Origin: Ilumatobacteraceae bacterium
Lineage (GTDB): Bacteria; Actinomycetota; Acidimicrobiia; Acidimicrobiales; Ilumatobacteraceae
NCBI GenBank assembly: GCA_033344875.1
Contig: JAWPMO010000001.1
Span: forward strand, 4,303,595 to 4,367,594
Direction of reading: 5' to 3'
Length of the DNA stretch: 64,000 bases
Part shown: positions 1 to 64,000 of the stretch, in pieces
Layout of the letters: each line of letters opens with the position of its first letter
Position numbering within the stretch: the stretch's first letter is position 1
Program-made: the position numbers and the translations under genes
The notes under the pieces: generated by a model
Databases searched by the model: none
Told to the model about the DNA's origin: nothing
What the model saw: the letters and a program-made list of their open reading frames with translations, nothing else

Positions 1-1140
1 ATGGCGGGCCAGGCCGCGTCGGTCGAGTACGTCCACGCCACCCAGTTCAGCACCGAAGCGGTCGAACGGTTCGCCGATCGGTTGGCGGCGGTCGTCCCGG
101 TCGACGACGCGCGTGTGTTCCCGGTCAGCGGTGGGAGCGAAGCGAACGAGACCGCACTCAAGCTCGCCCGATCGTTCCATGTGGCGCGTGGCGACCATGA
201 GCGGCACGTCGTGCTCGCCCGGGTGGGCGCCTATCACGGCAACAGTCGCGGTGCCCTCGACGCATCCGACCGTTCGGGTCTCCGGGCGGCATATGAGCCG
301 TGGCTGGGCCAGACGGTCAGGGTGCCGATGGCGAACCCGTACCGGGATTGCCGCTCCGGCGCCGACCACGCGGCCGAGATCGATCGGATCATCCGCCTCA
401 CCGGACCCGACAGGGTCGCCGCCTTCATCGCCGAACCGGTGAGTGGAGCGACGCTCGGTGCGGTCGTGCCGCCGGCCGACTACTGGCCCGCCGTCGCAGC
501 GGTGTGCCGGGAGCACGGGGTGCTCCTGATCCTCGACGAGGTGATGACCGGCTTCGGTCGCACGGGCGAGTGGTTCGCCGCCGACCACTGGGGCGTGCGG
601 CCCGACATCGTGACGGCGGGCAAGGGCGCGTCGAGCGGCTACTGGCCACTCGGGGTGTGCGTCGCCTCCGGCGAGGTCTACGACACGGTGACGGCGGCCG
701 CCACGTTCGCCCACGGGTTCACGTGGTCGCACCACCCGGTCGGCGCAGCGGTCGCGTCCACCGTGATCGACGTGATCGAGCGCGAGGAGCTCGTGGTGGC
801 GGCCCGTCGCGCCGGTGATCTCGTTCGCGATGCGCTCCGCTCCGCCCTGTCGGAGCATCCGAACGTCGGTGACATCCGTGGCCTCGGACTCTTGAACGCG
901 GTCGAGTTCGTCGCCGACCCGGTCACGAAGGCGCCGTTCGATCGTTCGGACCGGGTGATCGAACGGATCACCACCGCCGCCTTCGATCGACGACTCACGG
1001 TCTACCCGTGCTCGTCGGCGGTCGACGGCGCGGTCGGTGACGCGGCCCTGCTCGGCCCGGCGCTGTGCGCGACCGACGACGAGCTGCACGAGATGGTCGC
1101 CCGACTCGTGGCGGCGACGCTCAGCGTGCTGCCGGCGTGA
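1..1140 (+). CDS. Class III PLP aminotransferase (5' end probably outside window)
   Basis: Fold-type I, class III aminotransferase that moves an amino group from an amine or omega-amino acid to a keto acid. The visible 379 residues show the cofactor region SGGSEANE (43-50), the YHG motif (78-80), the Asp-Glu-Val pair at 179-181 that contacts the pyridine nitrogen, and the Schiff-base lysine in TAGKGASSG (K208). Family members are about 430-460 residues and carry an extra 50-80 N-terminal residues, so the ATG at base 1 is probably internal and the gene begins upstream of the window. It converges on the flavin oxidase that follows, 12 bases apart. The specific substrate cannot be read from the sequence; an amine-catabolic role fits the neighbouring Rieske/oxidase pair. 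Confidence 0.85.
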
Positions 1141-1152
1141 CGGCCTCGCGGG

Positions 1153-2334
1153 TCAGACCATCCAGGCGGCGCGGCTGATCGGTTGCGACAACGCCGGTCG
1201 GTCGATCGCGAACGGCGCGAGTTCCGGGCCAGGTGTGCCGCCCGTCGCGAGGTCGGCCAACGTGCGCCCGAACCACGCCGCGAACTTGAAACCGTGGGCG
1301 GCACCGAGGCCGACGACGACGTTCGGGTGGTCGGGGAGTCGGTCGACGACGAAGTCACGATCGGCCGTGAGCGTGTACAGGCACGTCGTCGACCTGGGTG
1401 CACCGAAGCGGTCGCCGAGCAGTCCGCTCATGAAGTCGCCGAGGGTTCGCTCCATCTCCGGATCGGGGTCGAACGAGCGGGTGTCGGGGTCGACCTCGCC
1501 GCCGCCGCAGTCCTCCGAGCCCTTGACGTGGTCGGCCAGGTCGCCGGGGCCGTAGGTCGGGAAGCCGTAGTAGCTGGGGTCGTGCATCCAGATCCAGACG
1601 GGGAGCCGCCCCGGCCGGAGGTCGTCGATGTCGCCGGTGGGGAAGTAGCTCACCTGTTCGCGGGTGACCGCCATGCTCACGTGGTGGCCGAGCGGGCCGA
1701 TCAACCGGTTGGTCCAGGCGTCGGCGCACACCACCACCGATCCGCACCGCACCGGACCGTCGTCGGTCGTCACCTCGACCTCGCCGTCGACCGGGCGGAT
1801 CGAGGCAACCGGTGTATCGGCCCTCAGGGCGGCACCGTGTTCGGCGGCCAGCCGCTGCAGGATCGCAGTCGCCGGCCCCGCCGGCACGATGCCCGTCTCC
1901 TCCGACGCGATGCCGCTCACGTCGCCGCTGACGACCGAGCCGCGGGCGAACGCCGGCCACCGGCGCCGGATCTCGGTTGCGTCGAGCCACTCGTACGGTA
2001 CGCCGATCGCGTCGAGGCTGGAGGTGTAGGGCGTCGGGTCGATCGCAGCGTCCGGCGGGAACAGATCGACGCCACCGGTCCTCGTGATGATCGCGTCACC
2101 GCCGTCGCGCTCGACCGCCGCCCAGGCGTCGTACGCGCCCGCCGTCAGATCGACGTAGCCGGGTGTGTGGTACGAACGACGGATGATGCGCGAATGGTCG
2201 TGCGACGCACCGCGAACGTGCCCGAGCTCGAACTGTTCGAACCCGACGACATCGACCCCGCGTGAGGCCAGCCAGTAGGCGGTCGCCGACCCGAGCCCGC
2301 CGAGGCCGATGATACCGACGCGGTGATCAGCCAA
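1153..2334 (-). CDS. MSOX/MTOX-family FAD-dependent amine oxidase (sarcosine-oxidase type)
   Basis: Monomeric sarcosine oxidase / N-methyl-amino-acid oxidase family, 393 aa, the usual length. The N-terminus has the FAD-binding motif IGLGGLGSATA (9-19) and the family signature GASHDHSRIIRRSYHTPGY (42-60). Near the C-terminus C318 in TTCLYTLTADRDFVVD matches the cysteine that holds FAD covalently, and HGFKFAAWFG (348-357) closes the flavin site. The reaction expected is oxidative demethylation or oxidation of a secondary or tertiary amine, giving formaldehyde or imine plus H2O2. I chose a TTG start at 2334 because upstream codons run into the Rieske gene and encode only an Arg-rich shadow; this start overlaps the Rieske stop by 8 bases, so translation is probably coupled. 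The exact substrate is not determinable. Confidence 0.88.
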   Translation of the reverse strand: MADHRVGIIGLGGLGSATAYWLASRGVDVVGFEQFELGHVRGASHDHSRIIRRSYHTPGYVDLTAGAYDAWAAVERDGGDAIITRTGGVDLFPPDAAIDPTPYTSSLDAIGVPYEWLDATEIRRRWPAFARGSVVSGDVSGIASEETGIVPAGPATAILQRLAAEHGAALRADTPVASIRPVDGEVEVTTDDGPVRCGSVVVCADAWTNRLIGPLGHHVSMAVTREQVSYFPTGDIDDLRPGRLPVWIWMHDPSYYGFPTYGPGDLADHVKGSEDCGGGEVDPDTRSFDPDPEMERTLGDFMSGLLGDRFGAPRSTTCLYTLTADRDFVVDRLPDHPNVVVGLGAAHGFKFAAWFGRTLADLATGGTPGPELAPFAIDRPALSQPISRAAWMV

Positions 2335-3463
2335 GGTCGCTCTCGGTCTCGGTCGCCGTCGCATCCATCGCCGTCGCATACCAGCGGGTGATGTCGGCGG
2401 TGTCGTCCTCCATCGGTGCGAACCATCCGCCGGTCCATGCCCGCGAGGACATGCCGCGCTGCACGCTCTCGCAGATCGCCCAGTCCTCCCGGTTGACCGG
2501 GTCCCAGAGGTCGCCTGCGTCGGACGGATCGAAATCGCTTGCTGCCATCGCCTCGGGGTGGAACAGCAGGTCGCAGACGATCGTGGTGTGCGCCGGACCG
2601 GTCGGCATCAGCCGGAACGCGGCGACGTGTTCGGCCGACAGGCTGAGCAACAGGTTCGGATACACGAGCTCGCCTTTGTGCTTCACGCGCTCGTCGGCGT
2701 CGAGGTCGGGGAACGGTGCCCGGTTCGAGGTGCCGGTCGTCGTGAACGTCCAGGCGCCGTCACGGTGCGGGATGCCGTTCACCCACTCGAGGTCGGACCC
2801 ACCGCGTCGGAACGACGGCACCAGATCGCACAGCGTCGGGTGCACGGGTCCGCAGTGGTAGCACTCGTTGTAGTTCTCGGCGATGATCTTCCAGTTCGCC
2901 GCGACCTCGTAGCGGAACGTGAGACCCGGCCGGAGGTCGGCGAGTGGGTACCGCTCGATGCGCTCGGGGATCGGCCCGAGCTGCTCGCGGAGCGGGCTCG
3001 CTGCGTCGGGGCTCGAGTTGACGAACAGGAAGCCGCCCCACGACCCGACCGCAACCGGGTTCAACGAGACGTCGGGCGTGTGCTCCGGGTCGAGGAACGG
3101 CGCGCGCTTCAGGTGCCCGTCGAGGTCGTAGGTCCACGAGTGGTACGGGCACCGGATCGCAGCGCCGAACGAACCGCACGGGGGTCCGGACGGGTCGACG
3201 AGCTCGGCCCCACGGTGACGACACACGTTGGAGAACGCACGGAGCTCACGGGTGGCGTTGCGGGTGATCACGATCGACTCGCCGGCGACGTCGACGACGA
3301 GCCGGTCGCCCGGATCGCGCACGTCGTCGACGCGCCCGACGACCACCCACTGGCGGAACCAGATGCGTTCTCGCTCGTCGGCCCACACCGCCTCGCTGCG
3401 GTACGCGTCGGGGTGCATCGTCGGCACGAGCGGCTGCGTCGTCGACCGGTCGGCCAGTTCCAC
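2327..3463 (-). CDS. Rieske non-heme iron oxygenase alpha subunit, quaternary-amine (GbcA/CntA/CMO) type
   Basis: Ring-hydroxylating-oxygenase-like protein of 378 aa. The Rieske [2Fe-2S] ligands are C81-x-H83 and C105-x2-H108 (CPYHSWTYD). The mononuclear iron site is in NYNECYHCGPVH, with H203 and H208 as ligands. The residue that bridges the two centres is Glu (E200) rather than the usual Asp; Glu here is typical of the choline, carnitine and glycine-betaine monooxygenase group, which demethylate or cleave quaternary amines. The 8-base overlap with the sarcosine-oxidase-type gene suggests sequential N-demethylation. No ferredoxin/reductase gene is adjacent, so electrons must come from elsewhere. 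Start is GTG at 3463, preceded 6 bases upstream by the -10-like TATGTT, so the message may be leaderless. Substrate (betaine, stachydrine, carnitine or another) is inference. Confidence 0.87.
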   Translation of the reverse strand: MELADRSTTQPLVPTMHPDAYRSEAVWADERERIWFRQWVVVGRVDDVRDPGDRLVVDVAGESIVITRNATRELRAFSNVCRHRGAELVDPSGPPCGSFGAAIRCPYHSWTYDLDGHLKRAPFLDPEHTPDVSLNPVAVGSWGGFLFVNSSPDAASPLREQLGPIPERIERYPLADLRPGLTFRYEVAANWKIIAENYNECYHCGPVHPTLCDLVPSFRRGGSDLEWVNGIPHRDGAWTFTTTGTSNRAPFPDLDADERVKHKGELVYPNLLLSLSAEHVAAFRLMPTGPAHTTIVCDLLFHPEAMAASDFDPSDAGDLWDPVNREDWAICESVQRGMSSRAWTGGWFAPMEDDTADITRWYATAMDATATETESDLG

Positions 3464-3469
3464 GCACGA

Positions 3470-3501
3470 AACATACAGCGCCCGTGCGGTCTGGCTAACG
3501 T
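3470..3501. promoter_or_regulatory. Divergent leaderless-type promoter pair
   Basis: The 44-base gap between the Rieske gene and the S15 hydrolase holds two outward -10-like hexamers: TATGTT on the minus strand (3475-3470), 6 bases before the GTG at 3463, and TAACGT on the plus strand (3496-3501), 6 bases before the GTG at 3508. No Shine-Dalgarno sequence fits either start. Both transcripts probably begin at or next to the start codon. No clear -35 boxes. Confidence 0.5.
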
Positions 3502-3507
3502 TCGGCG

Positions 3508-5481
3508 GTGCCCACCGAGATCGTGGTCGAGACCGCCGACGGTGAACGCCTCGCGTGCACGCTCTACCTGCCCGACGGCGACGGCCCGCACGCGGCGCTG
3601 ATCGAGGCGCTGCCGTACCGGAAGGACGACGTCACGCAGTCGTACGGGGCGACCTACGAACGATACGCGGCAGCCGGATTCGCCGTGCTGCGGGTCGACC
3701 TCCGGGGCACCGGCTCGTCGAGTGGGGTCGCCACCGACGAGTACCCGGACGCCGAGCGAACCGACCTGCGGAGTGCGATCGAGTGGCTGGTCTCGCAACC
3801 CTGGTCGAACGGCAAGGTCGGCATGTTCGGCACGTCGTACTCGGGTTTCAACGGCCTGCAGATGGCGGTGGAGATCGGACGTCTCGGCATCCCCGCGCTG
3901 GCCGCCGTCGTGGCGACGTACGCGACCGACGATCGGTACACCGACGACGTGCACTACTGCGGCGGCGTGCTGCGGGCGGTCGACCTGATCGACTACCCGC
4001 TGTACATGGTGGCGATGAACGCGCTGCCGCCTGTGCCCGCCGTGTTCGACGGCGACATGGACGACTGGCGGGCGGCATGGCAGCGGCGGGTCGACGAGAC
4101 ACCTCCGTGGTTGCTCGAGTGGCTGGACCACCCGATCGACGCCCCGACCTGGCGGCGGGGCTCGGTCCGTCTCGGCCCCGACGGCGCCGGCTACGAGCGG
4201 ATGGGCTGCCCGACCATGATCATCGCCGGCTGGGCCGACGGCTACCGCAACAACACGTTCCGGGTCATCGAGCAGTACGAGCGCAACGGTCTGCCGTGGC
4301 GACTGCTCGCCGGGCCCTGGGTCCACAAGTCACCCGAGGTCGCACGGCCGGGGCCGAACGTCGACGACGACGCCGAGATCATCGCCTTCTTCGACGAGCA
4401 CCTGCGCGGCGGTCCGGCGTCGGCCGGCGCGCGAGGTCAGGTGTACGTGCGCCGCCCGGCGGCACCCGAACCGGATCTGGCGTTCCACCCCGGCGTGTGG
4501 CGCGATGTCGAGACGTGGCCGCCCGAAGGACTCCGCGAGGTCGAATACCGACCCGCGCTCGGCGGGATCGACTCGCTCCTCGTGCGTGGGGACGTCGGCA
4601 TCGCCGCGTGGAACTCGTGCGGCGGCGAGCTGCCGTGGGGTCAGCCGCTCGACCAGCGCGACGACAACGTTCGTTCGATCACGACCGACTGGCCGGTCGA
4701 CACGGCCGCCGAACTGATCGGGAACGGCCGCGTCACGCTCCGGGTCCGCACCGACCGGAGTTACGGGCACGTCAGCGTCAAACTCTGTGACGTGTTCCCC
4801 GACGGCACGTCGGCACTCATCTCCCGCGGCATGCTCGACCTCACCCACGTCGGCTGTTGGCCTGTCGACGGAGGCGGCGAGGTCGGTCGACCCCCGACGC
4901 CGCTCACCCCAGGCGAATGGATCGACGTCGAGATCGGTCTCGAGGCCACGACGTGGACGCTCGAACCCGGCCACACCCTGCGGTTGGCGATCGCCGGCAC
5001 CGACTGGCCGAACTGCTGGCCCCCACCGGGGCCGGTCACCCTCGACGTCGACCGCGACCACGTCGCGTTGACGCTGCCGATCGTCGACGGTCTCCCCGCG
5101 TCGTCGCATCCGTTCACGCCCGGGAGCGGTCCCTCCGACACCGATGCCGACGGCACCGTGTGGCGCATCGAGCACGACGTCCTGGGCCGCGAGACGCGAG
5201 TCGTGACGCGGTACGGCGGCACCTACGACGGCAACCACCGCGCGGTGATCACCGACGACTACCGAGGTGAACTCGGTGTGTCGACGGTCGACCCGGCCGA
5301 CGCGTGGGCGCGCGGGACATCGAGTTTCGAGGTCCGCTGGCCGGAGGTGAGCGTCCGCACCGAGGCATCGCTGTCGGTGCGGTCGGATGCCGACCACTTC
5401 GCCGTCGAGATCCTGCTGACGGTCCACGAGGGTGAGACCGAGATCGCCCGGCGCCGGTGGGAGTCGACCGTGCCGCGCTGA
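3508..5481 (+). CDS. CocE/NonD family (S15, X-Pro dipeptidyl-peptidase-type) hydrolase
   Basis: A 657-aa serine hydrolase of the CocE / X-Pro dipeptidyl-peptidase family. An alpha/beta-hydrolase domain comes first: the oxyanion-region motif ALPYRKDD (34-41), VDLRGTGSS (63-71) and the nucleophile motif FGTSYSG with S110. Probable acid and base are the Asp in GWADGYRNN (about 247) and His in GPWVHKS (about 275), normal for the family. The C-terminal half (about 330-657) is the jelly-roll beta-sandwich seen in cocaine esterase and PepX. No signal peptide is apparent, so it is predicted cytoplasmic. It lies just beyond the 3' end of the peptide importer, consistent with trimming of proline-containing peptides, though ester or amide hydrolysis is equally possible. 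GTG start at 3508. Confidence 0.85.
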   Translation: MPTEIVVETADGERLACTLYLPDGDGPHAALIEALPYRKDDVTQSYGATYERYAAAGFAVLRVDLRGTGSSSGVATDEYPDAERTDLRSAIEWLVSQPWSNGKVGMFGTSYSGFNGLQMAVEIGRLGIPALAAVVATYATDDRYTDDVHYCGGVLRAVDLIDYPLYMVAMNALPPVPAVFDGDMDDWRAAWQRRVDETPPWLLEWLDHPIDAPTWRRGSVRLGPDGAGYERMGCPTMIIAGWADGYRNNTFRVIEQYERNGLPWRLLAGPWVHKSPEVARPGPNVDDDAEIIAFFDEHLRGGPASAGARGQVYVRRPAAPEPDLAFHPGVWRDVETWPPEGLREVEYRPALGGIDSLLVRGDVGIAAWNSCGGELPWGQPLDQRDDNVRSITTDWPVDTAAELIGNGRVTLRVRTDRSYGHVSVKLCDVFPDGTSALISRGMLDLTHVGCWPVDGGGEVGRPPTPLTPGEWIDVEIGLEATTWTLEPGHTLRLAIAGTDWPNCWPPPGPVTLDVDRDHVALTLPIVDGLPASSHPFTPGSGPSDTDADGTVWRIEHDVLGRETRVVTRYGGTYDGNHRAVITDDYRGELGVSTVDPADAWARGTSSFEVRWPEVSVRTEASLSVRSDADHFAVEILLTVHEGETEIARRRWESTVPR

Positions 5482-5502
5482 TTCCCGCCCGGTCGTCCGG
5501 CG

Positions 5503-6468
5503 TCAGGGGAGTGCATGGCACGCCGACCAGTGCTGCTCGCCGCGCGGGAGCAGGTCGACGTCGACTCCGGTGCATCGGCCGAGGATGCCGAGCCGCTCGG
5601 CCTCACCGGAGGCGACCACGGGGCAGCGGGGGTGGAAGCGGCACCCGGTCGGGACGCGGCTCGGGTCGGGCGTCTCGCCGGTCAGGATCTGCTGCTCGAC
5701 CCGCTCCATCTCGGGCACGACCGACAGCAACGCCTTCGTGTACGGGTGCTGTGGGTTGGCCAGCACGTCTTCGGCCTCGCCGATCTCGACGATCCGACCC
5801 AGGTACATCACGGCGATCCGGTCGGCGATGTTCCACGCCAGACCGAGGTCGTGGGTGACGGCGATGATCGACAGGCCGTGATCGTCGACCAGTGCCCGGA
5901 GCAGGGCGAGGATCTCGCCGCGGATCGATGCGTCGAGCGACGCGACGGGTTCGTCGGCGAGGAGCAGCTTCGGACCGAGTGCGATCGCTCCGGCGATCAG
6001 CACTCGTTGCCGCTGTCCACCCGACACCTCGTGCGGATAGCGCGGCATGTACCGCTCGGCAGGCCGCAGGCCGGCGCGTGACAGCGCGTCCGCGACCAGA
6101 CCCGGTTCACTGCCCTCAATGCCGTGGATGCGGATGCCCTCGGCGACGGCGTCGTAGATCGAGTGGCGGGGGTTGAGCGCACCGGTCGGATCCTGGAAGA
6201 TCATCTGGACGCGCCGCCGCAGGTCGCGCAGCGTTCGCTGTCGCTGCGTCACGGCCTTGCCCTCGAACACGACGGTGCCACCGGCGAGTGGCTCGAGGCC
6301 CAGGATCGAACGGATCAGGGTGGTCTTGCCGCAGCCCGATTCGCCCACGAGCGCGAGCACTTCGCCCGGTCGGACGTCGAGCGACACGCCATCGACGGCG
6401 CGCACGGCACCCCGGCGGCTCGGGAACGTCACCGAGACGTCGCGGAGTTCGAGCAGCCCGTCACTCAT
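5503..6468 (-). CDS. Peptide ABC transporter ATP-binding protein (OppF/DppF type)
   Basis: Second ATPase of the importer, 321 aa. Walker A is GESGCGKTT, the signature SGGQRQRVL, Walker B LLLADEP, and the C-terminus has the oligopeptide-transporter extension ending in the cysteine-containing FHPRCP region typical of OppD/F. The ATG at 6468 overlaps the end of the partner ATPase by 8 bases and starts exactly at MSDGLLELRDVSVTF, where family alignments begin. Last gene of the five-gene operon; the next gene is convergent. Confidence 0.92.
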   Translation of the reverse strand: MSDGLLELRDVSVTFPSRRGAVRAVDGVSLDVRPGEVLALVGESGCGKTTLIRSILGLEPLAGGTVVFEGKAVTQRQRTLRDLRRRVQMIFQDPTGALNPRHSIYDAVAEGIRIHGIEGSEPGLVADALSRAGLRPAERYMPRYPHEVSGGQRQRVLIAGAIALGPKLLLADEPVASLDASIRGEILALLRALVDDHGLSIIAVTHDLGLAWNIADRIAVMYLGRIVEIGEAEDVLANPQHPYTKALLSVVPEMERVEQQILTGETPDPSRVPTGCRFHPRCPVVASGEAERLGILGRCTGVDVDLLPRGEQHWSACHALP

Positions 6469-7441
6469 GGTGCGCGCCCATCTCGTCGGCAACGTGGATG
6501 CACGCGGCGTGCCGGCCGATCCCGACGGGACGTAGGTCGATGTCGTGCTGCGAGCATGCATCGACGGCGCGGTCGCAACGCGGGTGGAACGGACAGCCCG
6601 AGGGCAGGTCGGACGGGTTCGGCGGATCGCCCGCCAGTCCGCTCGGGGTCAGCCGCGACGCCGGGTCGCCGATCGTGGGGAACGCCCTCGCCAGCGCGGC
6701 CGAATAGGGGTGCTGCGGTGTGCCGAACACATCGTGACTGGGGCCGTCTTCGACGACGCGGCCGGCGTACATCACCGCGAGGCGCTCACAGGTGGAGGTC
6801 AGCACCGACAGGTCGTGGGTGATGAACAGCAGCCCCAGCCCGCGGTCGCGCTGCAGCTCGGCCAGGAGTTCGAGCACCTGGGCCTGCACCATCACGTCGA
6901 GTGCGGTCGTGGGTTCGTCCGCGATCAACAGTCGTGGCTCGCACGCGAGGGCGAGGGCGATCAGCACCCGTTGGCGCTGGCCGCCCGACAGCTGGTGCGG
7001 ATAGGAGCGGGCACGGTTGGCAGGGAGCCCGACACGTTCGAGCAGCTCGCCGACCCGGCGGTCGGCGTCGTGCCTGCTCTGCTTCGAGTGCAGCAGGATC
7101 GCCTCGGCGATCTGCCTGCCGACACGCTGCACGGGGTTGAGCGCGTGCAGGGCGCCCTGGAACACGATCGCCGCCGAGGTCCAGCGTGCCGCTCGGAGTT
7201 CGCCGGGTCGCATGGCGTAGACGTCCTGGCCGTCGATCAGGATCTGCCCGTCGACGACGGTCTCCTTGGGAAGCAGGCGGAGCACCGCACCGGCGATCGT
7301 GGACTTGCCGCATCCCGACTCGCCGGCCAAGCCGACGGTTTCGCCGGGGTCGATGGTGAGGTTCACGCCGCGCACCGCCGGGACGTCGCCGCGCTCGGAT
7401 CGGTAGGTGATGTGGAGGTCGCGCAGTTCGAGCAGGCTCAC
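6461..7441 (-). CDS. Peptide ABC transporter ATP-binding protein (OppD/DppD type)
   Basis: First ATPase of the importer, 326 aa. Shows Walker A GESGCGKST, signature LSGGQRQRVLIALALA, Walker B LLIADEPTTALD, the switch His in FITHDLSVL, and the OppD/F C-terminal domain with GCPFHPRC. The GTG start at 7441 overlaps the upstream permease stop in a GTGA, which indicates translational coupling and excludes a much longer frame that extends upstream through the permease gene. It energises uptake with the OppF-type partner encoded next. Confidence 0.92.
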   Translation of the reverse strand: MSLLELRDLHITYRSERGDVPAVRGVNLTIDPGETVGLAGESGCGKSTIAGAVLRLLPKETVVDGQILIDGQDVYAMRPGELRAARWTSAAIVFQGALHALNPVQRVGRQIAEAILLHSKQSRHDADRRVGELLERVGLPANRARSYPHQLSGGQRQRVLIALALACEPRLLIADEPTTALDVMVQAQVLELLAELQRDRGLGLLFITHDLSVLTSTCERLAVMYAGRVVEDGPSHDVFGTPQHPYSAALARAFPTIGDPASRLTPSGLAGDPPNPSDLPSGCPFHPRCDRAVDACSQHDIDLRPVGIGRHAACIHVADEMGAHHE

Positions 7442-8370
7442 AGGCCGCCCTCCCGCAGACGAGGATCGAGGATCTCCTCGATCGCGCGACCGACCAGCGT
7501 GAACGCCAACACGACGATCACGATGCCGGCACCGGCGGGCAGGTAGTACCACCAGGCATTGCGGCTGATCGCGCCGGCGTTGAACGCCTCTTCCAAGGTC
7601 TTGCCCCACGACGGCCGTGTCGGATCGCCGAGCCCGAGGAACGCCAGCGTCGTCTCGGTCAGGATAGAGATCGGCACGGCGAGGGTGAGGTTGGCGAGGA
7701 TCAGGGGCGCGACGTTGGGCAGCACGTGACGTCGAATGAGATGTGCCCGATTGGCGCCGAGCGCCCGCGCCCGGTCGACGTACAGCCGCTGCTTCACCGT
7801 CAGGACCTGGGAGCGCACCAGTCGAGCGGTGCCCGGCCAGGTGGTGATCGCGATCACCAGGATCACGTTGCGCAGCGACCGGCTGAGCACCGAGGCAAGC
7901 ACGATCGCGAGGGGCAGGAAGGGGATCACGAGGAACCAGTCGGTGAGCCGCATCAGGGCGGCGTCGGTCCACTTGCCGAAAAAGCCGGCGGTGACCCCGA
8001 CGGCCGATCCGATCGCGATCGTGAGGACAGTGGCGGAGAGGCCCACCCACAGGCTGACGCGAGCGCCCCACACGAACTGGGCCGCCACCGAACGTCCGAG
8101 GTTGTCGGTGCCCATCGGGTAGCCGGAGCGTGGCGTGGCCCAGGTGGGGTTCTGGATCGAGTCGACGGCGCTGAGCCCGCCCTTGGGCGAGATCCACGGG
8201 GCGATGATCGCCATCACGATGAAGGCGACGAGCACGGCGAGCCCGAACAGCGCGAGGCCGTCGCCGCGAAATCGCTTCCAGAAGTCGGCTGCGGCGGCGC
8301 GTCGACGAGCCCAACGGAAGGCGCGCGGGGAGAACGTGGTCGTGGTCGTGGTCGGGGTGTCGGTGCTCAT
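7438..8370 (-). CDS. Peptide ABC transporter permease (OppC/DppC type)
   Basis: Inner-membrane permease of 310 aa. After a Thr-rich cytoplasmic N-terminus comes a first membrane helix (LALFGLAVLVAFIVMAIIAP), then the OppC extracytoplasmic segment containing GYPMGTDNLGRS, which is highly characteristic of DppC/OppC, and a five-helix BPD_transp_1 domain with the EAA loop near RARALGANRAHLIRRHVLPN that contacts the ATPases. The start ATG (8370) forms an ATGA overlap with the preceding permease. It pairs with the OppB-type permease to form the translocation channel. Confidence 0.92.
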   Translation of the reverse strand: MSTDTPTTTTTTFSPRAFRWARRRAAAADFWKRFRGDGLALFGLAVLVAFIVMAIIAPWISPKGGLSAVDSIQNPTWATPRSGYPMGTDNLGRSVAAQFVWGARVSLWVGLSATVLTIAIGSAVGVTAGFFGKWTDAALMRLTDWFLVIPFLPLAIVLASVLSRSLRNVILVIAITTWPGTARLVRSQVLTVKQRLYVDRARALGANRAHLIRRHVLPNVAPLILANLTLAVPISILTETTLAFLGLGDPTRPSWGKTLEEAFNAGAISRNAWWYYLPAGAGIVIVVLAFTLVGRAIEEILDPRLREGGL

Positions 8371-9335
8371 CGGCCACGCACCCGTGGGTCGAGGACGCCG
8401 TAGACCAGGTCGACCGCGAGGTTGGCGAGGATCATCGATCCGCTGAGGAGCAGGAACAGGCCCTGCAGCATCGGGAAGTCGGGCCCGCGAATCGCCTCGA
8501 GGGTCGCTTGGCCGATGCCGGGCCACGAGTAGATCGCCTCGACGGCGATCGCTCCCGACAGGATGTAGCCGAAGTTGAGCGCCGACAGGCTGACGACCGG
8601 CAACAGCGCGTTCGGCACGGCATGGCGCCGTCGGACGACGGCGTCCCGCAGACCCTTGGCGCGCGCGAGCTGCAGGAAGTCCTCGTTCACCGTGTCGAGC
8701 AGTGAGGATCTCATCACGATCATGTACTCGCCGATGTACGCCAGGGTGAGCGTGATGCACGGCAGCGCCATGTGGTGCGCCTGATCGAGCAGGGCGCTGA
8801 GCCCGGTCGCCTGGCTGCCGGCGTCCTCGAACCCGCCGGTCGGGAACCACGGCCACTTCACGGCGAAGAACGCGAGCAGGACCATGCCCAGCCAGAAGTC
8901 CGGCACCGAGTACGTGAACATCGAGAACGTGGTCGCTCCGACGTCGACGCCGCTGCGGCGCCGCCACCCGGCCGCGATCCCGAGCATGATGCCGATCAGC
9001 ATCGACAGCACGGTCGACGTGCCGACGAGCGCGATCGTCGGCCACAGTGCCTCTCGGATCTCGGTGGTCACCGGGCGGCGACTCAGGAACGAGTCGCCGA
9101 GGTTGCCTCGCACTGTCTGTTCGACGTACGCGATGAACTGATCGAACTTCGAGCCGTCGAGGTTGAACTCCCTGCGTCGACGGTCGAGCTGTTCGGCGCT
9201 GAGGTTGCGGCCGCGGAACAGCTTTCCGGTCGGGTCGTCGTTGACGACCCGGAACAGGAAGAAGTTGAACACGAGCACGAAGACGAACGTGCCGGCAGCG
9301 CCGATCAGCTTGCCGGCCACGAACCTGCCTCGCAT
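8367..9335 (-). CDS. Peptide ABC transporter permease (OppB/DppB type)
   Basis: Permease of 322 aa with an N-terminal membrane helix (GAAGTFVFVLVFNFFLFRV), an extracytoplasmic segment containing GNLGDSFLSRRPVTTEI, typical of OppB/DppB, and the multi-helix permease domain with an EAA loop around RAKGLRDAVVRRRHAVPNALLP. It starts 6 bases after the binding-protein stop and overlaps the next permease by ATGA. Mate of the OppC-type subunit. Confidence 0.92.
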   Translation of the reverse strand: MRGRFVAGKLIGAAGTFVFVLVFNFFLFRVVNDDPTGKLFRGRNLSAEQLDRRRREFNLDGSKFDQFIAYVEQTVRGNLGDSFLSRRPVTTEIREALWPTIALVGTSTVLSMLIGIMLGIAAGWRRRSGVDVGATTFSMFTYSVPDFWLGMVLLAFFAVKWPWFPTGGFEDAGSQATGLSALLDQAHHMALPCITLTLAYIGEYMIVMRSSLLDTVNEDFLQLARAKGLRDAVVRRRHAVPNALLPVVSLSALNFGYILSGAIAVEAIYSWPGIGQATLEAIRGPDFPMLQGLFLLLSGSMILANLAVDLVYGVLDPRVRGR

Positions 9336-9341
9336 GCGGCC

Positions 9342-11237
9342 CTACTCGCGGTCGTCGACGGAACCCCGGCGCCTCGCCAGGAACAACCCGCCTCCACCGA
9401 CGATCACGACGGCGGCGATGATGCCGACGATCAGTCCGGTGTTCGATCCACCGTCGTCGTCGCTCGGAGCGGTGGTGCCGTCCGGAGCGGGGGCCGCGGT
9501 TGCCTCGGAGCCGTCGGCCGTCGTGTCGGCAGGCGCCGCCGAACCGTCGGGTGACGTGTCGGCCGGCGCCGCGGTGTCGTCCTCCGTGTCCGGCGGCGGT
9601 TCCGCCCCGATGACCCGAAGGTTCTCGTACGTCGGTGACGAGTTGGTGAACAGCACCGGGCCGGTCTCGGCGGGCTGACGCAGCCAGCCCTCGAACCGGT
9701 CGGTCCGGTATGCCTGCAGATCGGCGTCCTGCAGCAGCACGAGGTAGGTCGACTCGCGGTTGAACAACCGCAGCATCTCGGCGACGATCTCGCGGCGTGT
9801 GGCCGGGTCGAGCTCGACCTTCTGCTGTTGATAGAGCTCGTCGTAGGCGGGATCGCACCAGTTGGCATCGTTGTAGCCGGCCTCGTCGACGTCGTAGGTG
9901 ACCTGATCGCAGGTGAAGTACGACAGCATCGGATCCGGGTCGACGTAGGGGGTCCAGCCCCAGACGAACATGTCGTAGAGCCCGCCGACCTGCGCGTCGT
10001 AGAGCTGGGTGTCGTCCATCACGGTCGTCTCGGTGCCGATGCCGACGGCGTTGAGCCAGCCGGTGATGAACTCGGAGATCGGGGCCGCCTGCGACGACTC
10101 GGACCGGACGATGTAGCGGAGCACGAGCGGCTCGCCGTCGGGGGTTTCGCGGATGCCGTCACCGTCGCTGTCGACGTAGCCGGCGCCCTCGAGCAGCTGG
10201 TTGCTCCGATCGGGGTCGTACGAGAACGCCTCGTCACCGAGATCGGGGATCCACGACGGGTCCGCCGACGGCGACAGCGTGGTGCCCTTGGCGCCGAGGC
10301 CCAGGGCCACCCGGTCGAAGAGCACATCGCGGTCGATCGCGTAGTAGATCGCGTGACGCACGTCGATGTTCTGGAGCGCCGGGTGCCCGTCGCCGATGCC
10401 GCCGGCGTTCGCGTTGAGCGCCAGTTCGGTGAAGCCGCCCTGCATCCCGACCACGACCTCGATGTTCGGGTCGCCTTCGAGCTGCTCGACCGAGTTCGCG
10501 CTGAAGTTGTGGGCGACATCGATCTCGCCGCGCTGGAGGGCGGCGACCATCGCATCGGGGTTGGAGAACACACGGAACACGAGCCGGTCGATGCCGTTGT
10601 CCGACCCGAAGTAGTTCGGGTTCTTGACCATCGTCCAGTCCTGGCCCGAGCGCCATTCGGTGAGCGAGTACGGACCCGAGGCGACGCCGTCGAGGGCCTC
10701 GTACGACTCGAGGTCGTCGAATGCGATCGGCTCGTAGACGTGCTGGGGAACGATGTAGACGTCCATCGTGGGCAGCTTCGGGTCGGGTACCGAACTCGTG
10801 ATCTCGATGGTTCGGTCGTCGATGACGACGGCGTCGAGGTTCTCGACCGTGGAGAAGTGGTTGTACCACTCCTCGTCCCGTGACCGGTTGATCGTGTAGG
10901 CGATGTCCTCGGCGGTCAGCGGCTCGCCGTCGGACCACTGGAGGCCCTCGCGCAGGGTGTACGTGTAGGTCAGCCCGTCGTTGGACTCGACCCACGACTC
11001 GGCGAGGTTCGGGATGGTGGAGAAGTCGTCGGCGGCCTTGCTGGTGAGCGACGCGTACTGAAGGTTCCAGACCTCGAACTCGGGCACGAGGTAGCCGACC
11101 GTGACGTTCGGTGACGACATGTCCTGCAGCAGACCGATCGTCATCGTGACCTCGTCCTGCGCGGTGGCCGGACCGCCCGCAGCACCCAGTAGTACGGCGC
11201 CGGCGACCACGCCGACGCCCAACAGACGCCTCAACAT
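9342..11237 (-). CDS. Peptide/nickel-type ABC substrate-binding protein with C-terminal membrane anchor
   Basis: SBP family 5 (DppA/OppA type), 631 aa; captures peptides or similar solutes outside the membrane for the importer encoded immediately downstream. A Sec signal peptide (MLRRLLGVGVVAGAVLLG...ATA-QDE) lacks a lipobox Cys. The body has family motifs such as NLAESWVESNDGLTYTYTLR and WSDGEPLTAEDIAYT. The C-terminus is unusual: a 40-odd-residue Ala/Pro/Thr/Ser/Asp linker (from about 560), then one hydrophobic helix (GLIVGIIAAVVIVGGGGLFLA) and a basic tail, so the protein is probably held by a C-terminal transmembrane anchor instead of a lipid. The ATG at 11237 follows a GGGAG ribosome site by about 8 bases. 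First gene of the operon. The substrate is unknown. Confidence 0.88.
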   Translation of the reverse strand: MLRRLLGVGVVAGAVLLGAAGGPATAQDEVTMTIGLLQDMSSPNVTVGYLVPEFEVWNLQYASLTSKAADDFSTIPNLAESWVESNDGLTYTYTLREGLQWSDGEPLTAEDIAYTINRSRDEEWYNHFSTVENLDAVVIDDRTIEITSSVPDPKLPTMDVYIVPQHVYEPIAFDDLESYEALDGVASGPYSLTEWRSGQDWTMVKNPNYFGSDNGIDRLVFRVFSNPDAMVAALQRGEIDVAHNFSANSVEQLEGDPNIEVVVGMQGGFTELALNANAGGIGDGHPALQNIDVRHAIYYAIDRDVLFDRVALGLGAKGTTLSPSADPSWIPDLGDEAFSYDPDRSNQLLEGAGYVDSDGDGIRETPDGEPLVLRYIVRSESSQAAPISEFITGWLNAVGIGTETTVMDDTQLYDAQVGGLYDMFVWGWTPYVDPDPMLSYFTCDQVTYDVDEAGYNDANWCDPAYDELYQQQKVELDPATRREIVAEMLRLFNRESTYLVLLQDADLQAYRTDRFEGWLRQPAETGPVLFTNSSPTYENLRVIGAEPPPDTEDDTAAPADTSPDGSAAPADTTADGSEATAAPAPDGTTAPSDDDGGSNTGLIVGIIAAVVIVGGGGLFLARRRGSVDDRE

Positions 11238-11377
11238 CGAAATTCTCCCGGAACCGTTGAAAGGGGCGCCTGTGCGCCGATTGATTGTGTCGAGATTCTC
11301 GACCCTTCGCGGCTGAAACGCAAGTCCCAGTTCGACGGAACGAGCGGTATGGCTGTTCCGCCGGCGCGGTCCGGGCG

Positions 11378-11383
11378 TACAGT
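11378..11383 (+). promoter_or_regulatory. -10-like box, leaderless start of S9 peptidase
   Basis: TACAGT lies exactly 6 bases before the ATG at 11390 with no ribosome binding site between, matching the leaderless pattern of this window. No convincing -35 box is visible. Confidence 0.45.
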
Positions 11384-11389
11384 CCGGCG

Positions 11390-13495
11390 ATGAGTCGTCG
11401 ATCCATGCTGCCGTCCGACATCGCACGGATCGTCGTGATGGAGGAACTCGACGTGTCGTCGGACGGTGCAGTCGCCGTCGTCGGCACCCGCGTCGTGCGG
11501 CGCGGCCGGTACGAGTCGCACCTCGCCACGGCCGATCCGTCCCGCCGCTCGCGGCCGGTGGCGATCACATCGGGCCGGGTGCGCGACTCGTCGCCGCGCA
11601 TCTCGCCGGACGGGTCCCGGGTCGCATTCCTTCGCGCCGATCCCGGTGACGACGACGCACCGGCGCAGCTGTGCACCGTGCCGATCGGCGGAGGTTCTGT
11701 CCACCGCTGGGCCCCGATCGGGTCGACACCCGGGTTCGGGGCGATCGGCGAGATCGTGTGGTCGCCCGACGGGAGCACGATCGCGTTCACGGCCGAGGTG
11801 GAGCCGCCGCGGTTCATCGTCGGCCGGCGGCCGCAGATCGGCTCGGTCGCGTCGCGGGCGGCGACACTGCCGTCACCGACGGCTCGGCGGATCATGCGGA
11901 CCGACTGGCGGTGGGACGGCGTCGGGCACCGTGATCACTGGTCGCACCTGTTCGTCCTCGAGTTGACCCGCGGCGCGCGCCCCCGTCAGGTCACCAGCGG
12001 TGATTGGGGTGTCTCGGACATCACGTGGCATCCGAACGGCCGCACCGTTGCCTTCGCGTCCGTCCGCGGTGACGATCCCGACCTGGAGATGTATCCCCAG
12101 ATCTGGACCGTCGACGTCGACGCCGGTCCGCGGACCAGGCGATCGACGCCACGGTTGGTCCTCGCCGCCGGGGGCGGTGTGACCAAGCCGGCGTTCTCGC
12201 CGAACGGTCGGTGGCTCGCGGCGGTCGGCATCCTGCAAGCGCAGCCGCCCGACGATGTCAGTGCCGGTCTGTTGCTGGGCCGCGCCGATGGATCGGGTTC
12301 GCCGGTCGCGTTCGGTGCCGACCTCGATCGTCCGTGGGGCAACTCGGCCGACACCGACCTCAACGGTTGGATGGTCGACGGTGAGTCCGGTCCGATCTGG
12401 GCCGACGACCGGACGATCGTCGGCGTGATCTCGGATCGTGGCCGGAGCCTCCCGGAGCGTTGGGTGATCGACCCGAAGTCGGGCGCCGTCGTCGAGGGGC
12501 CGTCGGCGTCCGCGAGGTCGGGACCCGGCCCGTGGGCGGACGCCACCACGCATTCGATCGCGTCGCTCGGCGGGGGTGTCGTCGCGACGCTCGGCACGCT
12601 GCACGGCAGGGCGATGGACCTGATGACCGTCGACCTGAACGATGCGCCGTCGGACCGCTCGTTCGGTACGCGGACCACGACCGGGTCCGCCTGGCAGCGG
12701 CGGTTCGTGCAGCCGGAGATGCGGCGGGTCGACGCGCCGGGTGCCGGTGGCCCGATCGAGACGTGGATCGCGTCGCCGCCGGGTGCGGGCGACGCGGCCC
12801 TGCCGACCGTCGTCGACGTGCACGGCGGACCGCTCGGCTGCTGGGCGCCCGCTCCCCACATCGAGGTCGCGATGCTCGTGGGCGCCGGCTACCGCGTCGT
12901 GTTGCCGAACATCCGCGGCTCGGGTGCCTACGGTGCCGAGTGGATCCGGCCGCAGCTCGGCGACTGGGGCGGCGTCGACGCCGACGACGTGCACGCCGCG
13001 CTCGACCACGTCGTCGATCTGGGGCTGTCCGACCCGGCTCGCCTCGGCGTCATGGGCCTGAGCTATGGCGGCTTCATGGTCAACTGGCTGGTCGCGACCT
13101 CCGATCGGTTCGCGGCCGCGATCTCGGAGAACGGGGTCACGAACCAGGTCGCCGCCTGGGCGAACTCCGACAGCGGGCCGTTCTACTGCCGGTCGTCGCT
13201 GCTCGGCGATCCGTTCACGCCGGAAGGCGTCGAGCAACTCTGGCGGCAGTCGCCACTGAAGCACGTGTCGAACGTGCGCACGCCGCTCCTGATGTTCCAG
13301 GCCGAGGATGACCACCGCTGCCCGCCGAGCGACAACGAGCAGTTCTTCATCGCACTGCGACACCTCCACCAGACCGTCGAGTACGTGCTGTACCCCGACG
13401 AGTGTCACGTGTTCTCGTCGGCCGGTCGACCGGATCGACGGATCGACCGCATGGAGCGGATGCTCGACTGGTTCGCCACGCATCTGGCCGAGTGA
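11390..13495 (+). CDS. S9-family (prolyl oligopeptidase / acylaminoacyl-peptidase type) serine peptidase
   Basis: A 701-aa enzyme with an N-terminal WD40-like/TolB propeller (repeat motifs such as SPRISPDGSRVAF and DITWHPNGRTVAFAS) and a C-terminal alpha/beta-hydrolase catalytic domain (about 455-701). The catalytic triad is visible: S558 in GLSYGGF, D641 in AEDDHRCPP and H673 in DECHVF. It hydrolyses short peptides from the N- or acyl-terminus. No signal peptide, so cytoplasmic. Divergent from the peptide-importer operon (152-base gap), which fits intracellular degradation of imported peptides. The start ATG at 11390 is chosen because a -10-like box sits 6 bases upstream; a Met five residues on is an alternative. 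Confidence 0.88.
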   Translation: MSRRSMLPSDIARIVVMEELDVSSDGAVAVVGTRVVRRGRYESHLATADPSRRSRPVAITSGRVRDSSPRISPDGSRVAFLRADPGDDDAPAQLCTVPIGGGSVHRWAPIGSTPGFGAIGEIVWSPDGSTIAFTAEVEPPRFIVGRRPQIGSVASRAATLPSPTARRIMRTDWRWDGVGHRDHWSHLFVLELTRGARPRQVTSGDWGVSDITWHPNGRTVAFASVRGDDPDLEMYPQIWTVDVDAGPRTRRSTPRLVLAAGGGVTKPAFSPNGRWLAAVGILQAQPPDDVSAGLLLGRADGSGSPVAFGADLDRPWGNSADTDLNGWMVDGESGPIWADDRTIVGVISDRGRSLPERWVIDPKSGAVVEGPSASARSGPGPWADATTHSIASLGGGVVATLGTLHGRAMDLMTVDLNDAPSDRSFGTRTTTGSAWQRRFVQPEMRRVDAPGAGGPIETWIASPPGAGDAALPTVVDVHGGPLGCWAPAPHIEVAMLVGAGYRVVLPNIRGSGAYGAEWIRPQLGDWGGVDADDVHAALDHVVDLGLSDPARLGVMGLSYGGFMVNWLVATSDRFAAAISENGVTNQVAAWANSDSGPFYCRSSLLGDPFTPEGVEQLWRQSPLKHVSNVRTPLLMFQAEDDHRCPPSDNEQFFIALRHLHQTVEYVLYPDECHVFSSAGRPDRRIDRMERMLDWFATHLAE

Positions 13496-13624
13496 CCCGG
13501 CTCCCGTCCTCGCCGCCCACCGTTCGACGAATCGGCGGTGTCCGGCACGGCCGAGCGGGCGGTCGTGATCACCGACGCTCGGCACATCGCTCGTGCTCGT
13601 CGGAGCTGCGTTCGTCGTGCCCGG

Positions 13625-14251
13625 TCAGTGGGGGGCGGCAGCGAGGACGACGCGTTCGATGGCGGTTCGCGCTCGGGTGAGCACCGCCGCGTCATCGTGG
13701 AGGACGTACGCCGTGTTCGCGGCGATGACCAGCGCGTTGAGCTCGAAGACGAGGGTCGCAACGTCGGTGTCTTCGTGTAGTTCGTTGCGCGACACCGCCT
13801 CGTCCGCTGCCTCGGTGAGCACGCCGATCCAGTCCTTCTGGTTCGCCGCGACCCGTTCGCGCAGCGGGCCGGGCCGACCGCCGAGCTCCGCAGCAGCGGC
13901 GGCGAAGAAGCAGCCTCCCGGGAGCGTGCCGTTCTCGACGTACGCCAGGAACGACTCACACAGCGCTCGGAGACGGTCGAGACCTCCCAGCTCGAGGACG
14001 GGAGCCACGACGACGTCGATGAACAGTGCGCGGGCGCTGTCGATGGTCGCGAGCTGGAGCGCCGCTTTCGAGTCGAAGTGCGCGTAGACACCGCTCTTGC
14101 TGAGCTGCGTCGCGTGGGCGAGTGTGCCGATGCTGAGCCCGTCGAGCCCCTCGACGGTAGCGAGCCGAACCGCGGTGTCGAGGATCAGTCGCCTGGTCCG
14201 CTCACCGTCGGCTCTCACTCGGCGCACGGTTGCTCGCGGGGTCTCGGACAT
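13625..14251 (-). CDS. TetR-family transcriptional repressor
   Basis: 208 aa. The N-terminal DNA-binding helix-turn-helix (about 20-65) contains RRLILDTAVRLATVEGLDGLSIGTLA and SKSGVYAHFDSK, the classic TetR recognition helix. The C-terminal part resembles the TetR_C_6/AcrR-like ligand domain with the GGCFFAAAAAELGGRPG segment found in YcdC/RutR-like regulators. It is divergent from a methyltransferase, and the 74-base gap between them is filled by a near-perfect inverted repeat that is the obvious operator, so the protein probably represses both itself and the methyltransferase. Ligand unknown. Start ATG 14251. Confidence 0.9.
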   Translation of the reverse strand: MSETPRATVRRVRADGERTRRLILDTAVRLATVEGLDGLSIGTLAHATQLSKSGVYAHFDSKAALQLATIDSARALFIDVVVAPVLELGGLDRLRALCESFLAYVENGTLPGGCFFAAAAAELGGRPGPLRERVAANQKDWIGVLTEAADEAVSRNELHEDTDVATLVFELNALVIAANTAYVLHDDAAVLTRARTAIERVVLAAAPH

Positions 14252-14254
14252 CGG

Positions 14255-14284
14255 TTGACAAGTTAGCACGATCGGTCGTACTCT
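14255..14284 (+). promoter_or_regulatory. Probable promoter of methyltransferase gene
   Basis: TTGACA (14255-14260), a perfect -35 hexamer, is followed 18 bases later by TACTCT (14279-14284) as a -10. The -10 falls inside the TetR operator, so a bound repressor would block polymerase. Confidence 0.55.
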
Positions 14285-14309
14285 CCGAGATAGTACGACC
14301 GATCGTGCT
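14265..14309. promoter_or_regulatory. TetR operator: perfect 18-bp inverted repeat
   Basis: AGCACGATCGGTCGTACT (14265-14282) and its exact reverse complement (14292-14309) are separated by 9 bases. Each arm is itself an imperfect palindrome around ACGATCGGTCGT (10 of 12 positions), so the region offers two TetR-dimer sites. It occupies the promoter between the divergent repressor and methyltransferase genes. Confidence 0.8.
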
Positions 14310-14325
14310 GCTGAGGAGTGATGAC

Positions 14326-15150
14326 ATGACCGACACGACCGCGGCCAGCGTGAGCGACGCTCCCGACCAGGACATGTGGATCGAGGCCGGCCGTGGCTGG
14401 GGAGCGCGTGCCGAGGAGTGGGCGTACCTGTTCGAGCCGTATGCGCTCCCCGCCAACCAGTTGGTGCTCGACCGCGTCGCGGTCGGCCCGGCCACGCGCT
14501 ACCTCGACGTCGCCTGCGGATCCGGTTTCGCCGCCAATCTCGCTCACCGTCGCGGCGCCACCGTCAGCGGGCTCGACGCCTCCGAGGACCTGATCGACAT
14601 CGCGAGGGCCCGCACACCCGACGGCGACTTCCGTGTCGGCGACATGTTCGCGCTCCCGTTCGCCGAGGGAACCTTCGATGTGGTGACGAGCTTCAACGGC
14701 ATCTGGAGCCGGTGCGACGACGCGCTCGATCAAGTCCGAACGGTGCTCACCGATGACGGACGACTCGGATTGACGTTCTGGGGAGCACACGAACGCATGG
14801 GGCTCATGCCCTACTTCCTCACCGTCATCCAGCACTCACCACCGAGCCACCAAGCGGCCAACATCGAGATCGGCGAAACCAGCAAGGTCATGGCAGACAT
14901 GCTCGTGGCGGCGGAGTTCGAACTGCTCCAACACGGGACCGTCGAGGTCGTCAACGAATGGCCCGACGTCGACACAGCCGTCCGAGCGCTCGCAGCAGCG
15001 GGACCGTCCGTTCCCGCGATCGCAGCCGTCGGCTACGACGACTTCTGCGAGGCGCTGCGCGAGGTCGTGGCCCCGCTGCACGACCGGACAGGCCGCGTCG
15101 GCGTACGCATCTCATCCGAGTTGGGATGGGTGACCGCCCGCCCGGCCTGA
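14326..15150 (+). CDS. Class I SAM-dependent methyltransferase (UbiE/Methyltransf_11 type)
   Basis: 274 aa. SAM-binding motif I is YLDVACGSGFAANLA (about residues 60-74), followed by the acidic motif II end in VSGLDASEDLI and motif IV region GTFDVVTSFNGIW. Acts on an unidentified small molecule. Start ATG 14326 has a good GGAG site 8 bases upstream. It is controlled by the divergent TetR protein; the arrangement (repressor, shared operator, modifying enzyme) is typical of a response to a toxic or signalling compound that the enzyme methylates, but the compound is unknown. Confidence 0.85.
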   Translation: MTDTTAASVSDAPDQDMWIEAGRGWGARAEEWAYLFEPYALPANQLVLDRVAVGPATRYLDVACGSGFAANLAHRRGATVSGLDASEDLIDIARARTPDGDFRVGDMFALPFAEGTFDVVTSFNGIWSRCDDALDQVRTVLTDDGRLGLTFWGAHERMGLMPYFLTVIQHSPPSHQAANIEIGETSKVMADMLVAAEFELLQHGTVEVVNEWPDVDTAVRALAAAGPSVPAIAAVGYDDFCEALREVVAPLHDRTGRVGVRISSELGWVTARPA

Positions 15151-15202
15151 TCTCCCCACCGCCTCCCGCCGGGGTGGCACGGAGGACGCGAACGCCCATG
15201 CG

Positions 15203-15709
15203 TCAGGATGTCTCGACGAGGGCGGCGAGGCCGTCGAGGTTCCTCTGCATGTTGGCGGCGTGCTCCGCGAGGCGACGTTCGACGATCTCGTGCTCGCGGT
15301 CGGGCATCCGCTCGATCGCGGGGCTGAGTCCGCTCCGGCCCGGACCGATCTGACACCACTGGGTGAGTCGAGTGCCACCCTCGACCGGCTCGAGGGAGAA
15401 CCTCCAGCGCGCCGCCGGGTCGGCCGGGTCGGCGACGACCCAGCCGAGCGCGCGTTCGGGTTCGAACTCGACGATCGTGCAGTCAACCTGCCAACGGCCG
15501 ACGACGGGATGCTCGTTGGTCCCGCGGAACCGAGCGCCCAGTGCCGGCTCCGTCGCACCGTCGAGCCACTCGGCGCCCTGGAACTCCGCCGAGAACCTGG
15601 CAGGCAGATCGATGTCGGCGACGTACACCCAGAGGTCGCCCGGCGACGCCGCGATCACTCGCGTCACCTCGGTCGTCGGTCCGTCCGCGTACCGCAGTCG
15701 TTCCCTCAT
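15203..15709 (-). CDS. SRPBCC-fold (polyketide cyclase/dehydrase-like) protein
   Basis: 168 aa. The sequence TTEVTRVIAASPGDLWVYVADIDLPARFS begins a START/Bet v1-type helix-grip fold, and the C-terminus has the typical long helix (EHEIVERRLAEHAANMQRNL). Such proteins bind hydrophobic ligands; the sequence does not show which. Start ATG 15709 follows GAGGGAT, a plausible ribosome site. Divergent from the F420-type LLM gene. Confidence 0.75.
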   Translation of the reverse strand: MRERLRYADGPTTEVTRVIAASPGDLWVYVADIDLPARFSAEFQGAEWLDGATEPALGARFRGTNEHPVVGRWQVDCTIVEFEPERALGWVVADPADPAARWRFSLEPVEGGTRLTQWCQIGPGRSGLSPAIERMPDREHEIVERRLAEHAANMQRNLDGLAALVETS

Positions 15710-15764
15710 CGATCCCTCACATCCGGTGACCCGGGTCGCTCGCACGGCGGCGTGAACCACCGCC

Positions 15765-15770
15765 TACTGT
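15765..15770 (+). promoter_or_regulatory. -10-like box, leaderless start of LLM gene
   Basis: TACTGT sits 7 bases before the ATG at 15778 and no Shine-Dalgarno sequence is present, so the transcript is probably leaderless. Confidence 0.45.
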
Positions 15771-15777
15771 CGATCGT

Positions 15778-16809
15778 ATGCAGGTCGGGGTGAGCGCGGT
15801 GGTGTCGTCCGACGAAGACGTCGAGTTCGTCCGCGGGTGCGAACGGGTCGGCGCCACCTCGGTCTGGGTGCCGGAGGCGTGGGGGTACGACGCGCTGACA
15901 CCGCTCGCCCATCTCGCGGCGGTCACGACGACGCTCCGGCTCGCGACCGGCATCGTCCAGGTGGGCGCCCGTTCGCCGGCGATGCTCGCGATGCAGGCGA
16001 TGTCGGTACAGCGGCTGTCGGGAGGTCGCCTCGTGCTCGGACTCGGATCGAGCGGCCCGCGGATCATGGAGTCGTGGCACGGGGTGCCGTTCCGGAAGCC
16101 GGTCGCGACGATGCGGGAGACGATCGAGATCGTGCGGCAGATCGCCCGAGGCGACCGACTCGAACACCACGGTGAGGTGTACGACCTGCCGCCCGATGGG
16201 GCGGGTCGCGGGATCCGCTCGATGGTGCCGCCGGTCGAACCGATCCCGATCGTGGTTGCGGCGCTCGGGCCCAGAAATCTCGAACTCACCGGCGAGGTCG
16301 CCGACGGATGGCTGGGCAACGCGTTCATGCCCGAGCACGCCGACGTCTTCCTCGATCCGATCCGCGCCGGCTGCGAACGCGCCGGCCGGACGATCGACCA
16401 GCTCGACCTCGTCATGCCGGTCTCGGTCGAGATCACCGACGATCTCGACGAGGCGGGTCGACGTCATGCCGACGGGTACGCGTTCACGATCGGTGCGATG
16501 GGAGCACCCGGGAAGAACTTCTACAACCGGGCGTTCTCGGCGCAGGGCTATGGCGACGACGTCGCAGCGGTGTACGAGCTCTGGCAGGCCGGCAAACGCG
16601 AGGCGGCCGCGGCCCGCGTGCCCATCGACCTGGGGTCCAAGACGAACCTGCTCGGGCCACCGGAAGTGATCCGCGAGCGGCTCCGGCTCTATCGAGACGC
16701 CGGTATCACGACGTTGCAGGCCAAGGTGACCGGCCCCGAACGGCTCGACACGGTCGCGCAGCTGGTCGACCTCGTGCGTGAAGTCGACGAGGAGCGGGCA
16801 GAGGACTGA
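15778..16809 (+). CDS. LLM-class F420-dependent oxidoreductase
   Basis: 343 aa, a luciferase-like monooxygenase fold (TIM barrel) of the actinobacterial F420-dependent group. Signature stretches are ERVGATSVWVPEAWGYD, TTTLRLATGIVQVGARSPAMLAMQAMSVQRLSGGR (in two parts) and RLVLGLGSSGPRIMESWHG, where the cofactor phosphate binds, followed by PIPIVVAALGPRNLELTGEVADGW. It should transfer hydride between F420 and an organic substrate. The methylenetetrahydromethanopterin-reductase-like and G6PDH-like subfamilies look alike at this level, so the substrate is open. Divergent, 68 bases, from the SRPBCC gene. Confidence 0.85.
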   Translation: MQVGVSAVVSSDEDVEFVRGCERVGATSVWVPEAWGYDALTPLAHLAAVTTTLRLATGIVQVGARSPAMLAMQAMSVQRLSGGRLVLGLGSSGPRIMESWHGVPFRKPVATMRETIEIVRQIARGDRLEHHGEVYDLPPDGAGRGIRSMVPPVEPIPIVVAALGPRNLELTGEVADGWLGNAFMPEHADVFLDPIRAGCERAGRTIDQLDLVMPVSVEITDDLDEAGRRHADGYAFTIGAMGAPGKNFYNRAFSAQGYGDDVAAVYELWQAGKREAAAARVPIDLGSKTNLLGPPEVIRERLRLYRDAGITTLQAKVTGPERLDTVAQLVDLVREVDEERAED

Positions 16810-16905
16810 TCCATCGGACACCCGGGAACTCTGGCAGCTTGCCGCTGCCTCGATCTGCGGTCCGCGGCCGCGTTCTGAGCGCTGCCCGGTCGCCGGCGCA
16901 GATGA

Positions 16906-16930
16906 GATCAGATCAGATCAGATCAGATCA
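16906..16930. repeat. (GATCA)5 pentanucleotide microsatellite
   Basis: Five exact GATCA units, preceded by one variant unit GATGA at 16901-16905. On the minus strand the first unit contains the TGA stop of the deacetylase-family gene, and the remaining units lie just 3' of it, so slippage would not change the protein. Confidence 0.9.
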
Positions 16931-18013
16931 GTGTGCTGCTTCGAACGACGTGAGCACGTCGAGCACGAGTGACACGAGACGCGACAGGTCGTAGCCACCC
17001 TCCTGCACGAACACGGTCGGCAGGTCGAGCCGGGCGAGCGCAGATCCGGCCGCCCGGAACCCCTCTGGCGTGATCATCAGCGGGGCGGCCCGATCGTGCT
17101 CGGCAGCGTCGACACCGAGCGAAACGACGAGCGCCTCCGACCCGTGCCGATCGACCGACCCGATCAGCGCGTCGAGCGCCGCCAGCCACCGCTCGTCACC
17201 GGAGCCGGCGGGGATCGGCTCGTTGTGGTTCCACCCCTCACCGGCGCCGCCGCCACGTTCGTCGGCGTAGCCGACCAGGTGGGGGAACCAACCGTCGCCC
17301 GGGTCGACGTGGACGCTGGCGTACAGCACGTCGTCGCGTTCCCAGAAGATCTCCTGCGTGCCGTTCCCCTGGTGGGCGTCGATGTCGATCACCGCCACCC
17401 GACCGACGCCCGACTCCCGCAGACGTCGCGCCGCTGCGGCGGCGTTGTTGAAGTAGCACGAGCCACCGAAGAACGCGGGCCCGGCGTGATGCCCCGGCGG
17501 CCGAATCGCGGCGTACGCGGCACGAGCCCCGCCCGACACCAGGTCGGCGGCATGGGCAGCTGCGTGGACGGCGCCCGACGCCGCGTCGAACGTCCGCTCG
17601 CTCATCAGCGTCATCGTGTCCATCGCGTAGAGGCCGAGTTCGGCGCGGATCGTGGCCGGCCGTCGATCGGTTCGATACCTCGCTGCGTAGCCGGGGTTGG
17701 CGAAGAGGTAGCCCACGACGTGGGGCTGTCCGGGGTCGGTCAGGTGGCCCGCTTCGACCCAGGCCGGGTACACCCGCGACATGAAGTCGACGAAGTCGGG
17801 GTCGTGGACAGCGAGGATCGGATCGAGACCGAGGTCCGGTGCGTCGACGATGGTCGCGCCGGCGTCGATCAATCCGTCGCGGAGGAGGTCACCTCGCTCC
17901 GGTTCCTCGTCGCCGGTCTCGCGAACACCGAGCCAATATCCACCGTGCGGTGCGTGACCTCGGTGCCGATCGGTCCAGACCACGGGCATCCGTACCGTCG
18001 TATCGGGCGTCAT
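16928..18013 (-). CDS. Histone deacetylase / acetylpolyamine amidohydrolase family protein
   Basis: 361 aa, zinc amidohydrolase of the arginase-deacetylase fold. Family motifs: AAIRPPGHHAG (tandem His, about 170-176), FFGGSCYFNNAA, VAVIDIDAHQGNGTQEIF (zinc-binding Asp and His, about 210-214) and VSLGVDAAEHD (second zinc Asp). The C-terminal Gly-rich loop FVQEGGYD is also conserved. Bacterial members usually remove acetyl groups from acetylated polyamines or similar amides rather than from histones. It lies 20 bases downstream of an amino-acid decarboxylase and in line with an aldehyde dehydrogenase, which supports a role in amine metabolism. Start ATG 18013, with TACTGT 6 bases upstream. Confidence 0.88.
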   Translation of the reverse strand: MTPDTTVRMPVVWTDRHRGHAPHGGYWLGVRETGDEEPERGDLLRDGLIDAGATIVDAPDLGLDPILAVHDPDFVDFMSRVYPAWVEAGHLTDPGQPHVVGYLFANPGYAARYRTDRRPATIRAELGLYAMDTMTLMSERTFDAASGAVHAAAHAADLVSGGARAAYAAIRPPGHHAGPAFFGGSCYFNNAAAAARRLRESGVGRVAVIDIDAHQGNGTQEIFWERDDVLYASVHVDPGDGWFPHLVGYADERGGGAGEGWNHNEPIPAGSGDERWLAALDALIGSVDRHGSEALVVSLGVDAAEHDRAAPLMITPEGFRAAGSALARLDLPTVFVQEGGYDLSRLVSLVLDVLTSFEAAH

Positions 18014-18019
18014 GGGCGG

Positions 18020-18025
18020 ACAGTA
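18020..18025 (-). promoter_or_regulatory. -10-like box upstream of deacetylase-family gene
   Basis: On the minus strand TACTGT ends 6 bases before the ATG at 18013, with no ribosome site. It lies in the 20-base gap after the decarboxylase stop, so the gene may have its own leaderless transcript. Confidence 0.4.
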
Positions 18026-18033
18026 CTGCGCAG

Positions 18034-19374
18034 TCAGCGAAGGGTGTCGATCACCTCGTCGACGATCGTGTCGGTGGTCAACGGGTGGAGGAACACCAGA
18101 CGACCGACGGTCTCGCCCTTCCACGTGGTCGGTGCGACGAACGCGATCCGGCGGGCGAGCAGGTCGGCCGACCATTGCTGCCACCGCGCCCGGTCCCAGC
18201 CCGCTTTGCGGAACAGCACGACGGTGAGTTCCGGCTCGAGGATCACCTCGACGTCGGGGATCGCTCGTAGCTGCGTGACCGCGTATGCGGTCGTCGTCAT
18301 CGGCGCCCGGACGGCGTCGGCGAGGGCGTCGGTGCCGTGGAGCACCAGGGTGAACCAGAACGGCAGCCCCGACGCCCGACGTGTCAACTGGAAGGCGTAG
18401 TCGGACGGGTTCCAGGCCGCAGCCGCGTCGGTCGTGTGGAGCACGTCGATGTACGGGCCGTGCTGGGTGTGGGTCGCGGCCGCCAGCTGCGGCTGGCGGT
18501 ACAGCACGGCGCACGAGCCGGCGGTCGAGAACAACCACTTGTGCGGGTCGATGATGAGGGAGTCGGCATCGGCGAGCCCGTCGAACAGACGGCTGCACTC
18601 GTCGAGGAGGAGCGCAGCGCCGCCGTACGCGCCGTCGACGTGCACCCACGCGTCGTGCCGGTGGGCGATGTCGGCCAGCCCCCGCAGGTCGTCGACGATG
18701 CCGGCGTTGGTCGAACCCGCCGACGCCACCACGATCGCGAGTTCCCCGGCGCGGCCGCTCGCCGCCAGGGCGTCGGCGAGCGCACCACCGACGAACCGGC
18801 CGTCGTCGCCGGTCGGCACCACGAGCGCTTCGAGCCCGAGCAGGCGGAGCGAATTGTCGACCGATGCGTGCGCGGTGTCGGCGACGGCGACGAGTCGGCG
18901 ACCGTCGGCGACGTCACGGCCCACCGCCAGCGCCGACAGATTCCCGATCGAGCCGCCGCTGCAGAACGCGCCACCCGACCCCTCCGGCATCCCGGCGAGT
19001 CGGCGTAGGTGGTCGAGCGCCTGGTTCTCCGCCGCGACCGCCCCGGCTGCCTCGAGCCACGACTCCGCGGCGAACGACGTCGCTCCGACCACGGCGTCCA
19101 TCCAGATCGCGGCGGCGGCCGGCGACATGGGGATGAACCCGAGGTATCGGGGGCCGTCGAGTGCGACCGTGTGAGCGGCGACGGCGTCGGTGAATCGTTC
19201 CCACGCTCGGTCGACGCCGAGCCCACCCGGCGTGATCGCTCCCTCGAAGAGCGGTAACAGATCCGACGGCGTCGTCGTCGCCCCGAGTTCGGTGTTGCCG
19301 AGGCGCTCGCCGATCAGTCGTGTGACACGTTCCGGCAGGTCACCGATGGCGGCGTCGGAGCCGTGCAGGTTCAT
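18034..19374 (-). CDS. PLP-dependent aromatic-L-amino-acid / group II decarboxylase
   Basis: 446 aa, group II amino-acid decarboxylase fold. GSIGNLSAL near 150 binds the cofactor phosphate, HVDGAYGGAALL holds the Asp that pairs with the pyridine nitrogen, and DPHKWLF contains the Schiff-base lysine K279. The family decarboxylates aromatic amino acids, glutamate, 2,4-diaminobutyrate or related amino acids to amines. The sequence alone does not fix the substrate. It stands between an aldehyde dehydrogenase and an acetylpolyamine-amidohydrolase-type gene on the same strand, which suggests an amine-production or turnover cluster. Start ATG 19374, with TACCGT 7 bases upstream. Confidence 0.87.
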   Translation of the reverse strand: MNLHGSDAAIGDLPERVTRLIGERLGNTELGATTTPSDLLPLFEGAITPGGLGVDRAWERFTDAVAAHTVALDGPRYLGFIPMSPAAAAIWMDAVVGATSFAAESWLEAAGAVAAENQALDHLRRLAGMPEGSGGAFCSGGSIGNLSALAVGRDVADGRRLVAVADTAHASVDNSLRLLGLEALVVPTGDDGRFVGGALADALAASGRAGELAIVVASAGSTNAGIVDDLRGLADIAHRHDAWVHVDGAYGGAALLLDECSRLFDGLADADSLIIDPHKWLFSTAGSCAVLYRQPQLAAATHTQHGPYIDVLHTTDAAAAWNPSDYAFQLTRRASGLPFWFTLVLHGTDALADAVRAPMTTTAYAVTQLRAIPDVEVILEPELTVVLFRKAGWDRARWQQWSADLLARRIAFVAPTTWKGETVGRLVFLHPLTTDTIVDEVIDTLR

Positions 19375-19381
19375 GGTGTGG

Positions 19382-19387
19382 ACGGTA
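19382..19387 (-). promoter_or_regulatory. -10-like box upstream of decarboxylase
   Basis: Minus-strand TACCGT, 7 bases before the ATG at 19374; no Shine-Dalgarno sequence. Confidence 0.4.
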
Positions 19388-19404
19388 GCCAGCTGCGGCC
19401 GTCG

Positions 19405-20964
19405 TCAGCCGCGCATCACCCGGGTGCGTGACTGCTCTCGCAGGTACTGCTGGAGGTAGTGCGGGCCACCGCCGAGCTTGCCGGCGGTGCCGCTGCGCTT
19501 CCAGCCGCCGAACGGCTGCACGCCCGGCCAGGCACCCGTCGTGGCACCGGCGGCTCGATTGACGTAGACGACGCCGGCTTCGATCCGGTCGAAGAAGCGC
19601 TCGATCTCGTCGGCATCCTCGGCGAACAGCCCGGCGGTCAGGCCGAACGGGGTCGCATTGGCGCGTTCGAGCCCCTCGTCGAGCCCGTCGACCGCCTCGA
19701 CCGCGATCAGCGGGACGAAGAGTTCGGTGGTCATGATCGTCGAGTCGGATGGCACCCGGACGACCGTGGGCTCGACGAAGTAGCCGGACGCGTGGTCGCC
19801 GTCGGTCAGCCGGTTCCCGCCCGTCAGGACTTCGCCCGTGTGGCGGACCTCGGCGACCGCGGCCTCGAACCGCTCGACCGCCGCCTGGTTCACGACGGGG
19901 GAGAGGAAGCCACCCTCTTCGAGTGGGCCGGTCCCGGGAATCGCTTCGGCCCGGGCGACCAGGCGGGTGATGAATTCGTCGGCGATCGAGGCGTCGACGA
20001 ACACACGGGACGCAGCCGAACACTTCTGTCCGCCGAACCCGAACGCACTGCGGGCCGTCCCCTCGACCGCGAGGTCGAGATCGGCGGTGGCCGACACGAT
20101 GACCGGGTTCTTGCCGCCCATCTCACAGATCGCCGGCTTCGGATGCGAGGCGGAGAACGACTCGATGATCGACATGCCGACCGCGCTCGACCCGGTGAAC
20201 GTCACACCGCCGACGCCGGGGTGGTGCACGAGCGCCGAGCCGACGTCGCCGCCGCCGGTGAGGATGTTGACCACCCCGCGCGGCACGCCGGCATCGACGA
20301 AGGCCCGGTACACGAGGTGCCCGGAGTACGAGCCGATCTCCGACGGCTTGGCGACCACGGTGTTGCCGGCCACGAGCGCCGCGCCGGCCGGCCCACCGAT
20401 CAACGCGTTCGGATAGTTGAACGGACCGATCACGACCCACACGCCGTACGGGCGCATCACGTCGCTGGTCACCTCGGCGTCGCTGAAGCGCTCCATCGGC
20501 ATCGCGAAGCCGTCGTGCTCGCGCATCGCATGGGTGTAATAGCGGATCAGATCGGCGGTCTCCTCGACCTCGCCGATGGCTTCGAGCCGGCTCTTGCCGT
20601 TCTCCCATCCGAGGGCGGCGGCGTCGACGACCGACCGTTCGGAGATCAGATCGGCGGCACGTTCGAGGATGTCGCAGCGTTGCTGCCAGGGCGTCGCCGC
20701 CCATGCCGGCTGCGCCGCCGTGGCGGCGGCGACGGCATCGTCGACGTCATCGGCATCCGCGATCGTGAAGTGACCGATCTCGACGGAGGTGTCGACCGGG
20801 GAGACCGTGGTGAACGAGTCACCGAACACTTCGTCGTCGCCGATCCACAGTGGGTGATGGGCACCCAGTTCTGACTTCACCGCCGCCGACGCCGTCGTGT
20901 ACGACGCCTGCAGTTCCTGATCGTCGGCGGACAGGGTTGCGTAGGTGACGCGGAAAGCGGCCAT
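19405..20964 (-). CDS. Aldehyde dehydrogenase (delta-1-pyrroline-5-carboxylate dehydrogenase-like)
   Basis: 519 aa, NAD(P)+-dependent aldehyde dehydrogenase. Catalytic Glu281 is in AICEMGGKNP and nucleophile Cys315 in FGFGGQKCSAAS, the normal 34 residues apart. The cofactor site is NYPNALIGGPAGAALVAGN. The N-terminal AELG-type segment followed by HPLWIGDDEV and the C-terminal GGGPHYLQQYLRE resemble the RocA/PutA-type glutamate-semialdehyde (P5C) dehydrogenases more than betaine-aldehyde enzymes. It may oxidise an aminoaldehyde arising from the adjacent amine cluster or, less specifically, P5C. Start choice is between Met at 20964 and Met at 20976; I took 20964, where family similarity begins. 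Confidence 0.85.
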   Translation of the reverse strand: MAAFRVTYATLSADDQELQASYTTASAAVKSELGAHHPLWIGDDEVFGDSFTTVSPVDTSVEIGHFTIADADDVDDAVAAATAAQPAWAATPWQQRCDILERAADLISERSVVDAAALGWENGKSRLEAIGEVEETADLIRYYTHAMREHDGFAMPMERFSDAEVTSDVMRPYGVWVVIGPFNYPNALIGGPAGAALVAGNTVVAKPSEIGSYSGHLVYRAFVDAGVPRGVVNILTGGGDVGSALVHHPGVGGVTFTGSSAVGMSIIESFSASHPKPAICEMGGKNPVIVSATADLDLAVEGTARSAFGFGGQKCSAASRVFVDASIADEFITRLVARAEAIPGTGPLEEGGFLSPVVNQAAVERFEAAVAEVRHTGEVLTGGNRLTDGDHASGYFVEPTVVRVPSDSTIMTTELFVPLIAVEAVDGLDEGLERANATPFGLTAGLFAEDADEIERFFDRIEAGVVYVNRAAGATTGAWPGVQPFGGWKRSGTAGKLGGGPHYLQQYLREQSRTRVMRG

Positions 20965-21043
20965 GGCCGCGAACATTGCCACAGACGACGCCGCCAGTAC
21001 AGAGCGAGGGCCTGTCCGCCCGGACACGCTCTGCCGGCCGACG

Positions 21044-21463
21044 TCAGCCGGCGCGGGCGCCGAGGGCGCGAAGCATCGCAGGGGTGTCGATGGAGAAGTG
21101 GGCGGCGACGGCGCGGCCGTCGCGAATCGTCCAGCGATGGACCTCGTCGATGTCGAACTGGGTCCGGGTGTCGATGGTCCTGCCGGCGGTTCGACCGACC
21201 TGGATCACATCGCCGTCGGCGGCGAACAACGCGGAGGTCGTGACGGTGGATTCGATGTGTCGACGGAGCCGCAATCCGAAGTCGGCGAAGCCGTCGTGTC
21301 CGATGTAGCGGCCTCCCCAGGGGAGCCGGGCATCCTGGTCGACGATGCACTCGGCGTTGAGCAGCTCGAACAGGCGGGCGATGTCGGCGTCCGCCATCGC
21401 GGAATAGATCGCGCGGACGACATCGACATCATCGGACTCCGATCCAGTGTGTCGCTCGTTCAT
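21044..21463 (-). CDS. SnoaL-like / NTF2-fold protein
   Basis: 139 aa, cone-shaped alpha+beta barrel of the SnoaL-like/limonene-epoxide-hydrolase superfamily: an N-terminal helix pair (VVRAIYSAMADADIARLFELL), an acidic turn (VDQDARLPWGGRYIGHDGFADF), then strands ending in the VHRWTIRDGRAVAAHFSID pattern. Members are hydrolases, isomerases or binding proteins; no catalytic set is decisive here. ATG at 21463 is preceded 6 bases upstream by TACGAT, so it is probably leaderless. Confidence 0.75.
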   Translation of the reverse strand: MNERHTGSESDDVDVVRAIYSAMADADIARLFELLNAECIVDQDARLPWGGRYIGHDGFADFGLRLRRHIESTVTTSALFAADGDVIQVGRTAGRTIDTRTQFDIDEVHRWTIRDGRAVAAHFSIDTPAMLRALGARAG

Positions 21464-21469
21464 CGCCGG

Positions 21470-21475
21470 ATCGTA
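21470..21475 (-). promoter_or_regulatory. -10-like box upstream of SnoaL-like gene
   Basis: Minus-strand TACGAT, exactly 6 bases before the ATG at 21463. Confidence 0.4.
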
Positions 21476-21578
21476 CGCCTCGCACGGGTCGTCAGGTCGA
21501 GCGGTCAGGTCGAGCCGGTCAGATCGGGGCTCGCAAACCCCTTGGTGGCGATCGTCGCCGAACTGGGAGCATGGGTGG

Positions 21579-23339
21579 ATGGCGTCGACGCCGCCCCGTG
21601 ATTCGCACGCACTCGTGCGGTTGCTCCGCCCGCACGCGCGGCGCTGGGCGGGTCTCGCCGCGCTCGTCGCGACCAGTTCACTCCTCCTGCTCACTGGTCC
21701 GCTCGTCATCCGTCGGATCGTCGACCGGGCGACCACGGGTGCGACGACCGGCGAACTGCAGCAGCTCGCGCTGCTGTTCCTCGCGATCGTGGTCGTCGGT
21801 CAGATCGTCGAGATCGTCGTCGTCCGTTCCGCGACGGTCGGGGCATGGCGGACGACCAACCAGCTCCGTCTCGACATGACGAGTCACGTGCTCGGCCTCG
21901 ACCACGAGTTCCATCGTCGTCACACGCCCGGTGAGCTGATCCAACGCGTCGATGGCGACGTGACGTCGGTCTCCGACCTGTTGGGTCGGGTGGTGCCGAA
22001 GGCGCTCGGCGCCGCGCTGTTGATCGCCGGCATGGTCGTCGTGGTGACGGTGATCGACTGGCGGATCGGCATCGGGATGGCGGTGTACGTCGGTGCCGCC
22101 GTCGGTCTCGTGCTGGTGCTGCGCGAACGGGCGGTGGCCGAGTCGTCCGAGGAACTGTCGTCGTTCGCCCGCCTCTACGGCGGGATCGAGGAACGGCTCA
22201 ACGCATCGGAGGACCTTCGTGCGAACGGTGCCGGTGGTCACGCGATGTGGCGGTTCGTCGAGGAGAGCGCCGACTCGCTCGACACCTCGGTTCGGCGGGA
22301 GTCCGCGTTCCTCGGCATGTGGTGGCTCGTGCGCGGCATCGTCGTGGCCGGCTCTGTGATCGCCGTCGTCGCCAGCGCGCTGCTCGTTTCCCGCGACATG
22401 ATGTCGATCGGCACGGCGTTCCTCCTGTTCCAGTACGTCTTGCTGATCGAGCGCCCGCTCGACGAGGTCGTCCACGAACTCGAGACGGTCCAGAAGGCGA
22501 CCGGCGCGATGCGGCGCGTCGCGGAGCTGCTCGACGTCCGACCGACGATCGTCGACACCGGGCGGACCTCGCCGCCGCCCGGGCCCATGACGATCGACTT
22601 CGTCCAGGTCGGCTTCGACTACGGCGACGACCAACCGGTGCTGTCCGACGTCACGTTGGCGATCGGCGCCGGCCGATCGGTGGGCATCGTCGGCCGGACC
22701 GGCAGCGGCAAGACCACCTTTTCGCGGCTCGTGCTGCGCCTGGTGGAAGCGTCGTCCGGCAGCGTGAGGTTGGGTGGCGTGTCGATCGAGCGGATCCCCG
22801 TGCCGGAGCTCCGCCACCGCGTCGCGCTCGTGCCGCAGGAGGTCGAGCTCGTCGGTGGCACGATCCGCGACAACGTGACCCTGTTCGACCCGACCCCGAC
22901 CGACGACGAGGTCGCCGACGCCCTGCGTGCCGTCGGGCTCGGAGCGCTCGCCGACGGAGGTGTCGGCCGTGCCCTCGGCGCCGGGGGCGCCGGGCTGTCG
23001 GCCGGCGAGGCGCAGCTGCTCGCGATGGCGAGGGTCTGGCTGCGGAACCCCGACATCGTCGTGCTCGACGAGGCGACGGCGCGGGTCGACCCCGAGACCG
23101 AACGCCGGTTGGAGGCAGCCGTTCAGCGCCTGATGCGCGGGCGGACGACGCTGATCATCGCTCACCGGCTGTCGACGCTGCGCGAGGTCGACGACATCAT
23201 CGTGTTCGATGCCGGCCAGGTCGTCGAGCACGGTGACCGCGACACCCTCGCGAGCGACGAGCACAGTCGGTTCGGTCGGTTGCTCGGGCTCGCGTTGGAA
23301 GACGGCGACGACCGTCCCGAGCGGGAGTTGCTGCGATGA
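21579..23339 (+). CDS. ABC exporter half-transporter 1 (catalytic-Glu subunit)
   Basis: 586 aa, a six-helix membrane domain fused to an ABC ATPase (MsbA/LmrA type). Walker A is GRTGSGKTT with K378; Walker B VVLDEAT has the catalytic Glu E498; the switch His is in IIAHRLSTL. The signature motif is LSAGEAQ (473-479) instead of LSGGQ. It overlaps the second half-transporter gene by ATGA, and the two have complementary defects, so they form a heterodimeric exporter. The ATG at 21579 follows a GGGAG ribosome site by 9 bases. The exported substrate (drug, lipid or peptide) is unknown. Confidence 0.9.
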   Translation: MASTPPRDSHALVRLLRPHARRWAGLAALVATSSLLLLTGPLVIRRIVDRATTGATTGELQQLALLFLAIVVVGQIVEIVVVRSATVGAWRTTNQLRLDMTSHVLGLDHEFHRRHTPGELIQRVDGDVTSVSDLLGRVVPKALGAALLIAGMVVVVTVIDWRIGIGMAVYVGAAVGLVLVLRERAVAESSEELSSFARLYGGIEERLNASEDLRANGAGGHAMWRFVEESADSLDTSVRRESAFLGMWWLVRGIVVAGSVIAVVASALLVSRDMMSIGTAFLLFQYVLLIERPLDEVVHELETVQKATGAMRRVAELLDVRPTIVDTGRTSPPPGPMTIDFVQVGFDYGDDQPVLSDVTLAIGAGRSVGIVGRTGSGKTTFSRLVLRLVEASSGSVRLGGVSIERIPVPELRHRVALVPQEVELVGGTIRDNVTLFDPTPTDDEVADALRAVGLGALADGGVGRALGAGGAGLSAGEAQLLAMARVWLRNPDIVVLDEATARVDPETERRLEAAVQRLMRGRTTLIIAHRLSTLREVDDIIVFDAGQVVEHGDRDTLASDEHSRFGRLLGLALEDGDDRPERELLR

Positions 23340-25036
23340 GCGTCTGGAGCCTCGCCTGGAAGGTGAGCCAACACGAGCGCAAGTGGTTCTGGTCGGGATG
23401 GGCGATGTTCGTGCTGTTCTTCGCCATGCCGCTGGCGTCGGGGTGGGCGCTCAGCCGTGCCTTCGACGCCGTCTCCACCGGTGACACGACGTCGGTGCTG
23501 CGATGGATCGGCGGGTTCATCGTCGCCGAGATCAGTCGCATGGCCACGCTGCACTGGGCCGTCATGGTGTGGACCAGGGTCTGGATGCACATGCAGACCT
23601 TCCTGCGGGCGAACCTGCTGGTCGCACAGATGGCGAGCGGTGGACCCGAAGCCGGGCAACCGGTCGGGTCGGCGGGCGAGGCGGTCACACATTTCCGTGA
23701 CGACGCCGAGGACGTCGCCCGGCTCGTCGATGGTCTGGTCGACGTGTCAGCGGGCCTGATGTTCACGATCGTCGCCGCATTCGTACTCGGTTCCGCCAAC
23801 CTTGCCGGAGCGCTCGTGTTGATCGGACCGCTCGTGCTCGTCGCCGTCGCGACGAAGTCGATGGACGCCCGTATCAAGCGATACCGGGCCGCCGACCGGG
23901 CGGCGACCGCCGCGGTCACCGGATTCGTCGGCGACGTGATGGCGGCAGCCACCACCGTGAAGGTCAACGACGCCTCGACGGCATCGCTCGACCGTCTGCG
24001 CGGTCTCGTCGACCGGCGGCGCGTCACGGCGGTGCGCGACCGCGTGCTCGAGGAAGCCGTCCAGGCGATCAGCCGAGGTGCCGCCGATGCCGGCCTCGGG
24101 CTGGTGCTGCTGGTCGGTGCAGGTGCACTCGCCTCGGGTCGCTTCGACGTCGGCGAACTCGCGCTGTTCGTCGCCTACCTCGGCTGGCTGAGCTTCCTGC
24201 CTCGGATGGTCGGCAGGGTGCTCGCCCGCCACAAGCAGGCGGCGGTGGCGTTCGACCGGATGAGCCACCTCGTGGCCGACCGCGATGTCCGCAACACGGT
24301 GCGGCCGCGAGACCTTCCGATCAACACGGGGCAGTCGCGTGACCGTCCCGACGCGGTTCGTCCCGCCCGGGTCCCACTCGAGCGACTCGACGTGGTCGGA
24401 CTCAGCGCCCACTACGAGTCGGGCGCCGGCATCGACGAGGTCACGGTGTCGGTCGCGAAGGGCGAACTCGTCGTCGTCACCGGCCCGGTCGGATCGGGCA
24501 AGAGCACGCTGCTGCGGGCGGTACTGGGCCTCGCCTGGCAGGCCGACCTGTCGGGTGAGGTCCGTTGGAACGGTGTACGTCTCGACGACCCGGCCGGGTT
24601 CCTCGTGCCGCCGAACGCGGCCTTCCTGCCGCAGGTGCCGCAGCTGATCTCCGACTCGCTCGCCGACAACATCGGTTTCGGAACGGCGTCGTCGGTCGAT
24701 GTCGACCAGGCGATCTCGTTGGCGGCGATGGAGGCCGACGTGGCGATGATGCCGGACGGTTCGGCCACGCTGATCGGTCCGCGCGGGCTGCGCCTGTCGG
24801 GCGGCCAACGCCAGCGGCTCGCCGGGGCTCGAGCGGTCGTCCACCGACCCGAACTCGTCGTGCTCGACGACCTGTCGAGCGCGCTCGATGTCGAGACCGA
24901 ACTGCAACTCTGGCGGAATCTCGCCGACGCGGGCATGACCGTGCTCGCGGTCTCTCACCGGGCGGTCGCCTTCGAGCGCGCCGACCGGGTCGTCCGCCTC
25001 GAGGGTGGTCGGGTCGCCGAGATCACCGAGACGTGA
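23336..25036 (+). CDS. ABC exporter half-transporter 2 (degenerate Walker B subunit)
   Basis: 566 aa, membrane domain plus ABC ATPase. Walker A is GPVGSGKST, the signature is canonical LSGGQRQ (487-493), but Walker B reads VVLDDLS with Asp (D512) where the catalytic Glu is expected. With the partner's LSAGEAQ signature this makes one degenerate nucleotide site (this Walker site plus the partner signature) and one competent site, as in TM287/288 and BmrCD exporters. Translation is coupled to the partner by ATGA. Confidence 0.9.
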   Translation: MSVWSLAWKVSQHERKWFWSGWAMFVLFFAMPLASGWALSRAFDAVSTGDTTSVLRWIGGFIVAEISRMATLHWAVMVWTRVWMHMQTFLRANLLVAQMASGGPEAGQPVGSAGEAVTHFRDDAEDVARLVDGLVDVSAGLMFTIVAAFVLGSANLAGALVLIGPLVLVAVATKSMDARIKRYRAADRAATAAVTGFVGDVMAAATTVKVNDASTASLDRLRGLVDRRRVTAVRDRVLEEAVQAISRGAADAGLGLVLLVGAGALASGRFDVGELALFVAYLGWLSFLPRMVGRVLARHKQAAVAFDRMSHLVADRDVRNTVRPRDLPINTGQSRDRPDAVRPARVPLERLDVVGLSAHYESGAGIDEVTVSVAKGELVVVTGPVGSGKSTLLRAVLGLAWQADLSGEVRWNGVRLDDPAGFLVPPNAAFLPQVPQLISDSLADNIGFGTASSVDVDQAISLAAMEADVAMMPDGSATLIGPRGLRLSGGQRQRLAGARAVVHRPELVVLDDLSSALDVETELQLWRNLADAGMTVLAVSHRAVAFERADRVVRLEGGRVAEITET

Positions 25037-25087
25037 GGCCGCCGGGCACCCGCGCCCGGCATCGTCGGTCCGTGTCAGAATCGCGAC

Positions 25088-25474
25088 GTGAACCGTTCGA
25101 TCAACCCCGCTTCGATCGCCCCACCGGCCGCCAACTACGCCCACGCCGTCCTCACCACGCAGGCGACGCGCTGGTTGCACACCTCCGGCGTCGTGCCGAC
25201 GGCACCCGACGGCACGGTGCCCGAGTCGATCGACGAACAGGCGGCGGTCGTCTGGTCGAGTATCGGGGCGATGCTCGCCGAGGCCGGGATGCAGCCCTCG
25301 GACGTGGTGTCGGTCACCACGTACGCGGTCGTCGGACACGCGCTCGGGGGAGTGATGGCGGCCCGCGACGCCTTCCTCGACGGGCATCTCGCCGCGTCGA
25401 CGCTCGTGACGGTGCCGGCGCTCGCTCGACCGGAGTGGAAGATGGAGATCGCGGTCGTCGCCGCAGCCGACTGA
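25088..25474 (+). CDS. RidA/YjgF/UK114-family protein
   Basis: 128 aa, the standard RidA size. The trimer-forming pattern is recognisable: [12 protein letters not shown], an [23 protein letters not shown] core helix and strand, and the C-terminal [10 protein letters not shown] strand. RidA hydrolyses reactive enamine/imine intermediates from PLP enzymes, but I cannot align the catalytic Arg of archetypal RidA confidently (the tail reads [11 protein letters not shown]), so it may belong to a subgroup with another role. GTG start at 25088, with a weak CAGAAT 6 bases upstream. It converges with the following gene with 4 bases between. Confidence 0.8.
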
Positions 25475-25478
25475 TCGT

Positions 25479-25997
25479 TCAGCCGTCGTCGACGAGGTGG
25501 GCGTGGTCGCCGAACGCTTCGACGAACAGGTCGGGTTCGTCGGTGTAGTTCCGCTTGCGGAGCGTGGCTTTCAACATGGTCGCCGAGACCAGGCGGGTCC
25601 CGTCGGGGAAGTCGAGATGGATCACCCGGTTCGACAGGCCGAGCCCGCCGACGTCGAAGTAGTGCAGCGTGACGCCGCCCCGTGGGAGTTCGGTGATCAG
25701 CTTGCCTGGCGTCGGACGGATGTTCCACGGGTGCGGTTCGTGGAACAACAGCCGTCGATCGGTGATCGTGCACCACGACGACATCAGATCGCTCCGGTGG
25801 CGCGGATCGGTGAGGTCGATGCCGAGTGCCCTGGCGTACGGCGTCCCGAGCGCGCTGCTCGTCGACGCCCGGACGGAGCCATCGGAGGATGCCGACGAGG
25901 CACCGATCTGGTTGGCGAGGCCGACCGCCGCCTCGATCGTCTCGCCGGGAGCGAGTTGGTCGGTCAATCGTCTCCGGACTCGGTCGTTCAGTCGCAT
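25479..25997 (-). CDS. Conserved hypothetical protein, PH-like C-terminal region
   Basis: 172 aa, function not recognised. The N-terminus ([19 protein letters not shown]) is a basic helix; residues about 80-170 have the alternating pattern of a small beta-barrel with the segment [13 protein letters not shown], reminiscent of bacterial PH-domain proteins, and [22 protein letters not shown]. No signal peptide or membrane helix. It is divergent from tryptophan 2,3-dioxygenase (87 bases). ATG at 25997 has GATCAT 6 bases upstream. Confidence 0.65.
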
Positions 25998-26084
25998 CGA
26001 GCGATGATCGCGCACCGATCTTCCGACAACCTTCACATTCGGCGACGACCAGGCCGGTGGCTCGGGGACGCGAGACTGTGCGTC

Positions 26085-26927
26085 GTGAGCACGACCGAAC
26101 CGTACGATCCGGCCGACGACGGGGCGCAGATGTCGTTCGACGGGCGCATGTCGTACGCCGACTACCTCGGCCTCGACAGCGTGCTCGGCGCCCAGCACCC
26201 CCTGAGCGGGGCGCACGACGAGCTGTTGTTCATCGTGCAGCACCAGACGTCGGAGTTGTGGATGCGGCTGGCGATCCACGAGTTGACACATGCGCGAGTG
26301 GCGGTCCGGGAGGACCGGCTGCAGCCGGCGTTCAAGATGCTCACTCGCGTGGCGCGCATCTTCGAGCAGCTCAACGGCGCGTGGGACGTGCTCCGCACGA
26401 TGACGCCGAGCGAGTACACCGAGTTCCGCGACGACCTCGGTCAGTCGTCGGGCTTCCAGTCGCATCAGTACCGGCAGATCGAGTTCATCCTCGGGAACCG
26501 CAACCGGGCGATGCTCCGCCCGCACGAGCACCGCGACGAGACGTACCAGCTCCTGCTCGACGAGCTCGGGCAGCCGAGTCTGTACGACGAGGCGGCGCGG
26601 CTCCTCGCCCGGTCGGGATTCGACGTGCCGGCCTCGGTGCTCGGTCGTGACATGACGGTGCCGCACACCGTCGACGAGGCGATGGTCGAGGTGTGGCGGC
26701 AGGTCTACGACGACCCGCAACGGTGGTGGTCGCTCTACGAGCTGGCCGAAAAGCTGGTCGACGTGGAGGACTACTTCCGTCGGTGGCGCTTCAACCACGT
26801 CACGACGGTCGAGCGGGTGATCGGCTTCAAGCGCGGGACGGGTGGCACGGGTGGCGTGAGCTATCTCCGGCGGATGCTCGAGGTCGAACTGTTCCCCGAC
26901 CTGTGGCGGGTTCGCACCGTGCTCTGA
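26085..26927 (+). CDS. kynA: Tryptophan 2,3-dioxygenase
   Basis: 280 aa, heme dioxygenase that opens the indole ring of L-tryptophan to N-formylkynurenine, the first step of the kynurenine pathway. The N-terminus has the family signature [15 protein letters not shown] and [18 protein letters not shown]238 in [16 protein letters not shown] is the axial heme ligand, and [11 protein letters not shown] closes the substrate site. Length and motifs are complete. GTG start at 26085, with GAGACT 7 bases upstream. Kynurenine formamidase and kynureninase genes are not nearby, so the rest of the pathway must be elsewhere. Confidence 0.95.
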
Positions 26928-26955
26928 GGTCGTCCAGGTCGGTCAGACTGGGGTG

Positions 26956-27567
26956 ATGAACGACGCGGTGCCCGTCGCTGGTCTGGCTCGCGCCGATCTG
27001 ACGCTCGACGAGTTGGGCTCTGGGGCGGGCACGATCGTGCTCGTCGAAGGCGACAGCGACGCCGCTGCTGTTGCGACGATCGCTGCCCGACTCCGCACGA
27101 TCCGCGAGCTCGAGGTCCTCTCGGCGCACGGCGTCACCAACTATCGACATCTCCTCGCCCGACTGCGTGCCGACCATCCGGGGCGCCGGGTGGTCGGGCT
27201 GTACGACGCTCCGGAGGAAGGGGTCGTCCGCCAAGCGCTGGAACGATCGGGCATCGGTCGCCCGATCGATCGTGTGGCCATCGAGCGACTCGGATTCTTC
27301 GCCTGCGTCGCTGATCTGGAGGATGAGTTCATCCGCGCGATCGGCGCCGATCGCGTCGAGCAGGTCATCGATGAGCAGGGTGAACTCGAGGCGTTTCGGA
27401 TCCTTCAGCGACAGCCGGCACAGCGCGGGCGGCCCGTCGTCGCCCAGCTCCGCCGGTTCATGGGCACGAAGTCGGCGCGGAAGATCCGCTACGGACGACT
27501 GCTCGCGGCGGCGGTCGATCTCGATCGGTGCCCGTTGCCGTTGCGCCGGGTCGTGTCGGGCGAGTGA
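26956..27567 (+). CDS. TOPRIM-domain protein (OLD-nuclease-like)
   Basis: 203 aa. IVLVEGDSDAAAVATIA is the TOPRIM motif with the catalytic Glu, and GLYDAPEEG and VADLEDEFIRAIG supply the downstream acidic residues in the order found in OLD-family/TOPRIM nucleotidyl transferase-hydrolase proteins. There is no ATPase domain, so this is a stand-alone TOPRIM protein. Its role (nuclease, DNA repair or defence) is unknown. ATG at 26956 with CAGACT 6 bases upstream; a GTG one codon earlier is possible. Converges with the antiporter. Confidence 0.75.
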   Translation: MNDAVPVAGLARADLTLDELGSGAGTIVLVEGDSDAAAVATIAARLRTIRELEVLSAHGVTNYRHLLARLRADHPGRRVVGLYDAPEEGVVRQALERSGIGRPIDRVAIERLGFFACVADLEDEFIRAIGADRVEQVIDEQGELEAFRILQRQPAQRGRPVVAQLRRFMGTKSARKIRYGRLLAAAVDLDRCPLPLRRVVSGE

Positions 27568-27591
27568 GAGCGCACCACCGGCGGCGGAAGA

Positions 27592-28867
27592 TCACGCTGT
27601 CGTGACGGCCCTCGTCGTGCGGCGGAGGAGCGGCGCCGTGACGGCGGTGGTCATCAGCGCCATCACGACGATGATCGTGTAGGCGGTCGTGTCGATGATG
27701 CCGAGGGTCAGTCCAACCGTGGCGACGACGATCTCGAGGGCGCCGCGAGCGTTGAGCACGGCTCCGACGGCGAGCGCGTCGGGGTGGCCGATGCCGCCCG
27801 CTCGTGCTCCGAGGTAGGAGCCGAGGGCCTTGGCCACGGTGGCGACGACCGTGACGGCGATCGCCCACGACGCCACGTCCCACGAGGCGAGTTCGGTCAG
27901 GTCGACGCGGATCCCGGCGATCGCGAAGAACAGCGGCGCGAAGATCGCGTTGGTCGTGACCTCGATCGCCTGGAACCCCGAGGACCGCGCGAGCTTGCTG
28001 CCTCCGATGGCCACGCCGGCGATGAACGCGCCGATCACCGCCTCGACGCCGACGGCATGCGTCACCGCTCCGACCGCGACGATCGCCAGCACCGCCACAC
28101 TTGCCTCGGCGGCCGGGCCGCCCTCGCGTCGGTGGACGGCGGTCGTGACCCGGTCGAGGAACGCCGGGCCGAACCGGAGCACGATGCCGGCGACCGCGGC
28201 GACGACCAGGACCGCCACGATCAGTGGGCTCGGCGAGAACGATCCTTCGTCGACGACGCTGATCACCACGCCGAGCAGCAGCCACCCGACGATGTCGTTC
28301 GAGGTCGCGACGCCGAGCGCGAGCTGGGCGAACGGGCGTGACAGCAGTCCGAGGTCCGACAGCACCCGCGCGGCGACGGGCAGCGACGAGATCGCGAAGG
28401 CGACGGCGAAGAAGGCGACGAAGATGCTCCGGGTGCCGTCGCTGCCGATGAACGTCGCAGGGATCAGCGCGGCGATGCCGGCGCCGAACGCGAGCGGCAC
28501 CACCAGACTCCCGATACTGGTCGTCCGCCGCTCGGCCGAACGAACGGATGACGCCCATGTCGACCTCGGCGCCGCTGAGGCCGAGGAGGAAGACGATCCC
28601 GATCCAGGCCAGACCGAGCAGTAGCCCAGCCTGGCGTTCGCTGGGCGGGAACAACCATTCGAACGTGCCCGGCGAGACCTTGCCCAGCAGTGACGGGCCG
28701 AGGGCGACGCCGGCCAGCAGTTCGCCGACCACGCGCGGCTGACCGAGCCGCCGGGCGGCGTATCCGCCCGCTCGCGCCGCGGCGAGGACGACCAGGATCT
28801 GACACCAGAACACGAGCAGCGAGTGCTCGTCGAGCGGCGGCAGCGGTACCCCCGTACTCGCGATCAT
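27592..28867 (-). pseudogene. CPA2-type cation:proton antiporter, interrupted by a one-base frameshift
   Basis: Two adjoining reading frames encode one Kef/NapA-type antiporter. The first frame (28867 to about 28528) encodes the N-terminal helices: HSLLVFWCQILVVLAAARAG, RVVGELLAGVALGPSLLG and GIVFLLGLSGAEVDMGVIRSFGRAA. The second frame (to 27592) encodes the rest, including GVATSNDIVGWLLLG, GVEAVIGAFIAGVAIGG and LNARGALEIVVATVGL, the ion-exchange helices. Removing one C from the CC at 28525-28526 (a G on the coding strand) joins them as ...GRAA-TTSIGSL..., giving a full-length product of about 424 aa. This could be a real inactivating mutation or a sequencing error. A GTG at 28503 could restart translation of the second part. 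Confidence 0.8.
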
Positions 28868-28988
28868 GACGAACCGTACCCACGCGGCGATGGTCGAACG
28901 CGTCGGGCTCGCTCATCGACACGAATCCGTCACGAGGGGTCGACGAGCGTCGGCGCGATGACTGTGCCGCCGGCCGGACGGGGGCGGA

Positions 28989-29888
28989 TCAGGACCCGGT
29001 CAACGCCTCCCGGAACGGGCGCGTGCCACCTTCGAGCGGCGCACTCGTGAGGACGAACTCCCGGATGACCTCGACGAGATGGGCCGGCTCCTGCACGTGG
29101 GGGAAGTGCCCGCAACCCTCGAGGATCTCCAGCCGGCTGTGGGGAATCGCCGCGTGGGCGGCGTCGGCGTGCTCGACGGGGATGATGCCGTCCTGGTCGC
29201 CCCAGATGATCAGGGTCGGCATCGCCGCGGCGAGGTACAGCCGGTCGGTCGCGTTGACGGTTTGGCCGCCCGGATCGATCACCGCCCGGAGGGTCTTGAC
29301 GAACGCCTTGCGGTTCTCCGCCTGGCCGAGCGAGGCGTACGCCCTCCACATCTCGCCGACGTGCGGCAGGCTCCAGCCCCGATCGTGGATCGCCTTGCCC
29401 AACTCGTTTCCTCCGTCGACGACGAACGGCGGGAAGAAGAGGGGCATCAGGTACTCGGCGCCGGGCAGCGTGAGGAGACGAAGCAACCAGCTGACCTCGC
29501 GTCCCAACCCGCCGCTGCCGATCAGCACCAGACGGTCGACCAACTCCGGGTGTTGGTAGGCCAGTTGCATCGCCACCCCACCCCCGAACGAGTGACCGAT
29601 GACCGTCACCGTGTCGATCTCGAGCTTGGCGAGCAGGTCCCGCAACCCGCTCGCGAATGCGCCGAGCGAGTAGTCACCCATCGGTTTCGCGGATTCGCCG
29701 TGGCCGAGGAGATCGGGCGCCAGCACCGTGAACTGCTCGGCCAGACCGGGCATCACGTCTTTCCAGGTGCGCGAGTTCCCCGCCAGGCCGTGGATGAGCA
29801 ACAAGGTGGGCGCCGTCGGCTCGGCCTCGGCCAGTCGGTAGGTGACGTCGTGCCCGTGCAAATCGATGTGACGGAGGGGGATGCCCAT
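28989..29888 (-). CDS. Alpha/beta-fold hydrolase
   Basis: 299 aa. LLLIHGLAGNSRTW gives the oxyanion loop, VIGHSFGGGVAM the nucleophile Ser, WGDQDGIIP the acid and GCGHFPHVQEP the catalytic His, so the enzyme is complete. The sequence resembles meta-cleavage-product hydrolases and lipase-type esterases of actinobacteria, but the substrate is not fixed. A perfect palindrome lies 5 bases beyond the start, and GAGGG precedes the ATG at 29888 by 2 bases, closer than is ideal. Confidence 0.85.
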   Translation of the reverse strand: MGIPLRHIDLHGHDVTYRLAEAEPTAPTLLLIHGLAGNSRTWKDVMPGLAEQFTVLAPDLLGHGESAKPMGDYSLGAFASGLRDLLAKLEIDTVTVIGHSFGGGVAMQLAYQHPELVDRLVLIGSGGLGREVSWLLRLLTLPGAEYLMPLFFPPFVVDGGNELGKAIHDRGWSLPHVGEMWRAYASLGQAENRKAFVKTLRAVIDPGGQTVNATDRLYLAAAMPTLIIWGDQDGIIPVEHADAAHAAIPHSRLEILEGCGHFPHVQEPAHLVEVIREFVLTSAPLEGGTRPFREALTGS

Positions 29889-29893
29889 ACCCT

Positions 29894-29915
29894 CAAGTTA
29901 CCAATTGGTAACTTG
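29894..29915. promoter_or_regulatory. Perfect 22-bp palindrome, probable operator
   Basis: CAAGTTACCAA followed directly by its exact reverse complement TTGGTAACTTG. It ends 6 bases upstream of the hydrolase start codon and lies in the 135-base gap shared with the divergent methylmalonyl-CoA mutase gene. Size and symmetry suit a TetR, GntR or MarR dimer; no regulator gene is adjacent. Confidence 0.7.
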
Positions 29916-30011
29916 GACTCGTAGGGCCCGAGGTCCCACGCCCGACGCCTTGCAGCGCGGCAGCCGTCGATCGGGCCGGAGTGGGGCTGGGTGCTCGACG
30001 ATCGAGCGACC

Positions 30012-30017
30012 TACGCT
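30012..30017 (+). promoter_or_regulatory. -10-like box upstream of mutase gene
   Basis: TACGCT, exactly 6 bases before the ATG at 30024; no Shine-Dalgarno sequence, so leaderless transcription is likely. Confidence 0.45.
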
Positions 30018-30023
30018 GAACAC

Positions 30024-31597
<1,574 letters not shown>

Positions 31598-31601
<4 letters not shown>

Positions 31602-31966
31602 GTTGGCTCGACGATCACGCCGCGGTCGAGTGCTGCGACATCGTCACGACGGGGCGGGTGTCGGGGAACCCGCACGAGATCGAGATCTGGTTCGGGGTGC
31701 TCGACGGTGCGATGTACCTGATCTCCGGCAACGGGCCCGGCGCCGACTGGTACCGCAACATGTTGGCGCACCCCGAGGTCACGGTGAAGCTGGCGGGCGA
31801 CGAACACGTGGGCTCGGCTCGCGACGTCACCGACGTAGCCGAGCGTCGGCGCTGCGGCGACCTGATGGGTGCGAAGTACGTCTGGGGCGGCGACCCGTCG
31901 ATCGGGCTCACATACGACGCATGGTGCTACGACGTGCCCGCGATCGCGATCGAGTTCCAGCCGTAG
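31598..31966 (+). CDS. Ddn/DUF385-family deazaflavin (F420)-dependent nitroreductase-like protein
   Basis: 122 aa, small split-barrel. [20 protein letters not shown] and [22 protein letters not shown] are the family signatures that bind F420. Members reduce quinones, nitro compounds or other acceptors with F420H2. The GTG start lies inside the mutase stop (GTGA), so it is translated with the mutase; whether this indicates a shared pathway is unclear. Confidence 0.85.
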
Positions 31967-31976
31967 GCTTCGAGCG

Positions 31977-32978
31977 ATGGACACGACGCGGCGGGTCACG
32001 CCAGGTCGCCTCCGGCGACTGACGGAGGAACTGCTCGAAGAGCAGCTCGGCGTCATCGAACGGTCGTCGGTCCCCGAGGCGCTGGTCGACGAGATCGACT
32101 ACGCGCTCCGCCCGCCCCGTCACGAACGTCGCACACCGAGCTACGGGTCGTTCGTGCTCCCCGAACGGCCGATCCAGGCGTGGCACGAGGTGACCGGTCT
32201 CGACATCGTCACCAGCAGCACGGTCAACGACCTCGACGACGAGGTCCGGCGCTACGCCGACGGCCTCACCAGTTGGACGATCCGCACTGCGAGCGGCGTC
32301 GACTCCCTCGTCGTGTTCGACCGTTCGACCGGCTCGGAGCGCGACCTCGTCGTGCTCGCCTCCGCCAGCGGAGCGATGGTCGTGCAACGTCACCCCAACG
32401 GTGAGGTGCGGCTCGTCGGCTCGTTCGGCGTCGCCCGGTGGGACGGCCTCGGTTGGCACGTCGAACCGCCCGTCGACTCGTGGGTGAAGTGGGCCACCAG
32501 CGGACTCGACGAGTTCGACACGGTGTACCTCGGCCATCTGATCCGTTTCGCCGTGCACGACCTCGGCGCGAAGGGCGTCGGCGCACTGATCGTGTTCCGG
32601 CCGGGCGCCGACTCCGAACTGGCTCGCGAACATCGGATGAGCCCGCCGCCGCCGCTCCGCATCCACCTGCCCGCCGACCTGGCACCGCTCCGCCACGTGT
32701 TGTCCCAGACCGACGGCGCCGCCCTCTTCGACGCGTCGGGCACGCTCGTCCAGCTCGGTGTGCGGTTGATCCCGACACCCGAGGCCGAGCTCTCGATCGA
32801 CGCACGTGGTGGGACCCGTCACATCTCGGCGCGGCGCTACAGCTTCGACGATCCCGGTGCCGTGGTGATCGCGGTCAGCGAGGACGGACCGGTCACGGTG
32901 TACCGCGGCGGCGAGGTGATCGGCCGGTCGAGATCGACCGATGCCGACGGGGGATCGGCGCAGTCGCCCCCGGGCTGA
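31977..32978 (+). CDS. Protein with C-terminal diadenylate-cyclase (DAC/DisA_N)-like domain
   Basis: 333 aa. Residues about 186-312 follow the DAC fold: a helix pair, GALIVFRPG (202-210), the DGA motif (246-248) in LSQTDGAALFD, then GTRH (279-282) and the strands DPGAVVIAVSEDGPVTVYRGG. In active diadenylate cyclases DGA binds adenine and an RHR motif binds ATP phosphates; here the second motif is RHI (281-283) followed by SARR, so catalysis is uncertain. The first 180 residues are not recognised; there is no membrane helix and no DisA DNA-binding region. The protein may be a divergent c-di-AMP synthase or a nucleotide sensor. ATG at 31977, 11 bases after the previous stop. TAGGCT 7 bases upstream overlaps that stop. 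Confidence 0.7.
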   Translation: MDTTRRVTPGRLRRLTEELLEEQLGVIERSSVPEALVDEIDYALRPPRHERRTPSYGSFVLPERPIQAWHEVTGLDIVTSSTVNDLDDEVRRYADGLTSWTIRTASGVDSLVVFDRSTGSERDLVVLASASGAMVVQRHPNGEVRLVGSFGVARWDGLGWHVEPPVDSWVKWATSGLDEFDTVYLGHLIRFAVHDLGAKGVGALIVFRPGADSELAREHRMSPPPPLRIHLPADLAPLRHVLSQTDGAALFDASGTLVQLGVRLIPTPEAELSIDARGGTRHISARRYSFDDPGAVVIAVSEDGPVTVYRGGEVIGRSRSTDADGGSAQSPPG

Positions 32979-33046
32979 GTCGTGCGAATCCCGACCGTCA
33001 CGGTGTCTCCTGCTCTGCTAGAAGCTCTCCCGAGGACGGAGCCGAC

Positions 33047-35263
33047 ATGCGGGTACGAATCGGGATCGCGGTGGCAGCGGCGTTGGCCCCGATCGCCGCG
33101 TTCCCAACGATGCCGTCGGCCGATGCGGGGCGCTTCGGCTCCGAACCCGTCGAGGCGACAGTCGGCGCCGATGCATTCACGGCCGGATCGGTGTGTCTCA
33201 CCGATCTCGAACCCGAGACGTTGAACCGGCTGTTCGACACCGAGCCCGGCGGGGTGGTCGGGGCCGACTACCAGCGGGCCCTCGCGTTGCCGGACGGGCG
33301 TGTGTTCTGGACGTTCCAGGATGCTGCGATCCGTCTGGGCCCGGACGAGATCACGATCGTCCACAACATCGCCGTGATCCAGACCGATCGGTGCTTCGAC
33401 GTGCGGTACCGGGGCAGTCGGGCCGCGCCGCGGCCGATGTTCTTCGCCGATCGGACGGTGCCGTACGCACGATGGTTCTGGCCACTCGACGCGTCGGTGG
33501 GTGACGACGGACGGGTGTACGTGTACGCCGCCGAGATGGAAGAGCGCGGCGAGGCGTACCTGACCACGACCGTGGCGGTCGGTACCTGGGTCGCGATCTA
33601 CGACCCGGTGCTCGACGCCGTCGTCGACGAGCTCCGCCCACCCGACTCGTCGGCCGACCTCTACGGCTGGTCGACCACGAGCGACGATCGGTGGACCTAT
33701 CTGTACGCGCAGTGCTACCGCCAGTTCGGGTTCGACGAGTACGCCATGGTGGCGGCGTTCGACCGGTCGTGCTCGCCGGAGATCACCGTGGCCCGGGTCC
33801 CGGTCGGGAAGCTGTTCGAGCCCTACGAGTACTGGGACGGCGCGGCATGGGTCGGCGATCCGACCCGCGCCGTTCCGATCATCGAGACGCGTGGGCGCCG
33901 GATCAATGCCGACCAGATCGAGTGGACCGGTTCCCGCTTCGTCTCGGTCAACAAGGAGGGAGACTGGTGGGGCGACACGATCCTGCTCTCCGAGTCGGCG
34001 TCGGCGACCGGTCCGTTCCGGGTCTACGACGAGATCCGGGCACCGATCAAGTGCGGGGAGTGCAACTCGTTCTTCGCGAGCTGGGTTCCCGCTGCCGCGA
34101 GCCGGCGGACCGATGGGTCGTTCGTGATCTCCCTGGGGCACAACCGATGGGACGGGGTCGTCTCGGCGTTCTACCGGCCCACCTTCCATCGGGTCATGGC
34201 ACCGACGCACGCCCCCGCTCGGTCCACGTTCGAGTTGACGCTCCCGGTCGGAACGGGCGCTGCGGCGCTCAACGTCGCGGCGGTCGGTGCGGCCGCACCG
34301 GGCTTCCTGACGGTGTACCCGTGCGACGCAGGCCGCCCGGTCGCATCGAACGTGAACCACGTCGACGAACCGGTCGTGTCCAACCTGGTGCTCACCCGGC
34401 CCGACGCGTCCGGCAGGATCTGCATCTACACGCTGGCGTCGACCGACCTCGTCGTCGACATGGCGGGCGGCTTGGGCGGCGCCGCCTTCCGTCCCCGAGA
34501 TCGTCCGGAGCGGGTCGTCGACACCCGCATCGGCACCGGGGCGCCGGCCGAGCGCATCGGAGCCGGCGAGGTGCTCAGGTTCGAGCTGCCGACGTCGGCG
34601 GCGACCGCTGCGCTCGCCCTCAACGTGATCGCGATCGAACCCACGGCTCCCGGTTTCCTGACCGCCTACCGCTGCGACCGGGAACGGCCCGAGACGTCGA
34701 ACGTCAACTACGTCTCGGAACCCGTGGTGTCGAACCTGGTCGTCCTGCCGACGGGCGGAGGAGCGACGGCCACGACCGAGGTGTGCATCTTCTCGCTCGC
34801 GGAGACCGACATCGTCGTCGACCTCTCCGGGTCGTTCACGACCGGCGGGTACGTACCGCTCGACGACGCGCTCCGGCTGCTCGACACCCGCGACCCGGGC
34901 CACGATCGTCTGCCCGCAACCGGCACGATCGCCGTCGACGTGGGCTCGGGTTCACGGGCCGCCGTCCTCAACGTGATCGCCGCCGAGCCATCCGAGCCCG
35001 GGTTCATCACGGTGTACGCGTGCGACGAACCGGTGCCGACGGCATCGAACATCAACTTCGTCGGCGTCCCGTTCGTGTCGAACCTGGTCGTCGCCAGGCC
35101 CTCGGTCGACGGCCGGGTGTGCATCACGAGTTCGGCGGAGACCGATGTCGTGGTCGACCTCGCAGGCGCTCTCGGATCCGGCTACGAGCCGCTGAGGGTG
35201 CCGGAACGTCTCGTCGACACCCGCATCGGAACCGGGGTTCCCGGTCAGCTCGGACGCGGGTGA
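33047..35263 (+). CDS. Secreted propeller-like protein with three C-terminal DTR-type repeats
   Basis: 738 aa with a Sec signal peptide (MRVRIGIAVAAALAPIAAF...ADA). Residues about 55-380 have the blade pattern of a five-bladed DUF4185/glycosidase-like propeller (DYQRALALPDGRVFWTFQDA, SVGDDGRVYVYAAEME, GWSTTSDDRWTYLYAQC). The C-terminal part has three repeats of 100-115 residues with the plan 'LDTR...LNV..EP..PGF.TVY.CD...SN.N......VSNLVV...GRVCI...TD.VVDL', at bases about 34231-34480, 34504-34840 and 34858-35172. A fourth copy begins (RLVDTRIGTG) and is cut off by the stop. The same repeats occur in the 5'-nucleotidase gene at 36.0 kb. Function of the propeller is unknown. GGAG lies 6 bases upstream of the ATG. 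Confidence 0.75.
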   Translation: MRVRIGIAVAAALAPIAAFPTMPSADAGRFGSEPVEATVGADAFTAGSVCLTDLEPETLNRLFDTEPGGVVGADYQRALALPDGRVFWTFQDAAIRLGPDEITIVHNIAVIQTDRCFDVRYRGSRAAPRPMFFADRTVPYARWFWPLDASVGDDGRVYVYAAEMEERGEAYLTTTVAVGTWVAIYDPVLDAVVDELRPPDSSADLYGWSTTSDDRWTYLYAQCYRQFGFDEYAMVAAFDRSCSPEITVARVPVGKLFEPYEYWDGAAWVGDPTRAVPIIETRGRRINADQIEWTGSRFVSVNKEGDWWGDTILLSESASATGPFRVYDEIRAPIKCGECNSFFASWVPAAASRRTDGSFVISLGHNRWDGVVSAFYRPTFHRVMAPTHAPARSTFELTLPVGTGAAALNVAAVGAAAPGFLTVYPCDAGRPVASNVNHVDEPVVSNLVLTRPDASGRICIYTLASTDLVVDMAGGLGGAAFRPRDRPERVVDTRIGTGAPAERIGAGEVLRFELPTSAATAALALNVIAIEPTAPGFLTAYRCDRERPETSNVNYVSEPVVSNLVVLPTGGGATATTEVCIFSLAETDIVVDLSGSFTTGGYVPLDDALRLLDTRDPGHDRLPATGTIAVDVGSGSRAAVLNVIAAEPSEPGFITVYACDEPVPTASNINFVGVPFVSNLVVARPSVDGRVCITSSAETDVVVDLAGALGSGYEPLRVPERLVDTRIGTGVPGQLGRG

Positions 35264-35272
35264 CGCGTCGGC

Positions 35273-35833
35273 TCAGTCGTCGATGTGCGTGATCGACGGC
35301 GCCGGCCGGACCGGTGTCTGGACCGAGCCGGTCGGCCAACCCAGGTAGATGATCGCCAGGATCCGGTCGTCGGGCGCGAACCCGCACAGGTCGAGCGCCC
35401 GTGGCGAATCGATGATCGGCGCGGTCGACCAGAACGAGGCGAGCCCGGCGGCGGTGGCACCGAGGAGGATGTTCTGGATCGCCGCCGACACGGCGTCGCG
35501 GTTCTCGTCGTGGAACGTCGGGTGCTCGTGGGGCTCGCACCCGACGACGAGGGTCGTGGGGGTGCGCGTGTACTTCGTCATCGTCTTGAGGCGCTTGGCC
35601 TCGTCACCGATGCTTCGTTCGCACATGTCGTCGACGAACGCCTCGCCGAGACGAGCGCGGCCGTAGCCCGTGAACGCGGCGAACTTCCACGGCCAGGTCT
35701 TCTTGTGACACGGGGCCCACGTGGCCAGTTCGCAGAGTCGGTCGACCAGTTCGACCGGGACCGCACGTTCGCGGTCAACGAGCATGTGGGTGCGGCGCGA
35801 GCGCACCAGGTCGCCGAAGTCGTCGAGGTTCAT
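35273..35833 (-). CDS. Nitroreductase-family FMN oxidoreductase
   Basis: 186 aa. The N-terminal RRTHMLVDRERAVPVELVDRLCELATWAPCHKKTWPWKF is the FMN-binding helix region of the nitroreductase fold (RSRRT and APCHKKTWPW contact FMN), and AAIQNILLGATAAGLASFWSTAP is the core helix. The YdjA/RutE-like short type reduces nitro, quinone or enone substrates with NAD(P)H. ATG at 35833 preferred over a GTG two codons upstream. Convergent with the propeller gene, 9 bases apart. Confidence 0.85.
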   Translation of the reverse strand: MNLDDFGDLVRSRRTHMLVDRERAVPVELVDRLCELATWAPCHKKTWPWKFAAFTGYGRARLGEAFVDDMCERSIGDEAKRLKTMTKYTRTPTTLVVGCEPHEHPTFHDENRDAVSAAIQNILLGATAAGLASFWSTAPIIDSPRALDLCGFAPDDRILAIIYLGWPTGSVQTPVRPAPSITHIDD

Positions 35834-36029
35834 CGTCACCCGCCCCAGGATGTCAGCAGACCGCCGGGATCCACACGTCGACGGCGCCGACGAGCTGCCG
35901 TCGCCCGTTCGGATGAATGCGAGACGAAGCCCTGGCGAAGTTCGGAGGGTCGCGACGGATGCCCCCTCGAAATCGTGATAGACCGACCCCGGGTGGGCGA
36001 GTCACATCACAGAATCCTTGGAGGATCTC

Positions 36030-39000
36030 ATGTCTATGGTTGATCGTTCTGATGTCCGCGTGCGGCGCGGCCGAAGAGGCAAGTCATTGGTTGCCGGCTT
36101 CGCCGCGCTCGCTTGCACCTCGACCGCGCTGGTGGCGAGCACCGATACTCCGGTGACCGCTGCTCCGGGCGACGAGACCGTCCAGATCCTGTCGTTCAAC
36201 GACTATCACGGCCATGTCGAGTCGGGTACACCCGGCTCGATCGACGGATCGTTCGGCGGCCCGGCAGCCGGTGGCGGCGAGTATCTCTCCGCCAAACTGA
36301 CCGAGCTGCGCGATGCGAGCACGGCCGACAACTCGTACACGGTGGCCGCCGGCGACCTCATCGGCGGTTCGCCGTTCTTCTCCGGGTTGTTCCATGACGA
36401 GCCGTCGGTCGAGTCGCTCAACGAGATGGGCCTCGACTTCTCCGGTGTCGGCAACCACGAGTTCGACGAGGGGGTCACCGAGCTGCTGCGCATGCAGAAC
36501 GGCGGCTGCCACCCGGACGACGGCTGCTACTTCACCGACTACGACCCCGACACCGTCGGCGACCAGGAGTTCGCGGGAGCCAACTTCCAGTGGCTCGCCG
36601 CCAACGTCACCAAGACCGGAGGTGTTCTCCCGGACATCGAACCGGACATCCCCGACTACGCGATCGAGGAGACGGCCGACGGGAACTTCATCGCCTTCAT
36701 CGGCATGACGCTCGAGGGCACCGATGCACTGGTGTCCGCTTCCGGCGTCGCCGGGTACACGTTCGAGGACGAAGTCACCGCCGCCGACGCTGCGGTGACG
36801 GCGATCCAGCTCGAGAATCCGGACGTCGAGGCGATCGTCCTGATGCTTCACGAGGGCGGGATCCCCAGCCCGTTCGCGATCAACGGCTGTGAGGGGATCT
36901 CCGGCCCGATCGTCACGATCGCCGAGAACCTCAACCCCGAGATCGACGCGATCGTGACCGGGCACACACACCAGCCCTACACCTGCTCGATCGACGACCC
37001 TGACGACAACCCGCGGCCGGTGACGAGTGCGTTCTCGTTCGGTCGGGTGGTCACCGAGATCAACCTCGAGATCGGTGACGATGGCGAAGTCGACCGCGAG
37101 ACGTTCACCATGGTGAACCACGAGGTGCTCCAGTCGGAGCTGACCGCCGACCCCGCCGTGACGGCCGTCATCGACAAGTGGACGCCGCTCGCCGAGGCGC
37201 AGGGCAACGAGCCGGTCGGTGAGATCACCGAGACGATCACCCGCGGCGGAGGCTTCGGTGTCGACAACCGCGGGGTCGAGTCGGCCGCCGGCAACCTCGT
37301 CGCCGATGCACAGTTGGCCGCCACCGAGGAGCTCGGCGCACAGATCGCCTTCATGAACCCCGGTGGACTCCGCTCCGACCTCGAGTTCGACGAGTCGGAC
37401 GCGGGCGAGGGTGACGGCGTCGTCACGTACGGCGAAGCGTTCACCTTCCAGCCATTCAACAACACGTTGTTCACGCTGCCGATGACCGGCGAGCAGATCG
37501 TGTCCGTGCTCGAGGAGCAGTGTCAGCCCGGCGACAGCAGCCGGCCGGTGTTGCACCTCGGTGTCTCCGACGGGTTCACCTACACGCTCGACATCACGCA
37601 GCAGGATGGCGTGTGCATCGACGTCGAGGTCACCGACGTCCAGCTCGACGGGGTCGACATCGAACCCGCGACCGAGTACCTGGTGACGGTGAACATCTTC
37701 CTGGCCGACGGCGGCGACAACTTCGGCACCTTCGCCGAAGTCGCACCGACCGACCGGATCCCCGGCCCGCAGGACATCGATGCACTGGTCGACTACTTCG
37801 AGGCCGAGTCGCCCATCGATCCGCCGTCGACCGATCGCGTCGACGAGGTCGGCAACGTGCTGCCCGGCACCATCCAGTCGCTGACGCCCGCCCGCTATCT
37901 CGAGACCCGGGTCGGTCCCGGCAACACGACCTTCGACGGTGAGTTCGAGGGTGAGGGTCGCATCGAGGCCGGCGAGACCGTGGAGTTGGTGGTCGCCGGT
38001 CGAGGCGACGTGCCGGCAGGAACCTCCGCCGTGGCGCTCAACGTCGGCGCGATCCTGCCGTCCGAGCCCGGCTTCCTGACGATCTGGCCGTGCGGCGAGG
38101 ACATGCCGAACGCATCGAACGTCAACTACTTCGGCGGCGACGTCGTGTCGACCAGCGCCTTCGCCCAGGTGGGCGAGGACGGCAAGGTCTGCATCTACTC
38201 GCTGGCCGAGACCGACATGATCGTCGACGTCAACGGCCTCGTTCCCCAGGACGGAACGCCGGTGCCCGTGGTGCCGGCCCGTCTGCTCGAGACCCGCGAC
38301 GGCGAGGGGAACACCACCGTCGACGGTGACTTCGAAGGTGAAGGCCGCGTCGCCGCCGGTGCCACGGTCGAGTTGACCGTCGCCGGCCGCGGCGGTGTCG
38401 ACGCCGACGCCGAGGCGGTTGTGCTCAACGTCGGTGCGGTGTTGCCGAGCGATCACGGGTTCCTGACGATCTGGCCCTGCGGCGACGACATGCCGCAGGC
38501 CTCGAACCTCAACTACCTGTCGACCGACCTGGCGATCTCGAACTCGGTGGTGGCGCAGATCGGCGACGAGGGCAAGGTGTGCATCTACACCCTGGCCGAG
38601 ACCGATCTCATCGCCGACGTCAACGCGTTCGTGCCCGTCGGTGGATCACCGGACTCCCTGGTGCCCGCCCGCCTGCTCGAGACGCGTGACGTCGAGGGCT
38701 ACGAGACGATCGACGGTGAGTTCGAGGGTGAGGGGCGCGTCGCCGCCGACAGCACGCTCGAGCTCGACGTCGCCGGCCGCGGTGGTGTGGCCGACGATGC
38801 CTCGGCGGTCGTCGTCAACGTCGCTGCGGTGTTCCCCGACGCCCCCGGCTTCCTCACGGTGTACCCGTGTGACGAGGAGCGTCCGAACGCGTCGAACGTC
38901 AACCACCCGGCCGACGACGTGGTGTCGAACCTGGTGCTCGCCAAGCTCGACGGCGAGGGCAAGCTCTGCATCTACTCGCTGGTCGCGACCGACCTGATCG

Positions 39001-39044
39001 TCGACGTGCTGTCGACGTCGTCACCGGTCGTTCCCTACCGCTGA
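36030..39044 (+). CDS. Secreted UshA-type 5'-nucleotidase with three C-terminal repeats
   Basis: 1004 aa. A signal peptide with a long basic n-region (RVRRGRRGKSLVAGFAALAC) is followed by the metallophosphoesterase domain: NDYHGH (D58, H60) , GNHEFDEG (N142, H143) and GHTH (311-314) are the dimetal ligands. The 5'-nucleotidase C-terminal domain follows (FMNPGGLRSDL, TYGEAFTFQPFNN, about 440-600). Residues about 620-1004 are three 120-125-residue repeats beginning PARYLETR / PARLLETR and including LNVGA..PS.PGFLTIWPCG and VCIY.LAETD. It should release phosphate from extracellular nucleotides. GGAGG sits 5 bases upstream of the ATG at 36030. Confidence 0.9.
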   Translation: MSMVDRSDVRVRRGRRGKSLVAGFAALACTSTALVASTDTPVTAAPGDETVQILSFNDYHGHVESGTPGSIDGSFGGPAAGGGEYLSAKLTELRDASTADNSYTVAAGDLIGGSPFFSGLFHDEPSVESLNEMGLDFSGVGNHEFDEGVTELLRMQNGGCHPDDGCYFTDYDPDTVGDQEFAGANFQWLAANVTKTGGVLPDIEPDIPDYAIEETADGNFIAFIGMTLEGTDALVSASGVAGYTFEDEVTAADAAVTAIQLENPDVEAIVLMLHEGGIPSPFAINGCEGISGPIVTIAENLNPEIDAIVTGHTHQPYTCSIDDPDDNPRPVTSAFSFGRVVTEINLEIGDDGEVDRETFTMVNHEVLQSELTADPAVTAVIDKWTPLAEAQGNEPVGEITETITRGGGFGVDNRGVESAAGNLVADAQLAATEELGAQIAFMNPGGLRSDLEFDESDAGEGDGVVTYGEAFTFQPFNNTLFTLPMTGEQIVSVLEEQCQPGDSSRPVLHLGVSDGFTYTLDITQQDGVCIDVEVTDVQLDGVDIEPATEYLVTVNIFLADGGDNFGTFAEVAPTDRIPGPQDIDALVDYFEAESPIDPPSTDRVDEVGNVLPGTIQSLTPARYLETRVGPGNTTFDGEFEGEGRIEAGETVELVVAGRGDVPAGTSAVALNVGAILPSEPGFLTIWPCGEDMPNASNVNYFGGDVVSTSAFAQVGEDGKVCIYSLAETDMIVDVNGLVPQDGTPVPVVPARLLETRDGEGNTTVDGDFEGEGRVAAGATVELTVAGRGGVDADAEAVVLNVGAVLPSDHGFLTIWPCGDDMPQASNLNYLSTDLAISNSVVAQIGDEGKVCIYTLAETDLIADVNAFVPVGGSPDSLVPARLLETRDVEGYETIDGEFEGEGRVAADSTLELDVAGRGGVADDASAVVVNVAAVFPDAPGFLTVYPCDEERPNASNVNHPADDVVSNLVLAKLDGEGKLCIYSLVATDLIVDVLSTSSPVVPYR

Positions 39045-39057
39045 ACGGTGCGGCAAT

Positions 39058-39135
39058 CCGGCTGAGTCGTTCCGACTGAGCCGGTTCAACTGACACGAGC
39101 GAACGGGGCTCGGCCGATCGGCCGGGCCCCGTTCG
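39058..39135. terminator. Tandem hairpins, bidirectional terminator-like
   Basis: Two hairpins lie between the convergent nucleotidase and pirin genes. The first pairs CCGGCTGAGTCG (39058-39069) with 39073-39084, one mismatch and a three-base loop. The second pairs CGAACGGGGCTCGGCCGA (39100-39117) with 39118-39135, with one G-U pair. No strong U tract follows, common in very GC-rich genomes. Confidence 0.65.
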
Positions 39136-39163
39136 ACGTGTGGGGGGGGAACTGCGGGTGCCG

Positions 39164-39871
39164 TCAGGCGGTGGCCCAGATCAGCACCTCGGCGCCGTCG
39201 TCGCCGGCGGTGAACCGGAGACCGTCGGCTTCGACGAGGCGCGCCGCGTCACCGGTGCCGAGCCGCCCACCCGGATCGAGGTCGCCGGAGCCCCGGGCGA
39301 CGAACACGTGGACGTGACGGTCGTCGGGCACGTCGGCGCTCGCGCCGGCGTCGAGCCGAGCGGCCCACAGCACGGCCTCGCGCTGATGGATCGTGATCGC
39401 GGCGTCGTGGCCCTTGCCGGATGCGACGGGGACCAGCCCGCCGCTCGCCAGCTCGGCGCCGACGTCGAGCTGTTCGTAGCCGGGGTCGATGCCGTCGGTG
39501 TCCGGCGGCACCCACATCTGGAGGAAGTGGACGTCGGTCGTCGAACTCGGGTTGCGTTCGCTGTGACGGATGCCGGTGCCGGCCGACATGCGCTGCGCAT
39601 GGCCGGGCACGATCACGCCGTGGTTGCCCTCGGAGTCGCGGTGTTCGAGTTCGCCCGAGAGCACCCACGTGACGATCTCCATGTCGCGATGCGGATGGGT
39701 GCCGAACCCGGTGCCGGCTCGCACGATGTCGTCGTTGTGGACGAGGAGCAGCCCGTGGTGCGTGTTGCCGGGGTCGTAGTGGGGCCCGAAGCTGAAAGAG
39801 TGCTTCGAGTCGAGCCAGTCGATCTTGGTGGCGAAGCGCTCACCGGCCCGGCGGATGTTGATCTGCGTCAT
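39164..39871 (-). CDS. Pirin-family bicupin protein
   Basis: 235 aa. The metal ligands of pirin are all present: H59 and H61 in GTHPHRDMEIVTW, and H103 and E105 in AGTGIRHSERN. The second cupin lacks ligands, as usual. Bacterial pirins (YhhW type) can act as quercetin 2,3-dioxygenases, but many have unknown roles in redox or stress control. Start ATG 39871. Divergent from the MoaD/ThiS-like gene, with a palindromic repeat in the gap. Confidence 0.9.
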   Translation of the reverse strand: MTQINIRRAGERFATKIDWLDSKHSFSFGPHYDPGNTHHGLLLVHNDDIVRAGTGFGTHPHRDMEIVTWVLSGELEHRDSEGNHGVIVPGHAQRMSAGTGIRHSERNPSSTTDVHFLQMWVPPDTDGIDPGYEQLDVGAELASGGLVPVASGKGHDAAITIHQREAVLWAARLDAGASADVPDDRHVHVFVARGSGDLDPGGRLGTGDAARLVEADGLRFTAGDDGAEVLIWATA

Positions 39872-39919
39872 ACTGAAACAAACCCTTGTGCCCGCAATGA
39901 TATTCCGAGAGTCAGATTA

Positions 39920-39947
39920 CGAGTTGTGCCAGGCACAACTCGCGATC
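39920..39947. repeat. Palindromic dispersed repeat, copy 1
   Basis: CGAGTTGTGCC (39920-39930), one base, then its exact reverse complement GGCACAACTCG; the right side extends to GGCACAACTCGCGATC (39932-39947). This 16-mer occurs again, in both orientations, in the inverted repeat at 46128-46277. It lies between the divergent pirin and MoaD-like genes. Confidence 0.8.
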
Positions 39948-39984
39948 GTGCGGCATGCCGGGCCACGTCGTCACACCGGCCATC

Positions 39985-39990
39985 TACAGT
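39985..39990 (+). promoter_or_regulatory. -10-like box upstream of MoaD/ThiS-like gene
   Basis: TACAGT, exactly 7 bases before the GTG at 39998; leaderless pattern. Confidence 0.45.
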
Positions 39991-39997
39991 CGCGGTC

Positions 39998-40273
39998 GTG
40001 GTGGAAGTCGAGTTCGCCAAGGCCTTCCGGCGTCACGTCGACTGCCCGAGCGCGTCCGTCGACGCGGGGTCCGTTCGTGAGGCGTTCGAGGCGTACTTCG
40101 CCGCGCATCCCGCCGTGCGCAGCTACGTGCTCGACGACGCCGGCGCGGCCCGCCAACACGTCGCGGTCTTCCTCAACGACGACCTGATCGTCGATCGGTC
40201 CACGCTGACCGACACGGTCGTCGACGGCGACCGACTCCACGTCTTCCAAGCACTCTCCGGAGGTTGCACATGA
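39998..40273 (+). CDS. MoaD/ThiS-like ubiquitin-fold protein ending GGCT
   Basis: 91 aa, beta-grasp fold (VEVEFAKAFRRHV, HVAVFLNDDLIVDR, TVVDGDRLHVFQALSGG). MoaD and ThiS carry sulfur as a C-terminal Gly-Gly thiocarboxylate. Here Gly88-Gly89 are followed by two more residues, Cys-Thr, so the Gly-Gly tail is masked; in QbsE of quinolobactin synthesis a similar GGCF tail is trimmed by a JAMM protease. The gene overlaps a BNR-propeller gene by ATGA and the Gly-Gly codons double as that gene's GGAGG ribosome site. No molybdopterin or thiazole genes are nearby, so a cofactor role is not indicated. GTG start at 39998 (40001 also possible). Confidence 0.8.
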   Translation: MVEVEFAKAFRRHVDCPSASVDAGSVREAFEAYFAAHPAVRSYVLDDAGAARQHVAVFLNDDLIVDRSTLTDTVVDGDRLHVFQALSGGCT

Positions 40274-41379
40274 GCACCCAGGCACTGATCGGCACCCGCA
40301 AGGGCCTGTTCACGGTCACATTCGACGGCGACAGCGCGTCGCTGGCCGCGCCCGCCTTCCTCGGGGCGCCGGTCACCAACGCCGTCCATGACCCGCGAGA
40401 CGGAGCGCTCTACGCATCGCTCGACCACGGGCACTTCGGTGTCCACCTCCACCGCAGCGACGACGGCGGAGCGACCTGGGTCGAGATCGCGGCGCCCGAG
40501 TACCCGGCCAAGCCCGATGGCGTCACCCACGTGAATCCGATGTCCCAGCAGGAGATCGCCTGGACGACGAAGCTCGGATGGGTGATCGAGCCCGGTCACG
40601 CCGACGAGCCCGGCGTGCTCTGGTACGGCACGATCCCCGGCGGCCTGTTCCGCTCGGACGATCGCGGTGACTCGTGGCAGTTCGTCGACTCGTTCTGGGA
40701 TCTCCCGGCGCGTGTCAAGTGGTTCGGTGGCGGATTCGACGACGCCGGCATCCACTCGATCGCGATCGATCCACGTGGGCCGGGTCGTGTGGTCGTCGGT
40801 ATCTCGTGCGGCGGCGCGTGGCGCACCGACGACGGGGGAGCGACCTGGACGGTGGCGGCGAAGGGCATGCGCGCTGACTTCGTGCCGCCCGGCCTCGAGG
40901 ACGACCCTGACACGCAGGACCCACACCGCGTCGTCCGGTGTGCCGACGCGCCCGATGTGCTCTGGACCCAGCACCACTGCGGCATCTTCAAGTCGGTCGA
41001 CAATGGCGACTCGTGGTCGGAGATTCCGGAGGCCGGCCCGTCGACCTTCGGGTTCGCCGTCGCCGTCCACCCGCACGATCCCGACACCGCCTGGTTCGTG
41101 CCGGCGATCAGTGACGAAGTGCGTGTGCCGGTCGACGGCAGGCTCGTGGTGACGCGCACCCGAGACGGCGGCGAGACGTTCGACGTTCTTTCGCAGGGCC
41201 TGCCCAGCGACGCCGCGTACGACCTCGTCTACCGGCACGGCCTCGACATCGACGAGACCGGCGAGCGCCTGATCATGGGCTCCACCACCGGCAGCCTGTG
41301 GTGGAGCGCGAACGGAGGCGACGACTGGCAGACCATCTCCACGGGTCTGCCACCCATCGCCTCCGTCCGTCTCTGCTGA
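40270..41379 (+). CDS. BNR/Asp-box beta-propeller (sialidase-like) protein
   Basis: 369 aa, no signal peptide. Asp-box motifs SxDxGxTW recur: RSDDGGATWVEI, RSDDRGDSWQFV, RTDDGGATWTVA, KSVDNGDSWSEI, RTRDGGETFDVL and WSANGGDDWQTI, about six in all, which predicts a propeller of sialidase/YVTN type. The catalytic residues of true sialidases are not evident, so it is not called as a glycosidase. It is translationally coupled (ATGA) to the ThiS/MoaD-like gene, an arrangement I recall in other actinobacteria, with unknown function. The 41384-41398 hairpin follows. Confidence 0.8.
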   Translation: MSTQALIGTRKGLFTVTFDGDSASLAAPAFLGAPVTNAVHDPRDGALYASLDHGHFGVHLHRSDDGGATWVEIAAPEYPAKPDGVTHVNPMSQQEIAWTTKLGWVIEPGHADEPGVLWYGTIPGGLFRSDDRGDSWQFVDSFWDLPARVKWFGGGFDDAGIHSIAIDPRGPGRVVVGISCGGAWRTDDGGATWTVAAKGMRADFVPPGLEDDPDTQDPHRVVRCADAPDVLWTQHHCGIFKSVDNGDSWSEIPEAGPSTFGFAVAVHPHDPDTAWFVPAISDEVRVPVDGRLVVTRTRDGGETFDVLSQGLPSDAAYDLVYRHGLDIDETGERLIMGSTTGSLWWSANGGDDWQTISTGLPPIASVRLC

Positions 41380-41383
41380 CCAT

Positions 41384-41398
41384 TGGTGTCGGACACCA
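41384..41398. terminator. Short hairpin between convergent genes
   Basis: TGGTGTC, one base, GACACCA: a perfect inverted repeat 4 bases after the propeller gene stop and 20 bases from the end of the convergent sigma-partner gene. The loop is tight for RNA, so terminator function is only likely; it could also be a protein-binding site. Confidence 0.45.
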
Positions 41399-41417
41399 GG
41401 GTCGCTGACCCGATCGC

Positions 41418-42863
41418 TCAGCCCGTGACGGGAATCGCGAGCAAGAACGTCACACGGGCGGTGTAGACCGGCTCGGGGCCCGATTCGTCGGGCTGGTCCA
41501 ACGCGGTGATCATGCGGCCGGTGATACCGGTGAAGTCGCCGGTCGCATCGGTGATCGTCGTGGTGAACGAGATGTCGCCGTTCGCACTGCCGGTCCACTC
41601 CTGGTACATCGTGAGTGTCCCGGTGCCGATGCCGTCGATCGTGCCCGTGAACACGAGGTCGTCGTAACCGTTCGCCGGCGTGAGTTCGATGCCGGTGGAA
41701 GCGATCTCGCCGGTCAGGTCGCCGGTGATCGTGAAGGTGCCGGAGCGCTCGATCGTCCCGTCGGCCAGCTCGGTTCCTTCGCTGCGCGGCGTAGTGTACG
41801 AAGCGAAGAACTGCTCCCGCAGCGGCACCCGAGCGGTGCCGCCCTCGATCACGGGTGCCGGCTCACCGAACACGATGCTGTCGACGATCGGCTGAACGAT
41901 GTCGGCGAACCATGCTTCCTCGTCATCCAGGTTGGGGATCGCCAGGATCACGACCGGTTCGAACTCGCCCATGTCGACGAGCCAGATCGAATGCAGTCGG
42001 TCACGGGCGAACGGCACCGGCGTCTGGTCGTCAGCGACCAGGTCGGCTGATCCATTGGCTGCCCACAGGCACGGCACCTCGCTGGGCGGGCACCAGTCGG
42101 CGGTCGCACCAGGTGTGGTGTCGAGCCGGACCTGGCGGTACTTCGCCGGCCGGCCGCCGACCTCGACCTCGGCGCTGTCGACGACGATGACCCCGTTGGC
42201 CGCGATCCAGCCGTCGAGGTCGTCGCCAGGAATGCTGCCTGCGCCCCGATGTTGCTCGTCGCGGGCCTCGTCGAAGTTCATCCATGATCCGATCCGTCCG
42301 AGCGCGATGAATTCTCGGGCGGTGTCGTCCGACCAGATCTGGACGCCGTTCTCGTCGTTCGAGATCACGGTCCACGGTGCGGTGGAGCCCTCACCCAACT
42401 CGATCGTGAACGGCGTGCCGATGGCAGCGCTGGCGTACACGCCCGGATCGACCAGCACCCCGACAGCCGGGAACGGCGGTGCCGAGGGCTCGGCGATCGG
42501 TTCACCCGTGAGCTGCCCGTCGGCGGTCTGCTCGTCGGGTGTTGCGGAATCGGTGGTCTGTTCGTCGGCGCCGTCGGGAGCGACGGTCGGTGTGGGTACG
42601 TCGGCAGGGAGTTCCTCGCCGTCGCCTCGATTGACGAGGGCGATCCCGGTGATGGCCAGCGCAGCAACGGCGGCGGCCGCCGCGACGAGGGGCCAACGTC
42701 GCTTGGTGAGTGTGTTGTCCGTGAGCATGATGATCTCCGTTTCGGTGTTGGGTGCCCGGTCGGCGATCCGCTGTTGGATCTCCTCCCAGGCAGTCGGAGA
42801 TGGAGAGACCCGCTCGGCGATCACGCTGAGGTCGTGGTCGAATTGTTCGTCGAAGCGACTCAT
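41418..42863 (-). CDS. Membrane partner (putative anti-sigma) of ECF sigma 1
   Basis: 481 aa. The cytoplasmic N-terminus (MSRFDEQFDHDLSVIAERVSPSPTAWEEI...) is followed by one membrane helix (WPLVAAAAAVAALAITGIALV, about 55-76), an acidic Thr/Pro linker and an extracytoplasmic region that ends with one beta-barrel-like module around GIGTGTLTMYQEW and ITDATGDFTGITGRM. There is no zinc HxxxCxxC anti-sigma motif, so the anti-sigma role is inferred from topology and from the ATGA overlap with the sigma gene. It is a paralogue of the protein at 43543-45591: the N-terminus and TEIIMLTDN segment match. Confidence 0.75.
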   Translation of the reverse strand: MSRFDEQFDHDLSVIAERVSPSPTAWEEIQQRIADRAPNTETEIIMLTDNTLTKRRWPLVAAAAAVAALAITGIALVNRGDGEELPADVPTPTVAPDGADEQTTDSATPDEQTADGQLTGEPIAEPSAPPFPAVGVLVDPGVYASAAIGTPFTIELGEGSTAPWTVISNDENGVQIWSDDTAREFIALGRIGSWMNFDEARDEQHRGAGSIPGDDLDGWIAANGVIVVDSAEVEVGGRPAKYRQVRLDTTPGATADWCPPSEVPCLWAANGSADLVADDQTPVPFARDRLHSIWLVDMGEFEPVVILAIPNLDDEEAWFADIVQPIVDSIVFGEPAPVIEGGTARVPLREQFFASYTTPRSEGTELADGTIERSGTFTITGDLTGEIASTGIELTPANGYDDLVFTGTIDGIGTGTLTMYQEWTGSANGDISFTTTITDATGDFTGITGRMITALDQPDESGPEPVYTARVTFLLAIPVTG

Positions 42864-43363
42864 GGCGTGAGCTCCTTTCGCATGGTGGCCAACGCTCGTC
42901 GCAGATGTGACCTGACGGTCGCCGCTGGCTGCTCGGTGATCCTGGCGATCTCAGAGGCCCGGTAACCGCCGTAGTACTTCAACACCACGACGATGCGTTG
43001 ATGCTCGGGAAGGATGTGCAGCACGTCCCAGAGCAACTCGGCCGACGCTGGAAGGTCGGCCGGTGGCTCCGGTGGGTGCATCTGCATCAGCCGTCGTCGT
43101 CGGATGACCGACCCGCACCTGCCCACCACGATGGTGCGGAGATACGCGCCGGGCTTCCCAATCCGGGTGTCCGGGTCGTCGAGTCGGATCGAGATGTCCA
43201 CGAAAGACTCTTGGACGACCTCTTCGGCTTCGGCAGCATTCCCGATGAGCGTGAATGCGAGACGCACCATGCCGGTGTACTCGGCGCGGTACAGCACCTC
43301 GAGCGTGGCGGCGGGCCCCTGTCGGACCGCCACGTTCTCGGACTGTCGCATTCTCTCCATCAC
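42860..43363 (-). CDS. ECF RNA polymerase sigma factor (SigE-family-like) 1
   Basis: 167 aa. Region 2 (YRAEYTGMVRLAFTLIGN, then EEVVQESFVDIS) binds core polymerase and the -10 element; region 4 (LPEHQRIVVVLKYYGGYRASEIARITEQPAATVRSHLRRAL, in parts) binds the -35. Overlaps its partner gene by ATGA. The upstream region carries TGCATC (43397-43392) and CGTAGA (43371-43366) in the same spacing as the paralogous sigma gene, which suggests a shared, possibly autoregulatory promoter. Start GTG 43363 or ATG 43360. Confidence 0.9.
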   Translation of the reverse strand: MMERMRQSENVAVRQGPAATLEVLYRAEYTGMVRLAFTLIGNAAEAEEVVQESFVDISIRLDDPDTRIGKPGAYLRTIVVGRCGSVIRRRRLMQMHPPEPPADLPASAELLWDVLHILPEHQRIVVVLKYYGGYRASEIARITEQPAATVRSHLRRALATMRKELTP

Positions 43364-43365
43364 CC

Positions 43366-43397
43366 TCTACGTCGTCCGAGACCGAAGAAGTGATGCA
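43366..43397 (-). promoter_or_regulatory. Probable ECF-type promoter of sigma gene 1
   Basis: TGCATC and CGTAGA, 20 bases apart, match TGCAAC and CGTAGA at 46113-46082 upstream of the paralogous sigma gene. About 26 of the last 40 bases before GTGATG are identical in the two leaders. CGTAGA ends within 2 bases of the start codon, so any transcript would be leaderless. Confidence 0.5.
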
Positions 43398-43542
43398 AAG
43401 AAATTTCCGGTGTCGACGATCACGGCACGAACCGAGCCGCCTCAGTGTTGCACGTGGGCCGCGGTGTCGACTCGCGGGCCACGCGAGGCCGCCGTCGAGA
43501 TCCGTCAGATCCCGACGGCGACGCCGCGTCAGTTCGGTGTGT

Positions 43543-45591
43543 TCAGGGGAGGTGCAGCTCGACGGTGGCCGTGGCCTCGAGCTCGGACCCCTGCGCCAGC
43601 ATCCATCCGCCGGCGCCCAGGAAATCGCCCGTGCCGCCGATGATGGCGGCCGCTTCCGACCGGTACCCCGACTCGTCGACGCGAGACACGGTGCGGAGTA
43701 CGAGCGTGCCGGTGCCGACGCCTTCGATCGTGCCCGAGAACGGCCGGTCGATGTTCGTGGTGTCGATGCCGTTGTCCGAGACGCTGGTCCCGACCCAAGG
43801 TGCCTGGCCGGTCAGCTGCCCGGTGTAGGTGGTCACGCCGGTCCGCAGGAGTGACCCGTCTTCCTGCACGCTCTCGACGATGTCGGAGTCGCTGGACGAC
43901 GTCGTCAGCTCGAACACCCTCGACGGTTCGGCCGGGACGTCGGGAACCTCGATGTCGAGCTGGTAGCCCCCGGTCTCGAACTGCACGAAGCCGCGTGCTC
44001 CCGCCAGGTCGCCGGTTCCGTCGGTGATGGCGGCGACCGAGAAGAACGGTCCGGTTCCGGTCGAGTAGATCTCCCGGAACGTCATGGTCCCCTCGCCGAT
44101 GCCGGCCACCGAGCCGGTGAACTCGACGACTGCACCGCCGTCGCTGCCGGTGTCGGTCTCGTGCGGTGTGCGCGTCCCGGTGCCCTGTCCGATGCCGTCC
44201 AACACGCCGACGAACGTGGTCGTGTACGTGACATCCAGCGTGCTGTCGCCAGTGCGGGGTGTCTCGGCGTACCCCTCGTCTGACCAACTGCCCGTCGCCG
44301 TGACGTGTTGCATCCTCGGCCCCGGCACGAGCGTCGTGACCCCCGACCAATCGACGTCGATGCCCGCGGGGCCTCCGTAGGCGATCAAGCTGCCCGTGTA
44401 GCCATCGAATGCGCCCGTGGCTCCGGTGAGGTAGTGCCGGCTGGACAGGTGCGGGTCTTGGCTCCAGAAGACGACCCATTCCAGGGTGCCCGTGCCGAAG
44501 CCGTCGAGTGTCAGCTCCTGGGTGTCGCGGCCGATCCCGAACGAGGTCCTCGAGTCCGGGTCCACCCGGTGGCCGACCCCGCGCCGGGCGACGGCCCCGC
44601 CAGCGTCGGTGTGGGTGGCCGTGGACACCGACGTGACGGTGTCCGGGTCGCCGTCGTCGATCGGTGTGAACGTCGTGATCGAGCGCGAGGCGCCGCCGAT
44701 GGTGATGACGCCGCCTTGGTCGACGGTCCAACCCCGGTCGGCGTCGGCCTGTGATGGAAGGGTCAACTCGAGCGAGTAGTCGCCGGCCGTCTCGACTTTG
44801 TCGGTCGCGGGGTTGTCGCGGCCGTCGGGGGCCAGGTAACTCCAGGTGCCGGTCGCACCGAAGAAATCGCCGGTGCCGGCGGTGACGACGCCGGTGTGCT
44901 CGGAGGCCCCGGTGTACTTCGATGTCCATTGCTCGTCGATGATCAGCCGGCCCTCGCCGATGTCGGTGATCCTGACATCGAGGACGAGGTGGTTGTTCCC
45001 GACGAGGCCGTCGTCGGCATCGTTGATTCGGTAGCTCCCTTCGGCGAGGGCGGTGCCAAGGAGGTCTCCGGTGATGACGTCGTCGCCGCTGAAGCTGCCG
45101 GCACCGTCATCTCCCGACGGGACGAAGTCCAGGACAGCGGACAACGTGCCGGCGAGCGACATCGAGCGCGGCACGGTCGCTGCTGCCGCCTCTCCCGCCG
45201 CATTCTGATCGGTCTCCGCCTCCGGTGTCGGTGTCGGATCGGCGCCGTCGGTGTCCGGCCCGGTGTCGGGCCCGGTGTCGACATCGTCGTCCGGTTCGGG
45301 GATGGCGATGGTCTCGGGCGTCGGCGTGTCGGCCGGGTCGTTGGCGTCGTCATTGCGGTTGACGAGGGCGACGCCGCCGATGACGAGCGCCAGTACCGCG
45401 GCTGCCGCCGCGAGCACGGGCCAGCGTCGGGGCCTGGTGGTGTTGTCCGTGAGCATGATGATCTCCGTCTCCTGAGGTGGGTCCTGGTCGATGATCCGGC
45501 GTTGGATCTGCTGCCAGGCGTGGGGTGACGGGGCGGCTCGGTCGGCGATCACGTGGAGGTCGCGCTGAAGCGTGTCTTCGAAGCGACTCAT
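43543..45591 (-). CDS. Membrane partner (putative anti-sigma) of ECF sigma 2, with four barrel-like repeats
   Basis: 682 aa. The N-terminus (MSRFEDTLQRDLHVIADRAAPSPHAWQQI and ETEIIMLTDN) matches the paralogue at 41.4 kb, then one membrane helix (WPVLAAAAAVLALVIGGVALV) and an acidic Thr/Pro linker. The outer part has four units ending in GIG.GT...... TGDF.G..G: around DIGEGRLIIDEQWTS, GFGTGTLEWVVFWSQ, GIGEGTMTFREIYS and GVGTGTLVLRTVSR. They resemble small beta-barrels of the allene-oxide-cyclase-like type; this is inference. Overlaps its sigma gene by ATGA. It probably senses a signal outside the cell. Confidence 0.72.
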   Translation of the reverse strand: MSRFEDTLQRDLHVIADRAAPSPHAWQQIQRRIIDQDPPQETEIIMLTDNTTRPRRWPVLAAAAAVLALVIGGVALVNRNDDANDPADTPTPETIAIPEPDDDVDTGPDTGPDTDGADPTPTPEAETDQNAAGEAAAATVPRSMSLAGTLSAVLDFVPSGDDGAGSFSGDDVITGDLLGTALAEGSYRINDADDGLVGNNHLVLDVRITDIGEGRLIIDEQWTSKYTGASEHTGVVTAGTGDFFGATGTWSYLAPDGRDNPATDKVETAGDYSLELTLPSQADADRGWTVDQGGVITIGGASRSITTFTPIDDGDPDTVTSVSTATHTDAGGAVARRGVGHRVDPDSRTSFGIGRDTQELTLDGFGTGTLEWVVFWSQDPHLSSRHYLTGATGAFDGYTGSLIAYGGPAGIDVDWSGVTTLVPGPRMQHVTATGSWSDEGYAETPRTGDSTLDVTYTTTFVGVLDGIGQGTGTRTPHETDTGSDGGAVVEFTGSVAGIGEGTMTFREIYSTGTGPFFSVAAITDGTGDLAGARGFVQFETGGYQLDIEVPDVPAEPSRVFELTTSSSDSDIVESVQEDGSLLRTGVTTYTGQLTGQAPWVGTSVSDNGIDTTNIDRPFSGTIEGVGTGTLVLRTVSRVDESGYRSEAAAIIGGTGDFLGAGGWMLAQGSELEATATVELHLP

Positions 45592-46082
45592 GGTGTGAGC
45601 TCCTTGCGCATCGACTTCATCGCCCGTCGCAGGTGCGATCGGACGGTGGCGGCGGGCTGGTCGGTGATCTTGGCGATCTCAGCGGCCCGGTATCCGCAGT
45701 AGTACCGGAGTACGACCGCGATGCGTTGATGTTCGGGAAGTTGCTCCAGGACGTCCCACAGCGACTCGACCTCCGGAGGAAGGTCCGACGGTCGAGTCGG
45801 TGGGTTCTGGCGCATGAGGCGGCGGCGTCGAAGTACTGACCGGCACCTGCTCACCACGACGGTGCGCAGGTAGGCGCCGGGTTGTCCCAGGTCGTCGAAG
45901 CGTCGCGAGATCTCCAGGAACGAGTCCTGAACGACCTCCTCCGCCTCTGCGTTGTTCCCGATGAGCGTGAATGCGAGCCGTACCATGCCGGTGTACTCGG
46001 CGCGGTACAAGACCTCGAGCGTGGCGGCGGGCCCCTGTCGGACCGCCACGGCCTCGGTGTCTCGCACGTACCCCATCACCAT
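45588..46082 (-). CDS. ECF RNA polymerase sigma factor (SigE-family-like) 2
   Basis: 164 aa, close paralogue of the sigma at 42.9 kb: both have VAVRQGPAATLEVLYRAEY and a region 4 of the LPEHQRI...YRA.EI pattern. Region 2 and region 4 are complete. The start may be ATG 46082, GTG 46079 or ATG 46076; the paralogue alignment favours 46079. TGCAAC (46113-46108) and CGTAGA (46087-46082) lie upstream, as in the paralogue. The overlap with the partner gene is ATGA. Confidence 0.9.
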   Translation of the reverse strand: MVMGYVRDTEAVAVRQGPAATLEVLYRAEYTGMVRLAFTLIGNNAEAEEVVQDSFLEISRRFDDLGQPGAYLRTVVVSRCRSVLRRRRLMRQNPPTRPSDLPPEVESLWDVLEQLPEHQRIAVVLRYYCGYRAAEIAKITDQPAATVRSHLRRAMKSMRKELTP

Positions 46083-46113
46083 CTACGGCGCCCGACGGCG
46101 CGAAAGCGTTGCA
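46082..46113 (-). promoter_or_regulatory. Probable ECF-type promoter of sigma gene 2
   Basis: TGCAAC (46113-46108) and CGTAGA (46087-46082), 20 bases apart, mirror the element upstream of sigma gene 1. CGTAGA overlaps the first possible start codon, so the transcript would be leaderless. Confidence 0.5.
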
Positions 46114-46127
46114 CCCACCCCAGAAAA

Positions 46128-46277
46128 GATCGCGAGTTGTGCCTGGAGGATCAGCGGATAGGTCGCTCCGCTCCTTTTCATTCCGCTGATTCCTCCCCGT
46201 ATCCATTGGGAGTGTCGAGCGGCCAGGTTCGGCAGAGCCTCACCTATCCGCTCGACCTCCTGGCACAACTCGCGATC
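46128..46277. repeat. 150-bp element with 36-bp imperfect terminal inverted repeats
   Basis: Bases 46128-46163 and 46242-46277 are inverted copies matching at 32 of 36 positions, with 78 bases between. Both outer ends are GATCGCGAGTTGTGCC, the 16-mer also present at 39932-39947. On the minus strand the element begins just after the LigD-type gene and ends in GATCTTTTCT, so it could terminate that transcript; its termini also look like those of a small non-autonomous mobile element. I see no target-site duplication. Confidence 0.75.
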
Positions 46278-46282
46278 ACGGG

Positions 46283-47305
46283 TCAGTCCGACTGCTTGGC
46301 GCGGCTGGGCTGGACCCTCGGCGCCTCGTTCGGCATCTTCGGGTACACCGGCGGCCACGGTGCGTCGGGGATGCCGTCGGCGATGTCGTCGGCGAACCGC
46401 TCGACGAGTGGACCGATCTCCTGCGGCTCGTCGTCCATGTCGGCCCACGGGTCGCCGCGCTCGGCGAGACGGTCGGGCACGGTGAGCATCGTCAGCTCGT
46501 CGGGCATCACGTCCATCAACTCGTCCCACTCGAACGGGGTGGACACCTGGGCACCGACCCGTGGACGCACACCCCACGCACCGAACACGTTCTTGTGCGG
46601 AGCGTTCTGGTTGAAGTCGACGAACACCCGGCCGTCGCGCAGTTCCTTCCACCACTCGTCGGTGATCAGGTCGGGGTGCCGACGGGCGAGCTCTCGAGCG
46701 ACGGTGACCGAAGCGCCCCGCACGGCGAACGAGTCGTATCCGTCGACGACGCGCACGTAGATGTGCAGCCCCTTGCTGCCGGTGGTCTTGACGTACGAAC
46801 GGATACCGAGTTCGGCGAAGTACAGCCGGACGTGCATCGCTGCCTCGCGGATGTGGTCGAACGTCTGGCCCGGCGACGGGTCGAGGTCGATCCGCAGCTC
46901 GTCGGCCCACTGTGGCTTGTCGGCGGTGTACTGCCACACGTGGAGGCCGAGCACACCCTGGTTCGCCGCCCACAGCACATGTGCGAGGTCGGCGATCACG
47001 AGGGCTCGCGATTCGGTGCCGTTGATGGTCTGCACCGTCGTGGTGGTCAGCCAATCGGGCGCCGAGTCGGGGATCCGCTTCTGGAAGAACGACTTCTGCC
47101 CCACCCCGTTCGGGTACCGCTCGAGGAGCACCGGCCGGTTGCGAATCCAACGCATCAGCGGCTCACCGACCGCGAGGTAGTACTCCGCGAGGTCGAGCTT
47201 GGTCAGGCCGAGCTTCGGGAACAGCACCTTGTCCGGGCTGCTGATCGTGACCGGGCGGCCATCGGCCACCAGTTCGACCGGTTCCCCGTGATCCTCCTTC
47301 GGCAT
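46283..47305 (-). CDS. LigD-type archaeo-eukaryotic primase/polymerase (stand-alone)
   Basis: 340 aa, the polymerase domain of bacterial NHEJ ligase LigD (PolDom). Catalytic acids are D140 and D142 in RIDLDPSPG and D230 in VFVDFNQN; TTGSKGLHIYV (174-184) binds nucleotide. It adds ribonucleotides at broken ends. No ligase or phosphoesterase domain is fused and no Ku gene lies in the window, so it is the split form that works with separately encoded ligase. ATG at 47305 with TAGGGT 6 bases upstream. Confidence 0.88.
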   Translation of the reverse strand: MPKEDHGEPVELVADGRPVTISSPDKVLFPKLGLTKLDLAEYYLAVGEPLMRWIRNRPVLLERYPNGVGQKSFFQKRIPDSAPDWLTTTTVQTINGTESRALVIADLAHVLWAANQGVLGLHVWQYTADKPQWADELRIDLDPSPGQTFDHIREAAMHVRLYFAELGIRSYVKTTGSKGLHIYVRVVDGYDSFAVRGASVTVARELARRHPDLITDEWWKELRDGRVFVDFNQNAPHKNVFGAWGVRPRVGAQVSTPFEWDELMDVMPDELTMLTVPDRLAERGDPWADMDDEPQEIGPLVERFADDIADGIPDAPWPPVYPKMPNEAPRVQPSRAKQSD

Positions 47306-47311
47306 GACCGA

Positions 47312-47317
47312 ACCCTA
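47312..47317 (-). promoter_or_regulatory. -10-like box upstream of LigD-type gene
   Basis: Minus-strand TAGGGT, 6 bases before the ATG at 47305. It lies in the 63-base gap shared with the divergent aminotransferase. Confidence 0.4.
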
Positions 47318-47368
47318 CGCCCGACGTGGGCGGCGACGGACACCATGCGCGCCGTGACACGATGCGGC

Positions 47369-48739
47369 ATGGACGCAGGCACCACCTCCGAGATCGTCGA
47401 GCGAGATCGACGGCACCTCATCCACCCGTACCAGGTGTTCGACACCGTGATGGTCGACGACGTGCTGCCGATCGACCGCGGTGCCGGTGCCCATCTGGTC
47501 GACTCCGACGGGCGCGAGTACCTCGACGCGGTCGGCGGCATGTGGTGCACCAACATCGGCCTGGGCCGCGACGAGATGGCCGACGCCATCGCGCAGCAGG
47601 TGCGCGAGCTGGCGTACGCGAATCCGTTCGTCGACATGACCAACGGTCCGGCAGGGCTCCTGTGCGAGAAGCTCGCCGAGCTCGCGCCCGGAGACCTGAA
47701 CCGGGTCTTCCTGTCGACCGGCGGTTCGACCGCCGTCGATGCGGCGTACCGGCTGATCCAGTTCTACCAGTACGTGCGCGGTACCCCGGAGAAGCGCCAC
47801 GTCCTAAGCCGCGTCGACGCGTACCACGGCACCACCTACGCCTCGGTCTCGATCGGCGGCAAGCCCGGCGACCGTGTGCCCGGGTTCGAGTACATCGAGG
47901 ACACGATCCATCACCTGTCATCGCCGAACCGGTACGCGTACGGCGACGGGCGCACCGAGCAGGAGTTCGCCGATGATCTCGTCGCCGAGTTCCGGGCGAA
48001 GATCGACGAGCTGGGTCCGGCGAACATCGCGGCCTTCTTCGCCGAACCGATCATGGGGTCGGGTGGCGTGATCATGCCGCCGGCCGACTACCTGCAGCGG
48101 CTGCACGCGCTGTGTCGCGAGCACGACATAGTCTACGTCTCCGATGAGGTGGTCACCGGGTTCGGTCGGCTCGGCGAGTGGTTCGCGTCGGAGTCGGTGT
48201 TCGGGATCGTGCCCGACATCATCACGAGCGCCAAGGGGCTGACCTCGGGCTACCTCCCACTCGGGGCGACGATCGTCAGCGACCGGATCTACGACGTGAT
48301 CGCCGAGACCGGGCACGATCGCTACTTCGCGGTCGGGTTCACGTACTCGGGGCACCCGGTCTCGTGTGCCGCCGCGCTGAAGAACATCGAGATCATCGAA
48401 CGGGAGGGCTTGCTCGAGCACGTCCGCGAGATCGGCCCGTACTTCCAGGAGCAACTCGCGACGCTGGCCGACCTCCCGATGGTCGGCGACGTGCGCGGCT
48501 CGCACCTGATGGCGTGCGTCGAGTTCGTCGAGGACCGGGAGACGCGACGGCACTACCCGGAGGAGCTCGACGTCGGCAAGCTGGTCGCGAACGCGTGCGA
48601 GCCCCGCGGCTTGATCGTGCGGCCGATGGTGCACCTCAACGTGATGTCGCCACCGCTCGTCATCGACCGGGACGACGTCGACCGGATCGTGGCGACGTTG
48701 CGCGACGCGATCGTCGAGGTGCGTGCGCAACTGAGCTGA
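47369..48739 (+). CDS. Class III PLP aminotransferase (omega-transaminase type)
   Basis: 456 aa, complete. STGGSTAVDAAYRL binds the PLP phosphate, AYHGTTYASVS is the family hallmark, DEVVTGFGR contains the Asp for the pyridine nitrogen, and ITSAKGLTSGYLPLG contains the Schiff-base Lys. The C-terminal region VRPMVHLNVMSPPLVI is typical. Likely donors are beta-alanine, taurine, putrescine or other omega-amines; the sequence does not decide. Start taken as ATG 47369; ATG 47345 adds 8 residues. No ribosome site is seen. Confidence 0.88.
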   Translation: MDAGTTSEIVERDRRHLIHPYQVFDTVMVDDVLPIDRGAGAHLVDSDGREYLDAVGGMWCTNIGLGRDEMADAIAQQVRELAYANPFVDMTNGPAGLLCEKLAELAPGDLNRVFLSTGGSTAVDAAYRLIQFYQYVRGTPEKRHVLSRVDAYHGTTYASVSIGGKPGDRVPGFEYIEDTIHHLSSPNRYAYGDGRTEQEFADDLVAEFRAKIDELGPANIAAFFAEPIMGSGGVIMPPADYLQRLHALCREHDIVYVSDEVVTGFGRLGEWFASESVFGIVPDIITSAKGLTSGYLPLGATIVSDRIYDVIAETGHDRYFAVGFTYSGHPVSCAAALKNIEIIEREGLLEHVREIGPYFQEQLATLADLPMVGDVRGSHLMACVEFVEDRETRRHYPEELDVGKLVANACEPRGLIVRPMVHLNVMSPPLVIDRDDVDRIVATLRDAIVEVRAQLS

Positions 48740-48803
48740 TCCGCCGAGCCGGAGGGTCGACCGCTGGTCGGGCATCTTGCCGAACGCATGCGAATGTGCT
48801 TAT

Positions 48804-49136
48804 ATGTCGTTCGTGGCGAACGACGACGGATTCAGAGCGCTGGCCAGCCCGACCCGGCGCACGCTCCTGCGCCTCGTGCGCGACGAGGCGCAGCCGGTCG
48901 GCGCGCTCGCCGAACAACTGGCGATCTCACAGCCGGCCGTCAGCCAGCACCTCGCCGTTTTGCGCGACGCCGGGCTCGTGTCGGTCGAGCCAGATGGTCG
49001 ACGGCGCCTGTACCGGGCCGACACCGATGCGCTGTTGGAGCTCCGTGGCTACTTCGACGGCTACTGGTCGGACGCTGTCGACCGCTTGGCCGATGTCGCG
49101 GAGCGAGCTGCCAGGCAGCGGCAGGCGGCATCGTGA
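48804..49136 (+). CDS. ArsR-family winged-helix regulator
   Basis: 110 aa. FRALASPTRRTLLRLVRDEAQPVGALAEQL leads into the recognition helix ISQPAVSQHLAVLRDAGLVSVEPDGRRRLYRAD, the usual ArsR winged helix. No metal-binding Cys cluster. This subtype is typically co-transcribed with an AHSA1-type SRPBCC gene, as here (GTGA overlap), and represses its own operon. Ligand unknown. Confidence 0.9.
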   Translation: MSFVANDDGFRALASPTRRTLLRLVRDEAQPVGALAEQLAISQPAVSQHLAVLRDAGLVSVEPDGRRRLYRADTDALLELRGYFDGYWSDAVDRLADVAERAARQRQAAS

Positions 49137-49564
49137 TCCTCGCGGGGTGCGATCGACTCATCGCGGCGCCGGTCGATCTGGTCTGGGCGCTCGTCAGTAC
49201 CGCCGACGGCCTGCGTGAGTGGATGGCCGTCGAGGCCGAGGTCGACCTGCGAGTCGGCGGCACGATCCGCTGGGAGCACGACAACGGGTGGATCGTCGCC
49301 GGCACCGTTCGGGAGGTCTCGCCGATGCGGCGACTGTCCTACACGTACGGCTGGGAACGCGGCGGGTTCCCGGTGCCGATCGACTCGAGCGTCGTCACGA
49401 TCGAACTCGCCGCCCGCGGTGCAGCGACCCGGCTCACCGTTCGCCACGAAGGACTCACGCCCGAGATGGCCGAGCAGCACACCGGGGGGTGGCGAACGTT
49501 CACCGATCTGCTGGCCGAGCGGGCCGAGCGCGGGTCGGTGGCCGGAGTCGGGGGTGAGCAGTGA
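49133..49564 (+). CDS. SRPBCC / AHSA1-family protein
   Basis: 143 aa, Aha1 C-terminal-like helix-grip fold: DRLIAAPVDLVWALVSTADGLREWMAVEAEVDLRVGG, then GTVREVSPMRRLSYTYGWE, and the C-terminal helix GGWRTFTDLLAERAERG. Probably a small-ligand binder whose gene is regulated by the ArsR protein encoded just before. The GTG starts inside the ArsR stop (GTGA) and its own stop overlaps the next GTG in the same way, so all three genes are coupled. Confidence 0.85.
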   Translation: MILAGCDRLIAAPVDLVWALVSTADGLREWMAVEAEVDLRVGGTIRWEHDNGWIVAGTVREVSPMRRLSYTYGWERGGFPVPIDSSVVTIELAARGAATRLTVRHEGLTPEMAEQHTGGWRTFTDLLAERAERGSVAGVGGEQ

Positions 49565-50223
49565 ACTTCACCGGATTCGACCCGGCCGCGATCGCACTGC
49601 TCGGCCGGCTCCCGGGGATGTCCGTCGAGGCGTACGCGGCGCACAAGGCCGAGCTGGCGGCCGGCGTCACCCGACCGGGTGCGAGCCTGATCGCGGCGGT
49701 CGCCGACCGGCTCGACGCCGACCTCACCGTGGTGCCACGCAGCTCGGTCTCGCCGCTCCACCGCGACCTCCGATTCGCTCCCGCCGGTGCCGCCCGGTAC
49801 AAGGACCATCTCCTGCTCACCGCCTGGGAGGGTGCCGACAAGAAGGCGTCGCCGATGGTCTGGATCCGGGTCGACTCGTCGCGGGTCGGATTCGCGAGCG
49901 GCATCGGGTTCACGCCTACGGTGCGGGAGCGGTGGCGTCATGCGATCGGCGGTGATGTCGGCGCGGCGCTCGAACTCGAACTCGACGAGCTCGAGCGCGA
50001 GCGAGCCGCCGAGGTGGCCGGCGATCAGGTCAAGAAGGTTCCGGCGCCGTTCGCTGCCGACCATCCGCGGGCCGACCTCCTCCGACACACCGGATTCCAG
50101 GTCCGGTTCATCGACGACCTGCCCGACTCGGTCGATACCCCCGACTTCACCGACTGGTGCGCCGATCGGCTGGCGGCACTGCTGCCCGTCCACCGATGGC
50201 TGATCGCCAACCTGGTCGCCTGA
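49561..50223 (+). CDS. DUF2461-family conserved protein
   Basis: 220 aa. The segment ALIAAVADRLDADLTVVPRSSVSPLHRDLRFA..GAARYKDHLLLTAWEG (read in parts) resembles the DUF2461/TIGR02453 family, with a conserved SVSPLHRDLRF motif and the aromatic KDHLLLTAW strand. Function is unknown. Third gene of the ArsR operon (GTGA overlap). Confidence 0.65.
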   Translation: MNFTGFDPAAIALLGRLPGMSVEAYAAHKAELAAGVTRPGASLIAAVADRLDADLTVVPRSSVSPLHRDLRFAPAGAARYKDHLLLTAWEGADKKASPMVWIRVDSSRVGFASGIGFTPTVRERWRHAIGGDVGAALELELDELERERAAEVAGDQVKKVPAPFAADHPRADLLRHTGFQVRFIDDLPDSVDTPDFTDWCADRLAALLPVHRWLIANLVA

Positions 50224-50242
50224 CCCGACGAGAGGAGACGTC

Positions 50243-50566
50243 ATGCCACAGACCGACGAAGATGTGTTCTGGGAGCTGATCGAGGAGCTGCAGCTCGAGG
50301 ACCCGAGGGTCGAGGAGGGAACCATCATGAACGGGCGCTGCGTCCGCGTGGCGGGTGAGTTCCTGGGTCTGGTCGGCTACCGAGGGTCCGGCATGGTCGT
50401 GAAGCTGCCGCGCACGCGCGTCGACGAACTCATCGCAGCGGGCATCGGCGAGCCGTTCGCGCCCGCCAAGAAGGTGTTTCGTGAGTGGGTCTCGATCCCG
50501 AAGCGCGATCGCCGCCGCTGGCGTTCGCTCCTGCGCGAGGGCGTGGCCTTCGTCGCTCCCGGGTGA
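50243..50566 (+). CDS. TfoX/YjbR (MmcQ)-like small protein
   Basis: 107 aa. After an acidic helix comes NGRCVRVAGEFLGLVGYRGSGMVVKLPRTRVDELIAAG, where the VVKLPRTRVDELIA segment is characteristic of TfoX-N/YjbR proteins, then EPFAPAKKVFREWVSIPKRDRR. Biochemical role unknown. GAGGAGA precedes the ATG at 50243, and the gene follows the DUF2461 gene by 20 bases. Confidence 0.7.
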   Translation: MPQTDEDVFWELIEELQLEDPRVEEGTIMNGRCVRVAGEFLGLVGYRGSGMVVKLPRTRVDELIAAGIGEPFAPAKKVFREWVSIPKRDRRRWRSLLREGVAFVAPG

Positions 50567-50610
50567 GTCGGTGGGTCCCACCCCTGCCGCAGCGCCGTTG
50601 GCACACTGAG

Positions 50611-51213
50611 GTGGTGAAGCGGAAGATCTCGGTGGTCGGCAGTGCGGTGGCGTCGGTGGAGCCCGACGTCGCGAACGTGAACTGCGGCGTCGTCACACGC
50701 GGTGCGTATGCGCAGGAGGTGCTGGCACGCGCCAACGAATCGCTCCACCGGATCATCGAGGCCGCCGTCGCGGCAGGCGTGGATCGCTCCGACCTGCGGA
50801 CCCGCGGCCCGAACCTCCACCCGACCGAGCACGGCTACCAGGGCAGCAACGACCTCGTCGTCGTCGCCCGCGATCTCGGGTTGCTCGGTGGCGTGATCGA
50901 CGCGATGGTCGCGGCCGGTGGCCCCGACGTGACGCTGCACGGCGTGAACTTCTCCGTCGCCGATCCGAGCGAACACCTGCCGCAACTGCGGGCGGCGGCG
51001 ATGGCGGCGGCGCTCGAGATCGCGACACAACTGGCGTCGGCGGGCGGCGCAGCGGTCGGCGAGGTCCTCACGATCGACGAATCCAGCGGGTACCAAACAC
51101 CCACGGTGATGGCGATGGAGAGCCGGGGGTTGCGCGGCACACCCGTCGAGGCCGGGCAGCAGCAGGTGCGGATCGACGTCAACGTCACCTACCGACTGAT
51201 CGACCCGAGCTGA
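50611..51213 (+). CDS. SIMPL-domain (DUF541/YggE) protein
   Basis: 200 aa. The start KRKISVVGSAVASVEPDVANVNCGVVTRGAYAQEVLA is the SIMPL pattern, followed by TRGPNLHPTEHGY and VTLHGVNFSVAD, and the C-terminal VRIDVNVTYRL strand. No signal peptide, unlike E. coli YggE, so cytosolic. Roles reported for the family include oxidative-stress response; nothing in this context adds to that. GTG start at 50611 or 50614. Confidence 0.8.
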   Translation: MVKRKISVVGSAVASVEPDVANVNCGVVTRGAYAQEVLARANESLHRIIEAAVAAGVDRSDLRTRGPNLHPTEHGYQGSNDLVVVARDLGLLGGVIDAMVAAGGPDVTLHGVNFSVADPSEHLPQLRAAAMAAALEIATQLASAGGAAVGEVLTIDESSGYQTPTVMAMESRGLRGTPVEAGQQQVRIDVNVTYRLIDPS

Positions 51214-51273
51214 CCCCGGCGCCTGTCAACCGGAACGGCACGGGTACCGCCCGACCGCTCGGTTCCGGGCGGG

Positions 51274-52140
51274 TCAGCTCGGTGGCAGGCGCGGTCGTCG
51301 GCCGCCGACGGTGCCGGCGAGCACGGCTCCCAACACGATCACGCCCCCGAGCACGGTGGTGGTCGATGGGCGCTCGGAGAAGAACAGCCACGCCCAGAGC
51401 GTCGCTGCGACCGTCTCCACCGGGGTGAACAGTGCGACCTCGGCGGTCGGCGCATACCGCGGCGCGGTCGTGTACGAGAGCCGACCCAGGGGGTTGAAGA
51501 TCAACCCCATGAGCCCGGCCGCCACGAAGACCCGCATCGGAGCCGATCCGACCGACGCGAACGGGGCGGTGACGAGCGCCATGGTGGCCGAACTGAGCGC
51601 CAGCGCCAACGGTCGGTCGATGCCGGGGGAGCGGCGCCACAGCACCAGGCTGAGCGAGACGAGCACCACGGCGAGGATCGCCAACAGGTCGCCGTCGAGC
51701 GTCGGGCTCCCGAACGATCCGCCGACCACGATGACGACTCCGGCCACGGTGGCGACGATCGCTGCCGCGACGCGCCGGCTCGTGCGTTCCCGCAACAGCA
51801 ACCAGGCGAGTCCGGCCGAAACGATCGGCGTGGCCGCGACGATCACGACGACGTTCGCGACAGCGGTGTGGTTGATGGCGGCGACGAATGCGATCTGGGT
51901 GGCGCTCGACAGGAGGGCGAGGCCGGCCAGCGACCACGGCTCACGTCCCAGCGTCCGGCGGATCGGCTCGCGGGTCGAGACCAGGAAGTACGCACCGAGC
52001 GCGACCGTCGACGCGCAGGCGAAGAGGAACGAGATCGTCCACGAGTCGAAGTCGGCACGCCGGACGAAGAACGAGTCGGTCGACACCAGCAGCATGCCGA
52101 TGCCGGCCAGCGCCCAGCCTCGCTCTCGACCGTCGATCAC
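51274..52140 (-). CDS. EamA/DMT-superfamily transporter
   Basis: 288 aa, ten predicted membrane helices in two EamA halves; the first half ends near VATVAGVVIVVGG, the second begins GDLLAILAVVLVSLSLVL and ends VLGGVIVLGAVLAGTVGG. The AAINHTAVANVVVIVAATPI segment is typical. Exports or imports a metabolite that cannot be deduced. GTG start at 52140, with CATACT 6 bases upstream (minus strand). Confidence 0.85.
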   Translation of the reverse strand: MIDGRERGWALAGIGMLLVSTDSFFVRRADFDSWTISFLFACASTVALGAYFLVSTREPIRRTLGREPWSLAGLALLSSATQIAFVAAINHTAVANVVVIVAATPIVSAGLAWLLLRERTSRRVAAAIVATVAGVVIVVGGSFGSPTLDGDLLAILAVVLVSLSLVLWRRSPGIDRPLALALSSATMALVTAPFASVGSAPMRVFVAAGLMGLIFNPLGRLSYTTAPRYAPTAEVALFTPVETVAATLWAWLFFSERPSTTTVLGGVIVLGAVLAGTVGGRRPRLPPS

Positions 52141-52210
52141 CCGGCCAGTATGACGGCTCCGGCGATCGTCGTCCGGGTGCTGTCGGCACCCGGACGACGA
52201 TGTCGATCGA

Positions 52211-53545
52211 CTACGGACAGGGTGCTGCGAAGGTGTGGAGCGACAGGTCCGGGTCGCTGAAACGGCAGCCGAAGTCGTCGGCGGCGACCGACTTCGGGTG
52301 CCGGACGTCGTCGCCCTCGGGCCGCTGCCCGGTCTCGACCCAGTGGGTCAGGTCGTCGAATGCGGTGGTCAACTCCAGTGGCGTGAAGTCGCAGTGGCCG
52401 ACGCCACGGATCGCGCGCTGGACCAGGAGTTGCTTGTTGCCGTTCCGGCGAACGTCCTGTTCGTAGTCGATCTCCATCGAGAACGGCACGAAGAGATCGC
52501 CCAGGTTGTGGAGGCTCAGCACCGGGACGTCGATATCGCCGGTGATCGCCTCGCCGTTGTCGCGCGCCCCGGCATCGGGGGCGACGCGAGCGATGTCGCG
52601 ATCGAGTGCTCGCTCGGCGGCGTTGCGCCCGGGTGACAGGTCGAGCTGGTAGCGGGTCGTCGAGTTGTCGACGACCGATGCGCCGTCGGTGTTCGGCAAC
52701 GAACCGTCACCGTCTCCGAGGTCGAACAGGAAGTTGCCGAAGCCGGTGGCGGTCGGGAACCCGTTCCAGTAGGCGAACGCCTCGTCGAAGTTGGGCCGGT
52801 CGCCGCCCGAGCGGAGCTCGACCAGCTGTTTGAACTGCTCGCCCGTCTCGCTGAGCAGGAAGGGGAAGCCTCCCGGGACGCCTTCCAGTTCGGCCTTGAT
52901 CGTCGGCACGGTGGTGCCGAAGTACTCGGCGGTCTCGACGGGATGGTTGCTCTCGCCGAGCGCGAGCTGCTGCGCCGCGAGGTTGAAGTCGAGGAAGTAG
53001 TCGAACAGTTCGAAGTCGCCCATGACGCCGCAGATGGGCATCGCGCCGTCGTAGATGTCGTACCGCTCGATCGAGACGCCCGTGATGTGCCCGCCCATCG
53101 ATGCCCCGGCCAGATACGTCCGAGCCGGGGCCGACGGCAGGACCTCGTCGCTCGCGAACCTGGCGAGTGTCTCGGTGCTCTCGACGCCGGTCAGGATGTT
53201 GTACGAGTTCTCGGCGTAGCTGGACGCTGCCCAGGCGTAACCGCGTTCGACGAGGTGCCGGCGGATCGGCGGGTTGTCGACGGTGAGCTCGAAGCCCTCG
53301 CCTCGATACCCGTGTGCCCACATGACGAGTTCGCCGTTCCAGTTCTCGGGCACCTCGATGCGGTAACCGGCATGGTCGAGCACGCCCCAGGTCGCCGTCG
53401 CTCCGGTCAACGGAGTGAACGGCAAGGTGGTCGGATCGACGAACCACGGGCCGTGTTCGTCGGCATCGGCGACGTGTGGCACCAGCGCCGTCGTGATCAG
53501 CATCGGCACCAGCGCCGCGATCTTCCACGTCAGTGATCTCTTCAT
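52211..53545 (-). CDS. Secreted alpha/beta-hydrolase
   Basis: 444 aa with a signal peptide (MKRSLTWKIAALVPMLITTALVPHVADA). Serine hydrolase: GYRIEVPENWNGELVMWAHGYRG carries the oxyanion loop, YLAGASMGGHIT the nucleophile Ser in GxSxG, NLGDLFVPF the acid and GVGHCDF the His. It resembles tannase/feruloyl-esterase-like or polyhydroxyalkanoate depolymerase-like proteins, but that is not certain. I chose ATG 53545, 8 bases after a GGGGGG site; an ATG two codons upstream is an alternative. Confidence 0.8.
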   Translation of the reverse strand: MKRSLTWKIAALVPMLITTALVPHVADADEHGPWFVDPTTLPFTPLTGATATWGVLDHAGYRIEVPENWNGELVMWAHGYRGEGFELTVDNPPIRRHLVERGYAWAASSYAENSYNILTGVESTETLARFASDEVLPSAPARTYLAGASMGGHITGVSIERYDIYDGAMPICGVMGDFELFDYFLDFNLAAQQLALGESNHPVETAEYFGTTVPTIKAELEGVPGGFPFLLSETGEQFKQLVELRSGGDRPNFDEAFAYWNGFPTATGFGNFLFDLGDGDGSLPNTDGASVVDNSTTRYQLDLSPGRNAAERALDRDIARVAPDAGARDNGEAITGDIDVPVLSLHNLGDLFVPFSMEIDYEQDVRRNGNKQLLVQRAIRGVGHCDFTPLELTTAFDDLTHWVETGQRPEGDDVRHPKSVAADDFGCRFSDPDLSLHTFAAPCP

Positions 53546-53633
53546 GGTCATGACCCCCCAGTCGTGATGGGATGCCACGGTACCGCTCGGTCGGATGGCT
53601 GTCGACCCCCGCTCGACGGGTCTCGGCTCGCCG

Positions 53634-54017
53634 TCAGCCGAGGGCGGCGATCAGGCCCGATGGATCCTCGACCGAGACCCGGACCTGCTGGACCCGGACC
53701 GGGAATCCGGCGACTCGGCCGCGTGTCGCCGGTTCGACCGTGAGCCGCACGATCTGCGTGGACGAGCCGTTGACGAGCCACTTGCCGCGCCAGCCGTGGA
53801 CACCCCAGCCGAGCACCCGATCGTGGTCGTCCTCGGCCGCCGTGATCGAGGTCCGTGGGATCGACGTGTGGAACGCCCACCCCATGTGGATCGTCACGTC
53901 GGTCGGACCGACGACGACGTGGCTGTTCGACGGTCGGAGCCCGATGAGGGCCATCGCCTTGTTGGCGCCGGTGTACCGGATGGCGAATCGTCGAGTCGAC
54001 TCTGGTGCTGTGTTCAC
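53634..54017 (-). CDS. Conserved hypothetical protein
   Basis: 127 aa, not recognised by function. It is all beta-rich (SNSHVVVGPTDVTIHMGWAFHTSIP, GVHGWRGKWLVNGSSTQIVRLTVEP, RVQQVRVSVEDPSGLIAALG), which suggests a small barrel. The GTG at 54017 is preceded by AGGAG at about 5 bases, which makes it the probable start. It follows dapD on the same strand by 26 bases. Confidence 0.6.
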   Translation of the reverse strand: MNTAPESTRRFAIRYTGANKAMALIGLRPSNSHVVVGPTDVTIHMGWAFHTSIPRTSITAAEDDHDRVLGWGVHGWRGKWLVNGSSTQIVRLTVEPATRGRVAGFPVRVQQVRVSVEDPSGLIAALG

Positions 54018-54043
54018 GTGACTCCTGTGGTCTCGATGGTGGT

Positions 54044-54985
54044 TCAGTCGTTGGCGTGGAGGTCGGCGTTGAGTTCGCCCCACGATCGTGACCTCGGGCG
54101 GGCGCTGACCTGACCGGTCTGGCCGTCGCGGATGAACATCACGCTGCTGATACCGGAGAGCTCGCGAGCCTTGACCACGCCGTCGGGCGTCAGGACCGGC
54201 GTCGCCGCCGTCACGTACAGGCCGGCCTCGACCACGCAGTCGTCGCCGAGGCTGATGCCGATGCCGGAGTTCGCTCCGAGCAGGCAGCGTTCGCCGACCG
54301 AGATCGTCTCGGTGCCGCCGCCCGACAACGTGCCCTGGATCGAGGCACCGCCGCCGACGTCGGAACCGTCGCCGACCACCACACCGGCCGAGATGCGTCC
54401 CTCGACCATCGAGGTGCCCAGCGTGCCGGCATTGAAGTTGCAGAAGCCCTCGTGCATCACGACCGTGCCCTCGGCCAGGTGGGCGCCGAGCCGGACCCGG
54501 GTCCCGTCGGCGATCCGCACGCCCGACGGCACGACGTAGTCGAGCATGGCCGGGAACCGGTCGACACCGTGGACGCGCACGGTCTGGCCGGCCTTACGAG
54601 CCCGTAGCCGAACGGCCTCGAGCTCGCCGATCGCCACCGGGCCGAGGCTGGTCCACGCCACGTTCGTGAGCGCGCCGAAGATGCCGTCGAGGTTGAGCGA
54701 GTGCGGGGCGGCGAGCCGGCCGGACAGGAGGTGGAGCCGCAGGTAGCCGTCGGCGACGGATGCCGGAGCCTCGTCGACGTCGATCGAGAGCCGGATCGGG
54801 CGGATCGTCACGTTGCGCAGTTCGTCGCGCTCGTCGCGCAGACCGAGCTGTTCGTCGATCGCGTGTTCGCGCATCATCTCGTCGTCGCCGTACTCGCCCC
54901 AGCCGAACCATCGGAACCAGGCGTCGAGCACCGTTCCGTCGGCGTCGACGGTCGTCAGACCGGCACCCCAAGCCATCCGTGTCAT
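54044..54985 (-). CDS. dapD: 2,3,4,5-tetrahydropyridine-2,6-dicarboxylate N-succinyltransferase
   Basis: 313 aa, the actinobacterial DapD type. It transfers succinyl from succinyl-CoA to tetrahydrodipicolinate in the succinylase branch of lysine and diaminopimelate synthesis. The N-terminal half is the mixed domain ([15 protein letters not shown]); the C-terminal half has left-handed beta-helix hexapeptide turns ([55 protein letters not shown]) ending in the [13 protein letters not shown] region. It overlaps lysS by ATGA, so lysine synthesis and tRNA-Lys charging are translated together. Confidence 0.93.
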
Positions 54986-56544
54986 GAGTCGTCTCCTTCG
55001 TCCGCGTCGTCGTGCGGGTCGTCCGTCGGGCCGTCCTGTTCGTGACGCAGCGTCGGGAACAGGATCACTTCCTTGATCGAATCGACGCCGGCGATCAGCA
55101 TCGCGACGCGGTCCATGCCGATCCCGAGACCGCCGGTCGGCGGCATGCCGTACTCGAGCGCCCGCAGGTAGTCCTCGTCGACCGTGCCGGCTTCGGCGTC
55201 ACCGGCTTCCTTGGCGGCCTGTTCGTCTTCGAACCGGGCGCGCTGTTCGACGGGGTCGTTGAGCTCGGAGTAGCCGTTGCCGAGCTCACGCGAGTCGACG
55301 AAGATCTCGAAACGCTCGGTCAACCACGGGTCGTCGCGGTCGGTGCGGGCCAGCGGCGAGATCTCGGTCGGATGGCCGGTCACGAAGGTGGGACGCACGA
55401 TGTCGGCCTCGCACAGCGCCTCGAACAGCTCTTCGACGAGCTTGCCGCCACCCCACCGGTCCTCGTATCGAACGCCGTGTTCACGTGCGAGCGCACGGAG
55501 TTCGTCGATCGGTTGGGAGGGATGTACCTCGCGGCCGATGGCGTCGCCGACGAAGTCGATCATCCGTTTGCGTGGCCACGGCTCGGCGAGATCGATCTCC
55601 TGGCCCCGGATGGTCAGCACGGTGGTGCCGATCGCATCGCGGGCGGCCTGGGTGACGAGCTCCTCGGTGATGTCCATGACCTCGTTCCAGTCGCCGAACG
55701 CCTGGTAGAGCTCCATCATCGTGAACTCGGGGTTGTGCCGCGTCGAGATGCCCTCGTTGCGGAAGATCCGCCCGATCTCGAACACTCGCTCCATGCCGCC
55801 GACGATCAGCCGCTTGAGGTGCAGCTCGAGCGCGATCCGCAGGTACAGGTCCATGTCGAGCGCGTTGTGGTGCGTGACGAACGGTCGCGCGTGGGCGCCG
55901 CCGGCCTCGACGTGCAGCACCGGTGTCTCGACCTCGATGAACCCGTGGCCGTGGAGCGTGCGGCGGAAGCTGGCGATGACCTCGTGGCGGATCTCGAATG
56001 CGCGCCGTGCCTCGTCGTTGACGATCAGGTCGGCGTACCGCTGCCGGAACCGGGTGTCGGTGTCGGTCAACCCGTGCCACTTGTCGGGCATCGGGCGCAC
56101 GGCCTTCGACAGGAGCTGGACCGTGACCGCCTTGACCGACAGTTCGCCCTTGCGGGTCGTCATGACCGTGCCGCTGACGCCGACCCAGTCGCCGAGGTCG
56201 AGCGCCTTGACATCGGCGAAGTGGTCGTCGCCGGTGACGGCCTTGCTGACGAACAGCTGGATCTCGTCGCCACGGTCGCGAATCGTCGCGAACACCAACT
56301 TGCCGGTGTCGCGCTTGAGCATGACACGACCCGCGACGGCCACCTCGTGCTCGGTCTCGGTGCCGGCTTCGAGGTCGCCCCATTCGGCCCGGACCTCGGA
56401 CAGCGTGTGCGAACGGTCGAAGCGGTAGGGGTACGGCTCGACGCCCTGGTCGCGCAGCTCGGCGATGCGTTCGAGACGCCGTGCCTTCTCGGCGACGAGT
56501 CCGCTTCCGGTCGACTGGTTCTGGTCGTCGGTGCTGTCGCTCAC
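54982..56544 (-). CDS. lysS: Lysyl-tRNA synthetase, class II
   Basis: 520 aa; attaches lysine to tRNA-Lys. N-terminal OB-fold anticodon-binding domain (about 60-165), then the class II catalytic core: motif 1 region [20 protein letters not shown], motif 2 [20 protein letters not shown] and motif 3 [12 protein letters not shown]. The C-terminal tail is very acidic (about 503-520), and an acidic/polar N-terminal stretch precedes the OB domain. GTG start at 56544. First gene of the lysS-dapD pair. Confidence 0.96.
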
Positions 56545-56617
56545 GAGTCAGAGACCGTAGCGGTTCGCCTGCGGGGCGACACCCGTGGTTGGCGAACAGT
56601 TCGTACGATGACGCGCC

Positions 56618-57985
56618 ATGTCCGCCCGCCCGTACTCCCGTCGCGTCGTCGCGACGGTGATCGCCACCGCCTCGCTGCTCGGCGGATCGATCGTGTGGGC
56701 GGCCGCGCTCGACGCGCCGGCCACGGTGACCGCGCCGGCCGAGCGCTCGGTGCAGCCCATGGGCGATCTCGCCGTCGTGTTCGACGTCGGCGACGTCGAC
56801 CGGGCCGTGGTCGAGGCGTCCGATCGTGTCGCCCGCCGCATCGGCGGCACGGCCTCGGTCGGGCGCAGCGGTTCGCTCGGCATGCGAGCGATCACCCGTG
56901 ACGGGGCGACCGTGCACGCGCCACCCGGCGGGTACCTGATCCCGATGGTGTACATCTCGATGCCCCGTGGGTCGATCGGGCGGGTCATGGGCGCCGACGT
57001 CACCGCCGTGCTCGGACCCGACGAGGTCGTGATGAACGAGGTGACGGCCGAGCTGACCGGTGCCGAGGTGGGTGACGTGGTGGTGATGCAGTCCGCGGAC
57101 GGTTCGGCCGTGCCGCTCACGATCGGCGGCATCCGGCCGTACGACCAGGTCGGCTGGGCCGAGCTCGTGTTCGCGTACGACGTCGCCGATCAGCTGGGTG
57201 CGACCAACGACACCCGGGCCGTGATCTACGGGTTCGACGACCGTGCTGCGTTCGATGCCGCGGTGGAGGCCGAGGGTCTGGTCGGTCGCCAGGACACCAA
57301 GGTCAACCGGAGCTGGGACCCGCAGGATCCCGACGACACGCTCAGTACGGCGCGCACGAAGGTCGCGCTCGGCGAACCGTGGTACCGCTTCACGGCGGAC
57401 GGTTCGGTCACGATGCACCCGACCTGGAAGGCCGAGAACCTCACCGACGGGCGGGTGCTCCTCGACGAGTCGATCCCGATCCGGGCACAGTGCCATGTCG
57501 AGGTCGTCGACGACCTACATGCCGCGCTGGCCGAAGTCGCGGCGGCCGGGCTCGGGGGCGCGATCGACGTCGCGAACGCCAACTCGGCCGGGGGCTGCTA
57601 CGTGCCTCGCTTCAGTCGGGTGAGCGGCCAGATCGGGTTCCTCTCGCGGCACACCTACGGCATGGCGTTCGACACGAACACCACGCCGAACTGCGCCGGG
57701 TGCCGTCCGCAGATGCACTGCGACGTCGTGCGCATCTTCCGCCGTCACGGGTTCGCATGGGGTGGGAACTTCCGCCGCCCCGACGGCATGCATTTCGAGT
57801 GGGTCGGCGAACCGCGCGATCAGATCGACTTCCCGTCGACCTACTGCCCGAACGTGGTCACCGGTGCGGCACTCACGGCATCCGGACCAGGAAGCGTCGC
57901 CATGGGCCGCGGGGTGCTGATCGCGGGGTCGACGGATGGCGTGGGCGACGAGGGAATGTCCCACGACCACGCAGCATCCCCGTAG
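56618..57985 (+). CDS. Secreted M15-family D-Ala-D-Ala carboxypeptidase-like protein
   Basis: 455 aa. An N-terminal signal or membrane anchor (VVATVIATASLLGGSIVWAAAL) is followed by an unrecognised beta-rich region (50-300) and a C-terminal Peptidase_M15_4 (VanY-like) domain. Zinc ligands are H345 and D352 in SRHTYGMAFD and H392 in MHFEWVG. The domain trims peptidoglycan stem peptides. Starts 73 bases from the divergent lysS gene; TACGAT lies 8 bases before the ATG. Confidence 0.85.
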   Translation: MSARPYSRRVVATVIATASLLGGSIVWAAALDAPATVTAPAERSVQPMGDLAVVFDVGDVDRAVVEASDRVARRIGGTASVGRSGSLGMRAITRDGATVHAPPGGYLIPMVYISMPRGSIGRVMGADVTAVLGPDEVVMNEVTAELTGAEVGDVVVMQSADGSAVPLTIGGIRPYDQVGWAELVFAYDVADQLGATNDTRAVIYGFDDRAAFDAAVEAEGLVGRQDTKVNRSWDPQDPDDTLSTARTKVALGEPWYRFTADGSVTMHPTWKAENLTDGRVLLDESIPIRAQCHVEVVDDLHAALAEVAAAGLGGAIDVANANSAGGCYVPRFSRVSGQIGFLSRHTYGMAFDTNTTPNCAGCRPQMHCDVVRIFRRHGFAWGGNFRRPDGMHFEWVGEPRDQIDFPSTYCPNVVTGAALTASGPGSVAMGRGVLIAGSTDGVGDEGMSHDHAASP

Positions 57986-57988
57986 CCT
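57983..57988 (+). promoter_or_regulatory. -10-like box upstream of lpdA-type gene
   Basis: TAGCCT overlaps the preceding stop codon and ends 7 bases before the GTG at 57996; leaderless pattern. Confidence 0.35.
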
Positions 57989-57995
57989 GTCGAGC

Positions 57996-59357
57996 GTGAC
58001 AGTGCGATTTCTCATCATCGGCGGTGGGCCGGCCGGCAACCAGGCCGCCACGTACGCAGCTCGTCTCGGCGCGAAGGTCACCGTGGTCGAGCGCGACGTC
58101 ATCGGCGGCGCCGCTCACCTGTGGGACTGCATCCCGTCGAAGACGATGATCGCCACCGGCGGGGCGATGAGCTTCTCGCGCCGGATCCGCGGCATGGGCC
58201 TCGAACAGGCCGATCCCGAGGTCGACATCCACGCGTTGACCGAGCGCGTCGAGGGCATCAAGAACCAGATGCAGCACGACGTGACGCGGTTGCTCGACAG
58301 CCAGTCGGTGCGCCTCGTCTCGGGGACGGCCCGGTTCACGAGCCCGCACTCGGTCGAGGTCGTCGGGCCGGCCGGCACCGAGTCGATCGAGTTCGACGCA
58401 GCCCTCATCGCCACCGGTACCCGCCCTCGTATCCCAGAGTGGTGCGAGCCCGACGGCGATCGCATCCTCACCACCCGCGACTGCTACCCGCCGAAGGTCT
58501 TCCCGGAGAGCGTCACCGTGATCGGGTCGGGTGTCACCGGCGTCGAGTTCGTCCACATGTTCTCGTCGTTCGGTACCCGGGTGAACCTCGTGGTCAGTCG
58601 CCAGCTGGTGCTGCCGGGCAAAGACCCGGAAGCGGCGTCGATCCTCGAAGAAGACTTCCTGCGCCGCGGCGTCAAGTTGCTCAAGGGCGCTCGCGCCGTG
58701 GCGATCGATCGCGAGGGCGACGAGGTCGTCGTCAAGTGCGACGACGGTCGGATCGTGCGATCGAGTCACGCCGTGCTCGCGATCGGCTCCGTCCCCAACA
58801 CCGAGCACCTGGGCCTCGAGTCGGCGGGCGTCGAACTGAACGACTGGGGCTACCTCGACATCAGTCACCACTGCGTCACCAACCAGCCGCACATCTATGC
58901 GGCCGGCGACGTGAGCGGCAAGCTGCCGTTGTCGTCGGTCGCCTCGATGCAGGGTCGCAAGGTGGCCGAGCACGTGATGGGCCTGCACACCGTCGAACAT
59001 CGTCACCTCGACTACGACAAGGCGGCCTCCGCGATCTTCACCGAGCCCGAGATCGCCGACGTGGGGCTGGCCGAGGCCGAGGCGTTCGCGTCCGGCCGCA
59101 AGATTCGTGTGACGAAGGTGCCGTTCTCGACCACGCCCAAAGCGCTGATCAACAACGATCCACGCGGGTTCGTCAAGATCATCTCCGACCCGGCGACCGG
59201 TGAGGTGCTCGGCGGTTCGATCGTGGGCAGCCACGCCGCTGAATTGATCTCGGTCATCGCGTTGGCCGTCACCGCCAACCTGCGGGTCAGTGACATCGTC
59301 GAGAGCCTGCTCGTGCATCCGGCCCTCGCCGAGGCGTTGGCCGAAGCCGCGGAGTAG
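57996..59357 (+). CDS. lpdA: LpdA-type NAD(P)H-dependent flavoprotein (quinone reductase-like)
   Basis: 453 aa, FAD-containing pyridine-nucleotide disulfide reductase fold. FAD motif IIGGGPAGNQAATYAARLG at 7-25, NAD(P) motif VIGSGVTGVEFVHMFSSFG near 170, and GDVSGKLPLSSVA for the FAD end. The dihydrolipoamide-dehydrogenase redox pair is broken: the first Cys of GGTCLNVGCIPSK is Ala40 here (GGAAHLWDCIPSK), with only C45 left. The GGAA...DCIPSK form is that of mycobacterial LpdA (Rv3303c), an NAD(P)H:quinone reductase. A lipoamide role is therefore unlikely. Confidence 0.88.
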   Translation: MTVRFLIIGGGPAGNQAATYAARLGAKVTVVERDVIGGAAHLWDCIPSKTMIATGGAMSFSRRIRGMGLEQADPEVDIHALTERVEGIKNQMQHDVTRLLDSQSVRLVSGTARFTSPHSVEVVGPAGTESIEFDAALIATGTRPRIPEWCEPDGDRILTTRDCYPPKVFPESVTVIGSGVTGVEFVHMFSSFGTRVNLVVSRQLVLPGKDPEAASILEEDFLRRGVKLLKGARAVAIDREGDEVVVKCDDGRIVRSSHAVLAIGSVPNTEHLGLESAGVELNDWGYLDISHHCVTNQPHIYAAGDVSGKLPLSSVASMQGRKVAEHVMGLHTVEHRHLDYDKAASAIFTEPEIADVGLAEAEAFASGRKIRVTKVPFSTTPKALINNDPRGFVKIISDPATGEVLGGSIVGSHAAELISVIALAVTANLRVSDIVESLLVHPALAEALAEAAE

Positions 59358-59495
59358 CCGGCCGGTCGCCGGTGACCCGTTATCCGCCGACCTCGTTGCG
59401 TGACAAATCGTGTGCACCAGACACCCAGAGTGACACTCAGCGTGGCACGTTGATGATGTTCCGTGGCCAAGTAGCATGCGTGTCATTACGAAGAG

Positions 59496-60110
59496 ATGGA
59501 GTCCGAGGTGAGACAGCACGACCAGGTGAGTGAGCGGCTGTTGGAGAGCGCCACTCGTGTGCTCGAAGACGACGGCATCCATCGGATCTCGGTGCGCCGC
59601 ATCGTGCTCGACGCCGACATCAGCACGATGAACGTCTACTCCCGGTTCGGCAGTCTGTCGGGCCTCCTCGACGAGGTGGTCGCGGCGGGCTTCGCCGATC
59701 TCGAGGCGGCCGTGATCGCGTTCGAGGCATCCGACGACGCCGTGTCAGACCTGGTGCGGTTCGCCGGGGCGTACCGGTCGTGGGTGCTCGCCCACCCGCA
59801 GAAGTACCGGCTCATGATGACGACCGGAGCGTCGGAGTACGAGGCCGGTCCGACGGCGCTCGAAGCGCGACGCCACCTGATCGACGCGCTCGTCCAGGCC
59901 GTCGAAGCAGCTCGCTCCACCCGCGGCGACGACACGGCACCGATGTCTGCTCAGGAGGCGGCTCGGATCGTGCTGTCGATGCTGCACGGCATGTTGATGC
60001 TCGAACTCGACGGTGTCGTGCTCGAACTCGACGAACCCGCCGAGTGGGCCGAGCGATTCGCCGTCGTGATCCGCTTCGGGCTCAGCCGCTCGGCCAGCGA
60101 CGCCGCCTGA
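59496..60110 (+). CDS. TetR-family transcriptional regulator
   Basis: 204 aa. ERLLESATRVLEDDGIHRISVRRIVLDADIS and NVYSRFGSLSGLLDEVVAAGF form the TetR helix-turn-helix; the C-terminal half has the TetR_C_33-like helices (ARIVLSMLHGMLMLELDG). It stands downstream of lpdA, which it may regulate. ATG 59496 is one choice; a GTG at 59508, with GGAG 7 bases upstream, is the other. Confidence 0.88.
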   Translation: MESEVRQHDQVSERLLESATRVLEDDGIHRISVRRIVLDADISTMNVYSRFGSLSGLLDEVVAAGFADLEAAVIAFEASDDAVSDLVRFAGAYRSWVLAHPQKYRLMMTTGASEYEAGPTALEARRHLIDALVQAVEAARSTRGDDTAPMSAQEAARIVLSMLHGMLMLELDGVVLELDEPAEWAERFAVVIRFGLSRSASDAA

Positions 60111-60122
60111 CGCCGGCGTCGG

Positions 60123-60572
60123 TCACGCGGTCGGCTGCTGCGCCGCGAAGATGATCTCGTCGAGCGCGTGCCGAGCGCCGAGCCAGAAGCGGCCGATGTC
60201 GGCGCGCGACGCCGAATCCGTCGGTCCGACATGTTCGACGCACACGTTGGTCCCACGGTCCGTCGGCTCCAGATCGATCGTGACGTCCGACTCGATGCCC
60301 CCGAGCGACTCGCTGATCCACTTCGCCACGATGCGGCGGTTGTGGCGCAGCTCGACGAACCGCCCGTAGTGCGCTCGGCCGCCCCACTCGAGACCGGCGT
60401 CGATGCAGAACGTGGCCCCTGGCTCCAGCAGCGACGTCGTCGCGGCTGCGTCGCCGAGCCAATCGGCGAGACCTTCGGTCAGGGCCCAGAACAGGTGTCC
60501 GGAGTCGGCGGTGGTCGACCATTCGGTCCGAACCGCGTGAGGCGTGTCGAGTTGGGCGTTTACGAGCTTCAT
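60123..60572 (-). CDS. SRPBCC-fold protein
   Basis: 149 aa. The sequence pattern (TEWSTTADSGHLFWALTEGLADWLG, then GRFVELRHNRRIVAKWISESLGGIESDVTIDLEPTDRGTNV and a final helix) fits the AHSA1/Bet v1-like helix grip. Probably binds a small molecule; no more can be said. GAAGGAG precedes the ATG at 60572. Converges with the TetR gene, 12 bases apart. Confidence 0.7.
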   Translation of the reverse strand: MKLVNAQLDTPHAVRTEWSTTADSGHLFWALTEGLADWLGDAAATTSLLEPGATFCIDAGLEWGGRAHYGRFVELRHNRRIVAKWISESLGGIESDVTIDLEPTDRGTNVCVEHVGPTDSASRADIGRFWLGARHALDEIIFAAQQPTA

Positions 60573-60853
60573 GGGGCTCCTTCGGTTCGGAATCGCTGCC
60601 AGGGGCGGCGACTGGACAGCTACAACCCGTGGCTGTCGCATGTTTGGCTCATCGGCGGGGTGCGGCGACCACGCAGCGTTGGTGAGTTCCCGCGCTCGAC
60701 TTCGACGAACTGCATGTCACGAGTTCGACAAGATCGGCGGCCAGTGCGGGGACATCCGGGACATCCTGGCACACGCGCAGTGGTAGAACGTGGCAATACC
60801 ACACGTAGGGTGAGATTCCTGGCGCGGGCCGGAATCCCACCCGACGGTGGGCG

Positions 60854-61483
60854 TCAGGCGACGCGGCTGAGCAGGACCCGGGCGCCCGACCCGGCGACGA
60901 ACAGATCGCCGGCTGCCGACATCTTGGTGACGTAGTCGGCATCGTCCCGGGTGGCTGCCGCAGCGGCATCGACGGCGGCGGCGTCAGCGCCGATACCGAT
61001 CCACGTCAACATGCCGAACGGGCCGTACTCCTGCATCATGACCCCGACGGGCATGCCGCTGGTCGAGGTGACGTGACTCGCGATGTCGATCGCCCAACCA
61101 ACGGCCTCCGCGAACTTTCCGTTCGCGATCTGTGCGTTGGTCACCACGGCGAACGAGCCCACGGGAGGCGGGTCGCCCAACTCGCCGTGCAGCGGCGTCG
61201 CGAGACTGTCCTGCGGCGGCGCTGCCATCAGTTCGGCTCCCTTGGCGAGGAGTGCCCCGTAGGCGGCGTCCTCCAGCATCGGAGCCGCTCGCTCGGCGAG
61301 ATCGGCGATGCCTTCGACGCGGGCGGTGAACGCCATGGCGCCGATCGGCACGCCGAAGCTGCCGGCCCACAGACTCACCTCCGTGCCCATGCTCGCCGAC
61401 GCGACGGCTCGAATCTCGGTGGCCCATTCGACGGCCGCTCCCGGCGGGCCGGCGGTCATGACCTGGCGTGTGAACAACTGCAT
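60854..61483 (-). CDS. Conserved hypothetical protein
   Basis: 209 aa, function not recognised. The length allows two related dimeric alpha/beta-barrel (ferredoxin-like) halves of about 100 residues: one begins MQLFTRQVMTAGPPGAAVEWATEIRAVA, the other around GSFAVVTNAQIANGKFAEAVGWAIDIA. This NIPSNAP-like pattern is inference. GGGGAT lies just upstream of the ATG at 61483. Confidence 0.55.
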   Translation of the reverse strand: MQLFTRQVMTAGPPGAAVEWATEIRAVASASMGTEVSLWAGSFGVPIGAMAFTARVEGIADLAERAAPMLEDAAYGALLAKGAELMAAPPQDSLATPLHGELGDPPPVGSFAVVTNAQIANGKFAEAVGWAIDIASHVTSTSGMPVGVMMQEYGPFGMLTWIGIGADAAAVDAAAAATRDDADYVTKMSAAGDLFVAGSGARVLLSRVA

Positions 61484-61696
61484 GTGATCCCCATTTCGTC
61501 GTGATCCGCCGCGAGGCGAATCCCCCTGATCATCACCCGGTCGGGTGACGACGGGTTTCACGATCGCGCGAAGTGCGCGAAAAGTCGACGGGCCATTGGT
61601 CACGTTGCGTTGCCCCGGACGCCGGACGCGCGCGGAACGTGGCCGCGGTAGTGCGCAGCGGGAGAACTCAGCCGAAGCGGGTGCGGTGTCGACGAG

Positions 61697-63451
61697 CTAT
61701 GCGATGACCGCGACCACGTCGCCGCCGCCGACGGTGTCGCCGGCAGCGACCTTGATCTCGGTGACCGTGCCGGCCTTCTCGGCGTTGATCTGGTTCTCCA
61801 TCTTCATCGCTTCGAGCACGACGACGCCTTGGCCGACCTCGACCTCCTGGCCGACCTCGACCAGGAGCTTGACGATCGTGCCCTGCATCGGCACCGTGAC
61901 ATCGCCGGACGCGGCGGCACCGCCGCCGCTCGACGCAGCCCGCTTCTTCTTGGCCTTGGCGGCCGGGGCCGCGACACCTGCCGACTCGGGCACCCACATC
62001 TTGACGGCGAAACGCTTGCCGTTGACCTCGACGGTGGTGGTGCGCTCGATCATCGGTTCGTCGTCGTCGGCGGGCGGGTCGGCGGTGGTACCGCCGACGC
62101 CCGAGAGGTCGAGCGTTTCCTCGACCCACTTGGTGGAGTGCTCGACGGCTTGGAAGTCGGGGTGCCGGAGGATCGCCAGGTCGGCCGGAACGGTGGTGGC
62201 GACACCTTCGATCACGAGTTCGTCGAGTGCGCGGATGGTGCGGGCGATGCAGATGTCGCGATCGCGACCCCACACGATGAGCTTGCCGACGAGGTTGTCG
62301 TAGTACTGGCTGATCTCGTCACCGGACTCGTACCCGGAGTCGAAGCGCACGCCGAACCCGTCGGGGGCGGTCAGCTTGCTGATCGGCCCCGGTGACGGGA
62401 GGAACTTGCCGCCCGCCGGGTCCTCGGCGTTGATGCGGATCTCGATCCCGTGGCCGTATCGACGGGCTGCCACCTGGTCTTGGCTCATGGGGAGCGGCTC
62501 GCCCGCGGCGACGCGGATCTGCCACTCGACCAGGTCGATGCCGGTCACGACCTCGGTGACCGGGTGCTCGACCTGGAGTCGGGTGTTCATCTCGAGGAAG
62601 AAGAATTCGCCGTCCTGATAGATGAACTCGACCGTGCCGGCGTTGTAGTAGCCGACCGCCTTCGCCGCCTTGACGGCTGCCTCGCCCATCGCGTCTTCGA
62701 CGCCGTCGGGCAGGCCGGGCGCCGGTGCCTCTTCGATCAGCTTCTGGTGCCGGCGTTGCGCCGAGCAGTCGCGGGTCGAGACCCACACGACATCGCCCTG
62801 CTGGTCGCCGACGATCTGGACCTCGACGTGTCGGGGCCAGGTGAGGTATCGCTCCACGTAGACCTCGTCGCGGCCGAAGAACGACTTGGCCTCACGCTGC
62901 GCCGATGCGTACGCATCGTCGACCTCGCCGGCCGACTGCACGACCTTCATGCCGCGACCGCCACCGCCGTACGCCGCCTTGATGCAGACCGGCCAACCGA
63001 ACTCGTTGCCGAAGTCGCGGATGTCGTCGGGTCCCTTGGCGAACTCGGTCGTACCGGGGACGATCGGTGCGCCGCCGCGCTGGGCTGCGAGGCGGGACGA
63101 CACCTTGTCGCCCATCTCGTCGATCGCCTCGGGCGGGGGGCCGATCCAGGTGACGCCTTCGGCCATGATCGCTCGGGCGAAGTCGGGGTTCTCCGAGAAG
63201 AAGCCGTAGCCGGGGTGTACGGCGTCGGCGCCGCTGTCGCGGATGGCGGTCAGGATGGCGTCGGTGTTCAGGTAGCTCTCGGCGGCCGTTTGTCCGCCCA
63301 AGGCGAACGCCTCGTCGGCGAGACGCACGTGGAGCGCGTTGCGGTCGAGCTCGGAGTACACGGCGACGGTCGAGATACCGAGTTCGCGAGCGGCACGGAT
63401 GACCCGCACGGCGATCTCGCCCCGGTTGGCGATCAAGATCTTCTTCAGCAC
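61697..63451 (-). CDS. Acyl-CoA carboxylase alpha subunit: biotin carboxylase fused to biotin carboxyl carrier domain
   Basis: 584 aa. The N-terminal biotin carboxylase domain (1-450) starts KKILIANRGEIAVRVIRAARELG and contains the ATP-grasp glycine loop YGGGGRGM and the EMNTRLQVEHPVTE active-site segment. A linker follows, then a BCCP domain with the biotinylated lysine K550 in EAMKMENQI, 34 residues from the end. It carboxylates its own biotin with bicarbonate and ATP; a separate beta subunit then carboxylates acetyl- or propionyl-CoA. With the methylmalonyl-CoA mutase at 30 kb it may serve propionyl-CoA metabolism. GTG start at 63451. The biotin ligase gene is divergent 19 bases away. Confidence 0.93.
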   Translation of the reverse strand: MLKKILIANRGEIAVRVIRAARELGISTVAVYSELDRNALHVRLADEAFALGGQTAAESYLNTDAILTAIRDSGADAVHPGYGFFSENPDFARAIMAEGVTWIGPPPEAIDEMGDKVSSRLAAQRGGAPIVPGTTEFAKGPDDIRDFGNEFGWPVCIKAAYGGGGRGMKVVQSAGEVDDAYASAQREAKSFFGRDEVYVERYLTWPRHVEVQIVGDQQGDVVWVSTRDCSAQRRHQKLIEEAPAPGLPDGVEDAMGEAAVKAAKAVGYYNAGTVEFIYQDGEFFFLEMNTRLQVEHPVTEVVTGIDLVEWQIRVAAGEPLPMSQDQVAARRYGHGIEIRINAEDPAGGKFLPSPGPISKLTAPDGFGVRFDSGYESGDEISQYYDNLVGKLIVWGRDRDICIARTIRALDELVIEGVATTVPADLAILRHPDFQAVEHSTKWVEETLDLSGVGGTTADPPADDDEPMIERTTTVEVNGKRFAVKMWVPESAGVAAPAAKAKKKRAASSGGGAAASGDVTVPMQGTIVKLLVEVGQEVEVGQGVVVLEAMKMENQINAEKAGTVTEIKVAAGDTVGGGDVVAVIA

Positions 63452-63458
63452 AAGTGCC

Positions 63459-63464
63459 AATGTA
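63459..63464 (-). promoter_or_regulatory. -10-like box of acyl-CoA carboxylase alpha gene
   Basis: Minus-strand TACATT, 7 bases before the GTG at 63451. The plus-strand copy of the same bases overlaps CAATGT (63458-63463), which lies 7 bases before the ligase GTG at 63471, so the two leaderless-type promoters would share the 19-base gap. Confidence 0.45.
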
Positions 63465-63470
63465 GGTGTC

Positions 63471-64000
63471 GTGGACTCGCCGGACCATGTTCGTGGACCA
63501 GAAACCGATGAACCGGCACACGTGGCGTGGCCCGACGGCTGGTCGGTCGAACACGTCGCGGAGACCGGGAGCACCAACGCCGACCTGATCTCGGCGGCCG
63601 AGCGTGGCGCGCCCGATCGCACGGTTCGGTACGCCGACCATCAGACGGCGGGGCGTGGTCGGCTCGATCGTGTGTGGTCGGCTCCGCCCGGTTCGAACCT
63701 GCTCGTGTCGATCCTGTTCCGCGACGTGCCGGCCGATCCGGGTGAGCTGACCCGCCGCGTCGGCCTCGCCGCCGTCGACGCCGCGCGACGGGTCGCGGGG
63801 GTGACGGCCGTGCTCAAGTGGCCGAACGACGTGCTCGTCGGCGACGCCAAGCTCGGGGGCATCCTGGCCCAGCGATCGGGTGACGGCAGTGTGGTGATCG
63901 GTATGGGGCTCAACATCGGTTGGGCGCCCGACGGGGCGGCCCGGCTCGGCGGCGGCATCGCTCCCGCCGACGTGCTGCGCGCGGTGTTGGACGCGTACGA
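63471..64000 (+). CDS. birA: Biotin--[acetyl-CoA-carboxylase] ligase (3' end outside window)
   Basis: About 176 residues are visible, the gene running off the right edge. ETGSTN near 30 is the ATP/biotin-binding start, HQTAGRGRLDRVW (biotin-adenylate loop), KWPNDVLVGDAKLGGIL (catalytic core) and VIGMGLNIGWAP are all present, so this is a BirA/BPL catalytic domain without an N-terminal DNA-binding domain. It activates biotin and attaches it to the carrier lysine of acyl-CoA carboxylases, including K550 of the divergent gene. The start is GTG 63471 (with a 17-residue leader) or GTG 63522, just before the conserved part. Confidence 0.9.
   Translation, partial: MDSPDHVRGPETDEPAHVAWPDGWSVEHVAETGSTNADLISAAERGAPDRTVRYADHQTAGRGRLDRVWSAPPGSNLLVSILFRDVPADPGELTRRVGLAAVDAARRVAGVTAVLKWPNDVLVGDAKLGGILAQRSGDGSVVIGMGLNIGWAPDGAARLGGGIAPADVLRAVLDAY

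Follow-up and report, generated by a model that had tools for sequence, protein, structure and literature searches.

To our knowledge, each known ThiS/MoaD-like carrier has been understood through a dedicated partner (ThiG, MoaE, CysM, MetY or TtuA). ThiG, MoaE, CysM and MetY act as acceptors for their own carriers. The CysO-CysM-Mec+ system of Mycobacterium tuberculosis combines a β-grasp carrier ending in Gly-Gly with a MoeZ-type E1, a dedicated partner, the PLP cysteine synthase CysM, and a JAMM peptidase encoded in the genome. In the QbsE/QbsD (PDTC cluster) and HcyS/HcyD (Pseudomonas, Wolinella) systems, the Gly-Gly of the carrier is followed by further residues that are thought or known to be removed by a JAMM protein. 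SAMP1 of Haloferax volcanii, a further relative, is an archaeal protein modifier. QbsE-type systems encode JAMM, E1 and acceptor enzymes in one operon core, and a role of JAB peptidases in releasing ThiS/MoaD domains from fusions was proposed by Iyer et al. (PMC1779556). MoeZR of mycobacteria sulfurates both MoaD and CysO (PMC3227635).

The locus described here lies in the window, that is, the whole 64,000-nucleotide stretch of Ilumatobacteraceae DNA that was analysed, and encodes a ThiS/MoaD-like carrier with a single partner of a different kind, an Asp-box (BNR) propeller (Table 1). It shares with CysO-CysM-Mec+ the Gly-Gly-containing β-grasp carrier, the MoeZ-type E1, the dedicated partner and the genomic JAMM, and the fold of CysO is among the best structural matches of the window carrier. 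However, its partner is a propeller and not a cysteine synthase, and the genome encodes CysO and a JAMM-CysM pair separately. Residues after Gly-Gly and a JAMM in the genome are features common to the window carrier and QbsE or HcyS, yet JAMM and E1 are not part of the window operon, in which only the propeller is linked. SAMP1 is closest by sequence, but its equivalog cut-off is not reached. By analogy, the window carrier would thus be CysO-, QbsE- or HcyS-like in its working while being a member of none of these systems. No prior description of the carrier-propeller pair was found in the open-access literature, although one may exist elsewhere. The suggestion in the initial annotation that this might be an undescribed system holds only with regard to the function of the pair: both genes are already annotated and the structure of the propeller family has been solved (3b7f).

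Table 1 Features of the carrier-propeller locus (positions in the window).
Feature	Position	Strand	Details or basis
ThiS/MoaD-like β-grasp carrier	39998..40273	+	91 aa, GTG start; Pfam ThiS; fold model
Codons GGA GGT for Gly-Gly in the conserved QALSGG end	40259..40264	+	sequence, alignment
Two-codon extension Cys-Thr masking Gly-Gly	40265..40270	+	alignment with sister genome L008
ATGA start/stop overlap of carrier and propeller	40270..40273	+	sequence
Seven-bladed Asp-box (BNR) propeller	40270..41379	+	369 aa, no signal peptide; 3b7f family

A ThiS/MoaD-like carrier coupled to a seven-bladed propeller

Profile matching and a predicted β-grasp fold place the carrier in the ThiS/MoaD superfamily. 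Pfam ThiS (PF02597) matches at 26 bits, above its cut-off of 22.5. The best NCBIfam match is SAMP1 with 41.7 bits, below the 60-bit equivalog cut-off, and the archaeal MoaD and ThiS profiles also match below cut-off. In a phmmer search, three SAMP1 entries were the closest solved relatives by sequence (E 1e-4). The structure model (pLDDT 82, tail disordered) has CysO, MoaD and SAMP1 as its top structural matches (Z 9-13), CysO (Z 12-13) and SAMP1 (Z 12) being nearest; a MoaD-related protein and Urm1 match as well, and SAMP1 is also among the top Foldseek matches. A GTG at 40001 is an equally possible start. The protein ends in ...HVFQALSGGCT, in agreement with the ThiS/MoaD-like protein with a GGCT tail that had been read from the DNA initially. 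Gly-Gly (G88, G89), which does not vary among 40 homologues, precedes Cys-Thr, and the bases of its two codons double as the GGAGG Shine-Dalgarno sequence of the propeller gene. Viral contigs searched with the carrier contained no relative.

The overlapping propeller has six Asp boxes, at residues 63, 129, 186, 242, 297 and 346. Both this number and the ATGA overlap had been recognized correctly in the initial annotation; the number of blades was corrected to seven based on the structure model (pLDDT 94) and its match to PDB 3b7f (Z 49.2, 1.7 Å over 348 residues, 35% identity). With a full-length profile match of E 1e-76, the protein is a member of the 'YP_299179.1' (3b7f) Asp-box family. This family, described from Cupriavidus, consists of functionally uncharacterised seven-bladed Asp-box propellers, and its description reports no partner and no MoaD (PMC2716378). 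The partner of a widespread carrier has a solved yet unexplained structure. The window propeller is cytosolic and has no signal peptide.

Residues K11, H162, S179, H219, Q234, H236 and R322 of the propeller are invariant. According to strand order and secondary structure in the model, the Asp boxes occupy the C-D turns on one side, and the invariant residues are located at A-strand starts and B-C turns, opposite the Asp boxes. Asp-box glycosidases have their active sites on the face opposite the Asp boxes (PMC2716378). Invariant histidines such as these are commonly seen in catalytic or ligand sites. GH33 sialidases and GH74 xyloglucanases have the same Asp-box propeller fold, but GH33 enzymes have six blades and a FRIP motif with the first arginine of the triad, which the window propeller lacks, and GH74 enzymes differ in having two tandem propellers.

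Conservation of the carrier-propeller pair

The distribution of the pair was analysed in a species-level scan (one genome per species) using the window-type propeller subfamily, the diverse alignment being too variable. The scan yielded 449 propeller relatives, and in 77 of the best 80 of these the carrier is encoded directly upstream. The pairing, initially noted for a single locus, extends far beyond the lineage of the window and spans Actinomycetota, Acidobacteriota, Planctomycetota, Verrucomicrobiota and Proteobacteria; the nearest named relatives of the window pair are found in Ilumatobacter and other Acidimicrobiia. Within the window's order, 30 of 148 genomes encode the propeller and 28 of these 30 loci include a carrier, mostly downstream. 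In another phylum (that of G151), the propeller is present in 102 of 297 genomes and the carrier in 85 of the 90 propeller loci inspected, and in another class (that of G173) the carrier lies beside the propeller in 26 of 27 cases. A few propellers in these samples lack an adjacent carrier. Three unpaired cases occur among the best 80 relatives (L054, L068 and L070). At L054, the propeller is truncated and follows a transposase-like ORF. L068 and L070 come from two related planctomycete-type genomes with the same propeller subfamily and no adjacent carrier.

Of 173 typed loci, 94 have the carrier upstream of the propeller, 77 have it downstream and two encode a fusion of both; the two genes share their strand throughout, and the median gap is about 19-26 bases. 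The two natural fusions (L157 and L162) retain Gly-Gly at the junction, reading QAISGG followed by APDEAELLAGTKKGL and RGISGG followed by SGADAAEAGEAEG..., respectively. In plasmid records, the propeller adjoins 10 of 11 carrier matches. Analysis of the neighbours around pair loci revealed no conserved third gene, and E2 or ligase genes are absent from the recurrent neighbours. Because no third gene is common to these neighbourhoods, we consider the propeller to be the partner of the carrier. The conservation of the pair indicates more than chance, and side-by-side encoding in hundreds of species from several phyla argues that carrier and propeller almost certainly work together.

Masked tails and JAMM peptidases

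The GGCT tail of the window carrier is a lineage-specific accident caused by a one-base indel, since the carrier of sister genome L008 ends with a stop directly after Gly-Gly and differs by one base. At this place L008 has GGAGGC-TGA-C-ATG and the window has GGAGGT-TGC-ACA-TGA; the extra base in the window removes the stop and yields Cys-Thr. Conservation of this particular tail, on which the initial proposal had partly relied, was not observed: even the sister genome lacks GGCT, and most carrier relatives end exactly at Gly-Gly. Other carriers are extended by AT, AA, T, ATS, STA, S, SRAGREV or AATPTKGNA, by long tails or by whole fused proteins. As these sequences are dissimilar, the extended tails appear to be mostly independent in origin. 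All of these extended or fused carriers retain Gly-Gly and the reading frame.

The complete window genome (4.97 Mb) encodes four ThiS-family proteins, a single Prok-JAB (JAMM) protein (86 bits), 222 kb from the pair, and a single ThiF-family E1 of MoeZ-like size, 48 kb from the pair. The JAMM gene (L037) is followed by a gene for a CysM-like cysteine synthase, and the separate CysO-like protein (L039, C1:2649651) ends in AVAGG. The carrier/E1/JAMM toolkit therefore exists in the cell, apart from the pair. An E1 is found in 41 of 42 pair genomes. About half of the pair genomes are without a strong JAMM, and there free tails predominate.

Proteins scoring at least 60 bits were counted as true JAMM, a threshold chosen after the bimodal score distribution had been seen. 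In the first set, JAMM was present in 23 of 24 genomes with extended tails versus 69 of 149 with naked tails (P 1.5e-6). Of 15 tail gains inferred from the propeller tree, 14 map to JAMM-positive branches (P 0.0055 by branch length). A follow-up set assembled later contained three extended-tail genomes, two of them JAMM-positive; by itself, this set does not reach significance (P 0.14). When both sets and one additional extended locus were combined, JAMM was present in 26 of 28 cases with a masked tail and in 73 of 170 with a naked one (P 3e-7), a correlational result in which relatedness was controlled through the gene tree only. The two extended-tail genomes without a strong JAMM are G010, which is 70% complete, and G772, which has an in-frame stop in the propeller. 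The suspected involvement of a JAMM peptidase thus stood as far as masked tails and JAMM occur in the same genomes, but no JAMM gene lies next to the window pair. This correlation is expected if a JAMM protein must expose Gly-Gly, and it points to a maturation by JAMM peptidases of carriers whose genes lie at other places in the genome. It may partly be phylogenetic, because JAMM is encoded outside the operon and, in many of these genomes, acts on CysO as well.

Several individual loci show unusual carrier ends. On the minus strand of L155 (G321), an open frame of 895 aa leads from the carrier through SGG into a TypA/BipA-like GTPase, in a genome with a strong JAMM; the two are either truly fused, or the stop of the carrier has been lost ahead of a GTG start inside the frame. 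The carrier ORF at L201 (G420, 1836-2492) continues at least 121 residues past Gly-Gly into an apparent membrane segment, and JAMM is present in this genome. The related genomes G675 and G772 (L222, L223) have a common 17-residue tail; in G772, no JAMM was detectable and the stop inside the propeller is a TGA. In Nonomuraea (L045, 4063-4374), the propeller-adjacent carrier ends in PALA and has no Gly-Gly, possibly reflecting loss of carrier function.

Proposed function of the pair and alternative explanations

We hypothesize that the two genes form one functional module with a carrier of the ThiS/MoaD/CysO type, whose working end would be a free C-terminal Gly-Gly. In the window protein, Cys-Thr would be removed, most likely by the only JAMM of the cell, which is Mec+-like, to expose Gly-Gly. 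The single ThiF-family E1 would next adenylate the exposed end and probably also convert it to a thiocarboxylate, and the carrier tail may dock on the propeller at its conserved face. Carriers that are encoded beside their acceptor provide the analogy by which the propeller could be a dedicated acceptor enzyme or a receptor. This proposal, in which a carrier trimmed by JAMM and activated by E1 passes sulfur to a dedicated propeller partner or docks on it, is tentative, its probability falling just short of even. Slightly more doubtful is the wider claim of a widespread two-component system in which JAMM matures those carriers that have a masked Gly-Gly, and the carrier transfers sulfur, or itself, to the propeller for a reaction not known from other carrier partners. 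The reaction is probably related to sulfur, with no sulfur gene consistently linked to the pair. In the fused forms, Gly-Gly is joined to the propeller and a carrier role would require cutting. If the wider claim is true, the propeller would be the first of its fold to act as acceptor for a prokaryotic ubiquitin-like protein.

Alternatively, the carrier may be a protein modifier conjugated to lysines like SAMP1 or Urm1, the propeller its adaptor or reader, in charge of target selection or of binding the modifier, and JAMM the enzyme that both matures and removes it. Propellers are common adaptors in eukaryotic systems, a precedent that such a role would fit. Conjugation would also agree with SAMP1 being the closest solved relative by sequence and the best NCBIfam match, and the association of tails with JAMM fits a maturation or deconjugation enzyme. 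We nevertheless regard a modifier as unlikely given that the SAMP1 score stays below its cut-off, that about half of the pair genomes do without a strong JAMM and E2 or ligase genes do not recur, and that the propeller histidines resemble those of a catalytic or ligand site.

Marginally less likely still is a carrier that acts as a permanently docked or regulatory subunit, its Gly-Gly tail sitting in the propeller structurally and never being activated by E1. The natural fusions, the tight ATGA coupling and the near-fixed two-gene unit without a third gene are all consistent with such non-covalent binding. Yet activated carriers are characterized by Gly-Gly at their very C-terminus, and here even extended tails retain it, and a purely structural tail leaves the excess of free tails where JAMM is missing unexplained.

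It is also conceivable, but improbable, that Cys-Thr is a neutral or slightly harmful accident that leaves the protein masked, the association between tails and JAMM being a by-product of phylogeny. A single base separates the window from its sister and JAMM is almost universal in the window's order, as such an origin would predict; however, the association spans several phyla and at least 15 inferred gains, of which 14 lie on JAMM-positive branches, and the conservation of Gly-Gly and frame in all extended forms also speaks against it.

Finally, a true sialidase or glycosidase next to an unrelated carrier, as could be read from the Asp boxes and from public records (exo-alpha-sialidase for the propeller, MoaD/ThiS family protein for the carrier), is virtually excluded by the missing FRIP-like motif (0 of 72 homologous sequences), on which a sialidase identity was rejected, by the lack of a signal peptide, by seven blades instead of six and by pairing across phyla. 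The 'sialidase' label is misleading.

Genomic neighborhood of the pair

As stated in the initial annotation, no thiamine, molybdenum cofactor (molybdopterin) or cysteine gene is adjacent to the window pair. Upstream lies a divergent pirin gene (39164-39871, minus strand). A pirin gene divergent from the pair is also found at L047 and L048, that is, in three Ilumatobacter-type genomes in all. At two other loci (L076, 4383-5663; L099, 3804-5126), a MetY-like O-acetylhomoserine sulfhydrylase is encoded upstream of the pair. These neighbours hint at sulfur metabolism but are not general; MetY was rejected as a general neighbour as it is confined to these two related genomes (MAGs). Downstream of the window pair, an ECF sigma-factor unit follows (41418-46082), in which two tandem ECF sigma-factor genes are each followed by a gene for one large protein. 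The two large proteins are alike at their start and have little or no Pfam match, and the region looks like a duplicated sigma/regulator-effector unit.
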